64,000 bases of DNA from positions 1 to 64,000 of the forward strand of contig NZ_FOOH01000014.1 of NCBI RefSeq assembly GCF_900113135.1. Reading direction: 5' to 3'. The translations under genes and the position numbers were made by a program. Origin of the DNA: Salegentibacter agarivorans (GTDB lineage: Bacteria > Bacteroidota > Bacteroidia > Flavobacteriales > Flavobacteriaceae). This document shows positions 1 to 64,000 of this stretch, in pieces (position 1 is the stretch's first letter; every line of letters starts with the position of its first letter). The notes beneath the pieces were generated by a model, which was given only the letters and a program-made list of their open reading frames with translations, had not been told where the DNA came from and searched no databases.

Positions 1-199
1 AAAGGCCAGGAACCTACTGCTAAGTGAAGAGGGAATAGCACATCGCAAAAGAAGATGCTGGGATGTTGAAGCCGTCTTTGGAAATATCAAGCAAAATATG
101 GGCTTTAAGCGGTTTATGTTGCGGGGAATGGATAAAGTAACTACTGAGATAGGATTAATAGCTATGGCGCACAACTTAAGAAAATTCAGTATCGCATAG
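1..199 (+). mobile_element. IS1182-type transposase, 3' fragment (window edge)
   Basis: An open frame enters from the left edge (first full codon at 2) and stops with TAG at 197-199. The 65 visible residues contain WDVEAVFGNIKQN, GFKRFMLRG and a closing IGLIAMAHNLRKFSIA. This is the usual C-terminal end of DDE transposases of the IS1182 group: the glutamate of the catalytic triad in an E-x-VFG-x-IK context, then the RF-LRG and HNL-K blocks. The rest of the gene lies outside the window, so whether the element is intact cannot be judged. The right terminal inverted repeat should lie between 200 and about 280 but cannot be defined without the left end. Confidence 0.8.
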
Positions 200-282
200 C
201 AAGGGGGCGCTGCTTTGCCTTTTTTTATCAGAAAGAAGATTTACAAAAAGAAGAATCGCTTCCTCTTACAAAACATTTATAA

Positions 283-324
283 AGAAAAAGGGCCATCTAA
301 ATACTTTTTAGACGGCCTCTTTCC
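283..324 (-). terminator. Rho-independent terminator of the outer-membrane barrel gene
   Basis: On the minus strand a roughly 19-bp imperfect stem (GGAAAGAGGCCGTCTAAAA against its partner, few mismatches) is followed by a T-rich run, 25 nt after the stop of the barrel gene. It also separates that gene from the insertion-sequence remnant. Confidence 0.75.
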
Positions 325-348
325 ATTCATAGGTGTTAATATGCTGTA

Positions 349-963
349 TTAAAACATTAGTCCAATACCTGCCTGGATCCCGTTATTTTTAATAGCATCG
401 TCATCCCAGTTGTCGCTATCAAATACATCTGTAAATCCTTGAGTATACCTCGCAGATAAGAAGAACCCGTTGTTGAACTTGTAAGAAGCACCAATAGCAC
501 CTCCAAATTCAAAAGTACTTCCGGCTTCAGTATCAAATTCTGCTTCACCAATACTACTTTCAAAATCGTACTCCTCTTCTACTAAAAAGTTAAAAGAAGG
601 TCCTGCTTCAATAGATAAACCATCTATTAGGTAGATCTTAGCTAGAACAGGCACTTGAATATAATCAAGTTGGTATTCTCCATTTACATTCTGCCCGGCG
701 AAATTTCTATTTGCTTCTACTCCCTGGGTTGCATAAAGCACCTCTGGCTGTAAAGAAAAACGTTCGCTTAATGGAATTTCAGAAAGTAAACCTAAGTGAA
801 ACCCTGTTCGGCTTTTCTCATCCTCAAATCCGTCTGAAGTCATATTGGTGAAATTAACCCCACCTTTAGCTCCAAAATACACGAATTCCTGTGCGCTAGC
901 CGCGGTACTAAAACCAAATACGGCAATTACTGCAATTAAAATTGACTTTTTCATTACTTTCAT
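349..963 (-). CDS. Outer membrane beta-barrel protein (PorT/OMP_b-brl_2 type)
   Basis: A 204-residue protein with a signal peptide (MKKSILIAVIAVFGF core, cleavage likely after ASAQ), then alternating amphipathic strands with Gly/aromatic turns such as FGAKGGVNFTNM, RTGFHLGLLSEIPL and LQPEVLYATQG. It ends in a beta-strand closing with phenylalanine (IQAGIGLMF), the usual signal for outer-membrane insertion. Size and pattern match the small eight-stranded barrels abundant in Bacteroidota (the same broad family as PorT). No enzymatic motif is seen. ATG codons exist at 963 and 954, and the second gives the more usual signal peptide. Transcribed alone between a TACATTTG promoter element and a terminator. 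The specific role is unknown. Confidence 0.85.
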   Translation of the reverse strand: MKVMKKSILIAVIAVFGFSTAASAQEFVYFGAKGGVNFTNMTSDGFEDEKSRTGFHLGLLSEIPLSERFSLQPEVLYATQGVEANRNFAGQNVNGEYQLDYIQVPVLAKIYLIDGLSIEAGPSFNFLVEEEYDFESSIGEAEFDTEAGSTFEFGGAIGASYKFNNGFFLSARYTQGFTDVFDSDNWDDDAIKNNGIQAGIGLMF

Positions 964-983
964 TTTTGTTAGTGTTACAAGGG

Positions 984-991
984 CAAATGTA
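984..991 (-). promoter_or_regulatory. Bacteroidota -7 element (TACATTTG) for the barrel gene
   Basis: Minus-strand TACATTTG matches TAnnTTTG exactly and lies about 20 nt upstream of the ATG at 963. The -33 position carries only a TTTT-like element. Transcription would start near 977, giving a very short leader. Confidence 0.55.
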
Positions 992-1070
992 GGAACAGGC
1001 TTCTTAATAAAATGTTATGTAAGCCTAAAGTATTACTAAGATTAAGGCAAATTGTTTATATCTTTAACGT

Positions 1071-1967
1071 ATGAAATGGGCTTCAGCACTACAGGATTAT
1101 TGCAACTATCTTCGTATAGAACGCGGACTTTCAAACAATTCTATTACTAATTACAGGATGGACGTGGTAAAACTTATCAACTTTTTAAGCGTTAAAAAAA
1201 TTGAAGTCTCTCCACTTCAAATTTCAGAAGAAATCTTACAACAATTTATTTACGAAATTGCTCGCAATGTTAATGCGCGTTCCCAATCGCGTATAATTTC
1301 TGGCTTACGCGGATTTTTTAATTATCTGGTTTTTGAAGATTATCGCAAAGACAATCCTTTAGATCTTATAGAATCGCCCAAAATAGGCCGAAAACTGCCT
1401 GATACCATTTCGACTGAAGAAATAGACCTGCTTATCGCAACAATAGATCTAAGCAAAGCTGAAGGCGAACGCAATCGTGCCATCCTGGAAACTTTATATG
1501 GTTGTGGTTTACGGGTTAGTGAACTTACCGAGCTAAAAATTTCAGACCTGTTCTTTAAAGAAGGTTTTATTAAAGTAACTGGAAAAGGAAATAAACAACG
1601 TTTTGTACCTGTTTCAACTTATACACAGAAGTTTATTAATATTTATAAAGATGAAGTTAGAATTCATCAAAAGATCAACAAAGAATTTTCTGATACTTTA
1701 TTTCTAAATCGAAGGGGAAACCAGCTCACCCGCGCAATGATCTTCACTATAATTAAACGTTTAGCCGAAAAAGCCGGAATTCAGAAAAAGATAAGTCCGC
1801 ACACTTTTAGACATTCATTTGCCACCCATTTACTGGAAAACGGTGCCGATTTACGTGCTATTCAACAAATGTTAGGACACGAAAGTATTACCACTACTGA
1901 AGTGTATATGCACGTAGACCGCAAACATCTTCGGGAAATTATGGAGCAATATCATCCAAGACGATAA
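1071..1967 (+). CDS. xerD: Tyrosine recombinase XerD
   Basis: A 298-residue site-specific recombinase that, with a partner Xer protein, resolves chromosome dimers at dif. The N-terminal SAM-like core-binding domain covers residues 1-100 and the catalytic domain about 110-295. All catalytic residues are visible: Arg148 (GCGLRVSEL), Lys172 (VTGKGNKQR), His244 and Arg247 (SPHTFRHSFATHLLENGAD), His270 (LGHESITTTEVY) and nucleophile Tyr279. Length is that of the family (about 298). It is encoded singly, divergent from the barrel gene. XerD is the conventional name in Flavobacteriia. XerC cannot be strictly excluded from sequence alone, but no integron or phage context points to another integrase. 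Confidence 0.92.
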   Translation: MKWASALQDYCNYLRIERGLSNNSITNYRMDVVKLINFLSVKKIEVSPLQISEEILQQFIYEIARNVNARSQSRIISGLRGFFNYLVFEDYRKDNPLDLIESPKIGRKLPDTISTEEIDLLIATIDLSKAEGERNRAILETLYGCGLRVSELTELKISDLFFKEGFIKVTGKGNKQRFVPVSTYTQKFINIYKDEVRIHQKINKEFSDTLFLNRRGNQLTRAMIFTIIKRLAEKAGIQKKISPHTFRHSFATHLLENGADLRAIQQMLGHESITTTEVYMHVDRKHLREIMEQYHPRR

Positions 1968-2085
1968 CTTATATTAAAGTTCGGTTAAACAGGTTTCAAA
2001 ACTTCAAAAAGCCTGTATTTATTAGTATTTTAAGGCCAACTGATTTTTAAAAATTGCGAAGAAAAAATTTAAACCAATTCAAAAA

Positions 2086-3048
2086 ATGAAAACATTAAAG
2101 TTTAAGAACGGTGATAAGATGCCGGCTATAGGATTAGGCACCTGGAAATCTGGAAAAGATGAAGTAAAAAAAGCGGTGAAAACTGCATTAAATAACGGTT
2201 ATCGCCATATTGATTGCGCCGCTACTTATAGCAATGAAGACGCGGTTGGTAAAGCTTTCACTGAAGTTTTTTCTGAAAGGAAGATAAAACGCGAAGAAGT
2301 ATGGATTACTTCAAAACTATGGAATAACGCTCATAAAAAAGAAGATGTGATTCCTGCATTGAAAAAAACGCTGAAAGACCTTCAATTAGATTATTTAGAC
2401 CTTTATTTAATTCACTGGCCGGTAGCATTCAAACCCGAGGTGGATTTTCCTCAAAATGATGAGGAATATTTATCATTGGCAGAAGTGCCGCTAATAGAAA
2501 CCTGGAAAATGATGCTTGAAGCCAAAAACCAAGGTTTGGTAAAACACGTGGGTGTTTCTAATTTCAGCACAATGAAACTCGAAGAATTAATGGAAGAAAC
2601 TTCAGAATATCCAGAAATGAACCAGGTAGAGTTACATCCCTATTTACAGCAAAATGAGTTACTGGAATTTTGCAGTAAGCATAACATTCACGTTACCGCG
2701 TTTTCCCCTCTTGGCAGTGGCGACCGTCCCGATAGAATGAAAGCCAAAGACGAACCTTCATTATTGGAAAATCCTGTAATTAAGAAAATTGCTAAAAAGC
2801 ACGGTGCAAGTGCCGGCCAGGTATTGATAAAATGGAATGAAATGCGTGGAACCGCGGTGATTCCAAAGTCTACCAATGAAGAAAGAATTATAGAAAACCT
2901 TGCCAGCGCCGGACTTAATCTAAATGAAGAAGATTTAGAAGAAATTGCTGCTTTAGACGAGCATTACCGGTATGTAACCGGCGAGTTTTTTGTCACCAAA
3001 GGAAATTCTTACCAGAACATTTATGACGATGACGATTATAAAGCTTAG
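2086..3048 (+). CDS. Aldo/keto reductase
   Basis: A 320-residue NADPH-dependent carbonyl reductase of the AKR (beta/alpha)8 superfamily. The catalytic tetrad is present: Asp43 and Tyr48 (HIDCAATYSNE), Lys77 (ITSKLWN) and His110 (YLIHWP). The cofactor-binding signature IPKSTNEERIIEN is near the C-terminus. The tail (DEHYRYVTGEFFVTKGNSY) resembles AKRs related to alcohol or aldehyde reductases. The natural substrate cannot be deduced. The gene has its own unit, closed by a hairpin shared with convergent rny. Confidence 0.9.
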   Translation: MKTLKFKNGDKMPAIGLGTWKSGKDEVKKAVKTALNNGYRHIDCAATYSNEDAVGKAFTEVFSERKIKREEVWITSKLWNNAHKKEDVIPALKKTLKDLQLDYLDLYLIHWPVAFKPEVDFPQNDEEYLSLAEVPLIETWKMMLEAKNQGLVKHVGVSNFSTMKLEELMEETSEYPEMNQVELHPYLQQNELLEFCSKHNIHVTAFSPLGSGDRPDRMKAKDEPSLLENPVIKKIAKKHGASAGQVLIKWNEMRGTAVIPKSTNEERIIENLASAGLNLNEEDLEEIAALDEHYRYVTGEFFVTKGNSYQNIYDDDDYKA

Positions 3049-3061
3049 TTAATTGTAATTA

Positions 3062-3104
3062 AAAAGGGTGTTTGAAATAGTTACTAAGTCAAACACCCTT
3101 CTTT
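3062..3104 (+). terminator. Bidirectional terminator between aldo/keto reductase and rny
   Basis: AAGGGTGTTTGA and TCAAACACCCTT form a perfect 12-bp stem flanked by A-rich and T-rich runs, so it can act in both directions for the two convergent genes. Confidence 0.85.
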
Positions 3105-3132
3105 ATATGAAGTTTTAAAATATTATCTAACT

Positions 3133-4695
3133 CTATTTAGCAATATTTACCGCTCTTGTTTCGCGAATTACCGTTACTTTAACCTGTCCTGGATAAGTCA
3201 TATCAGTCTGGATCTTTTGTGAAATTTCAAAAGAAAGGTTTGAAGCTTTTTCATCGTTCACTTTTTCACTTTCAACAATTACACGTAGTTCACGTCCTGC
3301 CTGGATGGCGTAAGCTTTTTTCACTCCTCCAAATCCAAAGGCAATCTCTTCAAGATCCTTTAAACGCTGAATATAAGAATCCAGCACCTGCCTTCTGGCT
3401 CCCGGTCTTGCACCGCTAATAGCATCACAAACCTGAACAATAGGAGAAAGTAAAGAATTCATCTCTATCTCGTCGTGGTGAGCACCAATAGCATTACAAA
3501 CTTCAGGTTTTTCACCGTGTTTCTCTGCCCATTGCATTCCAAGGATGGCGTGAGGCACTTCTGTTTCAGTTTCCGGCACTTTACCAATATCGTGTAATAA
3601 TCCCGCACGTTTAGCCAGTTTTGGGTTAATACCAAGCTCTGAAGCCATTACGCCACAAAGTTTTGCAACTTCCCTGGAGTGTTGTAATAAGTTTTGGCCG
3701 TAAGAGGAACGATATTTCATTCGTCCTACAAGTTTGATCAATTCTGGGTTTAAGCCGTGAATTCCTAAATCAATTACGGTACGTTTACCAATATCAATAA
3801 TCTCCTCGTCAATTTGCTTACGGGTTTTCTTAACCACTTCTTCAATTCTGGCCGGGTGAATTCTACCATCGGTTACCAATTTATGCAGCGATAAACGGGC
3901 AACTTCCCTTCTAACCGAATCAAAACAGGAAAGAATAATAGCTTCAGGAGTATCGTCTACAATAATTTCTACCCCGGTTGCGGCTTCCAATGCCCTAATA
4001 TTTCTTCCTTCGCGGCCTATAATTCTACCTTTTACATCATCGCTCTCAAGGTTGAAGACCGAAACACAATTCTCAATTGCCTCTTCAGTTCCAATTCGCT
4101 GAATGGTGTTTATAATAATTTTCTTGGCTTCTTGCTGTGCGGTTAATTTTGCTTCTTCTATAGTATCCTGGATTAACGCCATAGCATCTGTCCTGGCGCT
4201 GTCTTTAAGCGCTTCAGAAAGTTGTGCCTTGGCTTCATCGGCGGAAAGGCCAGAGATCACTTCTAACTGCTGTATCTGGCTGTTGCGAAGTTTATCTATT
4301 TCGTCCTGTTTCTTTTCAAGATATTCTACGCGCTGATTATAATCGGTTAACTTTTCTTCAAACTCTTTATTGAGCTTTTTATTCTTAGAAAGTTCTCCTG
4401 AAACCTGCGATTCTTTATCCCTAATGCGTTTTTCGGCATCGTTCATCTTCTTATCCCGGTTAAGAATTACCTTCTCGTGCTCCGATTTTAACTCGATGAA
4501 TTTCTCTTTAGCCTGTAGTATCTTATCTTTTTTGATACTTTCTCCTTCAGATTTTGCCTCCTTAAGAATGTTGGCTGCAGTCTTCTTGGCGTTTTTAATG
4601 GTTTGTGAAGCTCTTTTTCGCTCCAACTGTTTTGCAATAGCAAAACCTATCGCTATACCTACAACCCCAATAACTATATTTAGTAATATCTCCAT
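3133..4695 (-). CDS. rny: Ribonuclease Y
   Basis: A 520-residue membrane-anchored endoribonuclease that initiates mRNA decay. The N-terminal transmembrane helix is residues 2-21, followed by a long coiled coil (about 25-165) rich in Lys/Glu. A KH domain carries [10 protein letters not shown] at 223-232. An HD phosphohydrolase domain has His339, the His368-Asp369 pair (LLHDIGK) and HAILG. Length equals the family norm. It is downstream of zapA and the 6S-like RNA on the same strand, an arrangement I recall as common in Flavobacteriia. Terminated by the bidirectional hairpin at 3062-3104. Confidence 0.95.
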
Positions 4696-4711
4696 ATTTA
4701 AAATTTATGTA

Positions 4712-4880
4712 TAAAAAAAGCCTGTATTAGATAGGTTTTTGGATTAAACTCCTTAAAAACAAGTTTAGGGCTAACAAGCTGATCAAGAATCCGCTCTAAG
4801 GCGGCGCGCTTTTACAACTTAGACTCACCCTCTTTAAAGAATCTCTGTTGAGTTTATCAAAATATCACTAATACAGGCAG
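4712..4880 (-). ncRNA. ssrS: 6S-like RNA (ssrS)
   Basis: Between zapA and rny, the minus strand encodes an RNA of about 165 nt whose ends pair perfectly over 11 bp: GCCTGTATTAG (4878-4868) with CTAATACAGGC (4730-4720). The 3' arm is followed directly by seven T residues, a closing-stem terminator. A long, mostly self-pairing rod with an interrupted middle fits 6S RNA, which sequesters the RNA polymerase holoenzyme. The location beside zapA matches the known zapA-ssrS linkage and my recollection of flavobacterial 6S placement. No clear TAnnTTTG promoter is visible, so it may be processed from the zapA transcript. A covariance-model match was not run. Confidence 0.72.
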
Positions 4881-4908
4881 TAACCTTTATTTATTTAAAG
4901 AACGTTTA

Positions 4909-5199
4909 TTATACCAGGTGCTTCTGCAGCAAATCGTTAAGTGATTTGAGTTTATCTTCTGCTTTAAGCGTATCGGTAGATCTATCTATATCTTTTTGCT
5001 CGGTTTGGGCGGCAAATTGTAAAGCACACATTGCTAATACATCCTGCTTATCCCTCACGGCATAACTTTGCTCAAATTGCTTAATCATAGCCTCAATTTT
5101 CTTCGCTGCCTTACGTAAACCTTCTTCCTGTTGGGGATTAATAGTTAAAGGATACACACGGTCTGCAATAGAAAGTTTTATTTTTAATTTATCGGCCAT
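4909..5199 (-). CDS. zapA: Cell division protein ZapA
   Basis: A 96-residue ZapA, which bundles FtsZ filaments at the division ring. The N-terminal globular part (KLKIKLSIADRVYPLTI, then QQEEGLRKAAKKIEAMI) is followed by an amphipathic helix with AVRDKQDVLAMCALQFA, the typical R-D-x-x-D-x-L-x-M-x-A-L signature, and a coiled-coil tail. It lies 5 nt after the coiled-coil gene upstream and is presumably co-transcribed with it. The 6S-like RNA follows. Confidence 0.9.
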   Translation of the reverse strand: MADKLKIKLSIADRVYPLTINPQQEEGLRKAAKKIEAMIKQFEQSYAVRDKQDVLAMCALQFAAQTEQKDIDRSTDTLKAEDKLKSLNDLLQKHLV

Positions 5200-5204
5200 A
5201 TTTA

Positions 5205-5495
5205 TTATTCAGATAATTGAACAATGCATTGATCAATCTCCCTTATTAAGCTATTTAATTTAAGCTTGGTTTCTGTTTTGAATTCGGTACTGCCCAGCAT
5301 TGCATTGGCGGCTTTAAGGTTTTGAACTTCCTGATTAGAACCTTCAATTTTTTGGGCTAATCTTTGGTTTTCTTCTTTAACAGCGGTCATTTCTTCCTCT
5401 AAAGAACGGTGATTCTGCTTTAAATTTTCATACTTATGAAGCAGTTTACTAATCCTATTTTCAAGGCTATCAACGATTTCTGTCAATTCACTCAT
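5205..5495 (-). CDS. Small coiled-coil protein (ZapB-like by position)
   Basis: A 96-residue, almost wholly alpha-helical protein with leucine heptads from MSELTEIVDSLENRISKLL through YENLKQNHRSLEEEM to QNLKAANAML. It carries no catalytic motif. An in-frame TTG nine bases upstream would add three residues, but ATG at 5495 is the natural start. Co-directional with zapA at 5 nt, so probably an operon partner. The length and coiled-coil character resemble the division factor ZapB, but that identification is inference from context. Homologues are usually annotated as hypothetical. Confidence 0.75.
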   Translation of the reverse strand: MSELTEIVDSLENRISKLLHKYENLKQNHRSLEEEMTAVKEENQRLAQKIEGSNQEVQNLKAANAMLGSTEFKTETKLKLNSLIREIDQCIVQLSE

Positions 5496-5679
5496 AAAAG
5501 CCAAATGTAATGCTTATCCCCACAAAGTTAACATTCGCGCTCTAATATGCCAATTGTTTTTTCGTCTATTTTTAAAATTAGGCAAGACATTTGCTAAGTT
5601 TCTAAGCACTAAGCCTTTAATTTTTGATTAAACTTTAATTAACTTTACCGCCCTGTTATACCCCTAATAAAAAATTAAT

Positions 5680-7374
5680 ATGAAATCTATTTTAGCTGTA
5701 ATTCTATTATTCTTTAGCACTGCAATCTTTGCCCAGGCGCAGCTTCCGAAAGATTATTTTCAAAAACCGCTTGATGTTCCACTTGTGCTTTCAGGTACTT
5801 TTGGAGAACTGCGTTCCAACCATTTTCATAGCGGATTGGATATTAAAACCCAACAAAGACAGGGGTTAAATGTAATTGCTTCGGCTAAAGGATATGTTAG
5901 TCGAATAAATATTCAACATTATGGCTACGGAAAAGCGCTTTATATTCAACATCCTAACGGCTACACCACTGTTTACGCTCACTTAAAAGAATTTTCGCCC
6001 GAAATTGAAGCCTATGTAAAAAAGCGCCAATACGCAAACGAAACATACGAAATAGAGCTCTTTCCTGAAGCTGGAGAATTACCGGTAGAAGCCAATGAAC
6101 TTATTGCCTTTAGTGGAAATACGGGTGGCAGTGGTGGCCCTCACCTTCATTTTGAAATTCGTGATGGCAGCCAACGACCTATGAACCCAAAACTTTTTGG
6201 GATAAATATTGAAGACAATAGAGCACCCATAATTGACGGATTGTATGCTTATCCTTTAGACGAAGAAGCACACATAAATAATTCCCGGGAGCGACAAAAA
6301 ATAAACCTTACACCACTTGAAGATGGTAGTTATATTGCAAGCGAGATTGATGCCTGCGGAAATATTGGCTTTGGTATTTCATCTGTAGATCAACAGGATG
6401 GAGCACCTAATCGAAATGGAGTTTACCATATTGAAGCTGAGCTAAATGGAGATCGTGTATTCACCTTACCCTTTAAGCGCTTTTCTTTTGCTGAAACCCG
6501 TCATCTTAATCAGTTAATCGATTATGAATATTATAGTAAAAACCGAAAACGCATTCAAAAACTCTTTGTTGAAGACGGAAATCCGTTAAGTCTTTATGAA
6601 GATGTAGTAAATAAAGGAGAGCTACATATTCAGGATAGCCTTAATTACAACTACACGATTAAGGTCAGCGATTTTGCCGGAAACCAGCGAGTGATACGAA
6701 TTCCTATCCAGGGCATGCAGCGCAACGATATTCCGCCTAAAAAAGAAGATAAAACCGATTACTTTGCTCAGGCAAATCAGCCCTTCGCTGCCGAAGCTAA
6801 TGGAATGGATATTTATATCCCCAAAGGAAGTCTTTATAGCGACACCTATTTAGATATTGAATTTGGAGAAGACAAAGTGAAAGTTCATCAAGACCACACT
6901 CCGCTTCATAAAAATATCACTATAGGTTTTGATGTAAGTGAATATTCAGCTGAAGAAAAGGAAAAACTTTTTATCGCAAGATTAGGTTATGGAAACCGCC
7001 CAAATTATTCTTCTACCTACAAAAAAGCAAACCGATTCACCACCGGCACAAGAACTTTTGGAGAATATACCCTGGCATCAGATGTTACACCCCCAAAAAT
7101 ATGGCCTACCAATTTTAATGATGGCCAGTGGATTTCCAGCAACAATACTTTACAGGTGAAAATAAGCGATGATCTCTCAGGGATTAAAAGTTATCGAGCT
7201 ACGGTAAATGGGAAATTTATTCTTATGGAGTATGAGTATAAAAACAATACCCTAACCCACGATTTTAGTGATGGTGTGGTAACCGATACCGAAAACCAAT
7301 TAAAAATTATTGTAACCGATAATGTTGGGAATAGCAATACTTATGAAGCAACGTTTTTTAGGAAGAATTCTTAA
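5680..7374 (+). CDS. Secreted M23 family metallopeptidase
   Basis: A 564-residue peptidase, probably acting on peptidoglycan cross-links in the periplasm or outside. The signal peptide MKSILAVILLFFSTAIFAQA is clear. The LytM/M23 zinc domain occupies about 30-165: HSGLD gives His50 and Asp54, and GGPHLHFEIRDG gives His155 and His157, with His101 (VYAHL) nearby. All expected ligands are therefore present and the enzyme should be active. The remaining 400 residues are beta-rich, ending in an Ig-like segment (DDLSGIKSYRATVNG, VTDNVGNSNTYEATF). Monocistronic, and convergent with the GlmU-like gene across a repeat element. Confidence 0.9.
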   Translation: MKSILAVILLFFSTAIFAQAQLPKDYFQKPLDVPLVLSGTFGELRSNHFHSGLDIKTQQRQGLNVIASAKGYVSRINIQHYGYGKALYIQHPNGYTTVYAHLKEFSPEIEAYVKKRQYANETYEIELFPEAGELPVEANELIAFSGNTGGSGGPHLHFEIRDGSQRPMNPKLFGINIEDNRAPIIDGLYAYPLDEEAHINNSRERQKINLTPLEDGSYIASEIDACGNIGFGISSVDQQDGAPNRNGVYHIEAELNGDRVFTLPFKRFSFAETRHLNQLIDYEYYSKNRKRIQKLFVEDGNPLSLYEDVVNKGELHIQDSLNYNYTIKVSDFAGNQRVIRIPIQGMQRNDIPPKKEDKTDYFAQANQPFAAEANGMDIYIPKGSLYSDTYLDIEFGEDKVKVHQDHTPLHKNITIGFDVSEYSAEEKEKLFIARLGYGNRPNYSSTYKKANRFTTGTRTFGEYTLASDVTPPKIWPTNFNDGQWISSNNTLQVKISDDLSGIKSYRATVNGKFILMEYEYKNNTLTHDFSDGVVTDTENQLKIIVTDNVGNSNTYEATFFRKNS

Positions 7375-7403
7375 AAATAGAAGTAAATAAGTTTTTAATG
7401 AAA

Positions 7404-7562
7404 TAAAGGGCTATCTGAAATATCTTTAATTCGTCATCCTGAATTTATTTCAGAGCCTGCCCCGATTTTTATATCGGGGATCTAAGTTGGTTGAATTTGC
7501 AACGTGTTAGAAGCTGAAACAAGTTCAGCTTGACGTAAATTAGATATTTCAGATAGCCTTTA
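7404..7562. repeat. Nested inverted-repeat (REP/BIME-like) element
   Basis: The outer arms 7405-7424 and 7543-7561 pair over about 19 bp (GCTATCTGAAATATC with its complement). Inside, CGTCATCCTGAATTTATTTC (from 7432) pairs at about 17 of 22 positions with a segment ending TTCAGCTTGACG at 7535. A further CCCCGATTTTTATATCGGGG hairpin lies at 7460-7479. The inner word CGTCAT-CTGAA-TTTCAG resembles interspersed repeats common in Bacteroidota. It lies between convergent genes, so it may also act as a bidirectional terminator. Confidence 0.75.
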
Positions 7563-7596
7563 TTAATATTCTTTTAGAAAGCGATGTTTTAATCAA

Positions 7597-8769
7597 CTAC
7601 CCTCTCCTCCACTTACTTGTTTCCTCAAAAACGTGTTCAAGGATCTTTTTATCTTCTTCTGAAAATTCTACGTGCCGGCGGTTCATAACAATTTCAGCAA
7701 CTTCAAAGGCTTTTTCAGTTTTGTAAACCGTCATCCCGGCGCTGCCTCCCCAACTGAAGCTGGGTACAAAATTTCGTGGAAACCCGGCTCCAAAGATATT
7801 TGAACTTACGCCCACAACCGTCCCGGTATTGAACATCGTGTTTATTCCGCATTTACTATGGTCGCCCATCATTAATCCGCAAAATTGCAATCCGGTTTTA
7901 GCAAAACCTTCAGTTTCATAATCCCAAATACGCACTTCAGCATAATTATTTTTAAGGTTGGAATTATTGGTGTCAGCACCCAAATTACACCATTCCCCTA
8001 AAACTGAATTTCCTAAATAACCATCGTGACCTTTATTGGAATTCGCAAAAAGCACTGCATTATTTATTTCGCCGCCACCACGACATCCAGGTCCCAAAGT
8101 TGTTGGCCCATAAATTTTAGCTCCCATTTTCACCAAAGCACCTTCGCAAACTGCGAGAGCACCTTTAATAAGGCTGCCTTCCAGGACTTTTGCATCTTTC
8201 CCGATATATATGGGCCCGGTAGAAGCGTTTAATGAACAATTCTCCACTTCAGCCCCTTCCTCTATAAAAATCTTTTCGGGATTTTTTACGTAATTTGATT
8301 CGTGGATAGGCTGCGATTTTCGGCCTTTGGTTATAATTTCAAAATCGGCTTCTATGGCTTCCCCGTTTTTTGAAAAAATATCCCAGGAATTATTTATTTG
8401 AATTACTCCATCGGCCAACTCTATTTGCTCATATTCATCTAAAGCTACTTCCTGATCTTCATAAGCGTGAAAAGCAACAATATCTTCCTGATGAAAAATT
8501 GCCTGGTTAGGCTTTAGATTTTGTATTTGCTGTAAAAATTTAGGATTGGGAAGAAAAGAAGCATTTATCATTATGTTTTCTTCCAATTCTACCATAGGCC
8601 ATTTTTCGGCTAAATAATCTTCAGTAACTGTAGAAGTGGTAGATTTTAAAAGTAACTCCCATTTTTCCCGAATTGTAAGAATACCAACTCTAATATCGGC
8701 TACAGGCCGCGTAAAGGTAAAAGGAAGTAAGCGGTTCCTGGCAGAACCGTCAAATAATATATAATTCAT
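7597..8769 (-). CDS. GlmU-like sugar nucleotidyltransferase family protein
   Basis: A 390-residue protein. The N-terminal third looks like a degenerate nucleotidyltransferase domain (MNYILFDGSARNRLLPFTFT, then RPVADIRVGILTIREKW). The C-terminal half is a left-handed beta-helix of hexapeptide repeats (IYIGKDAKVLEGSLIKG, ALVKMGAKIYGPTTLGPG), as in GlmU acetyltransferases. The usual G-x-G-T-R-M pyrophosphorylase signature is missing, so true UDP-GlcNAc synthesis is doubtful. The frame extends 48 bases further upstream, but ATG at 8769 aligns with family starts. It follows rpmE2 on the same strand after a terminator. Confidence 0.82.
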   Translation of the reverse strand: MNYILFDGSARNRLLPFTFTRPVADIRVGILTIREKWELLLKSTTSTVTEDYLAEKWPMVELEENIMINASFLPNPKFLQQIQNLKPNQAIFHQEDIVAFHAYEDQEVALDEYEQIELADGVIQINNSWDIFSKNGEAIEADFEIITKGRKSQPIHESNYVKNPEKIFIEEGAEVENCSLNASTGPIYIGKDAKVLEGSLIKGALAVCEGALVKMGAKIYGPTTLGPGCRGGGEINNAVLFANSNKGHDGYLGNSVLGEWCNLGADTNNSNLKNNYAEVRIWDYETEGFAKTGLQFCGLMMGDHSKCGINTMFNTGTVVGVSSNIFGAGFPRNFVPSFSWGGSAGMTVYKTEKAFEVAEIVMNRRHVEFSEEDKKILEHVFEETSKWRRG

Positions 8770-8903
8770 CCGCACAAATTTAGGTTTCAAAAATACAAAT
8801 AAACTCACTTGACGCAAGTCTACGGGCTTTTAACTTGAAAAATGAAGTAAAAATAATTTCCTTCTTCCTGAAACCTTATATATATTCTAAAAAGTAAAGC
8901 ACA

Positions 8904-8936
8904 AAAAAAGTCGCCTTAAAAAAGACGACTTTTTGA
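8904..8936 (-). terminator. Terminator of rpmE2
   Basis: AAAAAGTCG and CGACTTTTT arms enclose an AT-rich loop with an inner CTT/AAG extension; a T run follows on the minus strand. It lies about 20 nt after the rpmE2 stop. Confidence 0.8.
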
Positions 8937-8955
8937 AATTATATATAACAAAAAA

Positions 8956-9207
8956 TTATTTCTTGAATTTCTTGTACTTGTTTTTAAACTTGTCAATACG
9001 CCCGGCGCTATCAACCAATTTGGTTTGCCCGGTGTAGTATGGGTGAGAAGTTCTTGAGATTTCCAACTTAATAAGTGGATACTCTGTCCCTTCTACTTCA
9101 ATAGTTTCTTTAGTGTTCGCGGTAGATTTAGTAATGAATACATCTTCGTTAGACATATCTTTAAATGCTACTAATCTATAATTTTCCGGATGGATTCCCT
9201 GCTTCAT
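8956..9207 (-). CDS. rpmE2: 50S ribosomal protein L31 type B
   Basis: An 83-residue ribosomal protein. It begins [20 protein letters not shown], continues with [20 protein letters not shown], and ends in a basic [11 protein letters not shown] tail that contacts rRNA. It lacks the zinc-binding cysteines of type A L31, so it is the zinc-independent form (YkgM/RpmE2). A near-consensus promoter and a terminator make it a single-gene unit. Confidence 0.95.
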
Positions 9208-9235
9208 CGCTTTAGTTCTTTTAATTTTCGAGGTG

Positions 9236-9265
9236 CAAATTTAAGTAATTCAATTATAAAAACAA
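9236..9265 (-). promoter_or_regulatory. Promoter of rpmE2 (TTG-N19-TAAATTTG)
   Basis: On the minus strand TTG (9265-9263), a 19-nt spacer and TAAATTTG (9243-9236) match the Bacteroidota housekeeping consensus. Transcription would start near 9229, leaving a leader of about 22 nt. One of the cleanest promoters in the window. Confidence 0.7.
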
Positions 9266-9312
9266 GGGATAGACAAAAATATTTTTAATTCTTCTGCAAT
9301 GTAACGTTTTGT

Positions 9313-9320
9313 TATATTTG
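9313..9320 (+). promoter_or_regulatory. -7 element (TATATTTG) upstream of the DUF4199 gene
   Basis: An exact TAnnTTTG match 36 nt before the ATG at 9356. The -33 element is poor (TTTTT near 9282). Likely drives the 9356-14465 gene cluster. Confidence 0.55.
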
Positions 9321-9355
9321 CTTACTAACCGGTTGTAACTAAACAATCTTAAATT

Positions 9356-9874
9356 ATGGAAAATTCTACTTCAATTAAATCGGTTGCCTATCCTTACGGG
9401 TTTGTTCTTGCTATTTACTCTATTTTAGCTCTAGTCCTCATTTATGTTTTTAATGTAGCTCAGGATAACTGGGTAATCGGGGTAATAAATACTCTTGTTT
9501 CAATTGCTATTTTTGTTTTAGCGATTAAAAAATTCAAGCAAAATAACAATGGTTTTCTAAGTCTAAAGGAAGCTTTAAAAGTAGGATTAGCGGTAGCCGT
9601 AATAAGCGGGGTAATTACTGCAATTTATTCCTATATTCATTATAGCTTTGTATATCCTGAGTATTCAGAAATGATGTACGACCAGGCAGTTTTACAAATG
9701 GCAGAACAAAATATGCCAGAATCTCAACAAAATCAAGCTTTGGAAATGACCAAAATGTTCACTAGTCCCTGGTTTTTTGCAACTATGGCGCTAGTAGGAA
9801 GTTTATTTTTCGGCTTTATAATATCATTAATTACAGGGTTAATTCTAAAGAGAGAAAATCCTGCACATCAATAG
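9356..9874 (+). CDS. DUF4199 family integral membrane protein
   Basis: A 172-residue protein with four predicted membrane helices (about 12-32, 38-58, 75-97 and 137-162) and a short soluble loop containing EYSEMMYDQAVLQMAEQNMP before the last helix. The organisation (helix pair, GFLSLKEALKVGLAVAVISG, loop, final helix) is that of the DUF4199 family of Bacteroidota. The function is not known. It sits 10 nt upstream of the GT2 glycosyltransferase, and I believe this adjacency is frequent in the class. A helper role in lipid-linked sugar transfer is inference only. Confidence 0.8.
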   Translation: MENSTSIKSVAYPYGFVLAIYSILALVLIYVFNVAQDNWVIGVINTLVSIAIFVLAIKKFKQNNNGFLSLKEALKVGLAVAVISGVITAIYSYIHYSFVYPEYSEMMYDQAVLQMAEQNMPESQQNQALEMTKMFTSPWFFATMALVGSLFFGFIISLITGLILKRENPAHQ

Positions 9875-9884
9875 AAATAAAATA

Positions 9885-10844
9885 ATGCAGATTTCCGTCG
9901 TTATTCCTCTTTTAAACGAAGAACAATCTTTAACTGAATTATATAATTGGATCGCAAAAGTAATGCGATCCAATTCCTTTTCACACGAAATCATTTTTAT
10001 AGACGACGGCAGTACAGATAATTCCTGGAAAACCATTGAAGCTCTGGCAGAAAATGACCAGGCGGTTAAAGGAATAAAATTCAATAGAAACTACGGGAAA
10101 TCCCAGGCACTTCACGCCGGGTTTCTACGAGCTAAGGGAGATGTTATTATCACCATGGATGCCGATCTACAAGACAATCCAGAAGAAATCCCCGAACTTT
10201 ATAAAATGATTAACGAAGAAGGTTACGACCTGGTTTCGGGCTGGAAAAAGAAGCGCTACGACTCTGTAGTCACCAAAAATATCCCTTCAAAAGTTTTCAA
10301 CGCTGCAGCGAGAAAAACTTCCGGCGTACAACTTCACGATTTTAACTGCGGACTTAAAGCTTACAAACAGGCGGTAGTAAAGAATATTGATGTCTATGGC
10401 GAAATGCACCGATATATCCCGGTTCTTGCAAAAAATTCGGGTTTTATTAAAATTACCGAAAAGGAAGTTCAGCACCAGGCCCGTAAATACGGAAAAACAA
10501 AATTTGGCGCCGAAAGATTTATTAATGGCTTCCTGGATCTTATAAGTATTTGGTTTCTTTCAAAATTTGGCCGCAGGCCTATGCACCTTTTTGGGGCTTT
10601 AGGGGTTTTAATGTTTATTTTCGGTTTTCTTTCGGCCGGTTGGATTGGTATTTCCAAACTCTACAAACTTTATCACGGCCTGCCCAACGTTTTGGTAACC
10701 TCAAACCCCTGGTTTTATATCGCACTCGCGGTAATGATAATTGGTTCGCAATTGTTTCTTGCAGGTTTCCTGGGTGAGCTTGTTTTACGCTCTAAACGTG
10801 AAAAAGAACGCTACCTTATCAATAAAACCACGCCAAATTTATAA
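9885..10844 (+). CDS. GT2 glycosyltransferase, polyprenyl-phosphate sugar transferase type
   Basis: A 319-residue membrane glycosyltransferase of the dolichol-phosphate-mannose synthase/GtrB/ArnC type, which charges a polyprenyl phosphate with a sugar on the cytoplasmic face. The GT-A domain starts VVIPLLNEEQSL. The nucleotide-binding motif is IFIDDGSTDNSW (Asp40, Asp41) and the metal motif MDADLQDNPEEIP (Asp92, Asp94). YGKTKFGAERFINGFLDL precedes two C-terminal membrane helices (about 233-258 and 270-300). The donor sugar is unknown. Probably co-transcribed with the DUF4199 gene and followed by a sugar-phosphate mutase, consistent with precursor supply. Confidence 0.9.
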   Translation: MQISVVIPLLNEEQSLTELYNWIAKVMRSNSFSHEIIFIDDGSTDNSWKTIEALAENDQAVKGIKFNRNYGKSQALHAGFLRAKGDVIITMDADLQDNPEEIPELYKMINEEGYDLVSGWKKKRYDSVVTKNIPSKVFNAAARKTSGVQLHDFNCGLKAYKQAVVKNIDVYGEMHRYIPVLAKNSGFIKITEKEVQHQARKYGKTKFGAERFINGFLDLISIWFLSKFGRRPMHLFGALGVLMFIFGFLSAGWIGISKLYKLYHGLPNVLVTSNPWFYIALAVMIIGSQLFLAGFLGELVLRSKREKERYLINKTTPNL

Positions 10845-10873
10845 TGCCATTAAGGCATTAATCCTTATTTTTG
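10842..10873 (+). promoter_or_regulatory. Palindrome and -7 element ahead of the phosphohexomutase gene
   Basis: TAATGCC-ATTAA-GGCATTA (10842-10860) is a perfect 7-bp inverted repeat in the 48-nt gap after the GT2 stop. TATTTTTG (10866-10873), an exact TAnnTTTG, follows. No TTTG lies at the proper -33 spacing; the palindrome occupies that place. It could be an operator with an internal promoter, or a weak attenuator. Confidence 0.35.
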
Positions 10874-10892
10874 TTTCTCTAAACTTATAATT

Positions 10893-12623
10893 ATGGCTAA
10901 AAATAAACCAGAAATCCTGGCTAAGGCTAAAACCTGGCTGACTGATATATTTGACGTAGACACGCATAAAGAAATTAACCATCTTATTGAAAACGATCCA
11001 GCTGAACTGGAAGAATCTTTTTATAAGAATGCCGCTTTTGGAACCGGTGGTATGCGTGGAATTATGGGTGTAGGCACCAATCGAATCAATAAATATACCC
11101 TCGGAAAAAATACCCAGGGACTTTCTAATTTATTGAAAACCGAATTTAAAGGTGAAAAATTAAAAGTAGCGATCGCGTACGATTGTAGAAATAATTCTAA
11201 AGAACTGGCGCAAATGGTAGCTGAAGTATTTTCGGCTAACGAGATTGAGGTTTATTTGTTTTCAGAATTAAGGCCAACCCCAGAGCTTTCTTTCGCGGTG
11301 AAATATCTTGATTGCCACGCGGGAATTGTACTTACCGCAAGCCATAATCCGCCAGAATATAATGGTTATAAAGTGTATTGGCAGGACGGTGGCCAGTTGG
11401 TACCGCCACAAGACACCAAGCTTGTAGACATAATCAATAATTTAGAATACGAAGAAGTTAATTTTAAAGCCAAACCGGAATTTATTCATAAAATAGATAC
11501 CGAAGTAGATGAAGCATTTCAAAAAGCTTCAGTTGAAAATGGAAGTTTTAATACTTCCGCCTCGGCGAAAGATAATTTAAACATTGTTTTCACCTCCTTG
11601 CACGGAACGGCCTGTAAGACGAATCCGCAGATTTTAGAAAAAGCTGGTTATAAAAATGTTTTTCTTGTTAAAGAACAAAAAGAACCTAACGGAAATTTCC
11701 CAACGGTAAAATCGCCAAATCCTGAAGAACCGGAAGCCTTAAAAATGGCGTTAGACCTGGCGGAAGAAAAAAATGCCGATATTGTAATTGGCACCGATCC
11801 AGACGGCGACCGTCTTGGCGTAGCAGTTCGTGATTTGAATGGAAAAATGATTCTGCTTAACGGTAACCAAACCATGTTGGTTATGACCTGGTTTTTGCTG
11901 GAACAACATAAGAAACAGGGTAAATTATCGGCTAATTCTTTTGTGGCTTCTACCATTGTTTCTACCCCTATGCTTAAAAACATTACAGAAGATTTTGGCG
12001 CTCAGTATCACGAAGTTTTAACTGGGTTTAAGTGGATCGCCAAATTGATTAAAGACAATCCAGACCTTGATTATGTTGGCGGGGGTGAAGAAAGTTTTGG
12101 TTTTATGGTAGGCGATTTTGTGCGTGATAAAGATGCGGCTACTTCTACTCTACTCGCCTGCGAGATCGCAGCACAAATGAAAGCCGAAGGCAGCTCTTTC
12201 TATGAACAACTTTTAAAACTTTATACTGAATACGGTCTTTACCGTGAAGAACTAATTTCTTTAGTGAAAAAAGGGATTGAAGGGGAAGCAGAAATCAAGC
12301 AGATGCTAATTGATTTAAGGGAAAACCCGTGGCAGGAAATTGATGGTGAAAAAGTTGTTCTTATTGAAGACTATCACACCTCTAAAGCCAATAACCTACA
12401 GGATAAAATTGAAGAAGAGATTAGAATCCCAAAATCTAACGTATTAATTTACTATACCGAAAACGGGACAAAAATAGCAGCAAGGCCAAGTGGTACCGAG
12501 CCAAAAATCAAGTTTTACTTCAGTGTGAATTCAGATTTGGATAAAGTAGAAAATTTTGATGCTGAAAATGCCAGGCTGGCCGAAAAGATAAAGCGCATTA
12601 AAAACGAATTACAACTGGGCTAA
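10893..12623 (+). CDS. Phosphoglucomutase/phosphomannomutase family protein
   Basis: A 576-residue alpha-D-phosphohexomutase that interconverts hexose 1- and 6-phosphates. The phosphoserine loop TASHNPPEYNGYK places the catalytic serine at 150. The Mg-binding loop is GTDPDGDRLGVAV, the sugar-specificity loop GGGEESFGF, and the phosphate-binding loop RPSGTEPKIKFY is near the C-terminus. The length and the N-terminal AFGTGGMRGIMG motif fit the PgcA-type clade (about 570-580 residues) active on glucose phosphates. It is in a cluster with a glycosyltransferase and an ABC exporter, so it may feed nucleotide-sugar synthesis for the envelope. Confidence 0.92.
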   Translation: MAKNKPEILAKAKTWLTDIFDVDTHKEINHLIENDPAELEESFYKNAAFGTGGMRGIMGVGTNRINKYTLGKNTQGLSNLLKTEFKGEKLKVAIAYDCRNNSKELAQMVAEVFSANEIEVYLFSELRPTPELSFAVKYLDCHAGIVLTASHNPPEYNGYKVYWQDGGQLVPPQDTKLVDIINNLEYEEVNFKAKPEFIHKIDTEVDEAFQKASVENGSFNTSASAKDNLNIVFTSLHGTACKTNPQILEKAGYKNVFLVKEQKEPNGNFPTVKSPNPEEPEALKMALDLAEEKNADIVIGTDPDGDRLGVAVRDLNGKMILLNGNQTMLVMTWFLLEQHKKQGKLSANSFVASTIVSTPMLKNITEDFGAQYHEVLTGFKWIAKLIKDNPDLDYVGGGEESFGFMVGDFVRDKDAATSTLLACEIAAQMKAEGSSFYEQLLKLYTEYGLYREELISLVKKGIEGEAEIKQMLIDLRENPWQEIDGEKVVLIEDYHTSKANNLQDKIEEEIRIPKSNVLIYYTENGTKIAARPSGTEPKIKFYFSVNSDLDKVENFDAENARLAEKIKRIKNELQLG

Positions 12624-12635
12624 GCGCTCTACTCT

Positions 12636-14465
12636 ATGACCTATTTAAAGAAGATTCTTCAGTTTGCAAGACCCTACAAGCGTTTTGCGATACTTAACAT
12701 TATAAGTAATATTTTTTACGCACTTTTTAGCACCCTGGCGTTTATTTCTTTTATTCCCATGTTGCGGGTGCTTTTTCAGGAAGAAGAGCCAATTAGCAGC
12801 AGGCCGGTATGGAATGGCGAGTTTAGTGGCCTAAAAGATTTTGCTAACGATTATTCTAATTTTTTCCTGAATCAACAGGTAGAAGCTCACGGCCAAATTG
12901 CTGCTTTGGTAAGTATTTGTATTACAGTAATTGTGCTTTTCTTTTTAAAGAACTTTTTTAATTACCTGGCTTTATATTTTATTGCCAACCTTAGAAACGG
13001 GATGCTTAAAGATATAAGGAACCGTATATACGATAAAATTGTAGAATTACCGGTTTCCTTCTTTTCTGAAAAACGAAAAGGAGATTTTATTTCCAGGATT
13101 ACCAGTGATGTTCAGGAAATTCAGACTTCATTCTTAAGTATGCTGGAGCTTTTTGTTAAAGAACCGCTTACTTTGATTTTTACCCTGGTAGCAATGATCG
13201 CGCTTAGCCCGAAATTGACGCTCTTTGTGTTGGTATTTTTACCACTTTCAGGTTTATTGATTTCTTCTATTGGAAAGAAATTAAAATCTCAATCTACACA
13301 GGCACAACAGGAAAATGCAAACTTTCTAACCATTGTAGAGGAGTCACTTTCAAGCTTAAAAATCATTAAAGGTTTTAATGCTGAAGATAAATTTAAAAAG
13401 AAATTTTATGACAGCACCGGCCGATTAAACCGAATTTTAAATACGCTTTTACACCGCCAGAACCTCGCCTCACCTATGAGTGAGTTTCTGGGTGTGGTGG
13501 TAATCACGATAATTTTATGGTTTGGGGGAAGAATGGTGTTGATTGATAATACTATGGACGCCTCAACTTTTATAGGATTTCTGGTATTAACGTATAATAT
13601 TCTAACGCCCGCAAAAGCAATTTCAAAAGCTACTTACTCTATTCAAAAAGGAAATGCCAGTGCCGAACGAATTTTAGAAATCCTGGAAACCGAATCAACA
13701 ATAAAGGATGATAAAAATGCCATAAAGAAAGAGAGTTTTGAAAACAGCATTAAAGTAGATAATATCAATTTTAGGTACGAAAAAGAAAACGTACTTAAGA
13801 ATTTTTCTATGCAGGTGGAAAAAGGGAAAATGGTTGCTCTGGTAGGTCAATCTGGTAGTGGGAAATCCACCATCGCAAACTTAATAACCCGTTTTTACGA
13901 CGTTAACGAAGGTGATATTAAACTAGATGGGCATAACATTAAAGGAATTACCAAAAAATCGCTGAGAAACTTAATGGGACTTGTTACCCAGGATTCTATA
14001 CTCTTTAATGATACGGTTAAAAATAATATTGGATTAGGGAAAGACAATGCTACCGAAGAGGAAATTATTGAAGCCTTAAAAGTTGCCAATGCCTGGGAGT
14101 TTGTAAAGGATCTTCCCAAAGGCCTGGAAACAAATATTGGCGATAGTGGCAATAAATTAAGTGGCGGTCAAAAACAAAGGCTTTCAATTGCCCGGGCTGT
14201 ACTTAAAAATCCACCAATTATGATTCTTGATGAAGCTACCTCTGCCCTGGATACCGAAAGCGAAAAGCTGGTGCAAAAAGCCCTGGAAAATATGATGAAA
14301 AACAGAACTTCTATAGTTATCGCCCATAGACTTTCCACCATACAAAACGCAGATAAGATTATTGTACTACACCGGGGCGAAATTGTAGAGCAGGGCAAAC
14401 ACCTGGAATTACTCGCCCAAAAAGGTACCTATCAAAAGTTAGTAGAAATGCAATCTTTTGATTAA
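12636..14465 (+). CDS. MsbA-like ABC exporter (fused permease and ATPase)
   Basis: A 609-residue half-transporter. The N-terminal exporter-type membrane domain has six helices (residues about 15-340), including FLKNFFNYLALYFIANLRNG and the ELPVSFFSEKRKGDFISRI coupling region. In the ATPase domain, Walker A GQSGSGKST is near 404, the signature is LSGGQKQRLSIARA, Walker B is IMILDEATSALD and the H-loop IVIAHRLST. It should work as a homodimer flipping a lipid or glycolipid. It lies 12 nt after the mutase gene and ends the cluster at a strong hairpin. MsbA-type lipid A transport is plausible, but other lipids are equally possible. Confidence 0.9.
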   Translation: MTYLKKILQFARPYKRFAILNIISNIFYALFSTLAFISFIPMLRVLFQEEEPISSRPVWNGEFSGLKDFANDYSNFFLNQQVEAHGQIAALVSICITVIVLFFLKNFFNYLALYFIANLRNGMLKDIRNRIYDKIVELPVSFFSEKRKGDFISRITSDVQEIQTSFLSMLELFVKEPLTLIFTLVAMIALSPKLTLFVLVFLPLSGLLISSIGKKLKSQSTQAQQENANFLTIVEESLSSLKIIKGFNAEDKFKKKFYDSTGRLNRILNTLLHRQNLASPMSEFLGVVVITIILWFGGRMVLIDNTMDASTFIGFLVLTYNILTPAKAISKATYSIQKGNASAERILEILETESTIKDDKNAIKKESFENSIKVDNINFRYEKENVLKNFSMQVEKGKMVALVGQSGSGKSTIANLITRFYDVNEGDIKLDGHNIKGITKKSLRNLMGLVTQDSILFNDTVKNNIGLGKDNATEEEIIEALKVANAWEFVKDLPKGLETNIGDSGNKLSGGQKQRLSIARAVLKNPPIMILDEATSALDTESEKLVQKALENMMKNRTSIVIAHRLSTIQNADKIIVLHRGEIVEQGKHLELLAQKGTYQKLVEMQSFD

Positions 14466-14470
14466 GGCAC

Positions 14471-14508
14471 AAAAAAAAGCTGTCTAAGAAAATCTCAGAC
14501 AGCTTTTT
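14471..14508 (+). terminator. Bidirectional terminator after the ABC exporter
   Basis: AAAGCTGTCTAAG and CTCAGACAGCTTT form a near-perfect stem with A and T runs on either side. It serves both the exporter cluster and the convergent small secreted protein gene. Confidence 0.85.
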
Positions 14509-14528
14509 AAAGTTTTAGATATTTTTTT

Positions 14529-14882
14529 TTATAAAATCAACTCTCCATTTTCCAGAGCTTCATCTATATTAGCGCTAATCGTAGTATGGGTTCTAAAGAA
14601 TTTTCTTCCATCTTCTCTTTTCAATTTAACAGTAGTTTCACCTGCATCATTTGTTTCTACTGCAGTTACTTCTACTCTATTCCCATTCAGGCTCTTATAG
14701 TTTGCAATTCCACCTTTTTTAATTATGAAATTAGCTTTAGGTAAATCTAAAGATTTAAAATTTTGATTTTCAGTTTGATTAATCACTAATACATCTCCTA
14801 CCGTTACCGGTTCAGTTTGGTTTTGTGCCTCTACTTGAAAAGCAAATAATAGCATAATCGGAATTATAAGTAAATTTCTCAT
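14529..14882 (-). CDS. Small secreted protein of unknown function
   Basis: A 117-residue protein with a clear signal peptide (MRNLLIIPIMLLFAFQVEAQ). The mature part is beta-rich and polar: TVGDVLVINQTENQNFKSLD, KGGIANYKSLNGNRVEVTAV and VKLKREDGRKFFRTHTTIS. There are no cysteines or known catalytic motifs in it, and I do not recognise the family. The spaced short strands suggest a small periplasmic or outer-surface beta domain. It is a single-gene unit, convergent with the ABC exporter and downstream of the candidate RNA on the same strand. The start is set by the signal peptide. Confidence 0.65.
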   Translation of the reverse strand: MRNLLIIPIMLLFAFQVEAQNQTEPVTVGDVLVINQTENQNFKSLDLPKANFIIKKGGIANYKSLNGNRVEVTAVETNDAGETTVKLKREDGRKFFRTHTTISANIDEALENGELIL

Positions 14883-14981
14883 AGTAATTGTTTTTATTTA
14901 GCAAAAATATACATATTTTTTTGCCATAATACAATTATTAAGCACTTTTAGCATAACTTTCACATGTTCATTTATAGGCAT

Positions 14982-15103
14982 AAAAAAAGGACGAAGTAAA
15001 CTTCATCCTTTTTTAAAAATTATTCTCATTGTGGGGCAACTAAGAATAATAGATTTAATTCGTTTTCAATTGGGGCAAAAAAGATTAAATCATTTTTGAT
15101 ACT
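14982..15103 (-). ncRNA. Candidate small RNA with two C-rich hairpin loops and a terminator
   Basis: On the minus strand a promoter (see 15105-15140) precedes about 120 nt with no useful reading frame. Hairpin 1 (15091-15052) has the stem GATTTAAT/ATTAAATC and an inner TTTT/AAAA pairing that exposes GCCCCAATTG. Hairpin 2 (15050-15019) has the stem ATTATTCTTA/TGAGAATAAT with an inner TTG/CAA pairing that exposes CCCCA. A Rho-independent terminator (15014-14982, AAGGATGAAG with CTTCGTCCTT, then seven T) follows. Both loops carry TTGCCCCA. This is the layout of a regulatory RNA with a repeated binding loop. It may belong to a catalogued Bacteroidota motif such as Flavo-1, which I could not check. 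Confidence 0.62.
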
Positions 15104-15104
15104 G

Positions 15105-15140
15105 TAAATATAGATTAGAGAAATCAAATCACCAAACAAA
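15105..15140 (-). promoter_or_regulatory. Promoter of the candidate small RNA
   Basis: Minus-strand TTTG (15136-15133), a 20-nt spacer, then TATATTTA (15112-15105), one mismatch from TAnnTTTG. Initiation is predicted near 15100. No protein-coding gene starts within 200 nt downstream, which leaves the hairpin RNA as its product. Confidence 0.55.
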
Positions 15141-15232
15141 AAGTGCATTTTAACTGATTTTTATGCATTTTGTCGATTATATAAAGATTTGGCTTACGCG
15201 AAAATTAGGATCGAATTCTTTTACTCGCTGAC

Positions 15233-15263
15233 TTTAAGAAGAATAAAGTTTTAATTACCTTTG
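15233..15263 (+). promoter_or_regulatory. Promoter of the sigma factor gene
   Basis: TTTA (15233-15236), a 19-nt spacer and TACCTTTG (15256-15263), an exact -7 match. The leader to the ATG at 15287 would be about 17 nt. Its housekeeping form suggests the module is transcribed by the main sigma factor. Confidence 0.55.
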
Positions 15264-15286
15264 GCTTCCGCTACACGGGATTCCAC

Positions 15287-15856
15287 ATGAAAATTAAGAC
15301 AAGTATCCCTTTGAAAACGTCCGAAGATCTACTTATTAAACGCTTACAGGATAAAAAGACTTCTTCTGAAGCTTTTAAGGAATTGGTATCTTTATATAAG
15401 GAGCGTTTATACTGGCACATTCGTAACATGGTGAAAGACCATGAGGATGCGCATGATGTGCTTCAGAATACTTTTATCAAAATTTTTAGAAATATCAATA
15501 ATTTTAAAGGAGAAAGTAAATTATTTTCCTGGATGTATCGCATAGCCACCAACGAATCTATAAGTTTTTTAAATAAACGCGCTAAATGCAATCACATCAC
15601 TTCAGAAGATTTACAGCAACAACTAATTTCCAATTTAGAAAGCGATGTTTATTTTGAAGGAGATGAAATTCAATTAAAGTTGCAAAAAGCAATTGCCAGT
15701 CTGCCAGCTAAACAACAACAGGTTTTTAATATGAAATATTTTGAAGAATTAAAATACCGGGAAATGGCAGAAATACTTGAAACCAGTGAGGGAGCGCTAA
15801 AGGCATCATACCACCACGCGGCTAAAAAAATTGAGGAATACTTAAAAACCAATTAA
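15287..15856 (+). CDS. ECF-type sigma-70 family RNA polymerase sigma factor
   Basis: A 189-residue alternative sigma factor. Region 2 spans about 30-98 (YKERLYWHIRNMVKDHEDAH, DVLQNTFIKIFRNI, SWMYRIATNESISFLNKR), contacting core and the -10 DNA. Region 4 spans about 132-185 (LPAKQQQVFNMKYFEELKYR, then EMAEILETSEGALKASYHHA), a helix-turn-helix for the -35. There is no region 1.1 or 3, as expected for the ECF group. It is followed at 32 nt by an anti-sigma-like membrane protein and then a Spy-like exported protein, a typical three-gene envelope-sensing module. Confidence 0.92.
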   Translation: MKIKTSIPLKTSEDLLIKRLQDKKTSSEAFKELVSLYKERLYWHIRNMVKDHEDAHDVLQNTFIKIFRNINNFKGESKLFSWMYRIATNESISFLNKRAKCNHITSEDLQQQLISNLESDVYFEGDEIQLKLQKAIASLPAKQQQVFNMKYFEELKYREMAEILETSEGALKASYHHAAKKIEEYLKTN

Positions 15857-15888
15857 ACCTTTTGTACTTTTCATAGTCAAATAAGCAA

Positions 15889-16410
15889 ATGAAGAAAGAA
15901 AAAATATCATATAATCAAAAATCAGGCTTTAAGACCCCAGCAAACTATTTTGAGGGTCTAGAAGAGGATTTGTTAGATATGGTGAAACTTTCAGAAACTC
16001 TGGGAGAAAAAAAATCTGCTGGTTTCACTGCACCAATTGGATATTTTGATGGCCTGGAAGACGAAATTCTTAAAAAAGCGACTAAACCAGAAACCAGGGT
16101 TAGAAATTTATTTACCAAAGAAGCATTTCTTTATGCTGCCAGTATCGCCGCAATTGTAATTGCTTTTGCCAGTACTTTTTACATTAACCCTGAAACTCAA
16201 ACAAGCTGGGACAATGTAGAACTTTCAGTGATGGAAAATTATATAGACAATAATAACATAGAATTTTCTACAAGTGAGATTTCAAATTATATTTTTCAGC
16301 AAGGATATATTATTGATGATGCAGATCTAAATACTGTAAATTCTGATGCGATGAAGAATTATCTTGATGAAAATTTAGAAGATCCGCTTTATATTTTAGA
16401 TGAAGATTAA
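15889..16410 (+). CDS. Anti-sigma-like single-pass membrane protein
   Basis: A 173-residue protein with one membrane helix at about 80-98 (FLYAASIAAIVIAFASTFYI), placing 79 residues in the cytoplasm and about 75 acidic residues outside. The cytoplasmic part holds a direct repeat: SGFKTPANYFEGLEEDLL (12-29) and AGFTAPIGYFDGLEDEIL (44-61). Nothing resembles the zinc-dependent anti-sigma fold (no H-x3-C-x2-C). Its place right after the sigma gene supports an anti-sigma role by inference. Homologues in Flavobacteriia are mostly annotated as hypothetical. Confidence 0.75.
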   Translation: MKKEKISYNQKSGFKTPANYFEGLEEDLLDMVKLSETLGEKKSAGFTAPIGYFDGLEDEILKKATKPETRVRNLFTKEAFLYAASIAAIVIAFASTFYINPETQTSWDNVELSVMENYIDNNNIEFSTSEISNYIFQQGYIIDDADLNTVNSDAMKNYLDENLEDPLYILDED

Positions 16411-16411
16411 T

Positions 16412-16855
16412 ATGAAAAACCTACTTATAATATTATTAATGTTTTCTGGATTGTGGGAAATGCAGTCCCAAAACAGAAGTGAATCTCATAGAGAGAAAAT
16501 AAAGGAATTAAAAACTGCTTTTTTTACCCAGGAGTTAAACCTGGATAAACAAAAAGCTCAAAAATTTTGGCCAATTTATAATGAATATGAGTCTGAATTG
16601 CACGAATTGAGAAAACGAGAGCATAGAGATTTGCCTAATTTAGAATGTATTTCTGAAGATGAGGCCGAGGAAATGCTAAAAGAATACGTCATTATAGAAA
16701 GGCAGGATTATGTTCTTAAAGAGAAACTTTTCAAGGATTTGAAAGAAATAATGTCTTCTCAGGAAATTATTAAACTTCATAAATTGGAAGACGAATTTCA
16801 TAAAAAATTGATTAAAGAATACCGATCTAGAAAAGATCGCGAAAATCAGGAATAA
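16412..16855 (+). CDS. Spy/CpxP-like exported protein (sensor of ECF-type sigma factor)
   Basis: A 147-residue exported helical protein. The signal peptide is MKNLLIILLMFSGLWEMQSQ. The mature part is nearly all charged helix: FFTQELNLDKQKAQKFWPIY, NEYESELHELRKREHRD, VLKEKLFKDLKEIMSSQEII. The L-x-x-x-Q-A-x-K-F-W-P-I-Y pattern marks Bacteroidota proteins often labelled sensor of ECF-type sigma factor, related to Spy/CpxP periplasmic chaperones. An ATG at 16400 overlaps the preceding gene, but the ATG at 16412, one base past its TAA, starts the signal peptide correctly. It probably reports envelope state to the upstream pair; that is inference from context. Confidence 0.8.
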   Translation: MKNLLIILLMFSGLWEMQSQNRSESHREKIKELKTAFFTQELNLDKQKAQKFWPIYNEYESELHELRKREHRDLPNLECISEDEAEEMLKEYVIIERQDYVLKEKLFKDLKEIMSSQEIIKLHKLEDEFHKKLIKEYRSRKDRENQE

Positions 16856-16940
16856 TAAAGCAAAATCCTGGTTGGGCAATAAAAATCTCACCTGGTGAGT
16901 CTTAAAAGTTAGTTTTTTGGTTAGTTAGTAGTTAGTTAGC

Positions 16941-16975
16941 ATCCCGGTAGGTTTTGCCTCCCGGGATTCTTTTTA
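16941..16975 (+). terminator. Terminator of the sigma factor module
   Basis: ATCCCGG and CCGGGAT enclose AGG/CCT inner pairing with a TTTTG loop; the sequence TCTTTTTAATT follows. A TTAG tandem run (about 16909-16939) and a CTCACC-T-GGTGAG hairpin (16887-16899) precede it in the same gap. Confidence 0.75.
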
Positions 16976-17061
16976 ATTCAAACTCCTCGAAAGGTAAGTT
17001 TACAGGATATAGTATTGATTATTCTTCCCCTAGAGGTGAGCCCAGAATATTTAAATCTCGA

Positions 17062-18129
17062 TTATTGAGTAAAATTGAGCTTCGCAATCCTACCTTTTCC
17101 TGCAGCATACGCCACTGAGTCGTTTCTAAATCTTAAGGTATAAAAACCTTCTTTAGAAATTTCTTCCCAGGTTTTACCAGAGTCTTTAGAATATGAAATT
17201 CCGCTAAATCCAGTGGCTATTATTTTTTCTCCTCCACCATTAGGTACAAACCTCACACTACTTTTGTAGCCTGGCTCCTGCCCTTCTGCAATTAATTCCC
17301 AGGTTTTGCCACCATTTTTGGTAATAGTTTTATTCCCGGTATTTCCATTGGGTTTGGTATAATCTCCACCGATAATAATTCCGAAGTTTTCATCATAAAA
17401 ATCCATACTATATCCGCCGGTTGTGGCTTCCCCATCTATTAAAGGAGTATTATAAACTTCCCAGGTTTTCCCTTTGTCTGGAGAGAAATAAATTCTGGAT
17501 TTCATGCCGCCGGTTAAAATCCAGGTATTATCTCCTTCAATAGCTATATTAGAATTACTCGCTGCAAAAGCAGCTTCTCCTTCTATAACTTCAGGTAAAA
17601 CATCGCAGTTTAACTTTTCCCAGGTTTTACCACCGTTACGAGTTATAATTATTGAAATACAATTATCGGTTGGGTCACCCATTGCAATTCCTTCCTCATT
17701 ATTCCAAAAAGCCATGGCATCATAAAAAGCTTTTTCGTGCTCCTCTTTATAAACTAATTCCATCGCACCGGAATCTCCGGTTTTATAAAGTAAAGCGGGA
17801 CTTCCAACGCTCAACATAAAAAAATCGTTATCTGTAGAAGCTACTGCTCTAAACTCGGGAACAAGTGTATCGTATTTTTGATTATTGGTTCGCCAGTTTT
17901 TATTATTAAAATTATACATCCCAAAAGTGGCATTATTTGCTGCGAAAGCCAGGTTATTCCCAATTATCTCAATCGCTCTAATACTCAAGGAATTATTTTC
18001 CAGAATAGGTTCTATAGTTACTGAAGTATATTCTATTTCAGGTTGTACCCGGTTTTCTTTTTCCGCTTGTTTCTCATTTTTACAGGCACTAAAAATTATA
18101 AAAAGACATAACAATAGAATTCTGTTCAT
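17062..18129 (-). CDS. BNR/YCF48-like beta-propeller lipoprotein
   Basis: A 355-residue lipoprotein (lipobox FSAC, lipidated Cys16). The mature part is a beta-propeller with Asp-box repeats: TRNGGKTWEKL, SPDKGKTWEVY, TKNGGKTWELI and SKDSGKTWEEI, each S/T-x-D/N-x-G-x-T-W. Such proteins are labelled photosystem II stability factor-like or oxidoreductase in Bacteroidota, but neither role is supported here, and sialidase catalytic residues are not evident. It is anchored in the outer or inner membrane facing the periplasm. A single gene, convergent with the sigma module. Confidence 0.82.
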   Translation of the reverse strand: MNRILLLCLFIIFSACKNEKQAEKENRVQPEIEYTSVTIEPILENNSLSIRAIEIIGNNLAFAANNATFGMYNFNNKNWRTNNQKYDTLVPEFRAVASTDNDFFMLSVGSPALLYKTGDSGAMELVYKEEHEKAFYDAMAFWNNEEGIAMGDPTDNCISIIITRNGGKTWEKLNCDVLPEVIEGEAAFAASNSNIAIEGDNTWILTGGMKSRIYFSPDKGKTWEVYNTPLIDGEATTGGYSMDFYDENFGIIIGGDYTKPNGNTGNKTITKNGGKTWELIAEGQEPGYKSSVRFVPNGGGEKIIATGFSGISYSKDSGKTWEEISKEGFYTLRFRNDSVAYAAGKGRIAKLNFTQ

Positions 18130-18372
18130 AAGTTGAATTTAAATGTTCTGGTTAAAAAAATTACTTCGGCACAAACCTAAAAAGCTCTCCTCAAAAATAT
18201 ATGGTGATCTCGAGACAGTACTTATACTAATTCATCTCAATTATCAAATCAAATATAATTTTTTTCTGCAGCAAAACAGCCTATTGTGAGCTTATAAAGC
18301 GCCCTAAAACTTATTATTTAATATGTAGCCAGGCCTTGAAGCAATTAAACCACAATTGTCGACTAAAAAAAT

Positions 18373-18380
18373 TACCTTTG
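18373..18380 (+). promoter_or_regulatory. -7 element (TACCTTTG) fixing the start of the RsmB-type gene
   Basis: An exact TAnnTTTG lies 19 nt before the ATG at 18399. It is inside the upstream-extended frame that would begin at TTG 18336, so that longer start would lie upstream of the promoter. A TTG at 18356 is only 14 nt away, short for a -33 element. Confidence 0.5.
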
Positions 18381-18398
18381 CAAATTCAAAATTTAGTT

Positions 18399-19616
18399 AT
18401 GCGGTTACACAGGAATTTGGTTTTTGCCACCATAGACGCCTTAAATGAAATATTCAACAATAATAAATATGCCGATAAGGTTATAGAGCAAACCCTAAAG
18501 CGCGATAAGCGTTGGGGGGCTCGCGATCGTAGTTTTATTGCTGAAACCGTTTACGATATTGTTCGGTGGAAAAGACTTTATGCTGAAATTGCTGAAGTTA
18601 AAGAACCTTTTGATCGTGAAAATTTATTTAGATTATTTACCGTTTGGGCTACCTTACGCGGAATTGCGCTCCCAGACTGGCCTCAATTTGCTGGCACACC
18701 TACCCGAAGAATTAAAGGAAAATTTGATAGTTTAAGTAAAATTAGAAAATACCGGGAATCTATTCCAGATTGGATGGATGAGCTTGGAGTAAAAGAACTT
18801 GGTGAAAAGGTGTGGGATAAAGAAATCGCAGCGCTAAATCAACAGGCGCCCGTTATTCTTCGCGCTAATACCTTAAAAACAAGTAAAGATAATTTACGCA
18901 GCGTTCTTAAAAACGAAGAAATTATTTCTGAACCTATAAAAGGGTATAAAGACGCTTTAAAACTGGAAGAACGCGGTAACGTTTTTAGAACGCAGGCTTT
19001 TAAAGATGGTTTTTTTGAAGTTCAGGATGCTTCTTCGCAAGTAGTAGCCGAATTTCTTGAAGTAGAACCCGGGATGCGCGTAGTAGATACTTGCGCCGGT
19101 GCCGGTGGTAAAACACTTCATCTCGCAGCTTTAATGGAAAACAAAGGCCAAATTATTGCTACCGATATCTACGGAAATAAACTCAAAGAACTTAAACGCC
19201 GCGCCAAACGTGCAGGTGCCCATAATATAGATCCGCGTGCCATAGATAGCACAAAAGTGATCAAGAAGCTTTACGGAACTGGAGATCGTGTGCTTATAGA
19301 TTCCCCTTGTAGCGGCCTCGGAGTGTTAAGCCGAAATCCTGATGCCAAATGGAAATTGCAACCTGAATTTATAGACAATCTTATAAAAACACAGGCCGAA
19401 ATTATTGAAACCTATTCCCGTATTGTAAAACCGGGAGGAAAAATGGTTTACGCAACCTGTTCGGTTTTACCTTCTGAAAATGAAAAGCAAGTAGAAAATT
19501 TTCTAAAAAATACTGAAGAAGGAAAAAAATTCAGATTGCTTAGAGATCAAACCCTGCTTTCTTCTGAAACCGGTTTTGACGGATTCTATATGGCACTTTT
19601 AGAAAAAAAGGTTTAA
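18399..19616 (+). CDS. RsmB/NOP2-family RNA (cytosine-5) methyltransferase
   Basis: A 405-residue SAM-dependent rRNA m5C methyltransferase. The N-terminal helical part (MRLHRNLVFATIDALNEIF to about 140) resembles the NusB-like/RsmB N-domain. The SAM-binding motif is VVDTCAGAGGKTLHLAALME, with the acidic ATDIYGNKL motif after it. The general catalytic cysteine is in SPCSGLGVLSRNPD (Cys304 as nucleophile or release residue) and its partner is Cys354 in YATCSVLPSENE. Both cysteines of m5C RNA methyltransferases are intact. The start at ATG 18399 is chosen over TTG 18336 because of the promoter element between them. The target base is not deducible. Confidence 0.9.
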   Translation: MRLHRNLVFATIDALNEIFNNNKYADKVIEQTLKRDKRWGARDRSFIAETVYDIVRWKRLYAEIAEVKEPFDRENLFRLFTVWATLRGIALPDWPQFAGTPTRRIKGKFDSLSKIRKYRESIPDWMDELGVKELGEKVWDKEIAALNQQAPVILRANTLKTSKDNLRSVLKNEEIISEPIKGYKDALKLEERGNVFRTQAFKDGFFEVQDASSQVVAEFLEVEPGMRVVDTCAGAGGKTLHLAALMENKGQIIATDIYGNKLKELKRRAKRAGAHNIDPRAIDSTKVIKKLYGTGDRVLIDSPCSGLGVLSRNPDAKWKLQPEFIDNLIKTQAEIIETYSRIVKPGGKMVYATCSVLPSENEKQVENFLKNTEEGKKFRLLRDQTLLSSETGFDGFYMALLEKKV

Positions 19617-19692
19617 AGGTTTCTCCCCAAATTTTTAGAATCAATCAATTTCAGGTAAAATCACGCTATTTTTCCTGAAATTGATTTTTTTG

Positions 19693-20262
19693 ATGAAAAA
19701 TTTCTACTTTTTATTTCTTCTTATACTTTTTTATTCCTGTTCAGAAGACGGTACCTCAATTCCTGAAGAAAAACCGGAAGAAAATAATTTTTCTTCTGAA
19801 ATCTTCTTTTCAGAATATGTAGAAGGCACCTCCTATAATAAAGCGCTGGAAATTGTAAATCTTACCGGAGAAAATATTAACCTGGAAACTAAAATTTATT
19901 CCATTAAAAAACAGTCTAATAGAACCGGCGATTGGATGGGCGAAGTTTTACTTGAAGGTGATTTAGCACATGAAGAAACTTTTGTGATAGGTAATGAATC
20001 GGCTCCTATTTCTAAAATTATTTCAGGATCTAATCAATTAAAAGCCGGTACACCTTTAGATTTTAACGGTAACGATCCTGTAGGGCTTTTCAAAAACGGG
20101 GAGTTAATAGATATTATTGGATATCTTGATACCGTTGAAGATTTTGCTAAAGACCAAACTTTAAGAAGAAAGAAATCTATAACAGAACCTTCTCTTGAAT
20201 ACAATCCCGATGACTGGGAATTTCTGGAAATGGATAATGTTGAAGATTTGGGTAGTTACTAA
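19693..20262 (+). CDS. Lamin-tail-domain lipoprotein
   Basis: A 189-residue lipoprotein (MKNFYFLFLLILFYSCSEDG, Cys16). The mature part looks like a single lamin-tail domain: IFFSEYVEGTSYNKALEIVN opens the fold, then TFVIGNESAP, LDFNGNDPVGLFKNGELIDI and IGYLDTVEDFAKDQTLRRK. Such domains usually sit on extracellular nucleases or large adhesins; here the domain stands alone with an acidic linker. Two in-frame TTG codons precede the ATG at 19693, but the signal peptide starts at the ATG. It may be a binding module, or the remnant of a longer surface protein. Confidence 0.72.
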   Translation: MKNFYFLFLLILFYSCSEDGTSIPEEKPEENNFSSEIFFSEYVEGTSYNKALEIVNLTGENINLETKIYSIKKQSNRTGDWMGEVLLEGDLAHEETFVIGNESAPISKIISGSNQLKAGTPLDFNGNDPVGLFKNGELIDIIGYLDTVEDFAKDQTLRRKKSITEPSLEYNPDDWEFLEMDNVEDLGSY

Positions 20263-20280
20263 ACTACGAAAGGAGTTATG

Positions 20281-20400
20281 TTATTGCGAGCGCGGGACGA
20301 GTCTGGCAATCTTTGGTTATAGTCCCGCTTATTTTAAAAGGAACTTATTTGAAAAAGTACAGATTGTGTCGCAGACGCCTAAAAAAACTCCTTCGCAATG
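20281..20400. repeat. Degenerate REP-like palindromic element
   Basis: Nested complementary words: ATTGCG (from 20283) with CGCAAT (to 20399), GCAATCT (20306) with AGATTGT (20361), and GCGGGAC (20292-20298) with GTCCCGC (20332-20338). ATTGCGAG...GCAATCT mirrors a widespread bacterial interspersed repeat. It occupies most of the gap before purL and holds no gene. Confidence 0.6.
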
Positions 20401-20551
20401 CCAGTACTTTAAAAGAGCAATACTTAAAATTAAAGATCGGTTCGTGAATTCGTGGCAAAACCTTCACAATATTTTCTGCACTAACTTCCTAAAATATTTC
20501 CTTTAAAAAACCTAAATTTGTCTTTTCGCGAACAACACAAAACAACATAGA

Positions 20552-23500
20552 ATGATCCTTTTCTTTGGAGACCAATCCACCAAGGTTTTTGCGGTAGAAA
20601 CGCATACTAACCTTACGGCGCAAGACATTACTAAATTAAACTGGCTTTTTGGGAATACACAACAAATTAATAAATCTGCTCTGGCAGATTTTTTTGTTGG
20701 ACCCCGTGCTGCAATGATCACTCCCTGGAGTACCAACGCGGTAGAGATCACCCAAAATATGGGAATAAATGGCATTATTAGAATTGAAGAATTTTTGCGA
20801 ATAGATAAGAATTTTCACGATTTTGATCCAATGCTTTCTCAAAAATACGAAGGTTTAGACCAGGATATTTTTGATATTCATATTAATCCTGAACCTATTA
20901 TTGAAATTGATGATATTGCGGCATATAACCAGCAGGAAGGTCTCGCACTTAATATAGAAGAGGTTGCTTATTTACAGGGCTTAGCCGATAAATTAGGTCG
21001 TAAACTCACAGATTCTGAAGTTTTTGGTTTCTCCCAGGTAAATTCTGAACATTGCCGCCACAAAATTTTCAATGGTACTTTTGTAATTGATGGAGAGGAA
21101 AAACCGAATTCGTTGTTCAAAATGATCAGAAAAACTTCCGAAGAAAATCCTAACGAAATTGTTTCTGCTTATAAAGATAATGTTGCTTTTATAAACGGGC
21201 CGCGAGTACAGCAATTTGCACCAAAACGCCCCGATGTTCCCGAATATTATGAAAATAAAGATTTTGATTCGGTAATTTCCATAAAAGCCGAAACTCATAA
21301 TTTCCCCACCACGGTAGAACCATTTAATGGTGCTGCAACCGGAAGCGGTGGCGAAATTCGTGACAGGCTTGCCGGCGGAAAAGGTTCTTTACCTTTAGCC
21401 GGGACCGCGGTTTATATGACTTCTTATTCCAGGCTGGATAAAGACCGGAAATGGGAAAATGGAATGAAAGAACGCGATTGGTTGTACCAAACTCCAATGG
21501 ATATTTTAATAAAAGCATCTAACGGGGCTTCAGATTTTGGAAATAAATTTGGACAACCTTTAATTTCAGGATCGGTACTTACTTTTGAACATACTGAGCA
21601 CAATAGAAAATTAGGTTACGATAAAGTAATTATGCTTGCTGGCGGTATTGGTTACGGGAAAGCCAGTCAGGCACAAAAAGATATTCCGAAGAAAGGTGAT
21701 AAAATTGTAATTCTTGGTGGTGAAAATTACCGGATTGGAATGGGCGGTGCCGCAGTTTCATCTGCAGACACCGGAGAATTAGGAAGCGGAATAGAATTAA
21801 ACGCCATACAAAGAGCCAATCCCGAAATGCAAAAACGTGCCTCTAATGCGGTGCGTGGAATGGTAGAAAGTGAAGAAAACCCAATAGTTTCCATTCACGA
21901 TCACGGTGCAGGTGGGCATTTAAATTGTTTAAGTGAACTTGTTGAAGAAACCGGGGGAAAAATAGATTTAGATAAATTGCCGGTTGGGGATCCTACCCTT
22001 TCAGCTAAAGAAATTATAGGAAACGAATCCCAGGAACGAATGGGACTGGTTATTGGCGGTAAAAATTATGAAATACTTCGCAGGGTTTCAGAACGTGAAC
22101 GCTCCCCTATTTATCAGGTTGGTGATGTAACAGGCGATCATAGGTTTACTTTTGAAGGTTCAAAATCGGGTAAAAAACCAATGGACCTGGAACTTTCTGA
22201 TATGTTTGGTAGCTCACCAAAAACCATAATGACCGATACATCGGTAAAACGTATTTATGCCGATTTAGAATATTCTTCAGAAGATATAAAAGATTATTTA
22301 ACCCAGGTACTTCAATTAGAAGCCGTGGCCTGCAAAGACTGGTTAACCAATAAGGTGGACCGCTGTGTAACCGGGCGCGTGGCAAAACAACAAACCGCCG
22401 GGCCATTGCAGCTTCCGCTAAATAATTGCGGGGTGATGGCGCTGGATTATAATGGAAAAGAAGGTGTGGCCACTTCTATTGGTCACTCTCCTGTTTCGGC
22501 TTTAGTAGATCCGGTTGCGGGTTCTAAAAATTCAATTGGCGAGGCGCTTTCAAATATTATTTGGGCTCCGTTGGAAAAAGGCTTAAAATCTGTTTCGCTT
22601 TCAGCCAACTGGATGTGGCCTTGTAATAATGAAGGGGAAGATGCCAGGCTTTATGAAGCGGTGCGTGCGGTTTCAGATTTCGCGATTTCCCTGGGAATAA
22701 ATGTTCCTACAGGAAAAGATTCGCTTTCCATGAAGCAACGCTATAAAGATGGCGAGGTACTTTCTCCCGGCACGGTAATAATTTCAGCTGCCGGGCATTG
22801 TGATGATATCACGAAAGTAGTTGAGCCGGTTTTACAGCCCCAAAGCCTCGGGGGCGGTGATATTTATTATATCAATTTATCACAGGATAATTTTAAACTG
22901 GGCGGATCTTCTTTAGCGCAAATTCTAAATAAAGTTGGGACAGAAGTTCCAACTATTAAAGACCATATAAAATTCGCTGATGCTTTTTATAATATTCAGG
23001 CATTAATTAAGCAGGATTTAATCCTGGCCGGGCACGATGTTGCTTCTGGTGGATTAATCACTACGCTTCTTGAAATGTGTTTTGCCGATACTAATCTTGG
23101 CGCAGATTTAGACCTTACCGCCTTGAATGAAAAAGACAGTGTAAAATTATTATTCAACGAAAACTGCGGAATTGTTTTCCAGGCAAAAGATGAGACTGCG
23201 GAACAAGTACTTACTGATAATAATGTTGAATTCTTTAAAATTGGAAAAGTAACGGAAGGAAACGAACTAAAAATCAAGAACGGCGCAGAAAATCTCAGTT
23301 TCAATATTCCTGAAATGCGAGATGTTTGGTATAAAACTTCCTTCCTATTAGATCAGAAACAAAGCGGTGTAGATAAGGCTACTGAGCGATTCAATAATTA
23401 CAAAAATCAACCACTGGAATTTAAATTCCCTTATGGATTTACCGGTCAGCTTCCATTCCAATCTGATTTATTGGAGAAGCCTACCAAAGCTATTAAAGCG

Positions 23501-24238
23501 GCGATTATTCGTGAAAAAGGTTCTAATTCTGAACGTGAAATGGCCCGTGCGATGCACTTAGCCGGTTTTGAGGTTAAAGATGTACATATGACCGATTTAA
23601 TCTCGGGAAGGGAAACCCTGGAAGATATTCAGTTTATAGCAGCCGTAGGAGGATTCTCAAATTCAGATGTTTTGGGCAGTGCAAAAGGTTGGGCAGGAGC
23701 TTTCTTATATAACGAAAAAGCTAAAAATACGCTCGATAATTTCTTTGAAAGAGAAGATACCTTATCGCTTGGAGTATGCAACGGTTGCCAGCTTTTTATT
23801 GAGTTAGGATTAATAAATCCAGACCACGAAAAGAAACCGAAAATGCTTCATAATGCATCGCATAAATTTGAATGTAATTTTACTTCCGTAGAAATTATGG
23901 AAAACAAATCGGTGATGCTATCCACACTTTCTGGAAGTAAACTCGGTATTTGGGCTGCTCACGGTGAGGGGAAATTTAGCTTTCCTTATAAAAAAGAGCA
24001 TTATAATATTGTAGGAGAATACGGCTATGATAAATATCCAGCCAATCCAAATGGCTCTAACCACAATACAGCTATACTTACCGACGATACCGGAAGACAT
24101 TTGGTTATGATGCCGCACTTAGAACGCTCTACCTTTCCCTGGAATTGGGCCTATTACCCAAAAGACAGGAAAGACGATAAAGTAAGTCCGTGGCTTGAAG
24201 CCTTTGTGAATGCCAGAAAATGGTTAGATAAAAAATAA
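20552..24238 (+). CDS. purL: Phosphoribosylformylglycinamidine synthase, single-chain (PurL)
   Basis: A 1228-residue FGAM synthase (step 4 of purine synthesis: FGAR plus glutamine plus ATP to FGAM). The N-terminal PurS-like part (MILFFGDQSTKVFAVETHT) is followed by two PurM-type halves, with SEHCRHKIFNG, SIKAETHNFPTTVEPFNGAA and HDHGAGGHLNCLSELVEE in the first. The C-terminal class I glutamine amidotransferase has nucleophile Cys1076 (GVCNGCQLF), the catalytic His in AAHGEGKFSFP and a PHLERS motif. This is the long proteobacterial/eukaryotic type, rather than the split PurS/Q/L. It is a single gene with a strong terminator. No PurR-like operator or riboswitch was recognised upstream. Confidence 0.96.
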   Translation: MILFFGDQSTKVFAVETHTNLTAQDITKLNWLFGNTQQINKSALADFFVGPRAAMITPWSTNAVEITQNMGINGIIRIEEFLRIDKNFHDFDPMLSQKYEGLDQDIFDIHINPEPIIEIDDIAAYNQQEGLALNIEEVAYLQGLADKLGRKLTDSEVFGFSQVNSEHCRHKIFNGTFVIDGEEKPNSLFKMIRKTSEENPNEIVSAYKDNVAFINGPRVQQFAPKRPDVPEYYENKDFDSVISIKAETHNFPTTVEPFNGAATGSGGEIRDRLAGGKGSLPLAGTAVYMTSYSRLDKDRKWENGMKERDWLYQTPMDILIKASNGASDFGNKFGQPLISGSVLTFEHTEHNRKLGYDKVIMLAGGIGYGKASQAQKDIPKKGDKIVILGGENYRIGMGGAAVSSADTGELGSGIELNAIQRANPEMQKRASNAVRGMVESEENPIVSIHDHGAGGHLNCLSELVEETGGKIDLDKLPVGDPTLSAKEIIGNESQERMGLVIGGKNYEILRRVSERERSPIYQVGDVTGDHRFTFEGSKSGKKPMDLELSDMFGSSPKTIMTDTSVKRIYADLEYSSEDIKDYLTQVLQLEAVACKDWLTNKVDRCVTGRVAKQQTAGPLQLPLNNCGVMALDYNGKEGVATSIGHSPVSALVDPVAGSKNSIGEALSNIIWAPLEKGLKSVSLSANWMWPCNNEGEDARLYEAVRAVSDFAISLGINVPTGKDSLSMKQRYKDGEVLSPGTVIISAAGHCDDITKVVEPVLQPQSLGGGDIYYINLSQDNFKLGGSSLAQILNKVGTEVPTIKDHIKFADAFYNIQALIKQDLILAGHDVASGGLITTLLEMCFADTNLGADLDLTALNEKDSVKLLFNENCGIVFQAKDETAEQVLTDNNVEFFKIGKVTEGNELKIKNGAENLSFNIPEMRDVWYKTSFLLDQKQSGVDKATERFNNYKNQPLEFKFPYGFTGQLPFQSDLLEKPTKAIKAAIIREKGSNSEREMARAMHLAGFEVKDVHMTDLISGRETLEDIQFIAAVGGFSNSDVLGSAKGWAGAFLYNEKAKNTLDNFFEREDTLSLGVCNGCQLFIELGLINPDHEKKPKMLHNASHKFECNFTSVEIMENKSVMLSTLSGSKLGIWAAHGEGKFSFPYKKEHYNIVGEYGYDKYPANPNGSNHNTAILTDDTGRHLVMMPHLERSTFPWNWAYYPKDRKDDKVSPWLEAFVNARKWLDKK

Positions 24239-24258
24239 TTTTTCTTCAGCATTATTTA

Positions 24259-24293
24259 AACGCCCAATGATATTTTTATTGTTGGGCGTTTCT
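24259..24293 (+). terminator. Terminator of purL
   Basis: AACGCCCAA and TTGGGCGTT form a perfect stem around an AT-rich loop, with TTTCTAATTT after it, 20 nt past the purL stop. Confidence 0.8.
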
Positions 24294-24422
24294 AATTTAA
24301 TTCAATGATTATCAATTTAATAAATAGCCCTATAGGTATAAAACTGTTATAAATAGAATAGCTATATTCTTTAAAGAATTTATATTCTTAGTAATATATC
24401 TATGTTTATTTTAATATTTCAA

Positions 24423-24453
24423 TTTGAAATAGGCTACAAATTTGCTATTTTGC
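24423..24453 (+). promoter_or_regulatory. Promoter of the acyl-CoA ligase gene
   Basis: TTTG (24423-24426), a 19-nt spacer and TATTTTGC (24446-24453), a near match to TAnnTTTG, 26 nt before the ATG at 24480. Confidence 0.45.
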
Positions 24454-24479
24454 AAAGTATATAATAATGCTACACCCAA

Positions 24480-26261
24480 ATGGATAAACCAACAAGACTT
24501 TTTGACTTTCCTTATTTTCAACTGGAAAAACACGCTTTAGATAAGTCGTTAGTCACAAAATATAATGGAGAATGGAAAGCACTTTCCACCCAGGAATATA
24601 TTGATAAGGCAAATGCAATAAGCCGTGGATTATTGCGATTGGGTATAAAACCAAACGATAAAATTGCTATAATTTCTACGAGTAACCGTACAGAATGGAA
24701 TGTAATGGATATTGGGGTTTTGCAAACAGGTGCGCAAACTGTACCTATTTATCCTACAATTTCTGAAGATGATTATCAATATGTATTAGATCACAGTGAG
24801 GCCGTTTTTTGCTTTGTATCAGATAAAGAAGTACTGGATAAACTAAATTCTATTAAACACGATACCAAACTTAAAGAGGTCTATACTTTTGATGAAATAG
24901 AAGGTTCTAAAAACTGGACTGAAGTATTAGAGCTGGGAGACGATAAAAGCAACCAGGACGAGGTTGAACAATTAAAGAAAGCGGTTAAGCCAGATGATCT
25001 TGCAACTTTAATATATACATCAGGAACTACCGGGAGGCCAAAAGGAGTTATGCTTTCCCACAATAACCTGGTGAGTAATGTAATGGATAGCTCTAAGCGT
25101 GTTCCTTTTGAAAGGGGAACTTATGTTGCGCTTAGTTTCTTACCGGTTTGCCACGTTTTTGAAAGAATGATACTTTATTTATATCAATATTATTCAGTAT
25201 CAATTCATTTTGCCGAATCTATAGAAAAAATTAGCGATAACCTCAAGGAAGTAAAACCCCACGTAATTACTGCGGTTCCAAGACTTTTAGAAAAAGTCTA
25301 CGATAAAATTATTGCCAAAGGTTCTACCGTTGGTGGCGTTAAGCAAAAATTATTTTTCTGGGCCGTAGAACTTGGTTTGGAATATGAACCATACGGCGCA
25401 AATGGATGGTGGTATGAAACCCGACTTAAACTTGCCAGAAAACTTATTTTCTCTAAATGGAAAGAAGGTTTAGGCGGAAATATTGAGTTGATTGTTTCAG
25501 GTTCGGCAGCGCTTCAACCGCGTTTGGCACGTGTTTTTGCCGCAGCTGACATTCCGGTGATGGAAGGTTACGGATTAACCGAAACTTCACCGGTAATTGC
25601 AGTAAACGATCAGAGAGATAAAGGTTTCCGAATTGGAACAGTAGGAAGACCTATAGATAACGTAACAGTTAAAATTGCAGAAGACGGTGAAATTCTCGCT
25701 AAAGGACCAAATGTAATGCTTGGTTATTACAAGGAGCCGGAAAAAACAAAAGAGGTTTTAAACGGTGATCAATTTTTCCATACCGGTGATATTGGAGAGC
25801 TGGATAAAGATGGTTTCCTTAAAATTACCGATCGTAAAAAGGAAATGTTTAAAACATCGGGAGGAAAATATGTAGCACCACAAATTATTGAGAACACGAT
25901 GAAACAATCTCGATTTATCGAACAAATAATGGTAATTGGCGACGGCGAAAAAATGCCGGCGGCGCTTATTCAACCAAATTTCGAGTTTGTAGAAGAATGG
26001 GCCAGACGTAAAAATATTGATATTGGTGATGGCTCTGAAAAAGCTATTGCTGAAAATACCCAGGTTAAAGAACGTATTCAGGAGGAAGTAGATTTTTATA
26101 ATGAGAAGTTCGGGAAATGGGAGCGTGTAAAAGTTGTTGAACTCACCCCTGAAGTCTGGGGGATTGAAGAAGGGCACCTCACGCCAACAATGAAATTAAA
26201 ACGTAGGAATATTAAAGATCGCTATAAGAAATTATACGAGAAGATTTACAGACCTTCATAA
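24480..26261 (+). CDS. Long-chain acyl-CoA synthetase (AMP-forming)
   Basis: A 593-residue ANL-superfamily ligase that activates fatty acids to acyl-CoA via acyl-AMP. The P-loop-like AMP motif is YTSGTTGRPKGVMLSHNN (179-196); GYGLTETSPVIAVND is motif A5; TGDIGELDKDGFLKITDRKK contains the ATP-ribose Asp and the hinge; MKLKRRNIKDRYKKLYEKIY ends the protein. The length and the acidic insert match the FadD15/long-chain clade. It lies just upstream of the MarR-led beta-oxidation operon and should supply its substrate. It has its own promoter and terminator. Confidence 0.92.
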   Translation: MDKPTRLFDFPYFQLEKHALDKSLVTKYNGEWKALSTQEYIDKANAISRGLLRLGIKPNDKIAIISTSNRTEWNVMDIGVLQTGAQTVPIYPTISEDDYQYVLDHSEAVFCFVSDKEVLDKLNSIKHDTKLKEVYTFDEIEGSKNWTEVLELGDDKSNQDEVEQLKKAVKPDDLATLIYTSGTTGRPKGVMLSHNNLVSNVMDSSKRVPFERGTYVALSFLPVCHVFERMILYLYQYYSVSIHFAESIEKISDNLKEVKPHVITAVPRLLEKVYDKIIAKGSTVGGVKQKLFFWAVELGLEYEPYGANGWWYETRLKLARKLIFSKWKEGLGGNIELIVSGSAALQPRLARVFAAADIPVMEGYGLTETSPVIAVNDQRDKGFRIGTVGRPIDNVTVKIAEDGEILAKGPNVMLGYYKEPEKTKEVLNGDQFFHTGDIGELDKDGFLKITDRKKEMFKTSGGKYVAPQIIENTMKQSRFIEQIMVIGDGEKMPAALIQPNFEFVEEWARRKNIDIGDGSEKAIAENTQVKERIQEEVDFYNEKFGKWERVKVVELTPEVWGIEEGHLTPTMKLKRRNIKDRYKKLYEKIYRPS

Positions 26262-26286
26262 TTACAGATTATTTATAACTTAAGTT

Positions 26287-26317
26287 AAAACCCTTCTTTT
26301 CGAAGGGTTTTTTTATG
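26287..26317 (+). terminator. Terminator of the acyl-CoA ligase gene
   Basis: AAAACCCTTC and GAAGGGTTTT with a short TTTTC loop and a T run; a compact, strong hairpin. Confidence 0.85.
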
Positions 26318-26372
26318 CATTTCTCATAAATTTACTCAAATAATAGAATGTCCTGATTATTTATTCCATTTT

Positions 26373-26406
26373 ATTATGCGTGCATAATATATTTTTCTTA
26401 ACTTTG
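26373..26406 (+). promoter_or_regulatory. Promoter with overlapping palindromic operator for the MarR/beta-oxidation operon
   Basis: ATTATGC-GT-GCATAAT (26373-26388) is a perfect inverted repeat (8 bp if the flanking T/A is counted) lying where the -33 element should be. TAACTTTG (26399-26406) is an exact -7 element, 18 nt before the ATG at 26424. A MarR dimer bound here would block polymerase. Autoregulation is inferred, not shown. Confidence 0.55.
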
Positions 26407-26423
26407 AGAATCAACATTCAAAA

Positions 26424-26876
26424 ATGAAGGAAAAGACCATAGATTATGTTTTACGTGCCACCTGGATGGCGGTATCAAAAATGTATAATGAAGAAGCCGG
26501 TAAGGCCGGCAGCACTATGTCTACCGGTTTTGCACTTTTAAGCATAGACCCCGAAAACGGAACTCCTTCTACCTCGCTTGGTCCTAAAATGGGAATGGAA
26601 GCGACTAGCTTATCCCGAATCCTTAAAACTATGGAAGATAAAGGATTAATTCTGCGTAAAAAAAACCCAAAAGATGGTCGCAGCGTCCTTATCTATTTAA
26701 CCGATTTTGGCCGGGAAATGCGGGAATATTCCAAAAAAGTGGTTCTACGCTTTGATGAAGCCGTAAAGGAAAACGTTTCAGAAGAAGATCTAAAAACCTT
26801 TACAGAGGTAGCTAATACAATTTTAAACCTTATTTCTGAAAAGAAAATTTATAAAGAAGAAATTAAAATTGAATAG
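26424..26876 (+). CDS. MarR family transcriptional regulator
   Basis: A 150-residue winged helix-turn-helix protein. Dimerisation helix 1 is TIDYVLRATWMAVSKMYNEE. The recognition region is LGPKMGMEATSLSRILKTME (HTH), and the wing is KGLILRKKNPKDGRSVLIYL with the family's Asp-x-Arg (KDGRS). The C-terminal helix completes the dimer. It is the first gene of a run encoding the HAD/ECH fusion, thiolase and acyl-CoA dehydrogenase, so it probably controls beta-oxidation, perhaps sensing acyl-CoA. A palindrome overlaps its own promoter. The ligand is unknown. Confidence 0.9.
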   Translation: MKEKTIDYVLRATWMAVSKMYNEEAGKAGSTMSTGFALLSIDPENGTPSTSLGPKMGMEATSLSRILKTMEDKGLILRKKNPKDGRSVLIYLTDFGREMREYSKKVVLRFDEAVKENVSEEDLKTFTEVANTILNLISEKKIYKEEIKIE

Positions 26877-26948
26877 ACCTCGCAGGTTCACAAACCTGTA
26901 CAATTAAGTTAATAATCGAAAACCTTATAGTAAAACCAGATAAAAATT

Positions 26949-29357
26949 ATGAAGAGAAGAATTAATAAAGTAGCGGTAATCGGTTCCGGAATTATGGGAA
27001 GCGGTATTGCCTGCCACTTCGCCAATATTGGCGTAGAAGTTCTCTTGCTGGATATCGTCCCGCGGGAACTCAATGAGAAAGAGAAGAAAAAAGGACTCAC
27101 TTTAGAAGATAAGGAAGTTAGAGACCGCCTGGTAAATGAATCTTTGCAAGCTTCTTTAAAATCCAAGCCCTCTCCTATTTATCATAAAGATTTTGCCAAT
27201 CGTATAGAAACCGGAAATATGGAAGATGATATTTCTAAGGTTTCTGAAGCAGATTGGATTATTGAGGTAGTAGTAGAACGCCTGGATATTAAGCAGCAGG
27301 TGTTTGAAAAACTGGAAAAACATCGTAAAAAAGGAACGCTAATTACTTCCAATACTTCGGGAATTCCTATTCAGCAAATGAATGAAGGAAGAAGCGAAGA
27401 TTTTCAGCAGCATTTCTGCGGAACACACTTTTTTAACCCACCGCGTTACCTGAAATTATTTGAAATTATCCCGGGACCAGACACGAAACCGGAAGTTCTT
27501 GAGTTTCTTAACGAATATGGCGAAAAATTCCTTGGTAAGAAATCGGTATTAGCTAAAGACACTCCGGCGTTTATTGGTAACCGAATTGGTATTTTCAGCA
27601 TTATGAGCCTTTTCCATATGGTTAAAGATATGGATATGACCATTGAAGAAGTAGACAAACTTACGGGGCCGGTTATTGGACGCCAGAAATCGGCGACTTT
27701 CCGTACGGTAGATGTAGTTGGTTTAGATACTTTGGTACACGTAGCCAACGGGCTTCATAAAGGTGTTCCAAACGATGAGGCCAACGAACTTTTTGCTTTA
27801 CCAGATTTTATCCAGACGATGATGGATAACGAATGGTTGGGTAGCAAAACCAATAATACCGGATTTTACAAAAAAGTAAAGAAAGAAGATGGTTCCAGCG
27901 AAATCAAGTCTTTAGACTTAGATAAAATGGAATATCGCGATAGAAAAAGCGCGAAATTCGATGTGCTGGAACAAACCAAAACTATAGATAACCTGGAGGA
28001 CCGCTATGAAGTTTTAGTTGGTGATAAAGGAAAAGCCGGTGAATTTTACCGTAAAAACTTTGCAGCATTATTCGCTTATGTTTCTAACCGAATTCCAGAA
28101 ATCTCCGATGAACTTTATAAAATTGATGATGGTGTAAAAGCCGGATTTGGTTGGGAGCACGGTCCATTCCAAATGTGGGATGCCCTTGGCGTAAAGAAAG
28201 GTGTTGAAATGATGAAAGCCGAAGGTAAAGAACCGGCGGCCTGGGTAAATGAGATGTTGGAAAATGGTAAAGACTCTTTTTACACCGTAAAAGAAGGCAA
28301 TACCTATTATTACGATATTCAGAAAAAGGATTATACCAAAATTCCTGGTCAGGATGCATTTATCATTTTAGATAATATTCGTGAATCAAAAGAAGTTTTC
28401 AGCAACAGCGGCGTTGTAGTTGAAGATCTTGGCGATGGAATCCTGAATGTGGAATTCCGCAGTAAAATGAACGCCATTGGTGGTGATGTTTTAGACGGCA
28501 TCAACAAAGCCATAGATATGGCCGAAAAAGATTACCAGGGATTAGTAGTCGCAAATAACGGAAAGAACTTTTCTGTTGGAGCAAACATTGGGATGATCTT
28601 TATGATGGCTGTAGAGCAGGAATATGAAGAGCTTAATATGGCGATTAAATATTTCCAGGATACGATGATGCGTATGCGCTACTCCTCCATTCCTACCGTA
28701 GCTGCCCCACATTCGATGACACTTGGTGGTGGATGTGAACTTTCACTACACGCCGATAAAGTGGTAGCAGCAGCCGAAACTTATATTGGTTTGGTTGAAT
28801 TTGGCGTTGGGGTAATTCCCGGCGGTGGAGGTTCTAAAGAAATGACCGTTCGCGCTGCAGATACTTATGAAAAAGATGATGTAGAATTAAATCGATTAAG
28901 AGAACATTTCCTAACTATAGGAATGGCAAAGGTTTCTACTTCGGCTCACGAGGCATTCGATTTGAATATACTTCAGAAAGGAAAAGATATCGTAGTGGTG
29001 AACCAGGAACGACAATTAACCATCGCAAAGAAACACGCATTGTTAATGGCTGAAAATGGATATACAAAACCAATTCACCGTACCGATATTAAAGTGCTCG
29101 GGAAACAAGCCTTAGGGGCTTTCTTGGTAGGAACCGACCAAATGAACGCCGGAAAATATATTAGCGACCATGATAAGAAAATCGCAAACAAACTGGCTTA
29201 TGTAATGGCCGGAGGAGACCTTTCAGAACCACAAATGGTTAGTGAACAATACCTGTTAGATCTGGAAAGAGAAGCATTCCTTTCCCTAACCGGAGAACGC
29301 AAAACCTTAGAACGACTTCAGCATATGTTGAAGAAAGGCAAACCATTGAGAAATTAG
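26949..29357 (+). CDS. 3-hydroxyacyl-CoA dehydrogenase/enoyl-CoA hydratase fusion
   Basis: An 802-residue bifunctional beta-oxidation enzyme. The N-terminal NAD-binding Rossmann fold has VAVIGSGIMGSGIACHFAN (Gly12, Gly14, Gly17), and the HAD catalytic region includes FCGTHFFNPPRYLKLFEI and DTPAFIGNRIG. The C-terminal crotonase domain has GKNFSVGANIGM, TLGGGCELSLHADKVVA and VEFGVGVIPGGGGSKEM, with the oxyanion-hole glycines and one visible catalytic Glu. The domain order (HAD first, hydratase last) is opposite to FadB/FadJ and typical of Bacteroidota. It follows marR at 72 nt; the two ends are joined by one operon. Confidence 0.93.
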   Translation: MKRRINKVAVIGSGIMGSGIACHFANIGVEVLLLDIVPRELNEKEKKKGLTLEDKEVRDRLVNESLQASLKSKPSPIYHKDFANRIETGNMEDDISKVSEADWIIEVVVERLDIKQQVFEKLEKHRKKGTLITSNTSGIPIQQMNEGRSEDFQQHFCGTHFFNPPRYLKLFEIIPGPDTKPEVLEFLNEYGEKFLGKKSVLAKDTPAFIGNRIGIFSIMSLFHMVKDMDMTIEEVDKLTGPVIGRQKSATFRTVDVVGLDTLVHVANGLHKGVPNDEANELFALPDFIQTMMDNEWLGSKTNNTGFYKKVKKEDGSSEIKSLDLDKMEYRDRKSAKFDVLEQTKTIDNLEDRYEVLVGDKGKAGEFYRKNFAALFAYVSNRIPEISDELYKIDDGVKAGFGWEHGPFQMWDALGVKKGVEMMKAEGKEPAAWVNEMLENGKDSFYTVKEGNTYYYDIQKKDYTKIPGQDAFIILDNIRESKEVFSNSGVVVEDLGDGILNVEFRSKMNAIGGDVLDGINKAIDMAEKDYQGLVVANNGKNFSVGANIGMIFMMAVEQEYEELNMAIKYFQDTMMRMRYSSIPTVAAPHSMTLGGGCELSLHADKVVAAAETYIGLVEFGVGVIPGGGGSKEMTVRAADTYEKDDVELNRLREHFLTIGMAKVSTSAHEAFDLNILQKGKDIVVVNQERQLTIAKKHALLMAENGYTKPIHRTDIKVLGKQALGAFLVGTDQMNAGKYISDHDKKIANKLAYVMAGGDLSEPQMVSEQYLLDLEREAFLSLTGERKTLERLQHMLKKGKPLRN

Positions 29358-29367
29358 TAGTGAGTAT

Positions 29368-29773
29368 TTAGGATAGAATAGTGAGTAAGCATAAAAATCA
29401 GAGATATGCACCATTTAAATGATTTAAAAATTTGGAATAAAGCAATGGATATTGCTGAAAAAACTTACCTACTCTCTGCTAATTTTCCAACTGAAGAAAA
29501 ATTTGGTTTAACAAGTCAGATAAGAAGCGCTGCTGGTTCGGTTCCTTCCAATATTGCTGAAGGAGCGGGTAGAAATACTAAAGGAAAATTTAAAAATTTC
29601 TTATGTATAGCCAACGCTTCTTTTTATGAACTGTATACGCACTTGATTCTTTTGCATAGACTTGAAGAAGAAAAAGTTAAACCGGTTTCGTCTGAAGTTT
29701 TTGAGGTTCAAAAAATGAATTATGCATTAATGTAATCGTTAGCGGTTTGAGTTTTCTCAATACTCAATCCTAA
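29368..29773. repeat. 18-bp imperfect inverted repeat enclosing the first four-helix-bundle gene
   Basis: 29368-29385 (TTAGGATAGAATAGTGAG) and 29756-29773 (complement TTAGGATTGAGTATTGAG) match at 15 of 18 positions and flank the whole small gene. The flanks also repeat TGAGTA/TCAATA words. In a transcript these arms would form a stem with the gene in the loop, as in the 23S rRNA intervening sequences that carry related proteins. Confidence 0.55.
29406..29735 (+). CDS. Four-helix bundle protein (S23/IVS type), first copy
   Basis: A 109-residue helical protein of the family first found in 23S rRNA intervening sequences: LKIWNKAMDIAEKTYLLSAN, FGLTSQIRSAAGSVPSNIAE and GAGRNTKGKFKNFLCIANAS are its hallmark blocks. 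The usual protein is about 115-120 residues; this one ends early (EVQKMNYALM), so the last helix may be clipped. Related bundles serve as accessory proteins of diversity-generating retroelements, but no reverse transcriptase is present. It stands between the HAD/ECH and thiolase genes in the same direction. No function is established. Confidence 0.85.
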   Translation: MHHLNDLKIWNKAMDIAEKTYLLSANFPTEEKFGLTSQIRSAAGSVPSNIAEGAGRNTKGKFKNFLCIANASFYELYTHLILLHRLEEEKVKPVSSEVFEVQKMNYALM

Positions 29774-29790
29774 CATCTAAATACTAAAAA

Positions 29791-30981
29791 ATGAACAAAA
29801 CAGCATACATAGTAAAAGCATACAGAACAGCCGTGGGGAAAGCTCCCCGTGGGGTGTTCAGGTTTAAGCGTCCAGATGATCTGGCTGCAGAAACCATAGA
29901 ATATATGATGAAGCAATTACCCGATTTTGATAAAACCAGGATCGATGATGTAATTGTTGGAAATGCGATGCCCGAAGCAGAGCAAGGCCTTAACGTTGGG
30001 CGTTTAATCTCATTAATGAGTTTAGATACCGATAAGGTTCCCGGGATGACAGTTAACCGTTATTGCGCTTCGGGACTCGAAACCATCGCGATTGCTTCGG
30101 CAAAAATCCAAAGTGGAATGGCCGATTGTATTATCGCCGGTGGCGCCGAAAGTATGAGCTACATTCCAATGGGCGGTTACAAACCGGTTCCCAATTATAA
30201 AACTGCCAAGGAAGGTAACGAAGATTATTACTGGGGAATGGGGCTTACTGCAGAAGCAGTAGCCGAGAAATACAAGGTTTCCCGGGAAGACCAGGATGAA
30301 TTTGCCTTTAATTCTCATCAAAAAGCATTGAAAGCTCAGGAAGAAGATCGCTTTCAGGACCAGATTGTCCCTATAGATGTTGAAGAAACTTTTGTAGGGA
30401 AAGACGGTAAGAAGCAAACCAAAACTTATACGGTAAATAAAGATGAAGGGCCGCGTGCCGATACCTCTAAACAAGTTTTAGGGAAACTAAGACCAGTTTT
30501 TGCCGAAGGCGGAAGTGTAACAGCAGGGAACTCATCACAAATGAGTGATGGCGCCGCTTTTGTAATGGTGATGAGTGAAGAAATGGTGAAAGAATTTAAT
30601 CTTGAACCAATTGCAAGGATGGTGAGTTATGCGCCTGTAGGTGTAGATCCTCGAATTATGGGAATTGGGCCGGTTCATGCTATTCCAAAAGCTTTAAAAC
30701 AAGCCGGATTAAAACAAGACGATATGCAACTTATTGAATTGAATGAAGCTTTTGCTTCACAATCTCTAGCGGTAATAAGGGAGCTCGGATTAAATCCTGA
30801 AACCCTTAATCCGAATGGAGGGGCAATTTCTATGGGTCACCCGCTGGGTTGTACAGGAGCAAAACTTTCAGTTCAAATCTTTGACGAAATGCGCAAACGC
30901 AATCTAAAAGACAAATACGCTATGGTAACCATGTGCGTAGGAACCGGACAGGGAGCTGCTGGGATCTATGAAGTATTTTAA
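29791..30981 (+). CDS. Acetyl-CoA C-acyltransferase (3-ketoacyl-CoA thiolase)
   Basis: A 396-residue thiolase that cleaves 3-ketoacyl-CoA in the last step of beta-oxidation. Nucleophile Cys92 is in VNRYCASGLETIAIA. His350 is in SMGHPLGCTGAK and the second catalytic cysteine, Cys382, is in MCVGTGQGAAGIYE. An NEAFASQ motif (Asn/Glu) is also present. The length is standard and all active-site residues are intact, so the FadA/FadI role fits. It follows the first four-helix-bundle cassette and precedes the second, with acyl-CoA dehydrogenase beyond. Confidence 0.94.
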   Translation: MNKTAYIVKAYRTAVGKAPRGVFRFKRPDDLAAETIEYMMKQLPDFDKTRIDDVIVGNAMPEAEQGLNVGRLISLMSLDTDKVPGMTVNRYCASGLETIAIASAKIQSGMADCIIAGGAESMSYIPMGGYKPVPNYKTAKEGNEDYYWGMGLTAEAVAEKYKVSREDQDEFAFNSHQKALKAQEEDRFQDQIVPIDVEETFVGKDGKKQTKTYTVNKDEGPRADTSKQVLGKLRPVFAEGGSVTAGNSSQMSDGAAFVMVMSEEMVKEFNLEPIARMVSYAPVGVDPRIMGIGPVHAIPKALKQAGLKQDDMQLIELNEAFASQSLAVIRELGLNPETLNPNGGAISMGHPLGCTGAKLSVQIFDEMRKRNLKDKYAMVTMCVGTGQGAAGIYEVF

Positions 30982-30998
30982 ATGATGAATGTTTAATG

Positions 30999-31394
30999 TT
31001 AAATGAATAAGATTGAAAAGTGAGAACATCATAGTAGACAAAACCTTTAAGTTTTCTCTTGATATTATCTCGCTTTTCAAAAAACTTCAAGAGGAAAGGG
31101 AGTTTATAATTTCCAGGCAATTATTAAAATCTGCAACAAGTATTGGCGCTAATGTAGAAGAAGCAAACGCGGCACAATCAAAGCGAGATTTTATAAGTAA
31201 AATGTCAATCGCTTCCAAGGAAGCCAGGGAAACTAAATACTGGCTAAGACTTTTGGAAGATTCAGAAATAACAAAAATTGAAGTTTCACATTATTTAAAT
31301 GAAATCACACATATAATAAACATCATAACTAAAATTATAATTACAGCTCAAAAAAACATTAATAACACTGAATTATAAAAGCTTGATCATTTAA
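30999..31394. repeat. 13-bp imperfect inverted repeat enclosing the second four-helix-bundle gene
   Basis: 30999-31011 (TTAAATGAATAAG) and 31382-31394 (complement TTAAATGATCAAG) match at 11 of 13. AATG words tile the left flank and AATTCAAA words the right flank. Weaker than the first pair, but with the same geometry around a gene of the same family. Confidence 0.4.
31013..31378 (+). CDS. Four-helix bundle protein (S23/IVS type), second copy, possibly shifted start
   Basis: A 121-residue paralogue: FKFSLDIISLFKKLQEEREF, ISRQLLKSATSIGANVEEAN and SKRDFISKMSIASKEARETK are the family blocks. The frame begins only at TTG 31013, because the upstream in-frame codon is TGA. An ATG at 31004 in another frame reads MNKIEK and then stops. 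A single extra A in the run near 31018 would join it to SENIIVDK, a normal family N-terminus. So either TTG is used or the start has lost one base. It lies between thiolase and acyl-CoA dehydrogenase, same direction. No function is known. Confidence 0.8.
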   Translation: MKSENIIVDKTFKFSLDIISLFKKLQEEREFIISRQLLKSATSIGANVEEANAAQSKRDFISKMSIASKEARETKYWLRLLEDSEITKIEVSHYLNEITHIINIITKIIITAQKNINNTEL

Positions 31395-31424
31395 ATTTTA
31401 TAATTCAAAATTCAAAATAATAGC

Positions 31425-33239
31425 ATGGAAACAACAGAAAATAAAAAAGAACTTCTACGCGGTGGGCAGTTCCTGGTAAAGGAAACCAAAGCAGAAGATG
31501 TATTTACTCCAGAAGATTTTACAGAGGAGCAAAAAATGATGCGCGATTCGGTTAAGGAGTTTGTAGACAGAGAGATCTGGCCGAAAAAAGAAGAATTTGA
31601 AAAGAAAAATTACGCGCTTACCGAAGAGGTAATGGGCAAAGCAGGAGAACTTGGCTTCTTAGGTGTTGCTGTACCCGAGAAATACGATGGCCTCGGAATG
31701 GGCTTTGTTTCAACAATGTTGGTTTGCGATTATATTTCAGGAGCAACCGGATCTATCGCAACCGCTTTTGGTGCCCACACGGGAATTGGAACTTTGCCAA
31801 TCTTACTTTACGGGAATGAAGATCAGCGTAAAAAATATATTCCGAAGTTAGCTACGGGAGAATGGTTCGGCGCATATTGTCTTACCGAGCCGGGAGCGGG
31901 AAGTGATGCAAATTCAGGGAAAACAAAAGCTGAGCTTACCGAAGATGGAAAGAGCTATAAGATAAATGGACAAAAAATGTGGATTTCCAATGCGGGATTT
32001 GCAAGTGTTTTTATCGTTTTTGCAAGAATTCAGGATGATAAAAATATCACCGGTTTCATTGTAGAATACGATAAAGAGAATCCTAACGGAATCACTTTTG
32101 GTGAGGAAGAAAAGAAACTGGGAATCCACGCCTCCTCTACCCGTCAAGTATTCTTTAACGATACTGTGGTACCTGCTGAAAATATGCTTTCAGAAAGAGG
32201 AAACGGATTTAAGATCGCGATGAATGCCTTAAACGTTGGTCGAATTAAACTTGCCGCAGCTTCTTTAGAAGCACAGCGTAGAGTGACAGATGTTGCAGTG
32301 AAATATGCGAATGATAGGGTTCAGTTTAAAACTCCAATTGCAAAATTTGGTGCTATAAAATCTAAACTTGCCGAAATGGCTACTTCGGCCTGGGTTGGAG
32401 AAGCTGCAAGTTACCGCGCTGCTAAAAATATTGAAGATAGAATTAATCTTCGACTGGAAGCCGGAGAATCGCATTCAGATGCTGAATTAAAGACTTTTGA
32501 GGAATATGCAATAGAATGTTCTATTCTAAAAGTTGCTTGTTCTGAAGATGTTCAGAATTGTAGCGACGAAGGCATACAGGTCTTAGGCGGTATGGGCTTT
32601 TCAGCAGATACGCCTATGGAATCTGCGTGGAGAGATGCCAGAATTGCCAGAATTTATGAGGGAACCAACGAGATTAACCGAATGTTGGCGGTTGGAATGC
32701 TGATTAAAAAGGCGATGAAAGGCCACGTAGATCTTTTAGGTCCAGCACAGGCAGTGGGCGAAGAACTTACGGGAATCCCGTCTATGGATAAACCAGATTT
32801 TAATGAATTATTCGCTGAAGAAAAGGATATGATCAAGAAACTGAAAAAAGTTTTCTTAATGGTAGCCGGAAGCGCTGTTCAAAAATTCGGTCAGGATCTG
32901 GAAGAACACCAGCAATTACTAATGGCCGCTTCAGATATTCTTATTGAAGCTTATATGGCTGAATCTGGTATTTTAAGAGCCGAAAAGAATGTAAATCGTT
33001 TTGGTGAAGACTCGCAGAAAGAACAAATTGCTATGGCTAAATTATATTTATACCACGCTGTAGATATTGTAAACCAAAAAGCCAAAGAGGGAATCGCTTC
33101 TTTTGCTGAAGGTGATGAGCAACGTATGATGCTTATGGGACTTAAGCGTTTCACTAAATATGACAGGATGCCAAATGTGGTAGAATTAAGAAACACTATT
33201 GCGGAAAAACTTACTTCAGAAAATAAATATTGTTTCTAA
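31425..33239 (+). CDS. Acyl-CoA dehydrogenase
   Basis: A 604-residue FAD-dependent acyl-CoA dehydrogenase, the first oxidation of beta-oxidation. YCLTEPGAGSDANSGKT (152-167) is the substrate/FAD loop and WISNAGFASVFIVFARI follows. NVGRIKLAAASLEAQRRV and IQVLGGMGFSADTPMES are family signatures. The catalytic glutamate is Glu412 in ARIYEGTNEINRM. The C-terminal extension of about 170 helical residues matches the long VLCAD-like clade. The last gene of the MarR-led operon, ending at a clear terminator. Confidence 0.94.
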   Translation: METTENKKELLRGGQFLVKETKAEDVFTPEDFTEEQKMMRDSVKEFVDREIWPKKEEFEKKNYALTEEVMGKAGELGFLGVAVPEKYDGLGMGFVSTMLVCDYISGATGSIATAFGAHTGIGTLPILLYGNEDQRKKYIPKLATGEWFGAYCLTEPGAGSDANSGKTKAELTEDGKSYKINGQKMWISNAGFASVFIVFARIQDDKNITGFIVEYDKENPNGITFGEEEKKLGIHASSTRQVFFNDTVVPAENMLSERGNGFKIAMNALNVGRIKLAAASLEAQRRVTDVAVKYANDRVQFKTPIAKFGAIKSKLAEMATSAWVGEAASYRAAKNIEDRINLRLEAGESHSDAELKTFEEYAIECSILKVACSEDVQNCSDEGIQVLGGMGFSADTPMESAWRDARIARIYEGTNEINRMLAVGMLIKKAMKGHVDLLGPAQAVGEELTGIPSMDKPDFNELFAEEKDMIKKLKKVFLMVAGSAVQKFGQDLEEHQQLLMAASDILIEAYMAESGILRAEKNVNRFGEDSQKEQIAMAKLYLYHAVDIVNQKAKEGIASFAEGDEQRMMLMGLKRFTKYDRMPNVVELRNTIAEKLTSENKYCF

Positions 33240-33260
33240 TAATTTCTATTAAATCTATTG

Positions 33261-33297
33261 TAAAAAGGCCGTCAAATTTAGACGGTCTTTTTTTATT
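33261..33297 (+). terminator. Terminator of the beta-oxidation operon
   Basis: AAAAAGGCCGTC and GACGGTCTTTTT pair around AAATTTA with seven T following; 22 nt after the acyl-CoA dehydrogenase stop. Confidence 0.85.
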
Positions 33298-33355
33298 CCT
33301 TAATTTTAAAATTATTCCAACGATAAATTTCGCATAATTTTCAATAATTAGAGGT

Positions 33356-35131
33356 ATGATAAACCGTATTAGATTGCTATTGTTAAGTTCTTTCTGTGTC
33401 TTTTGGATCCAGACTTCAGGCTTTGCCTCCCAACAAGATTCCACTAGCACTGAAGATGAACTTCCTTCCGAAGAAAAAATAGCAGATTCTACTGATTCTA
33501 ATTATTTGCCTAATAGTTTAAAAGATTATAATGAAGCTTATTATTCAATAACCAGGTTAAATAATCCGCTTGGTTCTCCCCCCAATAGATTCAATTTACA
33601 AACTCCGCAAGCTACTTTAGAGCATTTTGTAATTAGCTGCAGAAATAAAAATTTTAAAGATGCTGCCTATGCTCTAAACCTCAATTTAATGCCTAATACT
33701 ATAAGTGAGAAAGAGGCAATAGATATAGCTCAAAAGCTTTATTTTGTGATGGATCAACGGGTAGCAATAGATTGGCATGGCTTACCCGACCGCCCCGATG
33801 GGCAGGTAGATATTAGAACCACCACCAACCAGGCAGTTGCAGGGGAACCCAGAAGAAGCGTGGTTTTTGGTGAAGCAAGCATAGAAGACCGCGATATTAT
33901 TTTTAGGCTACAAAGAGTAAAATACCAAGATTACGGAGCTTTTTGGTTAATTTCAGCAAATACTGTAGAAAATACGGAAGAGCTTTACCAAGTTTACGGT
34001 CCCACCTTTTTAGACCGGCATATGCCCAACTGGTCCCAGGCACAAATTGGAACTGTGCCCCTATGGAAACCCGTTTTAACCATTTTGTTATTAATAGTTT
34101 CCTACCTTTTGGGAAGAGTGGTTATTTTATTAATTAGAAAAATTGCAAAATCTTTTACCAAACCACTTATCCTGGCTTTATCTAAAAGGTTGGGTCTTCC
34201 TGCGGCTTTAGCTACGGGGGTTTTGTTTTTCTATATTACTCTTAATAATCTCATTTCTTATTCTGGTGCTTTTTCGAGTACAGTTTATGCTCTTTTACTC
34301 GCAGTGGTTATTGCTTCAATAACCTGGTTTTTTATGCGAATTCTGGATTTTGCAATGCGTTATGTTGCCGAAAATAAAATAGGCGATGTTACTTCAGAAA
34401 ACAGTCACGAATCAAGACAACTTTTCACCTATTTATCTGTGGCCAGGAGAATTTTAACTTTTACCGTGGTAATTGTGGGTACAGCAATTATCCTTTCTCA
34501 ATTTCGATCTTTAGAGAAGCTGGGGATTTCTATGCTGGCTTCCGCAGGATTAGCCACCATAATTTTAGGTATAGCGGCACAAAGCACTTTAGGAAATATT
34601 ATTGCAGGAATTCAAATAGCACTCACCAAACCGGCAAGAATTGGGGACACGGTGATTATAGATGATCGCTGGGGTTATGTCGAGGATATTAGGTTTACTT
34701 ATATGATTGTGAGAACCTGGGACCTTAGACGCTTAATTGTTCCTCTCAAAACAGTGATTTCTGATACTTTCGAAAATCTTTCTATTACAAGTCCGCATTC
34801 CATAAATGAAATTGAATTTTATGTAGATTACCGGGTAGATGTAGATAAACTTAGAACGAAATTTAAAGAATTAGTTGAGAACTCTGAAGAATGGGACGAA
34901 GAACATCCACCAATGCTGCAGGTCACCGAAATGACCGAAAAATCGCTAAAACTTAGAGCCATTTGCAGTGCCAAAACTGCCACCATCGCCTGGGAACTTC
35001 ATTGCAAGTTAAGAGAAGAAATGGTAGCCTATATTAAAGAATTGGAAGAAGGCATATACTTTAGCAGATCACGTGTTGAATTAAAAAAACCTCATTTTAC
35101 AGCCGAAGATTCTAAAAAAGCCAATAAATAA
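33356..35131 (+). CDS. MscS-family mechanosensitive channel, large form
   Basis: A 591-residue channel. A signal peptide (MINRIRLLLLSSFCVFWIQT, ending near SGFASQ) precedes a periplasmic domain of about 200 residues (ATLEHFVISCRNKNFKDAAY). Several membrane helices follow (about 235-390). The pore helix and beta domain are visible as MLASAGLATIILGIAAQSTL, GNIIAGIQIALTKPARIGDT and VIIDDRWGYVEDI. The Gly/Ala-packed TM3 marks MscS. It opens on hypo-osmotic shock to release solutes. The next gene, 6 nt later, is a second MscS, so they form a pair. Confidence 0.92.
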   Translation: MINRIRLLLLSSFCVFWIQTSGFASQQDSTSTEDELPSEEKIADSTDSNYLPNSLKDYNEAYYSITRLNNPLGSPPNRFNLQTPQATLEHFVISCRNKNFKDAAYALNLNLMPNTISEKEAIDIAQKLYFVMDQRVAIDWHGLPDRPDGQVDIRTTTNQAVAGEPRRSVVFGEASIEDRDIIFRLQRVKYQDYGAFWLISANTVENTEELYQVYGPTFLDRHMPNWSQAQIGTVPLWKPVLTILLLIVSYLLGRVVILLIRKIAKSFTKPLILALSKRLGLPAALATGVLFFYITLNNLISYSGAFSSTVYALLLAVVIASITWFFMRILDFAMRYVAENKIGDVTSENSHESRQLFTYLSVARRILTFTVVIVGTAIILSQFRSLEKLGISMLASAGLATIILGIAAQSTLGNIIAGIQIALTKPARIGDTVIIDDRWGYVEDIRFTYMIVRTWDLRRLIVPLKTVISDTFENLSITSPHSINEIEFYVDYRVDVDKLRTKFKELVENSEEWDEEHPPMLQVTEMTEKSLKLRAICSAKTATIAWELHCKLREEMVAYIKELEEGIYFSRSRVELKKPHFTAEDSKKANK

Positions 35132-35137
35132 TTACTT

Positions 35138-36193
35138 ATGAGCTTAGACCCTTTAACGTTTAGATATATTCTTGCAGGTGTAATTAGCCTGCTTGTTTGC
35201 TTCTTAATAGCGTTTTATATCCTGAAGAAAATAGGCAAAGATCCCCGAAACATACTACCGGTAAATTTTGCACAAAGGGTTTGGGTTCCATTATTAATAC
35301 TTCTGGCTGCTTTAATTTTGAAAGTTGCCCTGCTAAGTAAGATTTTTATTTACGAATATACATACAATCTTCTTCAACCCATAAGTACCCTGGGAATAAT
35401 TTTAAGTGTTACCTGGTTAATTATTTTAACGCTAAAAATTCTTAAAAACCGAATGCTGAAACGGTATGACGTAAACACATCTGATAATTTAAAAGCGAGG
35501 AAAATTTATACTCAGTTTAATATCCTTGAAAATATTATCATTTTTATTATCGTTATTCTGGCCATAGGAATTGCTCTCATGAGTTTTGAAAGCATACGCT
35601 CGGTTGGGGTAAGTGTATTAACTTCAGCAGGAATTGCAGGGATTATTATAGGTTTTTCGGCACAAAAAGCTATTGGAACGCTACTCGCGGGAATTCAAAT
35701 TGCTTTTACTCAACCAATAAGGCTGCAGGATGCAGTAATTGTTGAAGGCGAATGGGGTTGGATTGAAGAAATTACGCTCACTTACGTGGTAATTAAAGTT
35801 TGGGACAAAAGGAGACTGGTAGTGCCTTCTACTTATTTTATTGAAACACCTTTTCAAAACTGGACCAAGAATTCTGCCGATTTATTAGGAACCGTGTTTT
35901 TGTATACAGATTATACCGTTCCTGTTGAAAAGATTAGAGAAGAACTGGATAGGTTACTGGAAACGACCCCGCTTTGGGATAAACAAGCTAAAGTAGTACA
36001 GGTAACTGATGCTACCGATAGGTCTATGGAAATAAGGATTTTGGTAAGCGCTAAAGATTCTCCAACCGCTTTTGATTTACGCGTATTTATTAGGGAGAAA
36101 CTCATAGATTTTCTAAAAGAAAATTATCCCGAGAGCCTCCCTAAAAGTCGCGTGCAAATTAATAAAGAAGATAATAAGCAAGATGAGAATTAA
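35138..36193 (+). CDS. MscS-family mechanosensitive channel, short form
   Basis: A 351-residue MscS homologue without the periplasmic extension of its neighbour. Membrane helices lie at about 8-28, 45-65, 80-100 and 125-145, then the pore helix SVLTSAGIAGIIIGFSAQKA, GTLLAGIQIAFTQPIRLQD and AVIVEGEWGWIEEI. The C-terminal cytoplasmic alpha/beta part ends in a charged tail. Six nt after the large channel, thus one operon. Its stop overlaps the stop of the convergent GH15 gene by 4 nt. It may form heteromers with its partner or respond at a different tension (inference). Confidence 0.92.
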   Translation: MSLDPLTFRYILAGVISLLVCFLIAFYILKKIGKDPRNILPVNFAQRVWVPLLILLAALILKVALLSKIFIYEYTYNLLQPISTLGIILSVTWLIILTLKILKNRMLKRYDVNTSDNLKARKIYTQFNILENIIIFIIVILAIGIALMSFESIRSVGVSVLTSAGIAGIIIGFSAQKAIGTLLAGIQIAFTQPIRLQDAVIVEGEWGWIEEITLTYVVIKVWDKRRLVVPSTYFIETPFQNWTKNSADLLGTVFLYTDYTVPVEKIREELDRLLETTPLWDKQAKVVQVTDATDRSMEIRILVSAKDSPTAFDLRVFIREKLIDFLKENYPESLPKSRVQINKEDNKQDEN

Positions 36194-37989
36194 AACTCGC
36201 TAAGCCAGGTTTCTTCAGAGGTTGTCCCCAAACTAAAATTGGCAGCGGTTTCTATTAAAGCTAAATGAGAATAGGCTTGAGGGAAATTACCCAGCAACCT
36301 TTTGGTTTCAAAATCTATGTCTTCACTAAACAAGCCTAAGTGATTACTGTAAGAAAGTAACTGATCAAACATTTGTTTGGCTTTCTTCTTCTCTCCTATT
36401 TTGAAAAGACTATCAATTAACCAAAACGTACAAATCGTAAAAGAAGAAGTTGGTTCTCCAAAATCATCCTTATTTTTATAACGGTACATTAACCCGTCTT
36501 TACATAATTCCTTTTCAGTGGCGTGTACCGTACTTACAAAGCGAGGATCTTTGGCTTCAATAAATCCATATTGTTCCATTAATAAGGTAGAAGCATCTAA
36601 ATCTTTAGAACCATAATATTGGGTATAAGCTTGCACTTCTTCATTCCAGCCGTTATTGTAAATATCGTTATAAATTTCAGCTCGTAGAGATTTCCAATGC
36701 GTATCATTAATACCCATTCTCAAAACTTCACCAATTTTTATGGCTCTGTCTATCGCCACCCAGCAAAGTAGTTTTGAAAACACAAAATGCCGGTCTTCGG
36801 TACGTAATTCCCAAATTCCTTTATCTGGTTTTTGCCAGTTTTCTTCTACAATTTTTACAATTCCGCGCACCACGGTCCAGAGTTCTTCAGAATTTTCTAA
36901 AGAAGTCTCAAACTGATTAAACTGCTGATAGATCACCTCCATCAAAATTCCGTAGATATCGTTCTGCTTCTGAATATAGGCGGCATTTCCGGTTCTTACA
37001 GGATGGGAATCCTTATAACCAGATAAGTGATCTAAAATATGCTCGGTAAGCTCTTTTTCACCATTAATTCCGTACATAATCTGGATCTTTTCATCTTTAT
37101 CGGGGATAATATCTATGATAAATTGAAGAAAATCTTTAGCCGATTTTATATGGCCAAGGCCTGCCATTACTTTAATTACCATAGAAGCATCACGAATCCA
37201 GCAGAAACGGTAATCCCAGTTGCGTTCTTCGCCAATTGTTTCGGGCAAAGAAGTGGTGGCTGCGGCTAAAACCGCACCAGATTTTTTGTAACTAAGGCAT
37301 TTTAAAACCAAAGCACTACGCATTATTTCATTTTCGTAATGCGTATAGCGGGTAGTCTTTGCGCTCCAATTCATCCAATAGGTTTTGGTACGCTGAAATT
37401 TTAAATAAGAGCGATCTAAAGACTGGGTAATAAGCTTTTCATGGTAACCAAGTAAAAAATATGCGTTTCCGGTTAATTCCAGTTCTTTACCTTCTAAAAC
37501 ATCGTTAAGATCCAAATTCGAGTATAGAAAAAGGGAATCGTATTTACCTTCTTTGGTAAAACTTTTTATATAATTTCCTTTAAATTCATTGTAGGTTTTT
37601 TCACGGGCAAAATCTAAACGAGGATCATATTTTACTTTAAACTTAGGCTTTCCGCTAATTAATCTTATAAACCTTATTACATCTGGCGGGGCGTAAAAAG
37701 AACCATCTTCCCGAGGATAACGGGGCATAAAATCTATAACCTGAAAAGAGTTTGTTCCATCGGTAAATTCGGTATTTAAAATATTGGTTTCCCAAAGATA
37801 TTCCTGGGTTATTTTATAAGAATCGTCTACTATAATTTCAAAACTTCCTCCCTTTTTCTCATCAAGTAGTTTTGCAAAAACCGCAGCCGATGCAAAATTT
37901 GGCAAACAACACCATTCTAACGAACCTGTTTTTGATATTAGCGCAGCACTCTTACAATTCCCTATAATTCCGTAATCTAAATTCTCCAT
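36190..37989 (-). CDS. Glycoside hydrolase family 15 protein
   Basis: A 599-residue GH15 enzyme of the bacterial trehalase/glucoamylase type. The N-terminal beta-sandwich begins MENLDYGIIGNCKSAALISK, GSLEWCCLPNFASAAVFAK. The (alpha/alpha)6 barrel has ERNWDYRFCWIRDASMVIKV (the W-x-WIRD substrate motif), AYIQKQNDIYGILMEV, ELRTEDRHFVFSKLLCWVA and a glutamate-rich C-terminal catalytic region. No signal peptide, so it is cytoplasmic. It is divergent from the trehalose-6-P synthase/phosphatase gene across about 96 nt, which favours trehalose turnover, though maltodextrin hydrolysis is possible. Confidence 0.88.
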   Translation of the reverse strand: MENLDYGIIGNCKSAALISKTGSLEWCCLPNFASAAVFAKLLDEKKGGSFEIIVDDSYKITQEYLWETNILNTEFTDGTNSFQVIDFMPRYPREDGSFYAPPDVIRFIRLISGKPKFKVKYDPRLDFAREKTYNEFKGNYIKSFTKEGKYDSLFLYSNLDLNDVLEGKELELTGNAYFLLGYHEKLITQSLDRSYLKFQRTKTYWMNWSAKTTRYTHYENEIMRSALVLKCLSYKKSGAVLAAATTSLPETIGEERNWDYRFCWIRDASMVIKVMAGLGHIKSAKDFLQFIIDIIPDKDEKIQIMYGINGEKELTEHILDHLSGYKDSHPVRTGNAAYIQKQNDIYGILMEVIYQQFNQFETSLENSEELWTVVRGIVKIVEENWQKPDKGIWELRTEDRHFVFSKLLCWVAIDRAIKIGEVLRMGINDTHWKSLRAEIYNDIYNNGWNEEVQAYTQYYGSKDLDASTLLMEQYGFIEAKDPRFVSTVHATEKELCKDGLMYRYKNKDDFGEPTSSFTICTFWLIDSLFKIGEKKKAKQMFDQLLSYSNHLGLFSEDIDFETKRLLGNFPQAYSHLALIETAANFSLGTTSEETWLSEF

Positions 37990-38085
37990 ATACTCTTAAA
38001 ATTCTTTAAAAAGACTTGTCGTGTAAAATGATTTTCGGAAATTTAATAAAAATCAATTTCGCAACAACAGCATTCACATATAATT

Positions 38086-40299
38086 ATGAGTAAGACAATA
38101 ATAATTTCCAACCGATTGCCATTACAAATTAACCTAGAAAATAATAATCTTGAAGTTACGCCAAGCGTAGGTGGGCTCGCAACAGGCTTAAAATCATTCC
38201 ATAAGGATGGTGATAGTATTTGGATTGGTTGGAGCGGACTTACCGAAGAGGAAATTCCGGAAAATCTTTTAGAAGATGTTAAGGAAAAAGCCCGAAAAGA
38301 AGATTGTGTTGCTGTAAATCTTAGTGAAGAAGAAATTGAAGGATTTTATTACGGGTTTAGTAATCGTACCATATGGCCGCTTTTCCATTATTTTATGGAA
38401 TATACCGAAGCCGATAAAGATCATTGGGAAATTTATAAAAGCGTAAATAAAAAATATGCCGAAGAAGTTCTGAAACATTATGAAGATGGCGATCACATTT
38501 GGGTACACGATTATCAATTACTTTTAGTCCCAAATATGATTAGGGAACAACAGCCTGAAGCCATTATTGGCTTTTTTAATCATATTCCATTTCCTTCTTA
38601 CGAGGTTTTTAGAACCCTGCCCTGGCGGGATGAAGTTTTAAAAGGAGTATTGGGTGCAGATCTAATTGGTTTCCATACCTACGATTATGAAAGACATTTT
38701 TTAAGTTCTGTAAGTCGAATTTTACGTCACCAGGTAAGTTTTAATGAAATTACCCTGCCCGAGAGAATTGTAAAAGTAGATTCTTTCCCAATGGGAATAG
38801 ATTATAACAAATTTGAAGACGCCGCTTTAAATCATTTTAAAAATACCGAAGAGCAACGTACCGAGTTACAGCGCAGGTTAGACCATCATACCAATGAAAC
38901 CCCTGAAGCTAAACTTATTCTAAGTATAGACCGCCTGGATTATACAAAAGGTATCGCCAATAGAATTAGGGCTTTTGAATATTTTCTTGATAACCATCCA
39001 GAATTCATTGAAAAAGTAAGATTGGTGATGCTTGCCGTACCATCAAGATCTAACGTGCCGCAATATCAACGTTTAAAAAGGGAAATAGATGAATTAGTTG
39101 GAAGAATAAACGGTAAATTCTCTACCGTGAGCTGGACGCCTATCTGGTATTTTTACCGCTCTATGCCTTTTGAAAATTTAATTGACCTTTATACGAGTTG
39201 TGATATTGCACTATTAACACCAATTAGGGACGGGATGAACCTGGTTGCCAAAGAATTTGTGGCTACAAGAATAAATCAAACCGGAGTACTTATTTTAAGT
39301 GAAATGGCTGGTGCCGCACACGAGATGAACGAGGCGTTAATTATTAATCCGAATAATTTTGAGCAGATTTCCGAAACTTTAATCCAGGCAATTGAAATGC
39401 CTGAAGAAGAACAAAAGCAGCGCAATAAAATACTTCAAAAGCGACTGAAACGCTATAGTGTAGAAAAATGGGCAAACGATTTTATGAAAGCCTTACATGA
39501 AACGAGTCAGGATAGAGATGCGTTTAAAGCGAGAAGAATTTCCTCTAAAGTTTCAGATGAAATTCTGGAGAAATTTAAAAATGCGAAGAACCGAATCCTA
39601 TTCCTGGACTACGACGGTACATTAGTAAACTTTACCGATAAGCCCGAAAAAGCAAAACCAGACCAGGAATTAATAGATTTAGTTCACAAATTAAATCAAT
39701 CAGCAAATACAGATGTAGTTCTTATTAGTGGTAGGGATAAAGACACCCTTGGTGCGTGGTGGCAGGAAATTCCTGTAGAACTTATTTCAGAACACGGGGT
39801 TTGGATGCGCCAAAAAGATAGCGAATGGGAACTTTCAGAAAACGTGAATAACGATTGGATGAGTGCGGTGCGCCCGGTAATTGAAACTTTTGTAGATAGA
39901 ACGCCCGGTACATTTATAGAAGATAAAAACTATTCACTAGCCTGGCATTATAGAAAAGCCGATCCCGAACTTGGTGAAATAAGGGCCAATGAGCTTTCAA
40001 ATGTTTTAAAAGAATTAATCTCAAATCGCGGACTTAGCGTTCTTGAAGGAAATAAAGTACTGGAAATAAAAAGTAGCGGAGTAAATAAAGGAAAAGCTTC
40101 CAATAAAAAACTGGTAGGCAAAGATTACGATTTCATCTTTGCCATTGGAGACGACTGGACAGATGAATATATGTTTGAGGAACTTCCAGAAAATTCTTTT
40201 ACGGTTAAAGTTGGAATGAAAAAAACCAGTGCACGTTATTATGTTGAAGACACTTTAAAGGTAAGGGATATACTTAAAAAGTTTGCTGAAAATTCATAA
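38086..40299 (+). CDS. Bifunctional trehalose-6-phosphate synthase/phosphatase
   Basis: A 737-residue fusion that makes trehalose, an osmoprotectant. The GT20 synthase half (1-470) contains IIISNRLPLQINLENN, SVGGLATGLKSF, WVHDYQLLLVPNMIREQQPE and SIDRLDYTKGIANRIRAFEY, with DGMNLVAKEFVATRINQTGV. The phosphatase half is a HAD domain: FLDYDGTLVNFTDKPEKAK (nucleophile Asp near 508), SGRDKDTLGAWW and IGDDWTDEYMFEELPE. Both active sites look complete. Divergent from GH15; downstream of two MscS genes. There is no obvious terminator before the YtxH gene. Confidence 0.95.
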   Translation: MSKTIIISNRLPLQINLENNNLEVTPSVGGLATGLKSFHKDGDSIWIGWSGLTEEEIPENLLEDVKEKARKEDCVAVNLSEEEIEGFYYGFSNRTIWPLFHYFMEYTEADKDHWEIYKSVNKKYAEEVLKHYEDGDHIWVHDYQLLLVPNMIREQQPEAIIGFFNHIPFPSYEVFRTLPWRDEVLKGVLGADLIGFHTYDYERHFLSSVSRILRHQVSFNEITLPERIVKVDSFPMGIDYNKFEDAALNHFKNTEEQRTELQRRLDHHTNETPEAKLILSIDRLDYTKGIANRIRAFEYFLDNHPEFIEKVRLVMLAVPSRSNVPQYQRLKREIDELVGRINGKFSTVSWTPIWYFYRSMPFENLIDLYTSCDIALLTPIRDGMNLVAKEFVATRINQTGVLILSEMAGAAHEMNEALIINPNNFEQISETLIQAIEMPEEEQKQRNKILQKRLKRYSVEKWANDFMKALHETSQDRDAFKARRISSKVSDEILEKFKNAKNRILFLDYDGTLVNFTDKPEKAKPDQELIDLVHKLNQSANTDVVLISGRDKDTLGAWWQEIPVELISEHGVWMRQKDSEWELSENVNNDWMSAVRPVIETFVDRTPGTFIEDKNYSLAWHYRKADPELGEIRANELSNVLKELISNRGLSVLEGNKVLEIKSSGVNKGKASNKKLVGKDYDFIFAIGDDWTDEYMFEELPENSFTVKVGMKKTSARYYVEDTLKVRDILKKFAENS

Positions 40300-40378
40300 G
40301 CCTTTAAACTGTTAAATTCCTTGACATTTTCTAAGAAAGTTTATGCATAACTTAACTTCAAAAATATGGTAACGGCGT

Positions 40379-40393
40379 GATTATGATCTAATT
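40379..40393 (+). promoter_or_regulatory. Shared stress-gene box, copy A (upstream of the YtxH gene)
   Basis: GATTATGATCTAATT, 45 nt before the ATG at 40439. Near-identical words precede the two membrane-protein/PRC-barrel modules at 43163 and 44844. Possibly a binding site or promoter element for a common regulator or sigma factor. Confidence 0.4.
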
Positions 40394-40438
40394 TTACATT
40401 AAACAAAAATACGAACCAAAACTTAAAAACTTAGATCG

Positions 40439-40726
40439 ATGAAATCAGGAAAAATGTTATTAGGATTAATATCAGGAGCAGCTGCAGGAGCGGCCTTAGG
40501 ACTATTATTTGCCCCTAAAAAAGGTGCAGATACCAGAAAGGCGATTTCAGATTCAAGCAACGAAGCTATACAAGGAACTAAAGGAAAATTCAATGAATTT
40601 TCTGACTCTTTAAGCCACAAAGTTGATGCTTTAAAGAACAAAACTAAAGCCAGCCTTTCTAACTCAAAAGCTGACCAAAAAGCACACGAAGCAAAAGCTG
40701 AAATTCATAATATGAAAGCAAGCTAA
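40439..40726 (+). CDS. YtxH domain-containing protein
   Basis: A 95-residue protein with one short glycine/alanine-rich membrane or amphipathic segment (MLLGLISGAAAGAALGLLFA) followed by PKKGADTRKAISDSSNEAIQ and a charged, lysine-rich helix to the end. This is the YtxH layout, a general-stress family widely linked to desiccation or osmotic stress. No enzyme motif. It has its own upstream box and terminator, so it is a separate unit within the osmotic-stress neighbourhood. Confidence 0.9.
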   Translation: MKSGKMLLGLISGAAAGAALGLLFAPKKGADTRKAISDSSNEAIQGTKGKFNEFSDSLSHKVDALKNKTKASLSNSKADQKAHEAKAEIHNMKAS

Positions 40727-40750
40727 ATTGTAGTTAATTAGAATGTGATT

Positions 40751-40785
40751 TAAAATCCCGGCATTATTTGTCGGGATTTTTTTGT
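40751..40785 (+). terminator. Terminator of the YtxH gene
   Basis: AAAATCCCG and CGGGATTTT stem with a GCATTATTTGT loop and a T run; 25 nt after the YtxH stop. Confidence 0.85.
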
Positions 40786-40864
40786 TTCATATTACTTCTA
40801 AAGCGTATTTAATTGTGAAATCACCCAAACATTAGGTATTTTAGAAGCTTAAAAAAATAATTTT

Positions 40865-42214
40865 ATGATTAGAAATATACCCAGTCTTGCCCTACTCCTA
40901 TTTTCGGGACTCATTTTTCAACAAACAAATGCGCAAACCGATGAGCGTATTTACGAAATAATAGATAGCATTTCTGCAGATAGGATTGAAGCCGATATTA
41001 GGAAACTTGCCGGTTTTGGAACAAGGAATACATTTAGTGATACAATTTCTGACACCCGTGGAATAGGTGCCGCACGTAGATGGATAAAATCTGAATTCGA
41101 TAATATATCTAATAATTGCGATAATTGTCTTGATGTTTTTTACCAAAAAGACTTTGTTACTACAGAGGATGGGGAACGCATACCACATGATGCCTGGGTG
41201 GTAAATGTGGTTGCGGTACAAAGAGGAACCAAATATCCAAACCGCTATATTATTATGAGCGGCGATATAGATTCCCGCGCCAGCAATACTATGGATTTTG
41301 AAACCGATGCGCCCGGTGCCAACGATAATGCCAGCGGTATGGCTGGTGCTATGGAAGCCGCCAGGGTTTTATCTCAATATGAATTTGAAAGCAGCGTGGT
41401 ATATGTTGGACTTTCTGGAGAAGAGCAAGGTCTTTTTGGAGGAAAAGGACTGGCCGAATATGCTAAAGAAAACAATTGGGAGATTATTGGAGTTTTGAAT
41501 AATGATATGATTGGGAATATTGAAGGTGTAGATGGCGTAATTGATAACCGAACTTTTAGAATATTTTCCGAACCCGTTCCTCCAAATGAATCTGAAAGAG
41601 AAAGAACAATGCGTAGATTTTACGGCGGTGAAGTAGATGGAATTTCACGACAACTTGCTCGTTATGTACATAAAACTACCGAAACCTATATGCCAGAAAT
41701 GAACCCGATGATGATCTATCGTTTAGACCGTTTTGGTCGTGGGGGTCACCACAGGCCATTCAACGATCTTGGCTTCGCCGGAATCAGGATTATGGAAGCG
41801 CACGAAAATTATAACCGACAACACCAGGATATTAGAACCGAAAACGGTATTGAATATGGCGATGTTATAGAAGGTGTTAATTTTGATTATGCTGAAAAAC
41901 TTACCGCAGTAAATGCTATAAATATGGCTAGCCTTGCCTGGGCTCCACCGGCACCTGAGAATGTTGAAATTGGAGGAATTGTAGAACCTTCAGCAAAATT
42001 AAGATGGGATAAAGTTGAAGCTGATATCGCCGGCTATAAAATTTACTGGAGAGAAACTACTGAAGCGCAGTGGCAATATTCCCGTTTTGTAGGTGACGTA
42101 AATGAATTCACTCTTGATGGAATTGTTATAGATAATTTCTTCTTTGGAGTTGCTACAGTAGGAAAAGACGGTCACGAAAGTGTTGTAGTTTTTCCTTCAG
42201 GAGTTTTCAGATAG
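40865..42214 (+). CDS. Secreted M28 family metallopeptidase with C-terminal FnIII-like domain
   Basis: A 449-residue exported peptidase (signal MIRNIPSLALLLFSGLIFQQ, cut near NAQ). The M28 co-catalytic zinc domain spans about 80-350. Visible ligand candidates: GDIDSRASN (Asp134, Asp136), GANDNASG, SGEEQGLFGG (Glu pair) and LNNDMIGNIEG; a late histidine follows at about 300-325 (GHHRPFNDLGFAG, MEAHENY). The first site reads G-D-I-D where classic M28 enzymes read G-H-x-D. The C-terminal part (PENVEIGGIVEPSAKLRWDK) is a fibronectin III-like beta domain. Probably an aminopeptidase; next gene a secreted hydrolase. Confidence 0.88.
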   Translation: MIRNIPSLALLLFSGLIFQQTNAQTDERIYEIIDSISADRIEADIRKLAGFGTRNTFSDTISDTRGIGAARRWIKSEFDNISNNCDNCLDVFYQKDFVTTEDGERIPHDAWVVNVVAVQRGTKYPNRYIIMSGDIDSRASNTMDFETDAPGANDNASGMAGAMEAARVLSQYEFESSVVYVGLSGEEQGLFGGKGLAEYAKENNWEIIGVLNNDMIGNIEGVDGVIDNRTFRIFSEPVPPNESERERTMRRFYGGEVDGISRQLARYVHKTTETYMPEMNPMMIYRLDRFGRGGHHRPFNDLGFAGIRIMEAHENYNRQHQDIRTENGIEYGDVIEGVNFDYAEKLTAVNAINMASLAWAPPAPENVEIGGIVEPSAKLRWDKVEADIAGYKIYWRETTEAQWQYSRFVGDVNEFTLDGIVIDNFFFGVATVGKDGHESVVVFPSGVFR

Positions 42215-42250
42215 AAAATTGAAAGAATATTCAATTAAAATTTTATAGTT

Positions 42251-43111
42251 ATGAAACATTTAAACCACATATTGCTGCTGTTTTTCTTTGCGTTCTCCCT
42301 TTTTTCCTGCGGAAATAAAAATGATAAAAAAGGGTCTAATAAAGAAGAAGCGCAAGTTGAAGCTGATACGACAATAGCTCAAAAAACTGAAGCCGAAGAA
42401 CTTTCTGATTCTCCAAGACATCACGAATGGGTTACTATATCTCACGGTGAGAGGGAATTTCAGGCTTTTGTAGCCTATCCTGAAACTAATGAGGCTACAA
42501 AATCTGTAATTGTAATTCACGAAAACCGTGGTTTAAATGATTGGGCAAGGTTGTTTGCCGATAAACTTGCTGAAGCCGGCTATTTGGTGATCGCTCCAGA
42601 TCTGATTTCAAATACACAAGGTAAACGTCGAACCACAGATTTTGAAAATCCTGATGCTGCAAGAGATGCCATTTATGCCTTAGACCCAGAACAGGTAACT
42701 GCAGATCTTGATGCTGCCTTCAACTATATTAAGGAGGATTCCGCATCAACCGGAGAAGTTGCTGTAGTTGGGTTTTGCTGGGGTGGCTCGCAAACTTTTA
42801 GGTATGCTACCAACAACCAGGATATCTCTTCCGCACACGTTTTCTACGGAACCGGTCCTGAAGATGCAGAAGCAATTGTTAATATGTCGGCTCCTGTTTA
42901 TGGCTATTACGGCGGTGATGATAATAGGGTAAATTCTACCATTGAGGCGAGTGAAAAAATGATGAAAGAAGCCGGCAAGACATATAAATATGAAATCTAC
43001 GAAGGCGCCGGTCACGCTTTTATGAGAAGTGGACACCAAACCGATGCCGAAAAAGCAAATAAAGAAGCACACGATAAAGCCTGGAACCGACTCAAAGATC
43101 TTCTGAAATAA
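42251..43111 (+). CDS. Dienelactone hydrolase-family lipoprotein
   Basis: A 286-residue lipoprotein (MKHLNHILLLFFFAFSLFSC, Cys20) with a charged linker and an alpha/beta hydrolase domain. The cysteine nucleophile is Cys176 in VVGFCWGGSQTF (G-x-C-x-G-G, diagnostic of dienelactone hydrolases). Asp in YGGDDNRVN and His in EGAGHAFM complete the triad. HENRGLNDWARLFADKLAEA is a family block. Membrane anchoring is unusual compared with classical cytosolic members of the aromatic pathway, so a polyester, lactone or other ester substrate is more likely (inference). Its terminator is at 43133-43162. Confidence 0.9.
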   Translation: MKHLNHILLLFFFAFSLFSCGNKNDKKGSNKEEAQVEADTTIAQKTEAEELSDSPRHHEWVTISHGEREFQAFVAYPETNEATKSVIVIHENRGLNDWARLFADKLAEAGYLVIAPDLISNTQGKRRTTDFENPDAARDAIYALDPEQVTADLDAAFNYIKEDSASTGEVAVVGFCWGGSQTFRYATNNQDISSAHVFYGTGPEDAEAIVNMSAPVYGYYGGDDNRVNSTIEASEKMMKEAGKTYKYEIYEGAGHAFMRSGHQTDAEKANKEAHDKAWNRLKDLLK

Positions 43112-43132
43112 AATTTATTAAATATTCTTTTT

Positions 43133-43162
43133 AAAAAGGCATTCCATTGGGATGCCTTTTTT
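43133..43162 (+). terminator. Terminator of the dienelactone hydrolase gene
   Basis: AAAAAGGCAT and ATGCCTTTTT with loop TCCATTGGG; 22 nt after the stop and directly before a shared box. Confidence 0.85.
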
Positions 43163-43177
43163 GATTATGACCTAATT
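43163..43177 (+). promoter_or_regulatory. Shared stress-gene box, copy B
   Basis: GATTATGACCTAATT, 79 nt before the ATG at 43257. The following 80 nt are about 85 percent identical to the region before the duplicate module (44859-44937), including AACAAT-GTTTGGG-TAA-CTTAG. Confidence 0.45.
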
Positions 43178-43256
43178 AACAATAGTTTGGGCTAACCTTA
43201 GTATTATTAAGAAGTAGATTATTTAACTTTAAGAATCTAACCAGAAAACTAGAATT

Positions 43257-43898
43257 ATGGCAGAAATTAAAATTGAAAAGAAAAAACCTATTTGGCCCTG
43301 GATTCTCCTTGGTCTAATAATCCTTGCAGTAATAGTATATTTTGTAATCGCCGATAACGGTGACGACGATGATGATTTTAATGAAGAGGAAAACACCGAA
43401 CAGGTTGCAACACCTATGGAAACCGAGGAAGAAGAAGATACTGAAACTGCACGTTGGGAAGATGATAACCTTTCCGGAGATGAAAGTGTCTCTAAATACC
43501 TTACCCATATTGGTGACCGCGAAAAAATGGGAATTGACCATGAATATAGTAGTGAGGCCTTAATCTATCTCATCAATGCTCTTGAAAACAGATCAGAAGA
43601 AGCTAATATAGATACTGAAATTGAAATTCAGGAGTTAAAAGATGATGTTAGAGATATTAAAGAGGACCCACAGAAGCTTACTCACGCTAATACAATTAAT
43701 GATGTTGGTGGTAAGATAGTGGACCTGATGGAGAAAATGCAGGAAGAAAAATTCCCAGACATATCACAGGATGTTCAGGAAGTAAGAACCGCATTAGAAA
43801 GTATTGAGCCATCAACTCCTACCCTCGATCAAAAGGACGCAGTTAATTCTTTTTATAAAGAAGCCGGCGATGTAGTACAGAATATGAAAATGAGCTAA
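43257..43898 (+). CDS. Single-pass acidic membrane protein upstream of PRC-barrel protein, copy 1
   Basis: A 213-residue protein: a basic start MAEIKIEKKKPIWPWILLGL, one membrane helix (about 14-31), then a strongly acidic segment (DNGDDDDDFNEEENTEQ, EEEEDTETARWEDD). A helical C-terminal domain begins near residue 75 (SVSKYLTHIGDREKMGIDHE) and continues through IEIQELKDDVRDIKEDPQKL. I do not recognise a named family. It precedes the PRC-barrel gene by 19 nt, so they are co-transcribed. The duplicated copy lacks the helical domain. Confidence 0.75.
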   Translation: MAEIKIEKKKPIWPWILLGLIILAVIVYFVIADNGDDDDDFNEEENTEQVATPMETEEEEDTETARWEDDNLSGDESVSKYLTHIGDREKMGIDHEYSSEALIYLINALENRSEEANIDTEIEIQELKDDVRDIKEDPQKLTHANTINDVGGKIVDLMEKMQEEKFPDISQDVQEVRTALESIEPSTPTLDQKDAVNSFYKEAGDVVQNMKMS

Positions 43899-43917
43899 TT
43901 AAAAAATTAAAGAGATT

Positions 43918-44724
43918 ATGGCAAGTAATGATAATAATAACAGAAGTAGAGATAAACATTTGTTCTATCTAAACGAACTTTCGGATTATAAAGTTTCAAG
44001 TGAGGATCCAGATGTTCGTGGTTGGAAAGTAAAAGATGTAGACCAGCGCGTGATAGGGAAAGTGGATAATCTTCTTGTAAATAAAAATACAGAACGTGTT
44101 GTTTACCTGGATGTAGAAGTAGACAAAAGTATTATTGAAGCAAATCACGATCCCTACAGGTCTTCTGCAAATGAAGGAGTACATGAATTCGTGAATAAAG
44201 ATGGTGAAGAACATCTTATAATTCCTATTGGTCTTGTACGGCTAAATGAAGATGATAAATTTATTTATACAGATAAAGTGAATCATAGAACTTTTGCCGA
44301 AACTAAAAGAAAAAAGAAAGGTGCTAATATAGACCGGGAATACGAAGAAGTTGTTTTAGCTTCTTATAACAGAGGCGCTATTTCTTCAGATGATAAACAC
44401 AGAGACGATCGGAGTCAGGCAGAATTTAACGATGATACCGCTACTAAAATCCGGGAGGATCGGGAAACAAACTTAAAAAATTCAGATGTTTCTCGTAACG
44501 AGCCTACTCATAAAAAACCTGGTGAAAAGGGTGAAATTAAAGATGATTTTAATCCTAAAAATACTCAGAAGACAAGTTTTACGAGTAACAAAGACAAAGG
44601 TTCAGGTCACGGCACTTCCCGGTCTCAGACAGATACTTCCGCAGGCAGAAGAGATCATAAGGAGGATGAAGATTTCTATAACAAGAAGGAATTCGATGAT
44701 AAAAATTATCGGAAAAGGAAATAG
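43918..44724 (+). CDS. PRC-barrel domain protein, copy 1
   Basis: A 268-residue protein. The PRC-barrel domain spans about 20-125 (LFYLNELSDYKVSSEDPDVR, WKVKDVDQRVIGKVDNLLVN, RVVYLDVEVDKSIIEANHDP). The rest is disordered and highly charged (DDKHRDDRSQAEFNDDTATK) and ends EDFYNKKEFDDKNYRKRK. PRC-barrel proteins of this kind are linked to membrane or photosystem assembly and stress (family knowledge). The charged tail suggests a hydrophilin-like stress role, which is inference. Operon with the acidic membrane protein. Confidence 0.88.
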   Translation: MASNDNNNRSRDKHLFYLNELSDYKVSSEDPDVRGWKVKDVDQRVIGKVDNLLVNKNTERVVYLDVEVDKSIIEANHDPYRSSANEGVHEFVNKDGEEHLIIPIGLVRLNEDDKFIYTDKVNHRTFAETKRKKKGANIDREYEEVVLASYNRGAISSDDKHRDDRSQAEFNDDTATKIREDRETNLKNSDVSRNEPTHKKPGEKGEIKDDFNPKNTQKTSFTSNKDKGSGHGTSRSQTDTSAGRRDHKEDEDFYNKKEFDDKNYRKRK

Positions 44725-44843
44725 ATTACCAAAAGGGAAATTGAAAAGTTTCACTTTTTTCTTTTAGCAGAATTCTATTTTTTTCACTTGAATTCTTTAA
44801 AATCCTTTTCTAAAAATGATATTTACCAGAACCACTTTTTTTT

Positions 44844-44858
44844 GCTTATGATCTAATT
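44844..44858 (+). promoter_or_regulatory. Shared stress-gene box, copy C
   Basis: GCTTATGATCTAATT, 79 nt before the ATG at 44938. It keeps the same distance as copy B, which suggests the spacing matters. The 213-nt gap 44725-44937 otherwise holds a T-rich stretch and no gene. Confidence 0.45.
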
Positions 44859-44937
44859 AACAATTGTTTGGGGTAATCTTAGCTATGTTAAAGGTCAGGA
44901 TTATTTAATTTTAAGAGTCTAACCAAAAACTAAAATT

Positions 44938-45159
44938 ATGGCAGAAATTAAAGTTGAAAAGAAAAAACCGGTTTGGCCCTGGATTCTCTTAATCGCTATC
45001 ATCATACTGGGCATATTATTTTATGTTTTCGCTTATGATGACACTACTGACGATATTGATGATACCAATGATATTGAAGAATTGAATGATACTTCAGGCA
45101 TTTATTTTAATGAAAATAGCAAGATCAGTTTTCTTTATTCAAAAGAATTGATTGCATAA
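44938..45159 (+). CDS. Truncated duplicate of the acidic membrane protein
   Basis: A 73-residue protein. The first about 30 residues (MAEIKVEKKKPVWPWILL, then IAIIILGILFYVFAY) match the 43257 gene, with a shorter acidic stretch (DDTTDDIDDTNDIEEL). The remainder (SGIYFNENSKISFLYSKELI) is unlike the long copy, and the helical domain is absent. The next gene starts 17 nt later, so there is no room for the missing part. It may still make a small membrane peptide; probably a deletion product of the tandem copy. Confidence 0.65.
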   Translation: MAEIKVEKKKPVWPWILLIAIIILGILFYVFAYDDTTDDIDDTNDIEELNDTSGIYFNENSKISFLYSKELIA

Positions 45160-45176
45160 CTGAAAAACTGTGAATT

Positions 45177-45825
45177 ATGAGCAAGGATATAAAGAATAAG
45201 AATCTATATTATTTAAGTGAATTAAAAGACTATAAGATTGCAGGCGGTTATCCCGATATTCGGGGCTGGGTGGTAAGAGATGCCGACAAACGTGTAGTTG
45301 GAAAAGTCGATAATTTACTCATTAATAAAAATCTTGATCGCGTAGTTTATGTAGACGTAGAAGTAGACCAGACCATTATAGATTCCCGGCACGATCCCTA
45401 TGGAAAACCCGCAGATCCTGAAATTAAGGAGTTTGTAAACAAGGACGGCCAGAATCACGTAATTGTACCCATAGGCCTGGTAGAGCTCGAAGAAGGTGAA
45501 AAATACATCTATACTTCAAGAATTACGCACCAAACCTTTGCTGAAACAAAACGCATTGAACGCGGTGCTAATCCAGATAGACATTATGAAGAAACTGTTT
45601 TAAGCTCTTATAATCGTTCCGTCTCTTGCCGAAAGAGAAGACGAGCATCTCCAACGCCGAAAAGAAGAGGAATATGCCGATAAGCCAATTTCTGAACAAA
45701 GGGAAGGGAAAATTATTGACAATGAAAATGAACGTAGAGACCGCTATAGCGAAGATCGCTACGCTGATGATGAATTTTATGAGCGGGAAGAATTTGACGG
45801 CGCAAATTTTAGAAAAAGAAATTAG
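45177..45825 (+). pseudogene. Frameshifted duplicate PRC-barrel gene, copy 2
   Basis: The first 149 codons encode a good PRC-barrel domain (LYYLSELKDYKIAGGYPDIR, WVVRDADKRVVGKVDNLLIN) and then run into an unrelated basic tail and stop at 45683. Another frame continues from 45625 without a stop to TAG at 45823-45825, reading LAEREDEHLQRRKEEEYADK and ending DDEFYEREEFDGANFRKRN, which mirrors the end of copy 1. Removing one T at 45624 restores a 215-residue protein (SYNRSV-LAERE). The barrel domain alone could still be made (45177-45683). Either a real mutation or a sequencing error. Confidence 0.85.
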
Positions 45826-45839
45826 AAAGTTTAAAAACA

Positions 45840-45876
45840 AACGAGGCTGTTACCAGTTTTTCAACAGCCTCGTTGT
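45840..45876 (-). terminator. Terminator between the PRC-barrel copy and tex
   Basis: AACGAGGCTGTT and AACAGCCTCGTT form a perfect 12-bp stem. On the minus strand TTTGTTTTTAAAC follows, so it mainly ends tex; on the plus strand the T run is poor. Confidence 0.8.
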
Positions 45877-45877
45877 A

Positions 45878-48004
45878 TTAATCTATTAAAGAAAGTTGAA
45901 CCCTCTTTTTTTCTTCATCTACAGAAAGTACAGTCACTTCCAGTTCCTGGTTGAGTTTAACCACCGAATTTACATCACTTATAAATTCATTGGCAAGTTT
46001 TGAAATATGGATGAGCCCGCTTTCTTTGATTCCAATATCTACAAAGCAGCCAAAATTGGTTATATTATTTACTATTCCCGGCAGTTTCATACCCGGCTTT
46101 AAATCGGTAATACTTTTTACTGAAGGATCAAAACTAAAGGCTTTTTTCTTTGCCCTGGGATCGGCTCCAGGTTTTTTTAATTCTCCTAGAATATCTTTTA
46201 AACTCAGTAATCCAATATTATCAGAAATATAATCTTCCGGTTTTATTTTTTCAAGAACTTCAGTATTTCCTATTAGTTCTTCCGGCTTCAAGGCATTATT
46301 TTTCGCCATTTTTTCTACCACAAAGTAACTTTCTGGATGCACGGCCGAATTATCTAATGGATTCCTAGCATTTTTAATTCGTAAAAATCCCGCCGACTGT
46401 TCAAAGGCTTTTTCTCCCAGGCGTGGCACTTTTAGCAATTCTTTTCTGCTTGTAAAACGTTTATTTTCTTTTCTGTAATCCAGAATATTTTGTGCCAATC
46501 CCGGGCCAATTCCAGACACATAAGACAATAATTCTTTACTTGCAGTATTTAAGTTTACTCCTATTTTATTTACACAACGCATTACCACAACATCAAGTTT
46601 TTCCTTTAATTTGCTTTGATCTACTTCGTGTTGGTACTGCCCTACTCCTATTGATTTTGGATCTATTTTAACCAGTTCTGCCAGCGGATCACTTAATCTT
46701 CTGCCTATAGAAACTGCTCCGCGCACCGTAACATCATAATTAGGAAATTCTTCCCTGGCAATTTTCGAGGCAGAATAAACAGAAGCTCCTGCTTCATTAA
46801 CCGTAAAAACCGAAACTTCTTTTGGTAGATAAATATTTTTAATAAATTGCTCGGTTTCCCTGGCTGCGGTGCCATTACCTATAGCTATAGCTTCAATTTT
46901 ATAAGCATTTACCAAACTTTTAATCTTTGCTGAAGCCGCATCTGTTTTCTTCTGTGGCGGGTGAGGAAATATTGTTTCATTATGTAATAAATTCCCCTGT
47001 TCATCTAAACACACCAATTTGCAACCCGATTTAAAACCCGGGTCCAATGCGAGAATTCGTTTGCTACCCAAAGGGGCTTCCATTAACAATTGCTCAAGAT
47101 TTGAAGCAAATACGCCGATGGCATCTTCATCTGCTTTTTCCTTAGCTTCATTTAGAAATTCTGTTGCAAAAGATTTTTTCAGCAATCGTGTAAAAGCATC
47201 TTCAAACGCTTCTTTTAAATATTTTACTCCAGAAAAACCGGGATTTTTAATTATTGCTTTTTCAATTAAGTTTAAAGCTTCTGCTTTATCGACTTCAATT
47301 TTTAGTTTAATTATCCCCAATTTTTCGGCTCGATAAATAGCCAAAAATCTGTGTGAAGGAATTCTTTTAAGCGGTTCTTCCCACTTTTCAAAGTGTGTGA
47401 ATTTGGAAGCTTCTGAGTGCTCTTCCTCTGTTTTCACCCATTTGGTACTTAGTTGCGCTTTTCGGGCATATAATCTTCTAAGGGAATTTCTAACATAAGT
47501 ATTTTCATTAATCCATTCTGCAATAATATGCCCGGCCCCGTTAAAAGCTTCTTCTTTAGTTTTTATATTTTCAGAAAGAAATTGTTTTACCGAGAGGTCA
47601 ATATTGGCTGCATTTTGAGCCATTAAGATTTTGGCAAGTGGTTCTAAACCGGCTTCCCTGGCTGCATCAGCCTTTGTTTTTCTTTTCTTTTTAAAAGGTA
47701 AATAAAGGTCTTCAACTTCGGTTAAAGTGTTGGCTTTATTAATTTTTTCCGCTAAAGCTTCGGTTAACTCATTCTGAGTCTTTATGGCTTTAAGTACCGC
47801 TGCTTTTCGCTTTTCGAGTTCGTTAAAAGAATTGAGTAACAGCGCAATTTTTTCAACAGCAACCTCATCTAAATTGCCGGTGGCTTCCTTACGGTAGCGG
47901 GAAATAAACGGAATTGTAGCATCGGCTTCTAAAAGTGCAATAGTATTTTGAATACTTTTGGTGGGCAATTGGGCCCTGGATTTTATATAGTCTTGTACGT
48001 TCAA
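45878..48004 (-). CDS. tex: Tex family RNA-binding transcriptional accessory protein
   Basis: A 708-residue nucleic-acid-binding factor of the Tex/Spt6-like family. The N-terminal helical part is LPTKSIQNTIALLEADATIP, FISRYRKEATGNLDEVAV. The YqgF/RuvX-like domain contains RILALDPGFKSGCKLVCLDE. Helix-hairpin-helix motifs are near KIGVNLNTASKELLSYVSGI and GPGLAQNILDYRKENKRF. The C-terminal S1 domain is KLPGIVNNITNFGCFVDIGI, KESGLIHISKLANEF. The start codon is TTG at 48004 (NVQDYIKSRAQ follows); there is no in-frame ATG nearby. Monocistronic. Confidence 0.94.
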   Translation of the reverse strand: MNVQDYIKSRAQLPTKSIQNTIALLEADATIPFISRYRKEATGNLDEVAVEKIALLLNSFNELEKRKAAVLKAIKTQNELTEALAEKINKANTLTEVEDLYLPFKKKRKTKADAAREAGLEPLAKILMAQNAANIDLSVKQFLSENIKTKEEAFNGAGHIIAEWINENTYVRNSLRRLYARKAQLSTKWVKTEEEHSEASKFTHFEKWEEPLKRIPSHRFLAIYRAEKLGIIKLKIEVDKAEALNLIEKAIIKNPGFSGVKYLKEAFEDAFTRLLKKSFATEFLNEAKEKADEDAIGVFASNLEQLLMEAPLGSKRILALDPGFKSGCKLVCLDEQGNLLHNETIFPHPPQKKTDAASAKIKSLVNAYKIEAIAIGNGTAARETEQFIKNIYLPKEVSVFTVNEAGASVYSASKIAREEFPNYDVTVRGAVSIGRRLSDPLAELVKIDPKSIGVGQYQHEVDQSKLKEKLDVVVMRCVNKIGVNLNTASKELLSYVSGIGPGLAQNILDYRKENKRFTSRKELLKVPRLGEKAFEQSAGFLRIKNARNPLDNSAVHPESYFVVEKMAKNNALKPEELIGNTEVLEKIKPEDYISDNIGLLSLKDILGELKKPGADPRAKKKAFSFDPSVKSITDLKPGMKLPGIVNNITNFGCFVDIGIKESGLIHISKLANEFISDVNSVVKLNQELEVTVLSVDEEKKRVQLSLID

Positions 48005-48101
48005 AAAATGAAATTTCAGAGTAATTAAAATATCGACTTAAACTTTGGTTTTTTATATTTAAACAGCGAGTTAATTTCAGCACATATAGGATTCAAAAAC
48101 T

Positions 48102-49067
48102 TTAAATAATCCCTTCTGCGCGGGAATGTTTTATGGCCTTATTGCTATGTTTAAAGTAACAAATACTTACGCCAAGGCTTTCTATATTCTTGAGAATTGT
48201 AGTGATTTCCGGCTTCTTTTTTCTTCCGGTTTGCCGTATATAAACTGCTTTTAAACTCTTTGGAAAAATTTTACATATACGCTCGTAAATATGAGCATCT
48301 TTCTGGGAATCGTCTCCTAATAGTACATAAGGAATGTGGGGATAAAAAGAAATAATATCTTTTATCTTTTCAAATTTATGATCGTGGCTTCCGCGGCCGG
48401 TAGAGAGAAAATCTGAAATCCCCGTTTTAATTTTCTTTAGTTTAATTACCGCTTTAGGCAACTGGTGCATCTTGGCGAATTCATTGATAAACTCATATAA
48501 ATTCCACTCACTGCTGGAAACATAAAAGAAGGAATTGGAAGCATGCTCAGAGTCCTGCCCTGCACGGCTCAATTCTTTATAATGATCTACAACGTCATCA
48601 AAAATCTTACGCTTATTGATGTTTTTGGAAAGCATCACATATAACTTTTTAAAAAAGCTATTGCTATGGGAAATAAGAAAAGTATCATCTATATCTGAAA
48701 TTATACCGTATTTAGATGGGTGCGGTTTTAATAATTCCCCCTTCTCTATCATTCCAAAATCCTTGATATTACAACTCACCTCGTATTCATGCCAGCCGCT
48801 TTTTAATTCTTCTGAAAAAGGAATTGTAAATCTAAAATACCCATCGTCCAGGGTTTTAGTGGTGACTGTAGTATTGCGAAATTTCAAGGTGATTTCCCTG
48901 TTTTTTAAAGGACTAATGCGAAACATATGAATAATAGCTACCGCATGTTTTATTCCTTTTCTATCCAGCCTGTACTTATCTGGCGCCCAGGATTTAAATA
49001 AATGGCCATATACAACCAACTCCTGATTATTAACATAACCACGATAAAGTTTTAGATCTAACTTCAA
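48102..49067 (-). CDS. App1-like (DUF2183) phosphatase domain protein
   Basis: A 321-residue protein. A beta-rich N-terminal domain (YGHLFKSWAPDKYRLDRKGI, DDGYFRFTIPFSEELKSGW) is followed by a HAD-like phosphatase domain with GIISDIDDTFLISHSNSF (Asp125-x-Asp127-Asp-Thr, the D-x-D-x-T motif), FYVSSSEWNLYEFINEFA and LLGDDSQKDAHIYERI. This is the DUF2183/App1 arrangement, whose yeast member is a phosphatidate phosphatase. The start is TTG at 49067, since an in-frame TAA lies 18 nt upstream and the next Met is at 48. Divergent from a lipid kinase gene. Confidence 0.85.
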   Translation of the reverse strand: MKLDLKLYRGYVNNQELVVYGHLFKSWAPDKYRLDRKGIKHAVAIIHMFRISPLKNREITLKFRNTTVTTKTLDDGYFRFTIPFSEELKSGWHEYEVSCNIKDFGMIEKGELLKPHPSKYGIISDIDDTFLISHSNSFFKKLYVMLSKNINKRKIFDDVVDHYKELSRAGQDSEHASNSFFYVSSSEWNLYEFINEFAKMHQLPKAVIKLKKIKTGISDFLSTGRGSHDHKFEKIKDIISFYPHIPYVLLGDDSQKDAHIYERICKIFPKSLKAVYIRQTGRKKKPEITTILKNIESLGVSICYFKHSNKAIKHSRAEGII

Positions 49068-49135
49068 AATTTTAGATTTTTATTGAATTTTTCTTACTCC
49101 AAAATAATTAAATTTAAGCATATTTTAGAAGCTAT

Positions 49136-50011
49136 ATGAAAGAAATACAGAAGGTACTACTTGTTGTGAACCCAATTTCAGGAGGTCTTAATAAGGAGCA
49201 TATAATACAAACTATTGATTATGAGCTTTTAAAAATTAATGCTGGACTCATTACTTATAAAACCACCGGCAAAAATGATCGTGAGAAAATTCAGAAATTG
49301 GTTACCGAAAATAATTTTGACCGGGTTTTTGTGGCAGGCGGCGACGGGACTATAAAACAAGTAGCAGAAGCTTTAATTAATTTTCTAATTCCTATAGCAA
49401 TATTTCCTGCAGGTTCAGCCAACGGGCTTGCTATTAACCTGGGCATTCCCAACATCCTGGAAGAACAATTGAAAATAGCGCTGGGTAATGAGCATAAAGA
49501 AATGGATATGCTTGAAATTAATGGAGAACTCTGCCTGCACATTAGTGATTTGGGATTAAATGCTGAATTAATTAAAAATTACGAACATTCCAGAATAAGA
49601 GGAAAAATGGGCTATTTGCTACAATCTATACCTACACTTTGGGAAAGTAAATATCCTTTTGAATTTGAAATTGAATTAGAAAATAAAACTATTACCAAAA
49701 AAGGTATTCTCCTGGCCTTTGCCAATGCAAAAAAATACGGCACCGGTGCTAATGTAAATCCTAAAGGAAAAATAGATGATGGTGTTTTTGAAATCCTTTT
49801 ATTCAAAAATTTCGACATCCTGGAGATTCTAAAAACATTACGTAATGAAACTGACGGAAACTCTGAATTTGTGGAGATAATACCGGTTAAAAGTGCTAGA
49901 GTTTTTTGTAGAAAACCGGTCGCTTTTCAGGTTGATGGTGAATATATTGGAGAAAAGGAAGAAATTTCTGTCAAAATTTCAGCTAAAAAACTACCGATAA
50001 TGACCTATTAA
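49136..50011 (+). CDS. Diacylglycerol kinase-family lipid kinase
   Basis: A 291-residue YegS/DgkB-type kinase. VLLVVNPISGGLNKEH is the entry motif, VFVAGGDGTIKQVAEAL (GGDGT at 68-72) binds ATP, and IAIFPAGSANGLAINLGI is the second nucleotide block. The C-terminal beta-sandwich ends VAFQVDGEYIGEKEEISVKI, a family signature. It probably phosphorylates diacylglycerol or a related lipid to a phosphatidate. Divergent, 68 nt apart, from an App1-type phosphatase that would run the reverse reaction; the shared role is inference. Confidence 0.9.
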   Translation: MKEIQKVLLVVNPISGGLNKEHIIQTIDYELLKINAGLITYKTTGKNDREKIQKLVTENNFDRVFVAGGDGTIKQVAEALINFLIPIAIFPAGSANGLAINLGIPNILEEQLKIALGNEHKEMDMLEINGELCLHISDLGLNAELIKNYEHSRIRGKMGYLLQSIPTLWESKYPFEFEIELENKTITKKGILLAFANAKKYGTGANVNPKGKIDDGVFEILLFKNFDILEILKTLRNETDGNSEFVEIIPVKSARVFCRKPVAFQVDGEYIGEKEEISVKISAKKLPIMTY

Positions 50012-50193
50012 GGGGCTAAAATTGAAATTTTATCAACAAAAATTATAAAATTACGATTTCATCACGTGTATTTATTACATTTAATTTTTAGAATCCTGTA
50101 AGACAGCTGTTTACTTCGTATTGCGATATTTTAAATAAAATTTTAGCTTCAATTTTAGTCTAAAAAACCCCTTCAATATTCACATCTTTGAAA

Positions 50194-50213
50194 ACACGAA
50201 AACGTTTGCGTGT
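50194..50213 (+). promoter_or_regulatory. LacI-family-type operator upstream of susC
   Basis: ACACGAAAACGTTTGCGTGT is a 20-bp palindrome with 9 of 10 base pairs complementary and the central ACGT/AACGTT core typical of LacI-family sites. It lies 87 nt before susC and contains the TTTG that could serve as the -33 element, so a bound repressor would block initiation. No lacI-type gene is in the window. The rest of the 288-nt gap 50012-50299 shows no gene. Confidence 0.6.
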
Positions 50214-50299
50214 ATAGACTACTTAATATTTAGCATAATTTTTTACTAATTTAGGTCATCAACTTAATGGTTTAATTAATCAACTGTAAAATTAAATTT

Positions 50300-53200
50300 A
50301 TGAAACAAGGATTACTCAAAATCGGTTTGTTTCTGTTTGCAATCTGCAGCTTCGGATTTGTCCAGGCGCAGGAAACAATAACAGGAACGGTAACCGATGG
50401 GGAAATGCCCTTACCGGGAGTGAACGTTGTGGTTAAAGGTACTTCTAATGGTACTGTAACCGATTTTGACGGAAATTATTCGTTAGACAATGTTCCAGGT
50501 GATGGTATTCTGGTATTTAGCTTCGTAGGCTTTGCCCAACAAGAAATTTCGGTAGACGGAAGAACTACTATTAATGCGACAATGGCAGAAGATGCCAGTG
50601 CCCTTAGCGAAGTAGTGGTTATTGGTTATGGTAATGTAGAAAGAAGAGATGCCACCGGTGCCGTTTCTACAGTTTCAACTGAAGATTTCAACCGAGGTGT
50701 AGTAGCTTCTCCGGAAGAACTTATTCAAGGGCGGACGGCCGGATTACAGGTTACTACTACAAGTGGTGAACCCGGTGGAGGAGTTAACATTCGAATTCGG
50801 GGAACTACTTCCGTAAGAGGTGGTAACGACCCGCTATTTGTTGTAGACGGTGTACCATTGTCTGGTGACGATGTTTCAGCTGGTGGAACAAATGCAGGAT
50901 TTGGGGACAGTTCCCCTAAAAATCCTTTGAATTTCCTTAATCCACAGGATATTGAAAGCATGAGTGTTTTAAAGGATGCTTCTGCAACTGCTATATACGG
51001 TTCTAGAGGTGCTAATGGAGTTGTAATCATCACTACCAAATCAGGTCGTGGTATGCAAGCTAGATTTGATTATAGTGCTAATCTTGGCGTTGCTACTCCG
51101 GCAAATAAATATGATTTGCTCGATCGTGAAGAATGGTTGGAAGCCTACTCTGATACCGGCCTTGATGCAGATGTATTAGATTACGGGGGCGATACGGACT
51201 GGCAGGATGAGATTATGAGGACTGCATTTACCCAGGAACATAATCTTTCTTATTCCAACTCATACGATCAGGGAAACTATAGGGCATCTATAGGCTATTC
51301 AGACCTTATGGGTATCGTAGAAAATTCATCTATGGAGCGTCTTTCGGGAAGATTGAATGTAAATCATAGGTTATTTGATGATAAGCTTAAATTAGGTTTA
51401 CAGACATCCATTTCAAGAGTAAATGACCAAAGAGCACCTATTTCAAATAACGCAGGCTCCGAAGGAGATCTTATCGGAGCTACGTATATGATGACCCCTA
51501 CTTCCCCATCTGATCCAGACTTTTACGAAGGACAGATAAATCCCAATGCTATGTTAAAATATGTATCGGACGAAACAGAAACAGACCGATTCCTGATCAA
51601 TTTTTCTACAGAGTACTCTGTATTGGAAAATTTATCTGCAAAGCTGAATCTTGGATATGACAAAGCTGAATCTTATAGAGGTTTTGGAATTTCAGGGGAT
51701 ATTGTAGGCGTTGGAAGTGCAGTGCCGGGTAATGGTAGATCCCAAATCAACGAAATTGAAAGTACAAATACTCTATTAGAATTTACCCTTAATTATGAAT
51801 TGGAATTTGAAAATTCAAAACTTGACGTCCTAGCGGGCTATTCTTATCAGGAATTTGACCGTCAAGGAATTAATGCACAGGGTTGGGGATTTGAGAGTAC
51901 CAACATGGGAGCAATGGTCGATGATCTGCAGCGTTCAAGGAATATTTTGGAAGGTAGTATTAATGGATCCTACCAACAATACGGGTTTGATTCAAATGGC
52001 TTCTTCGTAAACAGGTTATTTCCTGAAATTGCAACAGATCGTCCTAATACACCATCCGGAATTAATGTTGGAGCAGTAGCAGGAGATACTTTTCACACCA
52101 CTGATGAATTGCAATCTTTTTTTGGAAGACTGAATTATAGTATAGCAGAAAAATATTTATTCACTGCCACCCTTAGAGCGGATGGTTCTACAAGGTTTGG
52201 TGGAAATAATCAATATGGATACTTTCCCTCTGGAGCATTTGCCTGGCAATTAGGAGATGAAGATTTCGTCCCTGAGACTTTTTCCACCTTAAAACTTAGA
52301 TTAGGCTATGGGGTAACTGGTAATCAGGAAATACCTTACAATCTTTATACTCCACGTGATAGGTTTGGCGGAATTGGCATAAGCGATGGGGGCACTGTAA
52401 ATGTTCCTGGAACAGGACAGGTAACCTTCCGAAACGCAGATCTTAAATGGGAAGAAACCAGCCAAACCAATATTGGTCTAGATTTCGGGTTTCTGCAAGA
52501 TCGTTTGAGCGGTTCATTAGATTTCTACCGTAAAAACACAACCGATCTTTTATTCCAAACTTTCTCTGCTCAACCTGCTGCTCAAGATTTCGTATGGGAA
52601 AATCTTGATGCAAATGTGATAAATGAAGGGGTTGAATTTAGCATCGATTATGATTTATTTCAAGAGGAAGATTTTTACTGGAATCTGGGTTTTAATATTT
52701 CCTATAATGAAAACATGGTTGAAGATTTTGATGGAGCCATTCAAACAGGTGGAATTAATGGTCAGGGACTAACCAATGCCTATGCTCAGCTTCTAGCAGA
52801 AGGCCAACCCCTCTTCTCATATTATCTGAGAGAATTTGGGGGCTTTGATGAGAGTGGGCAAACCATCTATCCTAATGGAGACGTTCAAGAATTTGTAGGC
52901 AAAAGTGCTTTACCTACAACTAATTTAGGCGTCTCGACTAGGATAGAATATAAAAACTGGGACCTATCAACATTCCTTACCGGTCAATTCGACTTCTGGG
53001 TATATAATAATACAGAAAATGCTTTCTTTACTGCAGGTTCTCTGGGCTCGGGTGCGAATGTTACTAGCAATGTCATCGGAAATGGAGAATCAGTGGGCAA
53101 CGCTCCTGATGTATCCACCCGTTTCTTAGAAAAAGGAGATTTCTTAAGGTTGCAAAACGCGACTCTAGGGTATAACTTTGAAGTAGGGGAAAATAGCTTC

Positions 53201-53380
53201 TTAAATGCTTTAAGGGTAAGTCTTACCGGACAAAATCTTTTCCTTATTACAAATTATTCTGGTTTAGACCCAGAAGTAAATACCGATAAATCTTTAAATG
53301 GGATTCCTACCGCGGGAATTGAATACACTTCCTACCCTCGTGCCAGAACGGTAACTTTAGGAGTGAACTTATCATTTTAA
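50300..53380 (+). CDS. SusC/RagA-type TonB-dependent outer membrane transporter
   Basis: A 1026-residue nutrient importer. Signal peptide MKQGLLKIGLFLFAICSFGF, cleaved near VQAQ. A carboxypeptidase-D-like regulatory domain (ITGTVTDGEMPLPGVNVVVK) leads to the TonB box-like region and the plug (LSEVVVIGYGNVERRDATGA, LQVTTTSGEPGGGVNIRIRG, TAIYGSRGANGVVIITTKSG). A 22-strand barrel follows to a C-terminal TLGVNLSF. It forms a pedal-bin complex with SusD and imports glycans or other large molecules. The substrate is unknown; no glycoside hydrolase accompanies it, which is unusual for a carbohydrate locus. Confidence 0.96.
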   Translation: MKQGLLKIGLFLFAICSFGFVQAQETITGTVTDGEMPLPGVNVVVKGTSNGTVTDFDGNYSLDNVPGDGILVFSFVGFAQQEISVDGRTTINATMAEDASALSEVVVIGYGNVERRDATGAVSTVSTEDFNRGVVASPEELIQGRTAGLQVTTTSGEPGGGVNIRIRGTTSVRGGNDPLFVVDGVPLSGDDVSAGGTNAGFGDSSPKNPLNFLNPQDIESMSVLKDASATAIYGSRGANGVVIITTKSGRGMQARFDYSANLGVATPANKYDLLDREEWLEAYSDTGLDADVLDYGGDTDWQDEIMRTAFTQEHNLSYSNSYDQGNYRASIGYSDLMGIVENSSMERLSGRLNVNHRLFDDKLKLGLQTSISRVNDQRAPISNNAGSEGDLIGATYMMTPTSPSDPDFYEGQINPNAMLKYVSDETETDRFLINFSTEYSVLENLSAKLNLGYDKAESYRGFGISGDIVGVGSAVPGNGRSQINEIESTNTLLEFTLNYELEFENSKLDVLAGYSYQEFDRQGINAQGWGFESTNMGAMVDDLQRSRNILEGSINGSYQQYGFDSNGFFVNRLFPEIATDRPNTPSGINVGAVAGDTFHTTDELQSFFGRLNYSIAEKYLFTATLRADGSTRFGGNNQYGYFPSGAFAWQLGDEDFVPETFSTLKLRLGYGVTGNQEIPYNLYTPRDRFGGIGISDGGTVNVPGTGQVTFRNADLKWEETSQTNIGLDFGFLQDRLSGSLDFYRKNTTDLLFQTFSAQPAAQDFVWENLDANVINEGVEFSIDYDLFQEEDFYWNLGFNISYNENMVEDFDGAIQTGGINGQGLTNAYAQLLAEGQPLFSYYLREFGGFDESGQTIYPNGDVQEFVGKSALPTTNLGVSTRIEYKNWDLSTFLTGQFDFWVYNNTENAFFTAGSLGSGANVTSNVIGNGESVGNAPDVSTRFLEKGDFLRLQNATLGYNFEVGENSFLNALRVSLTGQNLFLITNYSGLDPEVNTDKSLNGIPTAGIEYTSYPRARTVTLGVNLSF

Positions 53381-53391
53381 AAAAAAGAGAA

Positions 53392-54990
53392 ATGAAAAAT
53401 AAATTTATAAAATCAGTTTTAATACTGGGAGCAATCCTTAGTATTACGGCATGCACCGATCTGGAACTAGAGGAGACCGATTCGGTTTTTCGTGAAGGTT
53501 CAGATGATGGCTTTTCTGGGGTAAGCGATGTACCCTCTGCTCTTGCAAACAATTATAATGCTTTAAGAGATCAGATGAATACTCAGGAAAACCTTTATGC
53601 ACTACAAGAGGTGACTTCAGATGAAATGGTAGTACCTACAAGAGGTACGGACTGGGGGGATAATGGTCTTTGGCGAACACTTCACCAACATACATGGGAT
53701 CCCAACCATCAATTTCTTTTAAACACTTGGAACAATAATAACAGAAATGTTTTTAATTTATCGGAAATTATTGCTCCAGAAAGTAATGCTAACCCAGAGC
53801 AAATAGCAGAAGCAAAATTCCTTCGAGCTTTTAGTATGTATTGGGTGATGGATCTTTTCGGGCAGGTTCCTTTTAGAGAGGTTGATCAGGGAGCTGATGA
53901 AAATCCTATAGTTATGACACGAGATGAAGCATTCGATTTTGTAATGACAGATATTACTGATGCCTTACCGGATCTACGAGAAGTTGGGCCTGGTGCCGAA
54001 GCTAATTTTGCTAATAAGGCAGCAGCACATTATCTTATGGCAAAATTATATCTCAATAAGCACATCTATGTAGGGGGAGAACCCGCAGTTGAAGATATGA
54101 ATCAGGTTATTACCCACGTAGAAGCTATTGAAGAATTAGGTTTTGGATTACAGAGTGGTTTCTTTGAAATTTTTGAACCTTCAGTAGATACTGAAACTAT
54201 CTGGTTTACAACTACAGGAGTAGGTTCTAGAATCTGGAATGGTTTACATTACAACCAGGGTGCACCCGGACAGGATGCAGGAGGTTGGAATGGCTTCTCA
54301 ACACTTGCAGAATTTTATGATCTATTTGAAGGTCCAGAGGATACCAATCACCCTAATGTAGGTCAGGAAGAAAGACGGGGCTTTGTGCCTCTCGAAGGAA
54401 CAACGGTTGCTGAAGCTGAAGGTTTTTTTGAAGGAAATAACGATGTAGATGATGATGGTTTTATCGATGGTTCAGATATTGGAATAGGATTTTTATATGG
54501 TCAGCAGCATGAACTGGATGGAAGTGAAACTGTAGACCGAGGCGGTAATCCTCTCTTTTACACCGCTGAACTTCCAGCTTTAGTAGGTAATCCCGATAAT
54601 ACTGGAGTTAGAGTCCTTAAGTACCACCCCTCCAATGGATCTTATGCAGAGCATATGATTTTGTTCCGATTTGCAGATGCTCATCTTATGAAAGCAGAAG
54701 CTATTCATAGAGGCGCAACCTCTGAAGAATCAGCTTTAGAGTTGATTAACGAGTTACGCGTATTGAGAGATGCCACCCCTATTTCAGCTATAACCGATCA
54801 GGAAATACTTGACGAAAGGGGAAGAGAATTATATAATGAAATGTGGAGAAGACAAGATCTTATCCGTTTTGGTCAGTTTACCCAAGAGTGGGGTTTCAAA
54901 CCGGCTTCCGAAGAACATAGAGTCTTGTTCCCTATCCCCACAACAGCCTTAACATCTAATCCTAATTTAGAACAAAACGAAGGTTACTAA
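53392..54990 (+). CDS. SusD/RagB-type substrate-binding lipoprotein
   Basis: A 532-residue lipoprotein (MKNKFIKSVLILGAILSITA, Cys21). The TPR-like helical fold is seen in NWNNRNVFNLSEIIAP-like segments and FLRAFSMYWVMDLFGQVPFR, ANFANKAAAHYLMAKLYLNK and LINELRVLRDATPISA. RGRELYNEMWRRQDLIRFGQ is the classic C-terminal SusD block. It caps the SusC barrel and captures substrate on the cell surface. 11 nt downstream of susC, so co-transcribed. An internal segment (FFEGNNDVDDDGFIDGSDIG) resembles a Ca-binding loop, unusual in SusD proteins. Confidence 0.95.
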   Translation: MKNKFIKSVLILGAILSITACTDLELEETDSVFREGSDDGFSGVSDVPSALANNYNALRDQMNTQENLYALQEVTSDEMVVPTRGTDWGDNGLWRTLHQHTWDPNHQFLLNTWNNNNRNVFNLSEIIAPESNANPEQIAEAKFLRAFSMYWVMDLFGQVPFREVDQGADENPIVMTRDEAFDFVMTDITDALPDLREVGPGAEANFANKAAAHYLMAKLYLNKHIYVGGEPAVEDMNQVITHVEAIEELGFGLQSGFFEIFEPSVDTETIWFTTTGVGSRIWNGLHYNQGAPGQDAGGWNGFSTLAEFYDLFEGPEDTNHPNVGQEERRGFVPLEGTTVAEAEGFFEGNNDVDDDGFIDGSDIGIGFLYGQQHELDGSETVDRGGNPLFYTAELPALVGNPDNTGVRVLKYHPSNGSYAEHMILFRFADAHLMKAEAIHRGATSEESALELINELRVLRDATPISAITDQEILDERGRELYNEMWRRQDLIRFGQFTQEWGFKPASEEHRVLFPIPTTALTSNPNLEQNEGY

Positions 54991-55013
54991 TTCCTTGAAA
55001 TAGTTTTTATATT

Positions 55014-55060
55014 AAAGAGGCTATCAATGCATTTGCATTTTTAGTCTCTTTTCTTTTAGA
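55014..55060 (+). terminator. Hairpin after susD (terminator or attenuator)
   Basis: AAAGAGGCTA and TAGTCTCTTT pair over 10 bp (one G-T), with an inner TGCA-TTTGCA; TCTTTTAG follows. It lies 24 nt after the susD stop and could lower transcription of the downstream genes relative to susCD. Confidence 0.65.
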
Positions 55061-55131
55061 CTCCTAAATTTTTCTTAAATTTTGTTTAAATTGCCAATTA
55101 AAATAGCCTCCCTTCTAACCTGTTTTTCTCA

Positions 55132-58100
55132 ATGAAAATCACTTCTCATCTATCATCTTCAATTTTTGGTTCAATCTTTATTATGCTGTTTTTTATGGCT
55201 TGTGCTAATGATAAAACAGAAAATGAAATACCTGCGGAAAAAGAAAATAAGGATGCATTATTCTCCAAAATGTCATCTGCTGAAACGGGAATCAATTTTG
55301 AAAATAAAATAACCAATACTAAAGATTTCAACATTTTTAGATATAGAAATTTTTATAATGGTGCGGGTGTAGGTATTGGGGACATCAATAACGACGGTCT
55401 ACCTGATATTTATTTAACCTCAAATCTTGGTAAAAACAAACTTTACTTGAATAAAGGCGATTTTAAATTTGAAGATATTACAATAAACTCAGGAACGGCA
55501 GGAGCAAAAAACTGGAGTACCGGTGTAAGTATGGTAGATATTAACCACGACGGACTCCTGGATATTTATGTGAGCAATGCCGGGAATATTGAAGGTGCAG
55601 ATCGTAAAAATGAACTTTTTATCAATAATGGAGACCTTACATTCACTGAAGACGCCGCTTCCTATAATTTAGATGAAAATGGATTTACCACCCACGCCGC
55701 TTTTTTTGATTATGACGGGGACGGTGATCTTGATGTATATATTCTTAACAATAGCTTTATCCCGGTTTCCAGCCTAAGTTTTAATAACAAACGTGATCTA
55801 AGAAGTGAAGATTGGGACTTACCAGAAATTTTTAAAGGCGGTGGTGATAAATTACTACGAAACGATGACGGGAATTTTACCGATGTTAGTGAAGAAGCAG
55901 GAATTTACGGAAGCTTAATAGGTTTTGGACTTGGAGTTACCGTAGGTGATGTAAACAACGATCAACTCCCCGATCTTTATATTTCTAACGATTTTTATGA
56001 ACGCGATTATCTTTATATCAATAATGGTGATGGTACTTTTACTGAAGATATTAAAAACCGTGTTTCCCATTTAAGTCTTTCTTCGATGGGCGCAGATATG
56101 GCCGACATCAATAACGATGCGCGTCCTGAGATCTTTGTTACCGATATGCTTCCGGAAAGCGATAAACGCCTTAAAGAAACTTCAGATTTTGAACGATATG
56201 ATATCTATAAACTCAAAGAAAGTAGGGATTTCTATCACCAATTTATGCAAAATACCCTACAGCTCAATACGGGTGAAAATTCCTTCTCTGAAATCGCATT
56301 TCAAAGTGGTGTTGCACAAACAGACTGGAGTTGGGGCGCCCTAATTTTTGATATGGATAACGATGGGTTCAAAGATATTTATGTGAGCAACGGGATCTAC
56401 CACGATCTCACTAACCAGGATTTTATGGATTTCTTTGCCAACGATATTCTTCAGGAAATGGTTCTTACCGGTAAGAAAAAAGAATTTGATTCCATTCTTA
56501 GTGAAATGCCCAGCAATCCTATTCCCAATTATGCATTTCAGAATAATCAAGACCTAACATTTGATAATAAAACTAAAGATTGGGGCCTAAATGAACCCAG
56601 TTTCTCTAACGGCTCTGCTTACGCCGATCTGGATAATGATGGTGATCTAGACCTTGTTGTCAATAACGTAAATCAGGAGGTATTTATTTATAAAAACAGA
56701 ACTTCAGAACAATTAGAAAATAATTACCTGAAATTAAATCTAAAAGGGGAGGGAAAAAACACTTTTGCTATTGGTAGCAAAGCCCTACTCTATTTTGACA
56801 ACCAGGTGCTTTCACAAGAATTAATTCCTACACGAGGTTTTCAATCTTCAATAGATTACAGCCTAACTTTTGGCCTGGGAAAAACTAAAAAAATCGATTC
56901 TCTCCAAATTATCTGGCCCAATAAAGCTACACAAGTCATTAAAAATCCTACGATCAATACCACTTTACAACTGAGTCAAACAGAGGCGAATTCAACTTTT
57001 AATTCAGATAAAAAACAAACGCAACCAATTCTTACTGAAATAAATACAAAACTTCAAAACCACAAAGAAAATAATTATATAGACTACGATTATGAAGGTC
57101 TAATACCAAAAATGTTATCGCGTGAAGGCCCGGCATTAGCTGTAAGCGACATAAATGGTGATGGAAATGAGGATTTTTATTTAGGAGGCGCAAAAGGCCA
57201 GGCCGGAGTTCTTTATCTACAGAATAATTCAGGAAGCTTTAGCGAAAAGAATCTCGAAGTTTTTACCTCAAATTCAAGTTTTGAAGATACCTATGCAGTT
57301 TTTGCTGATGTAAACGGCGATAATAAACCAGACCTGATAGTAGGTTCAGGCGGGAATGAAGCTAACGTTGATAAAGAAATATTTCGCGATAGAATTTATA
57401 TAAATCAGGGAAATGAAAGTTTTAGCGCTTCAGAATATCAACTACCTAATTCTGCACAAAATACTTCAGTGATCGCGCCATATGATTTTGATAATGATGG
57501 TGACATAGATTTGTTTATAGGAAAGAGAAGCGTGCCGGGAATTTTTGGAATTAACCCCAAACATCAGCTATTAGAAAATGACGGTAAAGGCAGTTTTAAA
57601 GATGTAACCGATGCTAAAGCTTACATACTTAACGACCTGGGAATGATAACCGATGCCACTTGGGAAGATACAAATGCTGATGGGAAAAAAGATCTAATTT
57701 TAACCGGCGACTGGATGGCGCCTAAAATTCTTCAAAACAACGGAAATTCTTTTAACCCGGCAGATAATAATCTGAACGAATTTTCCGGAGCCTGGACAGG
57801 TTTATCGGTTTCAGATATAAATGGGGATGAAAATCCAGATTTTATTTTAGGAAATCGCGGTACCAACTCGTTTTATCAAACTTCAGCCGAAAATCCGGTT
57901 AAAGTTTATATCAACGATTTTGATAATAATGGTACTATAGAACAAATTTTTACCAGAAATATTGATGGCAGAGATATCCCAATTCATTTAAGAAGAGAAC
58001 TGGCAGGGCAAATTTCAGCAATAAAAAAGCAGAATCTTAAATTTTCAGAATATGCTACGAAGTCAATTCAGGAACTTTTTTCAGAAAAAATTGTTGAAAA

Positions 58101-58503
58101 TTCTATTGTAAAAGAGATAACCACTTTTAAAAGTTTTCTTGCTTTAAATAATGCTGAAGGTAATTATGAGTTTAAAGAACTTCCTACCGAAGCACAGTTA
58201 TCAAGTATTCACGCTATTGAACATCTAACTACCAAAAATGGAAATAGTTATTTTTTACTCGCCGGAAACGATTTCAACTTAAAACCCCAATTTGGGCGTT
58301 TGGATGCAAGTAAAGGGCTTCTCCTAAAGGTGAGTGGGAATGGTGATATGGAGATTATATCTTCAGAGAAATCAGGATTTTTAGTTGAAGGTGAAGTGAA
58401 ACACATAAGGAAAATATCAAATAAAAATGCAGAAATTCTTATTCTGGTAGCCATAAATAATCAGGAACCAAAAATTTTTAAGTTTGATGAGAAAGCTCTT
58501 TAG
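55132..58503 (+). CDS. Giant FG-GAP/UnbV (CRTAC1-like) repeat lipoprotein, first paralogue
   Basis: A 1123-residue lipoprotein (lipobox FMAC, Cys24). It has about 12 calcium-binding FG-GAP loops of the form D-x-N/D-x-D-G-x-x-D, e.g. GDINNDGLPDIYLTSN, DYDGDGDLDVYILN, DLDNDGDLDLVVNN and DINGDGNEDFYLGG. Near 540-610 an ASPIC/UnbV domain is seen (KNTFAIGSKALLYFDNQVLS, RGFQSSIDYSLTFGLGKTKK, IDSLQIIWPNKATQVI). Two propeller sets flank it. Surface-exposed by inference. Such proteins are common in marine Bacteroidota beside SusCD. The function is unproven. It overlaps the next paralogue. Confidence 0.88.
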   Translation: MKITSHLSSSIFGSIFIMLFFMACANDKTENEIPAEKENKDALFSKMSSAETGINFENKITNTKDFNIFRYRNFYNGAGVGIGDINNDGLPDIYLTSNLGKNKLYLNKGDFKFEDITINSGTAGAKNWSTGVSMVDINHDGLLDIYVSNAGNIEGADRKNELFINNGDLTFTEDAASYNLDENGFTTHAAFFDYDGDGDLDVYILNNSFIPVSSLSFNNKRDLRSEDWDLPEIFKGGGDKLLRNDDGNFTDVSEEAGIYGSLIGFGLGVTVGDVNNDQLPDLYISNDFYERDYLYINNGDGTFTEDIKNRVSHLSLSSMGADMADINNDARPEIFVTDMLPESDKRLKETSDFERYDIYKLKESRDFYHQFMQNTLQLNTGENSFSEIAFQSGVAQTDWSWGALIFDMDNDGFKDIYVSNGIYHDLTNQDFMDFFANDILQEMVLTGKKKEFDSILSEMPSNPIPNYAFQNNQDLTFDNKTKDWGLNEPSFSNGSAYADLDNDGDLDLVVNNVNQEVFIYKNRTSEQLENNYLKLNLKGEGKNTFAIGSKALLYFDNQVLSQELIPTRGFQSSIDYSLTFGLGKTKKIDSLQIIWPNKATQVIKNPTINTTLQLSQTEANSTFNSDKKQTQPILTEINTKLQNHKENNYIDYDYEGLIPKMLSREGPALAVSDINGDGNEDFYLGGAKGQAGVLYLQNNSGSFSEKNLEVFTSNSSFEDTYAVFADVNGDNKPDLIVGSGGNEANVDKEIFRDRIYINQGNESFSASEYQLPNSAQNTSVIAPYDFDNDGDIDLFIGKRSVPGIFGINPKHQLLENDGKGSFKDVTDAKAYILNDLGMITDATWEDTNADGKKDLILTGDWMAPKILQNNGNSFNPADNNLNEFSGAWTGLSVSDINGDENPDFILGNRGTNSFYQTSAENPVKVYINDFDNNGTIEQIFTRNIDGRDIPIHLRRELAGQISAIKKQNLKFSEYATKSIQELFSEKIVENSIVKEITTFKSFLALNNAEGNYEFKELPTEAQLSSIHAIEHLTTKNGNSYFLLAGNDFNLKPQFGRLDASKGLLLKVSGNGDMEIISSEKSGFLVEGEVKHIRKISNKNAEILILVAINNQEPKIFKFDEKAL

Positions 58504-61500
58504 CCTGGTATTTTTATTCATCTTTCTCACTTCCTGTGAAAAAGAAAAAACTTCGGAAGATTTTCTTTTTGAAAACCTACCGGCAGAAACCACAGGCCTA
58601 AATTTTAGCAACGATCTTACTGAAACAAATGCGCTAAATATTTTAGATTATTTGTATTTCTATAATGGCGGCGGCGTTGCTGTGGGCGATATAAATAAGG
58701 ATGGTTTACCAGATATTTACCTAACCGGAAATCAGGTAAAAAATAAACTTTTTCTTAATAAAGGAAACTTGCAGTTTGAAGATATTACCGAAAAGGCAGG
58801 AGTTTCAGGCACGTCCAATTGGAATACAGGAGTAGTTATGGCCGATGTTAACGGTAATGGGTTGTTAGATATCTATGTTTGCGCAGTATCTGGAATAAAC
58901 GGTTTAAACGGGAAAAACGAATTATTCATCAATAATGGTAACGGCACATTTTCTGAAAAAGCTGAAGAATTCGGGCTCGATTTTCAGAATTATTCTTCTA
59001 CTGCTGCTTTTTTTGATTTTGATAATGATGGCGATCTGGATATGTACCTACTTAATCACGCTGTTCACACGGTGAATACTTACGGCCCTGCAGATATTAG
59101 AAATAAACGTATTGCTGAAAGCGGTGATAAACTTTTAAGAAATGATAACGGAAAATTTGTGGACGTTAGCGAAGAAGCCGGGATTTATGGTGGCGCAAAC
59201 GGTTACGGACTCGGAATCGCAACTGCCGATTTTAATAACGATGGTTTCACAGATATCTACGTGAGTAACGATTTTCACGAAGATGATTATTATTATTTGA
59301 ATAATGGAGACGGTACTTTTACCGAAACGCTAAAATCTAAATTTGGGCATGTGAGTCGGTTTTCTATGGGAAATGACGCCGCTGATGTGAATAATGATGG
59401 ATTTATAGATATTCTTACCCTGGATATGCTTCCCCAGGATGAAAAGGTTGTAAAAGCCTCTGTAGGAGACGACCCACGCGATTTAGATAAATTAAAGACC
59501 GAAGAATTAGGCTATCATTACCAGTACACCCGAAATATGCTGCAAATAAATCAGCAGGGGGATTACTTTCAGGAAACCGGTCTTTTAAGCGGTTTAGCTG
59601 CTACAGATTGGAGTTGGGCTCCCCTATTTGCCGATTTTAACCAGGATGGCTTTCAGGATCTTTATATAGCTACAGGGATACCCAAACGTCCCAATGATTT
59701 AGATTATATAAAATACGTTTCCAGCAACCAGATACAGAAAAAAATAAATAATACACGTTTAGTAGATAATGAAGCTTTAGAAATGATGCCTTCGGGAAAG
59801 GTGCATAATTACGTTTTTAAAGGTTCTAACAGCCTAAATTTTAAAGACCAATCGGGGAAATGGATGGCTCGAGATTCGGTTATTTCTACGGGTCTCGCCT
59901 ATGCCGATCTGGACAATGACGGGGATTTAGATATTGTAAGCAATAATATTAATGCAAATGCGAGCATTTATGAAAATCGGGCAGACTCAACCTCTACCTA
60001 TTTAAAATTATCTTTTAAGCTAGATACTCAAAATACCTTTGGCATTGGCACCAAAGCCATTGCCTGGCAGGAAGGAAAAATGCAAACGCGCCAGCTTTAT
60101 AATTCCAGGGGATTTCAGTCTTCTTCAGAACCCATTATTCATTTTGGTTTTCCGAAGAAAGAAAAGTTAGATTCGTTATTGATTATCTGGCCAGACAATA
60201 CTTACCAAAAAAAGGAAAAACTGGATTTAAATCAGCATTTGGTAATAAGTCCGAACCAAAAGCGCGATGCTATTGATTATAAAAAACTTTTCCTTGCGCC
60301 AAAGCAATGGTTTGAAAAGGTAGATTCTCTACCGGGAATTACTTTTAACCACAGAGAAAACAGGTATACCGATTTTGACAGGCAAAAATTGATTCCTTAT
60401 CAAATTTCTGACCGTGGGCCCGCGGTGGCCGTTGGCGATTTAAATGGGAACGGGCTGGATGATATCTTCTTCGGAAATTCTAAATTTGAACCTGCAGAAA
60501 TTTATTTTCAGCAGGAAAACATTTTTAAAAAGCAGGATTTTAAATTGTTGAAAAATGATGAAAAAACCGAAAATACATCAGCCATTATCGCAGATCTCAA
60601 CCGGGATGATAAGAATGAACTTTTTGTCACTTCAGGTGGTGGAGAATTTTACGGGGAAGCAGATGCCCTTTTAGATAAATTATATTGGTTTGAAAACGGT
60701 GAATTAAAAGCTAAAAAATTACCGCAATTTTTTGAAAACACTTCAGTTGCGAAATTAGGCGATATTGACGGCGATGGCCACCTGGATATTTTTGTGGGTG
60801 GTGCAGCAGTTTCCAACGATTTTGGCAAGATCCCTTCCTCCTACCTGCTCATTAATGAAAATGGTAATTTCAGAATCCAGGAAAATTCAGAGCTGGAAAA
60901 AATAGGAATGGTTACCGATGCGATTTGGACAGATTTTGACCAGGATGGCCAGGAAGATCTAATTGTTATTGGAGAATGGATGTCACCTCAATTCTTCAAA
61001 AATAATAATGGAAGTTTAGAAAATATTTCAGGAAAAATACTGGAAGAAAAGCTAAATGGGCTTTGGCAGCGTATTATTCCTTTTGATATAAATAACGACG
61101 GAAAAATGGATTATTTACTCGGAAACTGGGGCCTGAATACTAAATTCCCAGCTTCGGCAGAATTTCCGCTAAAAATGTTTTATTCAGATTTTGACAAAAA
61201 TGGAAGTACAGAAACAATTATAGCTTATGCCAAAAATCAAAAATATTATCCCGCAAACGGGCTCGATGAACTGGTAGGCCAGCTTTCCTATTTACGAAAG
61301 AAGTTCCCGCAGTATAAAGATTTTGCCGGGAAAACTATTGAAGAAGTTTTTGAAAAAGAAACCCTTGCAGAAGCTAAATTACTGAAAGTGCATACAATGG
61401 CGTCGGGATATTTGCTAAATCAGGAAGGAAAGTATATTTTTAAGCCTTTTGAAAGTGCATTACAGGTAGCGCCTATTTTAGCATTTTTAAAAGCCGATTT

Positions 61501-61753
61501 TAATAAAGATAATCAGGAAGAAGTACTGGTTGCCGGCAATTATTTTGGAATAACGCCCTACCACGGAAGATTTGATGCGTTAGCGGGAAATTTAATCACG
61601 CAAAATGGTGAGGTTTTAGAAGGAGTTGAACTGGGATTAAATCTTACTCAAAAGAGTGTAAGAAGCCTTGATTTAATTAATTTTAAGGGAAAAGATTATC
61701 TTATGCTAAGCCTGAACAATGGTAAACCACAATTTTATAAATTGAACAATTAA
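58487..61753 (+). CDS. Giant FG-GAP/UnbV (CRTAC1-like) repeat lipoprotein, second paralogue
   Basis: A 1088-residue lipoprotein (MRKLFSLVFLFIFLTSCEKE, Cys17). The domain order copies the preceding gene: FG-GAP loops (DINKDGLPDIYLTGN, DFDNDGDLDMYLLN, DFNQDGFQDLYIAT), an UnbV domain (NTFGIGTKAIAWQEGKMQTR, RGFQSSSEPIIHFGFPKKEK, LDSLLIIWPDNTYQKK), then more loops (DLNGNGLDDIFFGN, DIDGDGHLDIFVGG). The start is ATG 58487, not the adjoining TTG; it overlaps the previous stop by 17 nt, so translation is likely coupled. The two are paralogues, clearly diverged. Confidence 0.88.
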   Translation: MRKLFSLVFLFIFLTSCEKEKTSEDFLFENLPAETTGLNFSNDLTETNALNILDYLYFYNGGGVAVGDINKDGLPDIYLTGNQVKNKLFLNKGNLQFEDITEKAGVSGTSNWNTGVVMADVNGNGLLDIYVCAVSGINGLNGKNELFINNGNGTFSEKAEEFGLDFQNYSSTAAFFDFDNDGDLDMYLLNHAVHTVNTYGPADIRNKRIAESGDKLLRNDNGKFVDVSEEAGIYGGANGYGLGIATADFNNDGFTDIYVSNDFHEDDYYYLNNGDGTFTETLKSKFGHVSRFSMGNDAADVNNDGFIDILTLDMLPQDEKVVKASVGDDPRDLDKLKTEELGYHYQYTRNMLQINQQGDYFQETGLLSGLAATDWSWAPLFADFNQDGFQDLYIATGIPKRPNDLDYIKYVSSNQIQKKINNTRLVDNEALEMMPSGKVHNYVFKGSNSLNFKDQSGKWMARDSVISTGLAYADLDNDGDLDIVSNNINANASIYENRADSTSTYLKLSFKLDTQNTFGIGTKAIAWQEGKMQTRQLYNSRGFQSSSEPIIHFGFPKKEKLDSLLIIWPDNTYQKKEKLDLNQHLVISPNQKRDAIDYKKLFLAPKQWFEKVDSLPGITFNHRENRYTDFDRQKLIPYQISDRGPAVAVGDLNGNGLDDIFFGNSKFEPAEIYFQQENIFKKQDFKLLKNDEKTENTSAIIADLNRDDKNELFVTSGGGEFYGEADALLDKLYWFENGELKAKKLPQFFENTSVAKLGDIDGDGHLDIFVGGAAVSNDFGKIPSSYLLINENGNFRIQENSELEKIGMVTDAIWTDFDQDGQEDLIVIGEWMSPQFFKNNNGSLENISGKILEEKLNGLWQRIIPFDINNDGKMDYLLGNWGLNTKFPASAEFPLKMFYSDFDKNGSTETIIAYAKNQKYYPANGLDELVGQLSYLRKKFPQYKDFAGKTIEEVFEKETLAEAKLLKVHTMASGYLLNQEGKYIFKPFESALQVAPILAFLKADFNKDNQEEVLVAGNYFGITPYHGRFDALAGNLITQNGEVLEGVELGLNLTQKSVRSLDLINFKGKDYLMLSLNNGKPQFYKLNN

Positions 61754-63088
61754 ATGAAAAAATATCTTTATTTTTTTATAAGCACATTAATTTTAACTTC
61801 CTGTTCCCAGGAAGAAAAACCTATTGTAGTTACAGCCGAGAATTATCACCAAACGGTAGATAAAATTACCGATATTATGGTGCACGATATTTTTTCACCA
61901 CCGGTAGCCAGCAGAATTTATGCGTACTCCAACCTGGCTGCTTATCAGATTATGCGGCAGGAAAATAAAGATTTAATAGATCTCACTTCAAAATTTGAAG
62001 AGCTGGAACCTATCCCTAGTGTCGATTCTACTGCAAATATCAATTATAAACTCGCCGCGCTTGTGGCAAAAATAGAAATTGGAAAAAAATTAATTTTTTC
62101 TGAAGATTTACTTACCACTTACCGTGACAGTCTCTACACAGAATGGGAAAAAACGAATAAAGATGAGTTTAACTCATCAAAAGATTATGGCCTGGCGGTT
62201 GCTCAGCATCTTTCCTCCTGGATAGATAAAGATAATTATAAAGAAACCCGCACTATGCCCAAATACTCGGTGTATAGTGACGATCCCAGCCGTTGGCAGC
62301 CTACCCCTCCATCTTATATGGATGGTATTGAGCCTCACTGGCCAAAAATTAGACCTTTTACATTAGATTCTGCCTCCCAATTTAAACCTTTACCTCATCC
62401 CGAGTTTTCATTAAAAAAAGGAACCGCCTTTTACGATGAGCTCGTTGAAGTCTACGAGATTAAAAACGAAATGGAGAAAAAAGGAGACGAAGCCGAAGAA
62501 ATGAAAATTGCTCAATTTTGGGATTGCAATCCTTATGTGTCTACCCAACGCGGTCATCTTATGTTTGCGACTAAGAAAATCACTCCTGGCGGGCACTGGA
62601 TGGGAATTTGCAAAATTGCTTCTAAAAAGGCAGAGTTAGACTTCGCACAAAGTTCATATGCTTATACCACAACTGCTATCGCTTTGGCCGACGGGTTTAT
62701 AAGCTGTTGGGACGAAAAATACAGAAGTAACCTGGTAAGGCCTGAAACATTAATTAATAAGCATATAGACGAGAATTGGAAACCTGTACTGCAAACTCCG
62801 CCCTTTCCTGAATATTCTAGTGGGCATTCTGTAGTTTCGGGGGCGGCTTCTATTGTTCTTACCCGTATTTTTGGTGAAGAATTCAGTTTTGAAGATGATA
62901 CCGAGGTAAAATATGGTTTACCGGTAAGATCGTTTACTTCTTTTTCCCAGGCTGCCAACGAAGCGGCAATAAGTAGATTATATGGCGGAATTCATTACCG
63001 CTCTGCTGTAGAAAATGGCATTGTACAGGGAAGAAATCTTGGCAACCACGTAGTAGAAAACCTCAACATACAACCCCTCACCTACTAA
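61754..63088 (+). CDS. Vanadium-dependent haloperoxidase/PAP2-type lipoprotein
   Basis: A 444-residue lipoprotein (MKKYLYFFISTLILTSCSQE, Cys17) with the helical vanadate/phosphate-binding fold. The three motifs are visible: K322-x6-R329-P330 (EKYRSNLVRPETL), S356-G357-H358 (PEYSSGHSVVSG) and S407-R408-x5-H414 (ISRLYGGIHYRSA). His414 is the vanadate ligand and His358 the acid-base. The P of PSGH is Ser, and the Asp after H-x3 in fungal chloroperoxidase is Ala. The fold is also that of PAP2 phosphatases, so halide oxidation is unproven. It starts directly after the previous TAA. Confidence 0.85.
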   Translation: MKKYLYFFISTLILTSCSQEEKPIVVTAENYHQTVDKITDIMVHDIFSPPVASRIYAYSNLAAYQIMRQENKDLIDLTSKFEELEPIPSVDSTANINYKLAALVAKIEIGKKLIFSEDLLTTYRDSLYTEWEKTNKDEFNSSKDYGLAVAQHLSSWIDKDNYKETRTMPKYSVYSDDPSRWQPTPPSYMDGIEPHWPKIRPFTLDSASQFKPLPHPEFSLKKGTAFYDELVEVYEIKNEMEKKGDEAEEMKIAQFWDCNPYVSTQRGHLMFATKKITPGGHWMGICKIASKKAELDFAQSSYAYTTTAIALADGFISCWDEKYRSNLVRPETLINKHIDENWKPVLQTPPFPEYSSGHSVVSGAASIVLTRIFGEEFSFEDDTEVKYGLPVRSFTSFSQAANEAAISRLYGGIHYRSAVENGIVQGRNLGNHVVENLNIQPLTY

Positions 63089-63092
63089 TTTA

Positions 63093-63995
63093 ATGTCCAA
63101 AAAATTCTGGCTACTGTTTCTTACTGGTTTACCTGTGCTTTTTCTGCTATGGTATTTCGTAATTAAAAATGACGATTATACTATTAAGTTCGAGGCGAAA
63201 GCGCTTCCCGGCGAAATAGTTTACAGGGTAGATTCACCTATTTTTGATAAAATGAAGGTGGAAAATTCTGAAATTAAATCTGATTTATCACAGGTAATTC
63301 AGGAAACAGAATTGAATTCAGAAAGCTATGAACTCAATTGGATTATCAAACCAAAGAACGATTCCATCACCCAGGTAAAAGTAGAAATTAACAATAAAAA
63401 TAATTCTTTTGAACACCGTTTCTTATTGCTGACAGGCCAAAATAATTTTCAAAAAGAAATGAAAGCTGAAATTGCCTATTTTAAAAAAGCTCTATCTACC
63501 AATAGAGCGTTATATAACGTACAAATTGAAGGAAAAAGTGTTACTCCTCAGAACACCTGTGCCTGTATTACAACCAACAGTAAAGTAGATCAAAAAGCTT
63601 TTGAAATGATGAAGACTATAGATATACTTTCTAATTATATCCTAGAGAATGATTTAGAAACCCTGGGCAGACCTAGAATTCTAATTAATTCCTGGAATAA
63701 ACAGACTAAAAATATCAACTTCAGTTTTTGCTTCCCTATCGCAAAAATGCAAACCTATCCTAAAGATTTATTAATTGATATTCAAAAAATTACTTCAGAA
63801 AAAGCTTTAAAAGCGAGTTTTCTCGGGAATTATATGTTTTCGCATAATGCCTGGTTTCATTTACTTGATTATGCCGAAAAGAATAATATTGAGGTTAAAA
63901 GTGAAAATATCCTGGAAATCTTTAAAGATAATCCGCAAATGGGTGGAGATGAATCTTTATGGGAAGCTGAAATATATTTACCAATAGTAGAATAG
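63093..63995 (+). CDS. Membrane-anchored protein with GyrI-like effector-binding domain
   Basis: A 300-residue protein: one N-terminal membrane helix (FWLLFLTGLPVLFLLWYFVI, 5-24), then an SRPBCC-like beta-rich part (about 30-140) and a C-terminal GyrI-like domain, whose end reads FSHNAWFHLLDYAEKNNIEV and QMGGDESLWEAEIYLPI, matching small-molecule-binding folds of AraC effector-binding proteins. There is no DNA-binding domain. An unusual pair, Cys156 and Cys158 (NTCACITTN), lies between the two parts. It follows the haloperoxidase by 4 nt. A periplasmic ligand-binding role is inferred. Confidence 0.7.
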   Translation: MSKKFWLLFLTGLPVLFLLWYFVIKNDDYTIKFEAKALPGEIVYRVDSPIFDKMKVENSEIKSDLSQVIQETELNSESYELNWIIKPKNDSITQVKVEINNKNNSFEHRFLLLTGQNNFQKEMKAEIAYFKKALSTNRALYNVQIEGKSVTPQNTCACITTNSKVDQKAFEMMKTIDILSNYILENDLETLGRPRILINSWNKQTKNINFSFCFPIAKMQTYPKDLLIDIQKITSEKALKASFLGNYMFSHNAWFHLLDYAEKNNIEVKSENILEIFKDNPQMGGDESLWEAEIYLPIVE

Positions 63996-64000
63996 AATAC

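Follow-up and report, generated by a model that had tools for sequence, protein, structure and literature searches.

A conserved, probable small RNA gene of marine flavobacteria with complementarity to a second, widespread small RNA

The 64,000 nucleotides of Salegentibacter agarivorans DNA analyzed here (the window) include a 404-base gap that separates open reading frames (ORFs) at 14529-14882 (minus strand) and 15287-15856 (plus strand). The latter is an ECF sigma factor gene by its Pfam domains (Sigma70_r2 and r4_2) and by synteny, and it is the divergent neighbor conserved with the element in the gap; the other conserved flank is an ABC transporter gene (12636..14465, plus strand). Read along its minus strand, the gap contains first a tandem repeat, then the arrangement TTTG-N20-TATATTTA, two hairpins with TTGCCCCA loops and finally a terminator. 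A preliminary description had reported the promoter, both hairpins and the Rho-independent terminator on this strand, and all are present. The promoter is of the Bacteroidota type, with a −7 element TATATTTA (15105..15112, minus strand) whose position is conserved and, 20 bases before it, a conserved −33 element TTTG (15133..15136, minus strand). With the start placed according to the −7 box, the predicted transcript, which we call A, is about 118 nt long (14982..15099, minus strand), in keeping with its fold and with a covariance model match at 14982-15097. The extent given earlier, 14982-15140, does contain this RNA, and its upper end takes in the promoter.

Hairpin 1 of A (15052..15091, minus strand) bears the 13-nt word TTTTTTGCCCCAA (15070..15082, minus strand), which is complementary to the linker of a second small RNA (sRNA), B, described below. 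Hairpin 2 (15020..15049, minus strand) presents a second copy of the B-complementary word in its TTGCCCCA loop and is followed by the intrinsic terminator (14982..15014, minus strand), in which 3 of the 14 aligned pairs have changes on both sides. Beyond the promoter lie the two direct repeats of a putative activator site, the proximal GTTAAAATGCA (15144..15154, minus strand) and the distal GACAAAATGCA (15164..15174, minus strand), 20 bases apart. A 201-nt stretch containing A folds better than 200 of 200 dinucleotide shuffles (z −3.17). The count of TTGCCCCA in the 64 kb is unremarkable (2 matches against 2.44 expected), and the distinctive feature of A is not the word itself but the placement of both copies in adjacent hairpin loops.

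A search of 60 relatives detected A in 14 of 15 Salegentibacter genomes, including that of the window (E 8.6e-77 to 5e-14), and matches outside the genus were short and weak (E 4.4e-4 or worse). A covariance model built from the 14 genus sequences (R1) scores at least 84 bits in the same 14 genomes, an agreement that follows from its construction; in the fifteenth genome, which is 61% complete (G007), a match of 34.7 bits was judged false and dropped. Across the 38 named pairs of the genus alignment, 96.2% of cells are paired, compared to 51-63% in slid controls, and nine pairs have changes on both sides, compared to a mean of 2.6 in shuffled alignments, none of 500 of which reaches nine. The GCCCC of loop 2 is invariant in all 14 sequences; that of loop 1 is broken in two, by a substitution in L006 (GCCTC) and by loss of the word in L014. 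The preliminary description had proposed an sRNA gene with its own promoter and terminator, had judged the arrangement hard to explain by chance and had named covarying stems with conserved CCCC loops as the support to look for. Each of these points is borne out, by elements that are kept among relatives, by conservation in 14 of 15 genomes, by stems that covary and by the fold.

Outside the genus, R1 returned 22 matches at E ≤ 0.001 in 397 genomes of the family, 3 from Salegentibacter and 19 from elsewhere. Twelve of these 19 adjoin an orthologue of the window's ECF sigma factor gene; the other seven (L041, L046, L047, L048, L049, L051 and L052) do not and were dropped as probable terminator matches, L046 being a B locus. 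Among the 25 loci with the ECF orthologue (13 from the genus and 12 others), the ABC transporter gene lies within the 3-kb stretch in 24. The syntenic gaps revealed a second, commoner form of A, composed of a single-stranded AACCTACTTA, one hairpin with the loop CCCCAA(A/G)TCT and a terminator whose loop often repeats CCCAAAT. The form found in Salegentibacter and Christiangramia instead has the linker-complementary word doubled in two hairpins (U5-7GCCCCAA). We aligned 35 sequences of the commoner form (37 were extracted, of which L102 and L111 repeat L083 and L075 and were omitted). Changes on both sides occur in 12 of 21 pairs, a number reached by 0 of 500 shuffles, and in 44 cells, compared to 7.4 in shuffles (0 of 500); the count of further pair types was reached by 2 of 500.

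A model built from the commoner form only, without any genus sequence (R2), matched 127 of 395 Flavobacteriaceae genomes at E ≤ 0.001 and 112 at E ≤ 1e-4 (hereafter strong matches), under strict filters that missed the window's own genome. Run on the loci themselves, R2 had its best match at A in 14 of 14 genus loci (33.0-52.1 bits; 41.3 in the window), weaker matches on the opposite strand being the terminator. This reciprocity, in which R2 finds A in the genus and R1 finds A in other genera, supports a single conserved structured RNA. In all 88 strong-match genomes that had an ECF gene among the matches listed, A lies upstream of that gene in divergent orientation, at no more than 2 kb; the median distance is 188 bases, and in 81 of these genomes it is within 400. 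Half of 80 named loci have an R1 or R2 match upstream of the ECF gene at E ≤ 1e-3, although many of these 40 had served to build R2; a cruder motif scan of the gaps gave 54 of 80, a figure that takes in matches within the ABC gene and that we set aside. Genera with matches include Christiangramia, Salinimicrobium, Gillisia, Winogradskyella, Algibacter, Mangrovimonas and Flaviramulus. Four Flavobacterium loci gave no match by R1 or R2 at E ≤ 0.5, and three Polaribacter loci and one Tenacibaculum locus gave no model match upstream of the ECF gene. The element is intergenic and has a predicted promoter of its own, its own intrinsic terminator and compensatory structural change, as is expected of an independent bacterial sRNA gene. 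Judged from these sequences, it is very probably a real sRNA gene kept at the same place in many marine flavobacteria.

Two side observations concern related gaps. The ECF gaps of Aquimarina and uncultured Aquimarina (L093, L095, L107, L117, L120 and L136) contain an RNA-like element of another kind, in which one hairpin bears CCCCAAG and a second, conserved one bears GCCCC. This element may be a third form of A; recognized by eye, it is hardly scored by the models (R1 E 0.027 at best). On the minus strand of L164:2484-2575, the terminator loop bears TTCCCCAA, so that a second CCCC loop is reached another way.

The tandem repeats upstream of the promoter are also conserved. A pair of repeats of the form GATNAARTGYA occurs upstream of A with at most 4 mismatches in 22 positions in 48 of 49 loci and in 2% of 980 mononucleotide-shuffled controls; since the consensus derives from the very sequences counted, this figure is not independent, but the spacing is, and the period is 20 or 21 in all 49 best pairs, with 18-25 allowed. 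In operators of the LytTR type, a promoter is preceded by a pair of direct repeats at a spacing of about two turns of the helix. The repeats upstream of A have this spacing, and we take them to resemble the LytTR operator consensus as well. At up to 3 mismatches, the window's repeat is one of two such sites in its genome (controls, 0).

The preliminary description had noted that the C-rich loop would be complementary to GGGGCAA sites, and a putative partner containing GGGGCAA, by far the best match that we found, does lie outside the window, in another conserved sRNA (B). We found B by searching the window's genome for TTGGGGCAA, so that nine complementary letters are built into the comparison. 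Two of the 30 sites read are neighboring intergenic copies of the form ...AACATAAGTAGGTTAAGTTCATGGTAGATTTGGGGCAAA(A/G)AAAGG followed by a terminator (G000:C29:137643-137723 and 137889-137968, at L204; further B loci are L192 and L046), located between a gene with a GATase_7 Pfam domain, which we take to be purF-like, and an Fe/Mn superoxide dismutase (sod) gene. B comprises a 5′ hairpin whose upper part bears AUAAGUAGGUUAA, a linker UAGAUUUGGGGCAAAAA and a terminator (z −3.40 and −3.75). Its invariant words, AUAAGUAGGUUAAG and UAGAUUUGGGGCAAAAA, are both complementary to conserved words of A. The GGGG linker is open in the folds of the A-B cofold series, but in a second fold that includes a few extra 5′ bases part of it pairs with these bases. 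We also considered a small ORF in B (ATGGTAGATTTGGGGCAA...), but on visual comparison the copies differ in frame downstream of the A run, which does not support a gene.

B is widespread, with matches in 314 of 393 Flavobacteriaceae genomes at E ≤ 0.001 (279 of the 326 good ones), many of them 98% identical over about 53 bases. The search scored only a few stretches in each genome and therefore gives minimum copy numbers; some genomes have at least five matches, and 23 of 30 fetched loci have two or more copies (60 copies in all). A sod or purF-like gene lies within 1.5 kb of B in all 30 loci (sod in 25, purF-like in 27). An order-level sample of 163 genomes gave 22 matches at E ≤ 1e-5, of which two lie outside the family and are short (35 and 37 bases); the other 20 are within it. 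Upstream of B, the matrix derived from the A repeats scores a mean of 6.6 on the opposite strand, compared to −3.7 (sd 4.3) in controls, with 25 of 60 copies above the 99th percentile of controls; this reversed, diverged motif lies mostly about 50 or 70 bases before the B core. On the same strand there was little signal (−2.8 vs −4.6), and when the window's genome was scanned with the repeat pattern, the sites upstream of B were not among the matches.

In 25 of 25 cognate pairs, each taken with its first B copy, the longest complementary run between A and B is 8-16 nt. To score these helices, we computed stacking energies with the B core fixed and the A terminator removed, using 1,000 shuffles per A sequence. 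The best A helix with the B core was reached by at most 5 of 1,000 shuffles in 42 of 49 A sequences; the other seven (L014, L039, L072, L101, L105, L115 and L124) were indistinct from shuffles. This test replaced an earlier one based on two runs, which failed for the genus (more than 5 of 200 shuffles reached the sum in 11 of 14 sequences) because of poly-A/T runs. For the window, the helix TTTTTGCCCCAA (−22.1 kcal/mol stacking) is equaled by none of 6,378 80-nt segments of the 64 kb (both strands, step 20), and cofolding A with the two B copies gains 10.4 and 11.7 kcal/mol over the separate folds. In the commoner form, the single-stranded (C)UUAACCUACUUAU(GUU), or part of it, fits the top of the B hairpin, and the loop CCCCAAAUCU fits the B linker. 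Different genera match different stretches of one invariant B segment, CTTAACCTA(CT) in the Winogradskyella form and AACCTACTTATGTT in the Algibacter form. Independent of the TTGGGGCAA search are the rest of the helix, the lineage-specific extensions and the whole ACCTACTT word, which is absent from 12 of 14 genus sequences, including that of the window. As read from the alignments, the parts of A that resist change are largely those complementary to B.

The distribution of the two RNAs agrees with this complementarity. All 112 genomes with a strong A match are in the B list (G029 only at B E 3.6e-4), as are 13 of 15 with a weak match, some of which may be false; these co-occurrences are confounded by ancestry. 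Conversely, 202 genomes have B without a strong R2 match, and at least six of them (G000, G003, G021, G277, G301 and G344) have A by R1. Because the rest of these perhaps lack A, A does not appear to be needed for B. One genome with A by R1, G428, is absent from the B list and possibly lies outside the 393 genomes.

Given the conservation, structure, synteny and complementarity of A and B and their related promoter motifs, we propose that A is a stand-alone sRNA gene whose product probably binds and titrates B as a decoy or sponge. An activator would bind the tandem repeats and cause A to be made. The single strand of A would then pair with the top of the B hairpin and the hairpin loop of A with the B linker, and this pairing would remove B from its mRNA targets. 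Two features expected of a sponge are found in the sequences: A is complementary to predicted exposed or conserved regions of an sRNA of the same genome, and strong A matches occur only where B occurs (112 of 112). We infer the transcription of the two RNAs, their pairing and the direction of control, A over B, from these patterns, as we do the regulator and the target.

If A mimics the targets of B, those targets should contain A's words. The word AACCTACTTA is not enriched in the window's genome (12 sites, two of them within B itself, compared to 17 for the control), but one of these sites falls across the start codon of a gene for wzi-type capsule assembly (PF14052), where AACCTACTTATG spans L258:1501-1512. 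CCTACTTATG covers this codon in 10 of the 13 genus orthologues (L273-L285); of the others, L274 carries a single change, and L284 and L285 differ. It is absent from the one orthologue of another genus (L286) and from 12 of 12 paralogue leaders read (four further rows, L287 and L300-L302, were left out). The wzi leaders are conserved in general, and the duplex energies of orthologues (−16.8 to −25.2) and paralogues (−12.0 to −22.4) overlap, so we regard wzi as a candidate B target in the sense of a lead only. Targets of B would probably carry CCUACUUA at the start codon, as in wzi. Within the window, the third ECF-operon gene has AACCTACTTA at its codons 3-5 (16418..16427, plus strand), a possible but weak B site that is exact in 4 of 13 relatives read (L002, L003, L005 and L006).

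A broader and more tentative picture is that of a two-RNA switch, which we consider possible but doubtful in its full extent. In such a switch, the mostly multi-copy, tandem B would act at the start codons of surface-polysaccharide genes, wzi among them, to block their translation, and the co-regulated decoy A would mimic these targets and bind B by reciprocal contacts, with the same class of tandem-repeat-binding regulator driving both.

The complementarity of A and B is symmetric, and an opposite assignment of roles must be weighed, in which A, as an ordinary sRNA, uses its C-rich loops to repress mRNAs in trans and is itself controlled by B, one sponge or target of several. Repeated exposed loops suit an sRNA with several targets, as the preliminary description had suggested, and B resembles a titrator in being more widespread than A (314 of 393 genomes vs 112 of 395) and mostly multi-copy (23 of 30 loci). 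However, the TTGGGGCAA sites that A would recognize are not enriched in the window's genome (39 vs 34 for the reversed control), and 22 of the 30 read lie inside ORFs of at least 80 codons; L184, 38 bases before an ORF start, is the only one of these 30 just upstream of an ORF without lying inside one. The suggestion that A pairs with several mRNAs through this word therefore finds no support in these counts, and a device directed against A would be odd in the many B genomes in which no A was found. We consider this reading unlikely. Three of the 30 sites, read as the B-target word TTGCCCCAA, passed our filter (L177, L183 and L199); the closest of them, L183, is a palindromic leader that precedes by 19 bases the ATG of what is presumably a uridine kinase gene. 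As a separate observation, the palindrome at L183/L184 (about 1475-1545), AATTTGGGGCAAATGTTTAAATTTGCCCCAAATT, just upstream of this presumed uridine kinase gene, holds both an A-type and a B-type word.

A could also be a decoy, like CsrB in principle, for a protein that recognizes repeated CCCC hairpin loops; CsrB and RsmZ carry many GGA loops that are bound by CsrA. The CCCC loops of A do sit on covarying stems, and several lineages have CCC(C) loops in two copies, but the loops are UUGCCCCA and only two in number. Moreover, the conserved letters of A reach beyond CCCC, much as the complementarity to B does, include a single-stranded word without CCCC and vary by genus in line with B, which makes a protein decoy improbable. 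Local action of A on the neighboring ECF sigma factor gene or operon rather than in trans would fit the strict ECF synteny (88 of 88 among the matches listed) and the AACCTACTTA word near the start codon of the third operon gene, but it is very improbable, given that A is divergent from the ECF gene without overlap and at a distance that varies up to 2 kb, and that the operon word is a B site rather than an A site and is exact in few of the relatives read.

To our knowledge, few regulatory sRNAs of known mechanism have been described in Bacteroidota. The preliminary description had allowed for a known Bacteroidota RNA family, yet a covariance search of Rfam 15 gave no family at gathering score for A, the best sub-threshold match by E-value being STnc430 (27.7 bits vs 47). 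Eighteen matches at a relaxed E-value were rejected, all far below gathering score, and the three that were aligned pair mainly in the terminator. B likewise has no match in Rfam, and our searches of the open-licence literature brought up none that we recognized as an account of A or B. The two RNAs thus form families without an Rfam entry, of which B occurs in most of the Flavobacteriaceae genomes searched, and they come with a letter-level prediction of pairing partners and a candidate target. If the sponge reading is true, it would describe a circuit kept across much of one bacterial family.

Known bacterial sponges include SroC, RbsZ and the spacer of chbBC, which traps ChiX; in Enterobacteria they work together with Hfq, and several originate as fragments of mRNAs. 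A is predicted to resemble them as an RNA with a target-like complement of an sRNA that it titrates. It differs in that it is encoded by a gene of its own, which has a promoter, repeats upstream of it and a syntenic position in much of the family, and in that its words are complementary to two distinct regions of an sRNA that is mostly multi-copy. In staphylococci, sRNAs with UCCC loops likewise expose C-rich hairpin loops as pairing seeds; these bind G-rich Shine-Dalgarno sequences, whereas the best GGGG partner found for A lies in another sRNA. The nearest flavobacterial RNA that we have seen described is Rfp18 of Flavobacterium psychrophilum, which is reported to pair with metalloprotease mRNAs through its third stem-loop (PMC9723704). 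By description only, the Rfp RNAs resemble A as intergenic, structured Flavobacteriaceae sRNAs with proposed trans pairing (PMC9723704), although the A model has no match in the four Flavobacterium loci; B could be one of the Rfp RNAs. A carries no match at gathering score to the 6S-Flavo model (RF01685), whose RNA is encoded at a different place in the same organism, on the minus strand of the window at 4746-4853 (104.1 bits).
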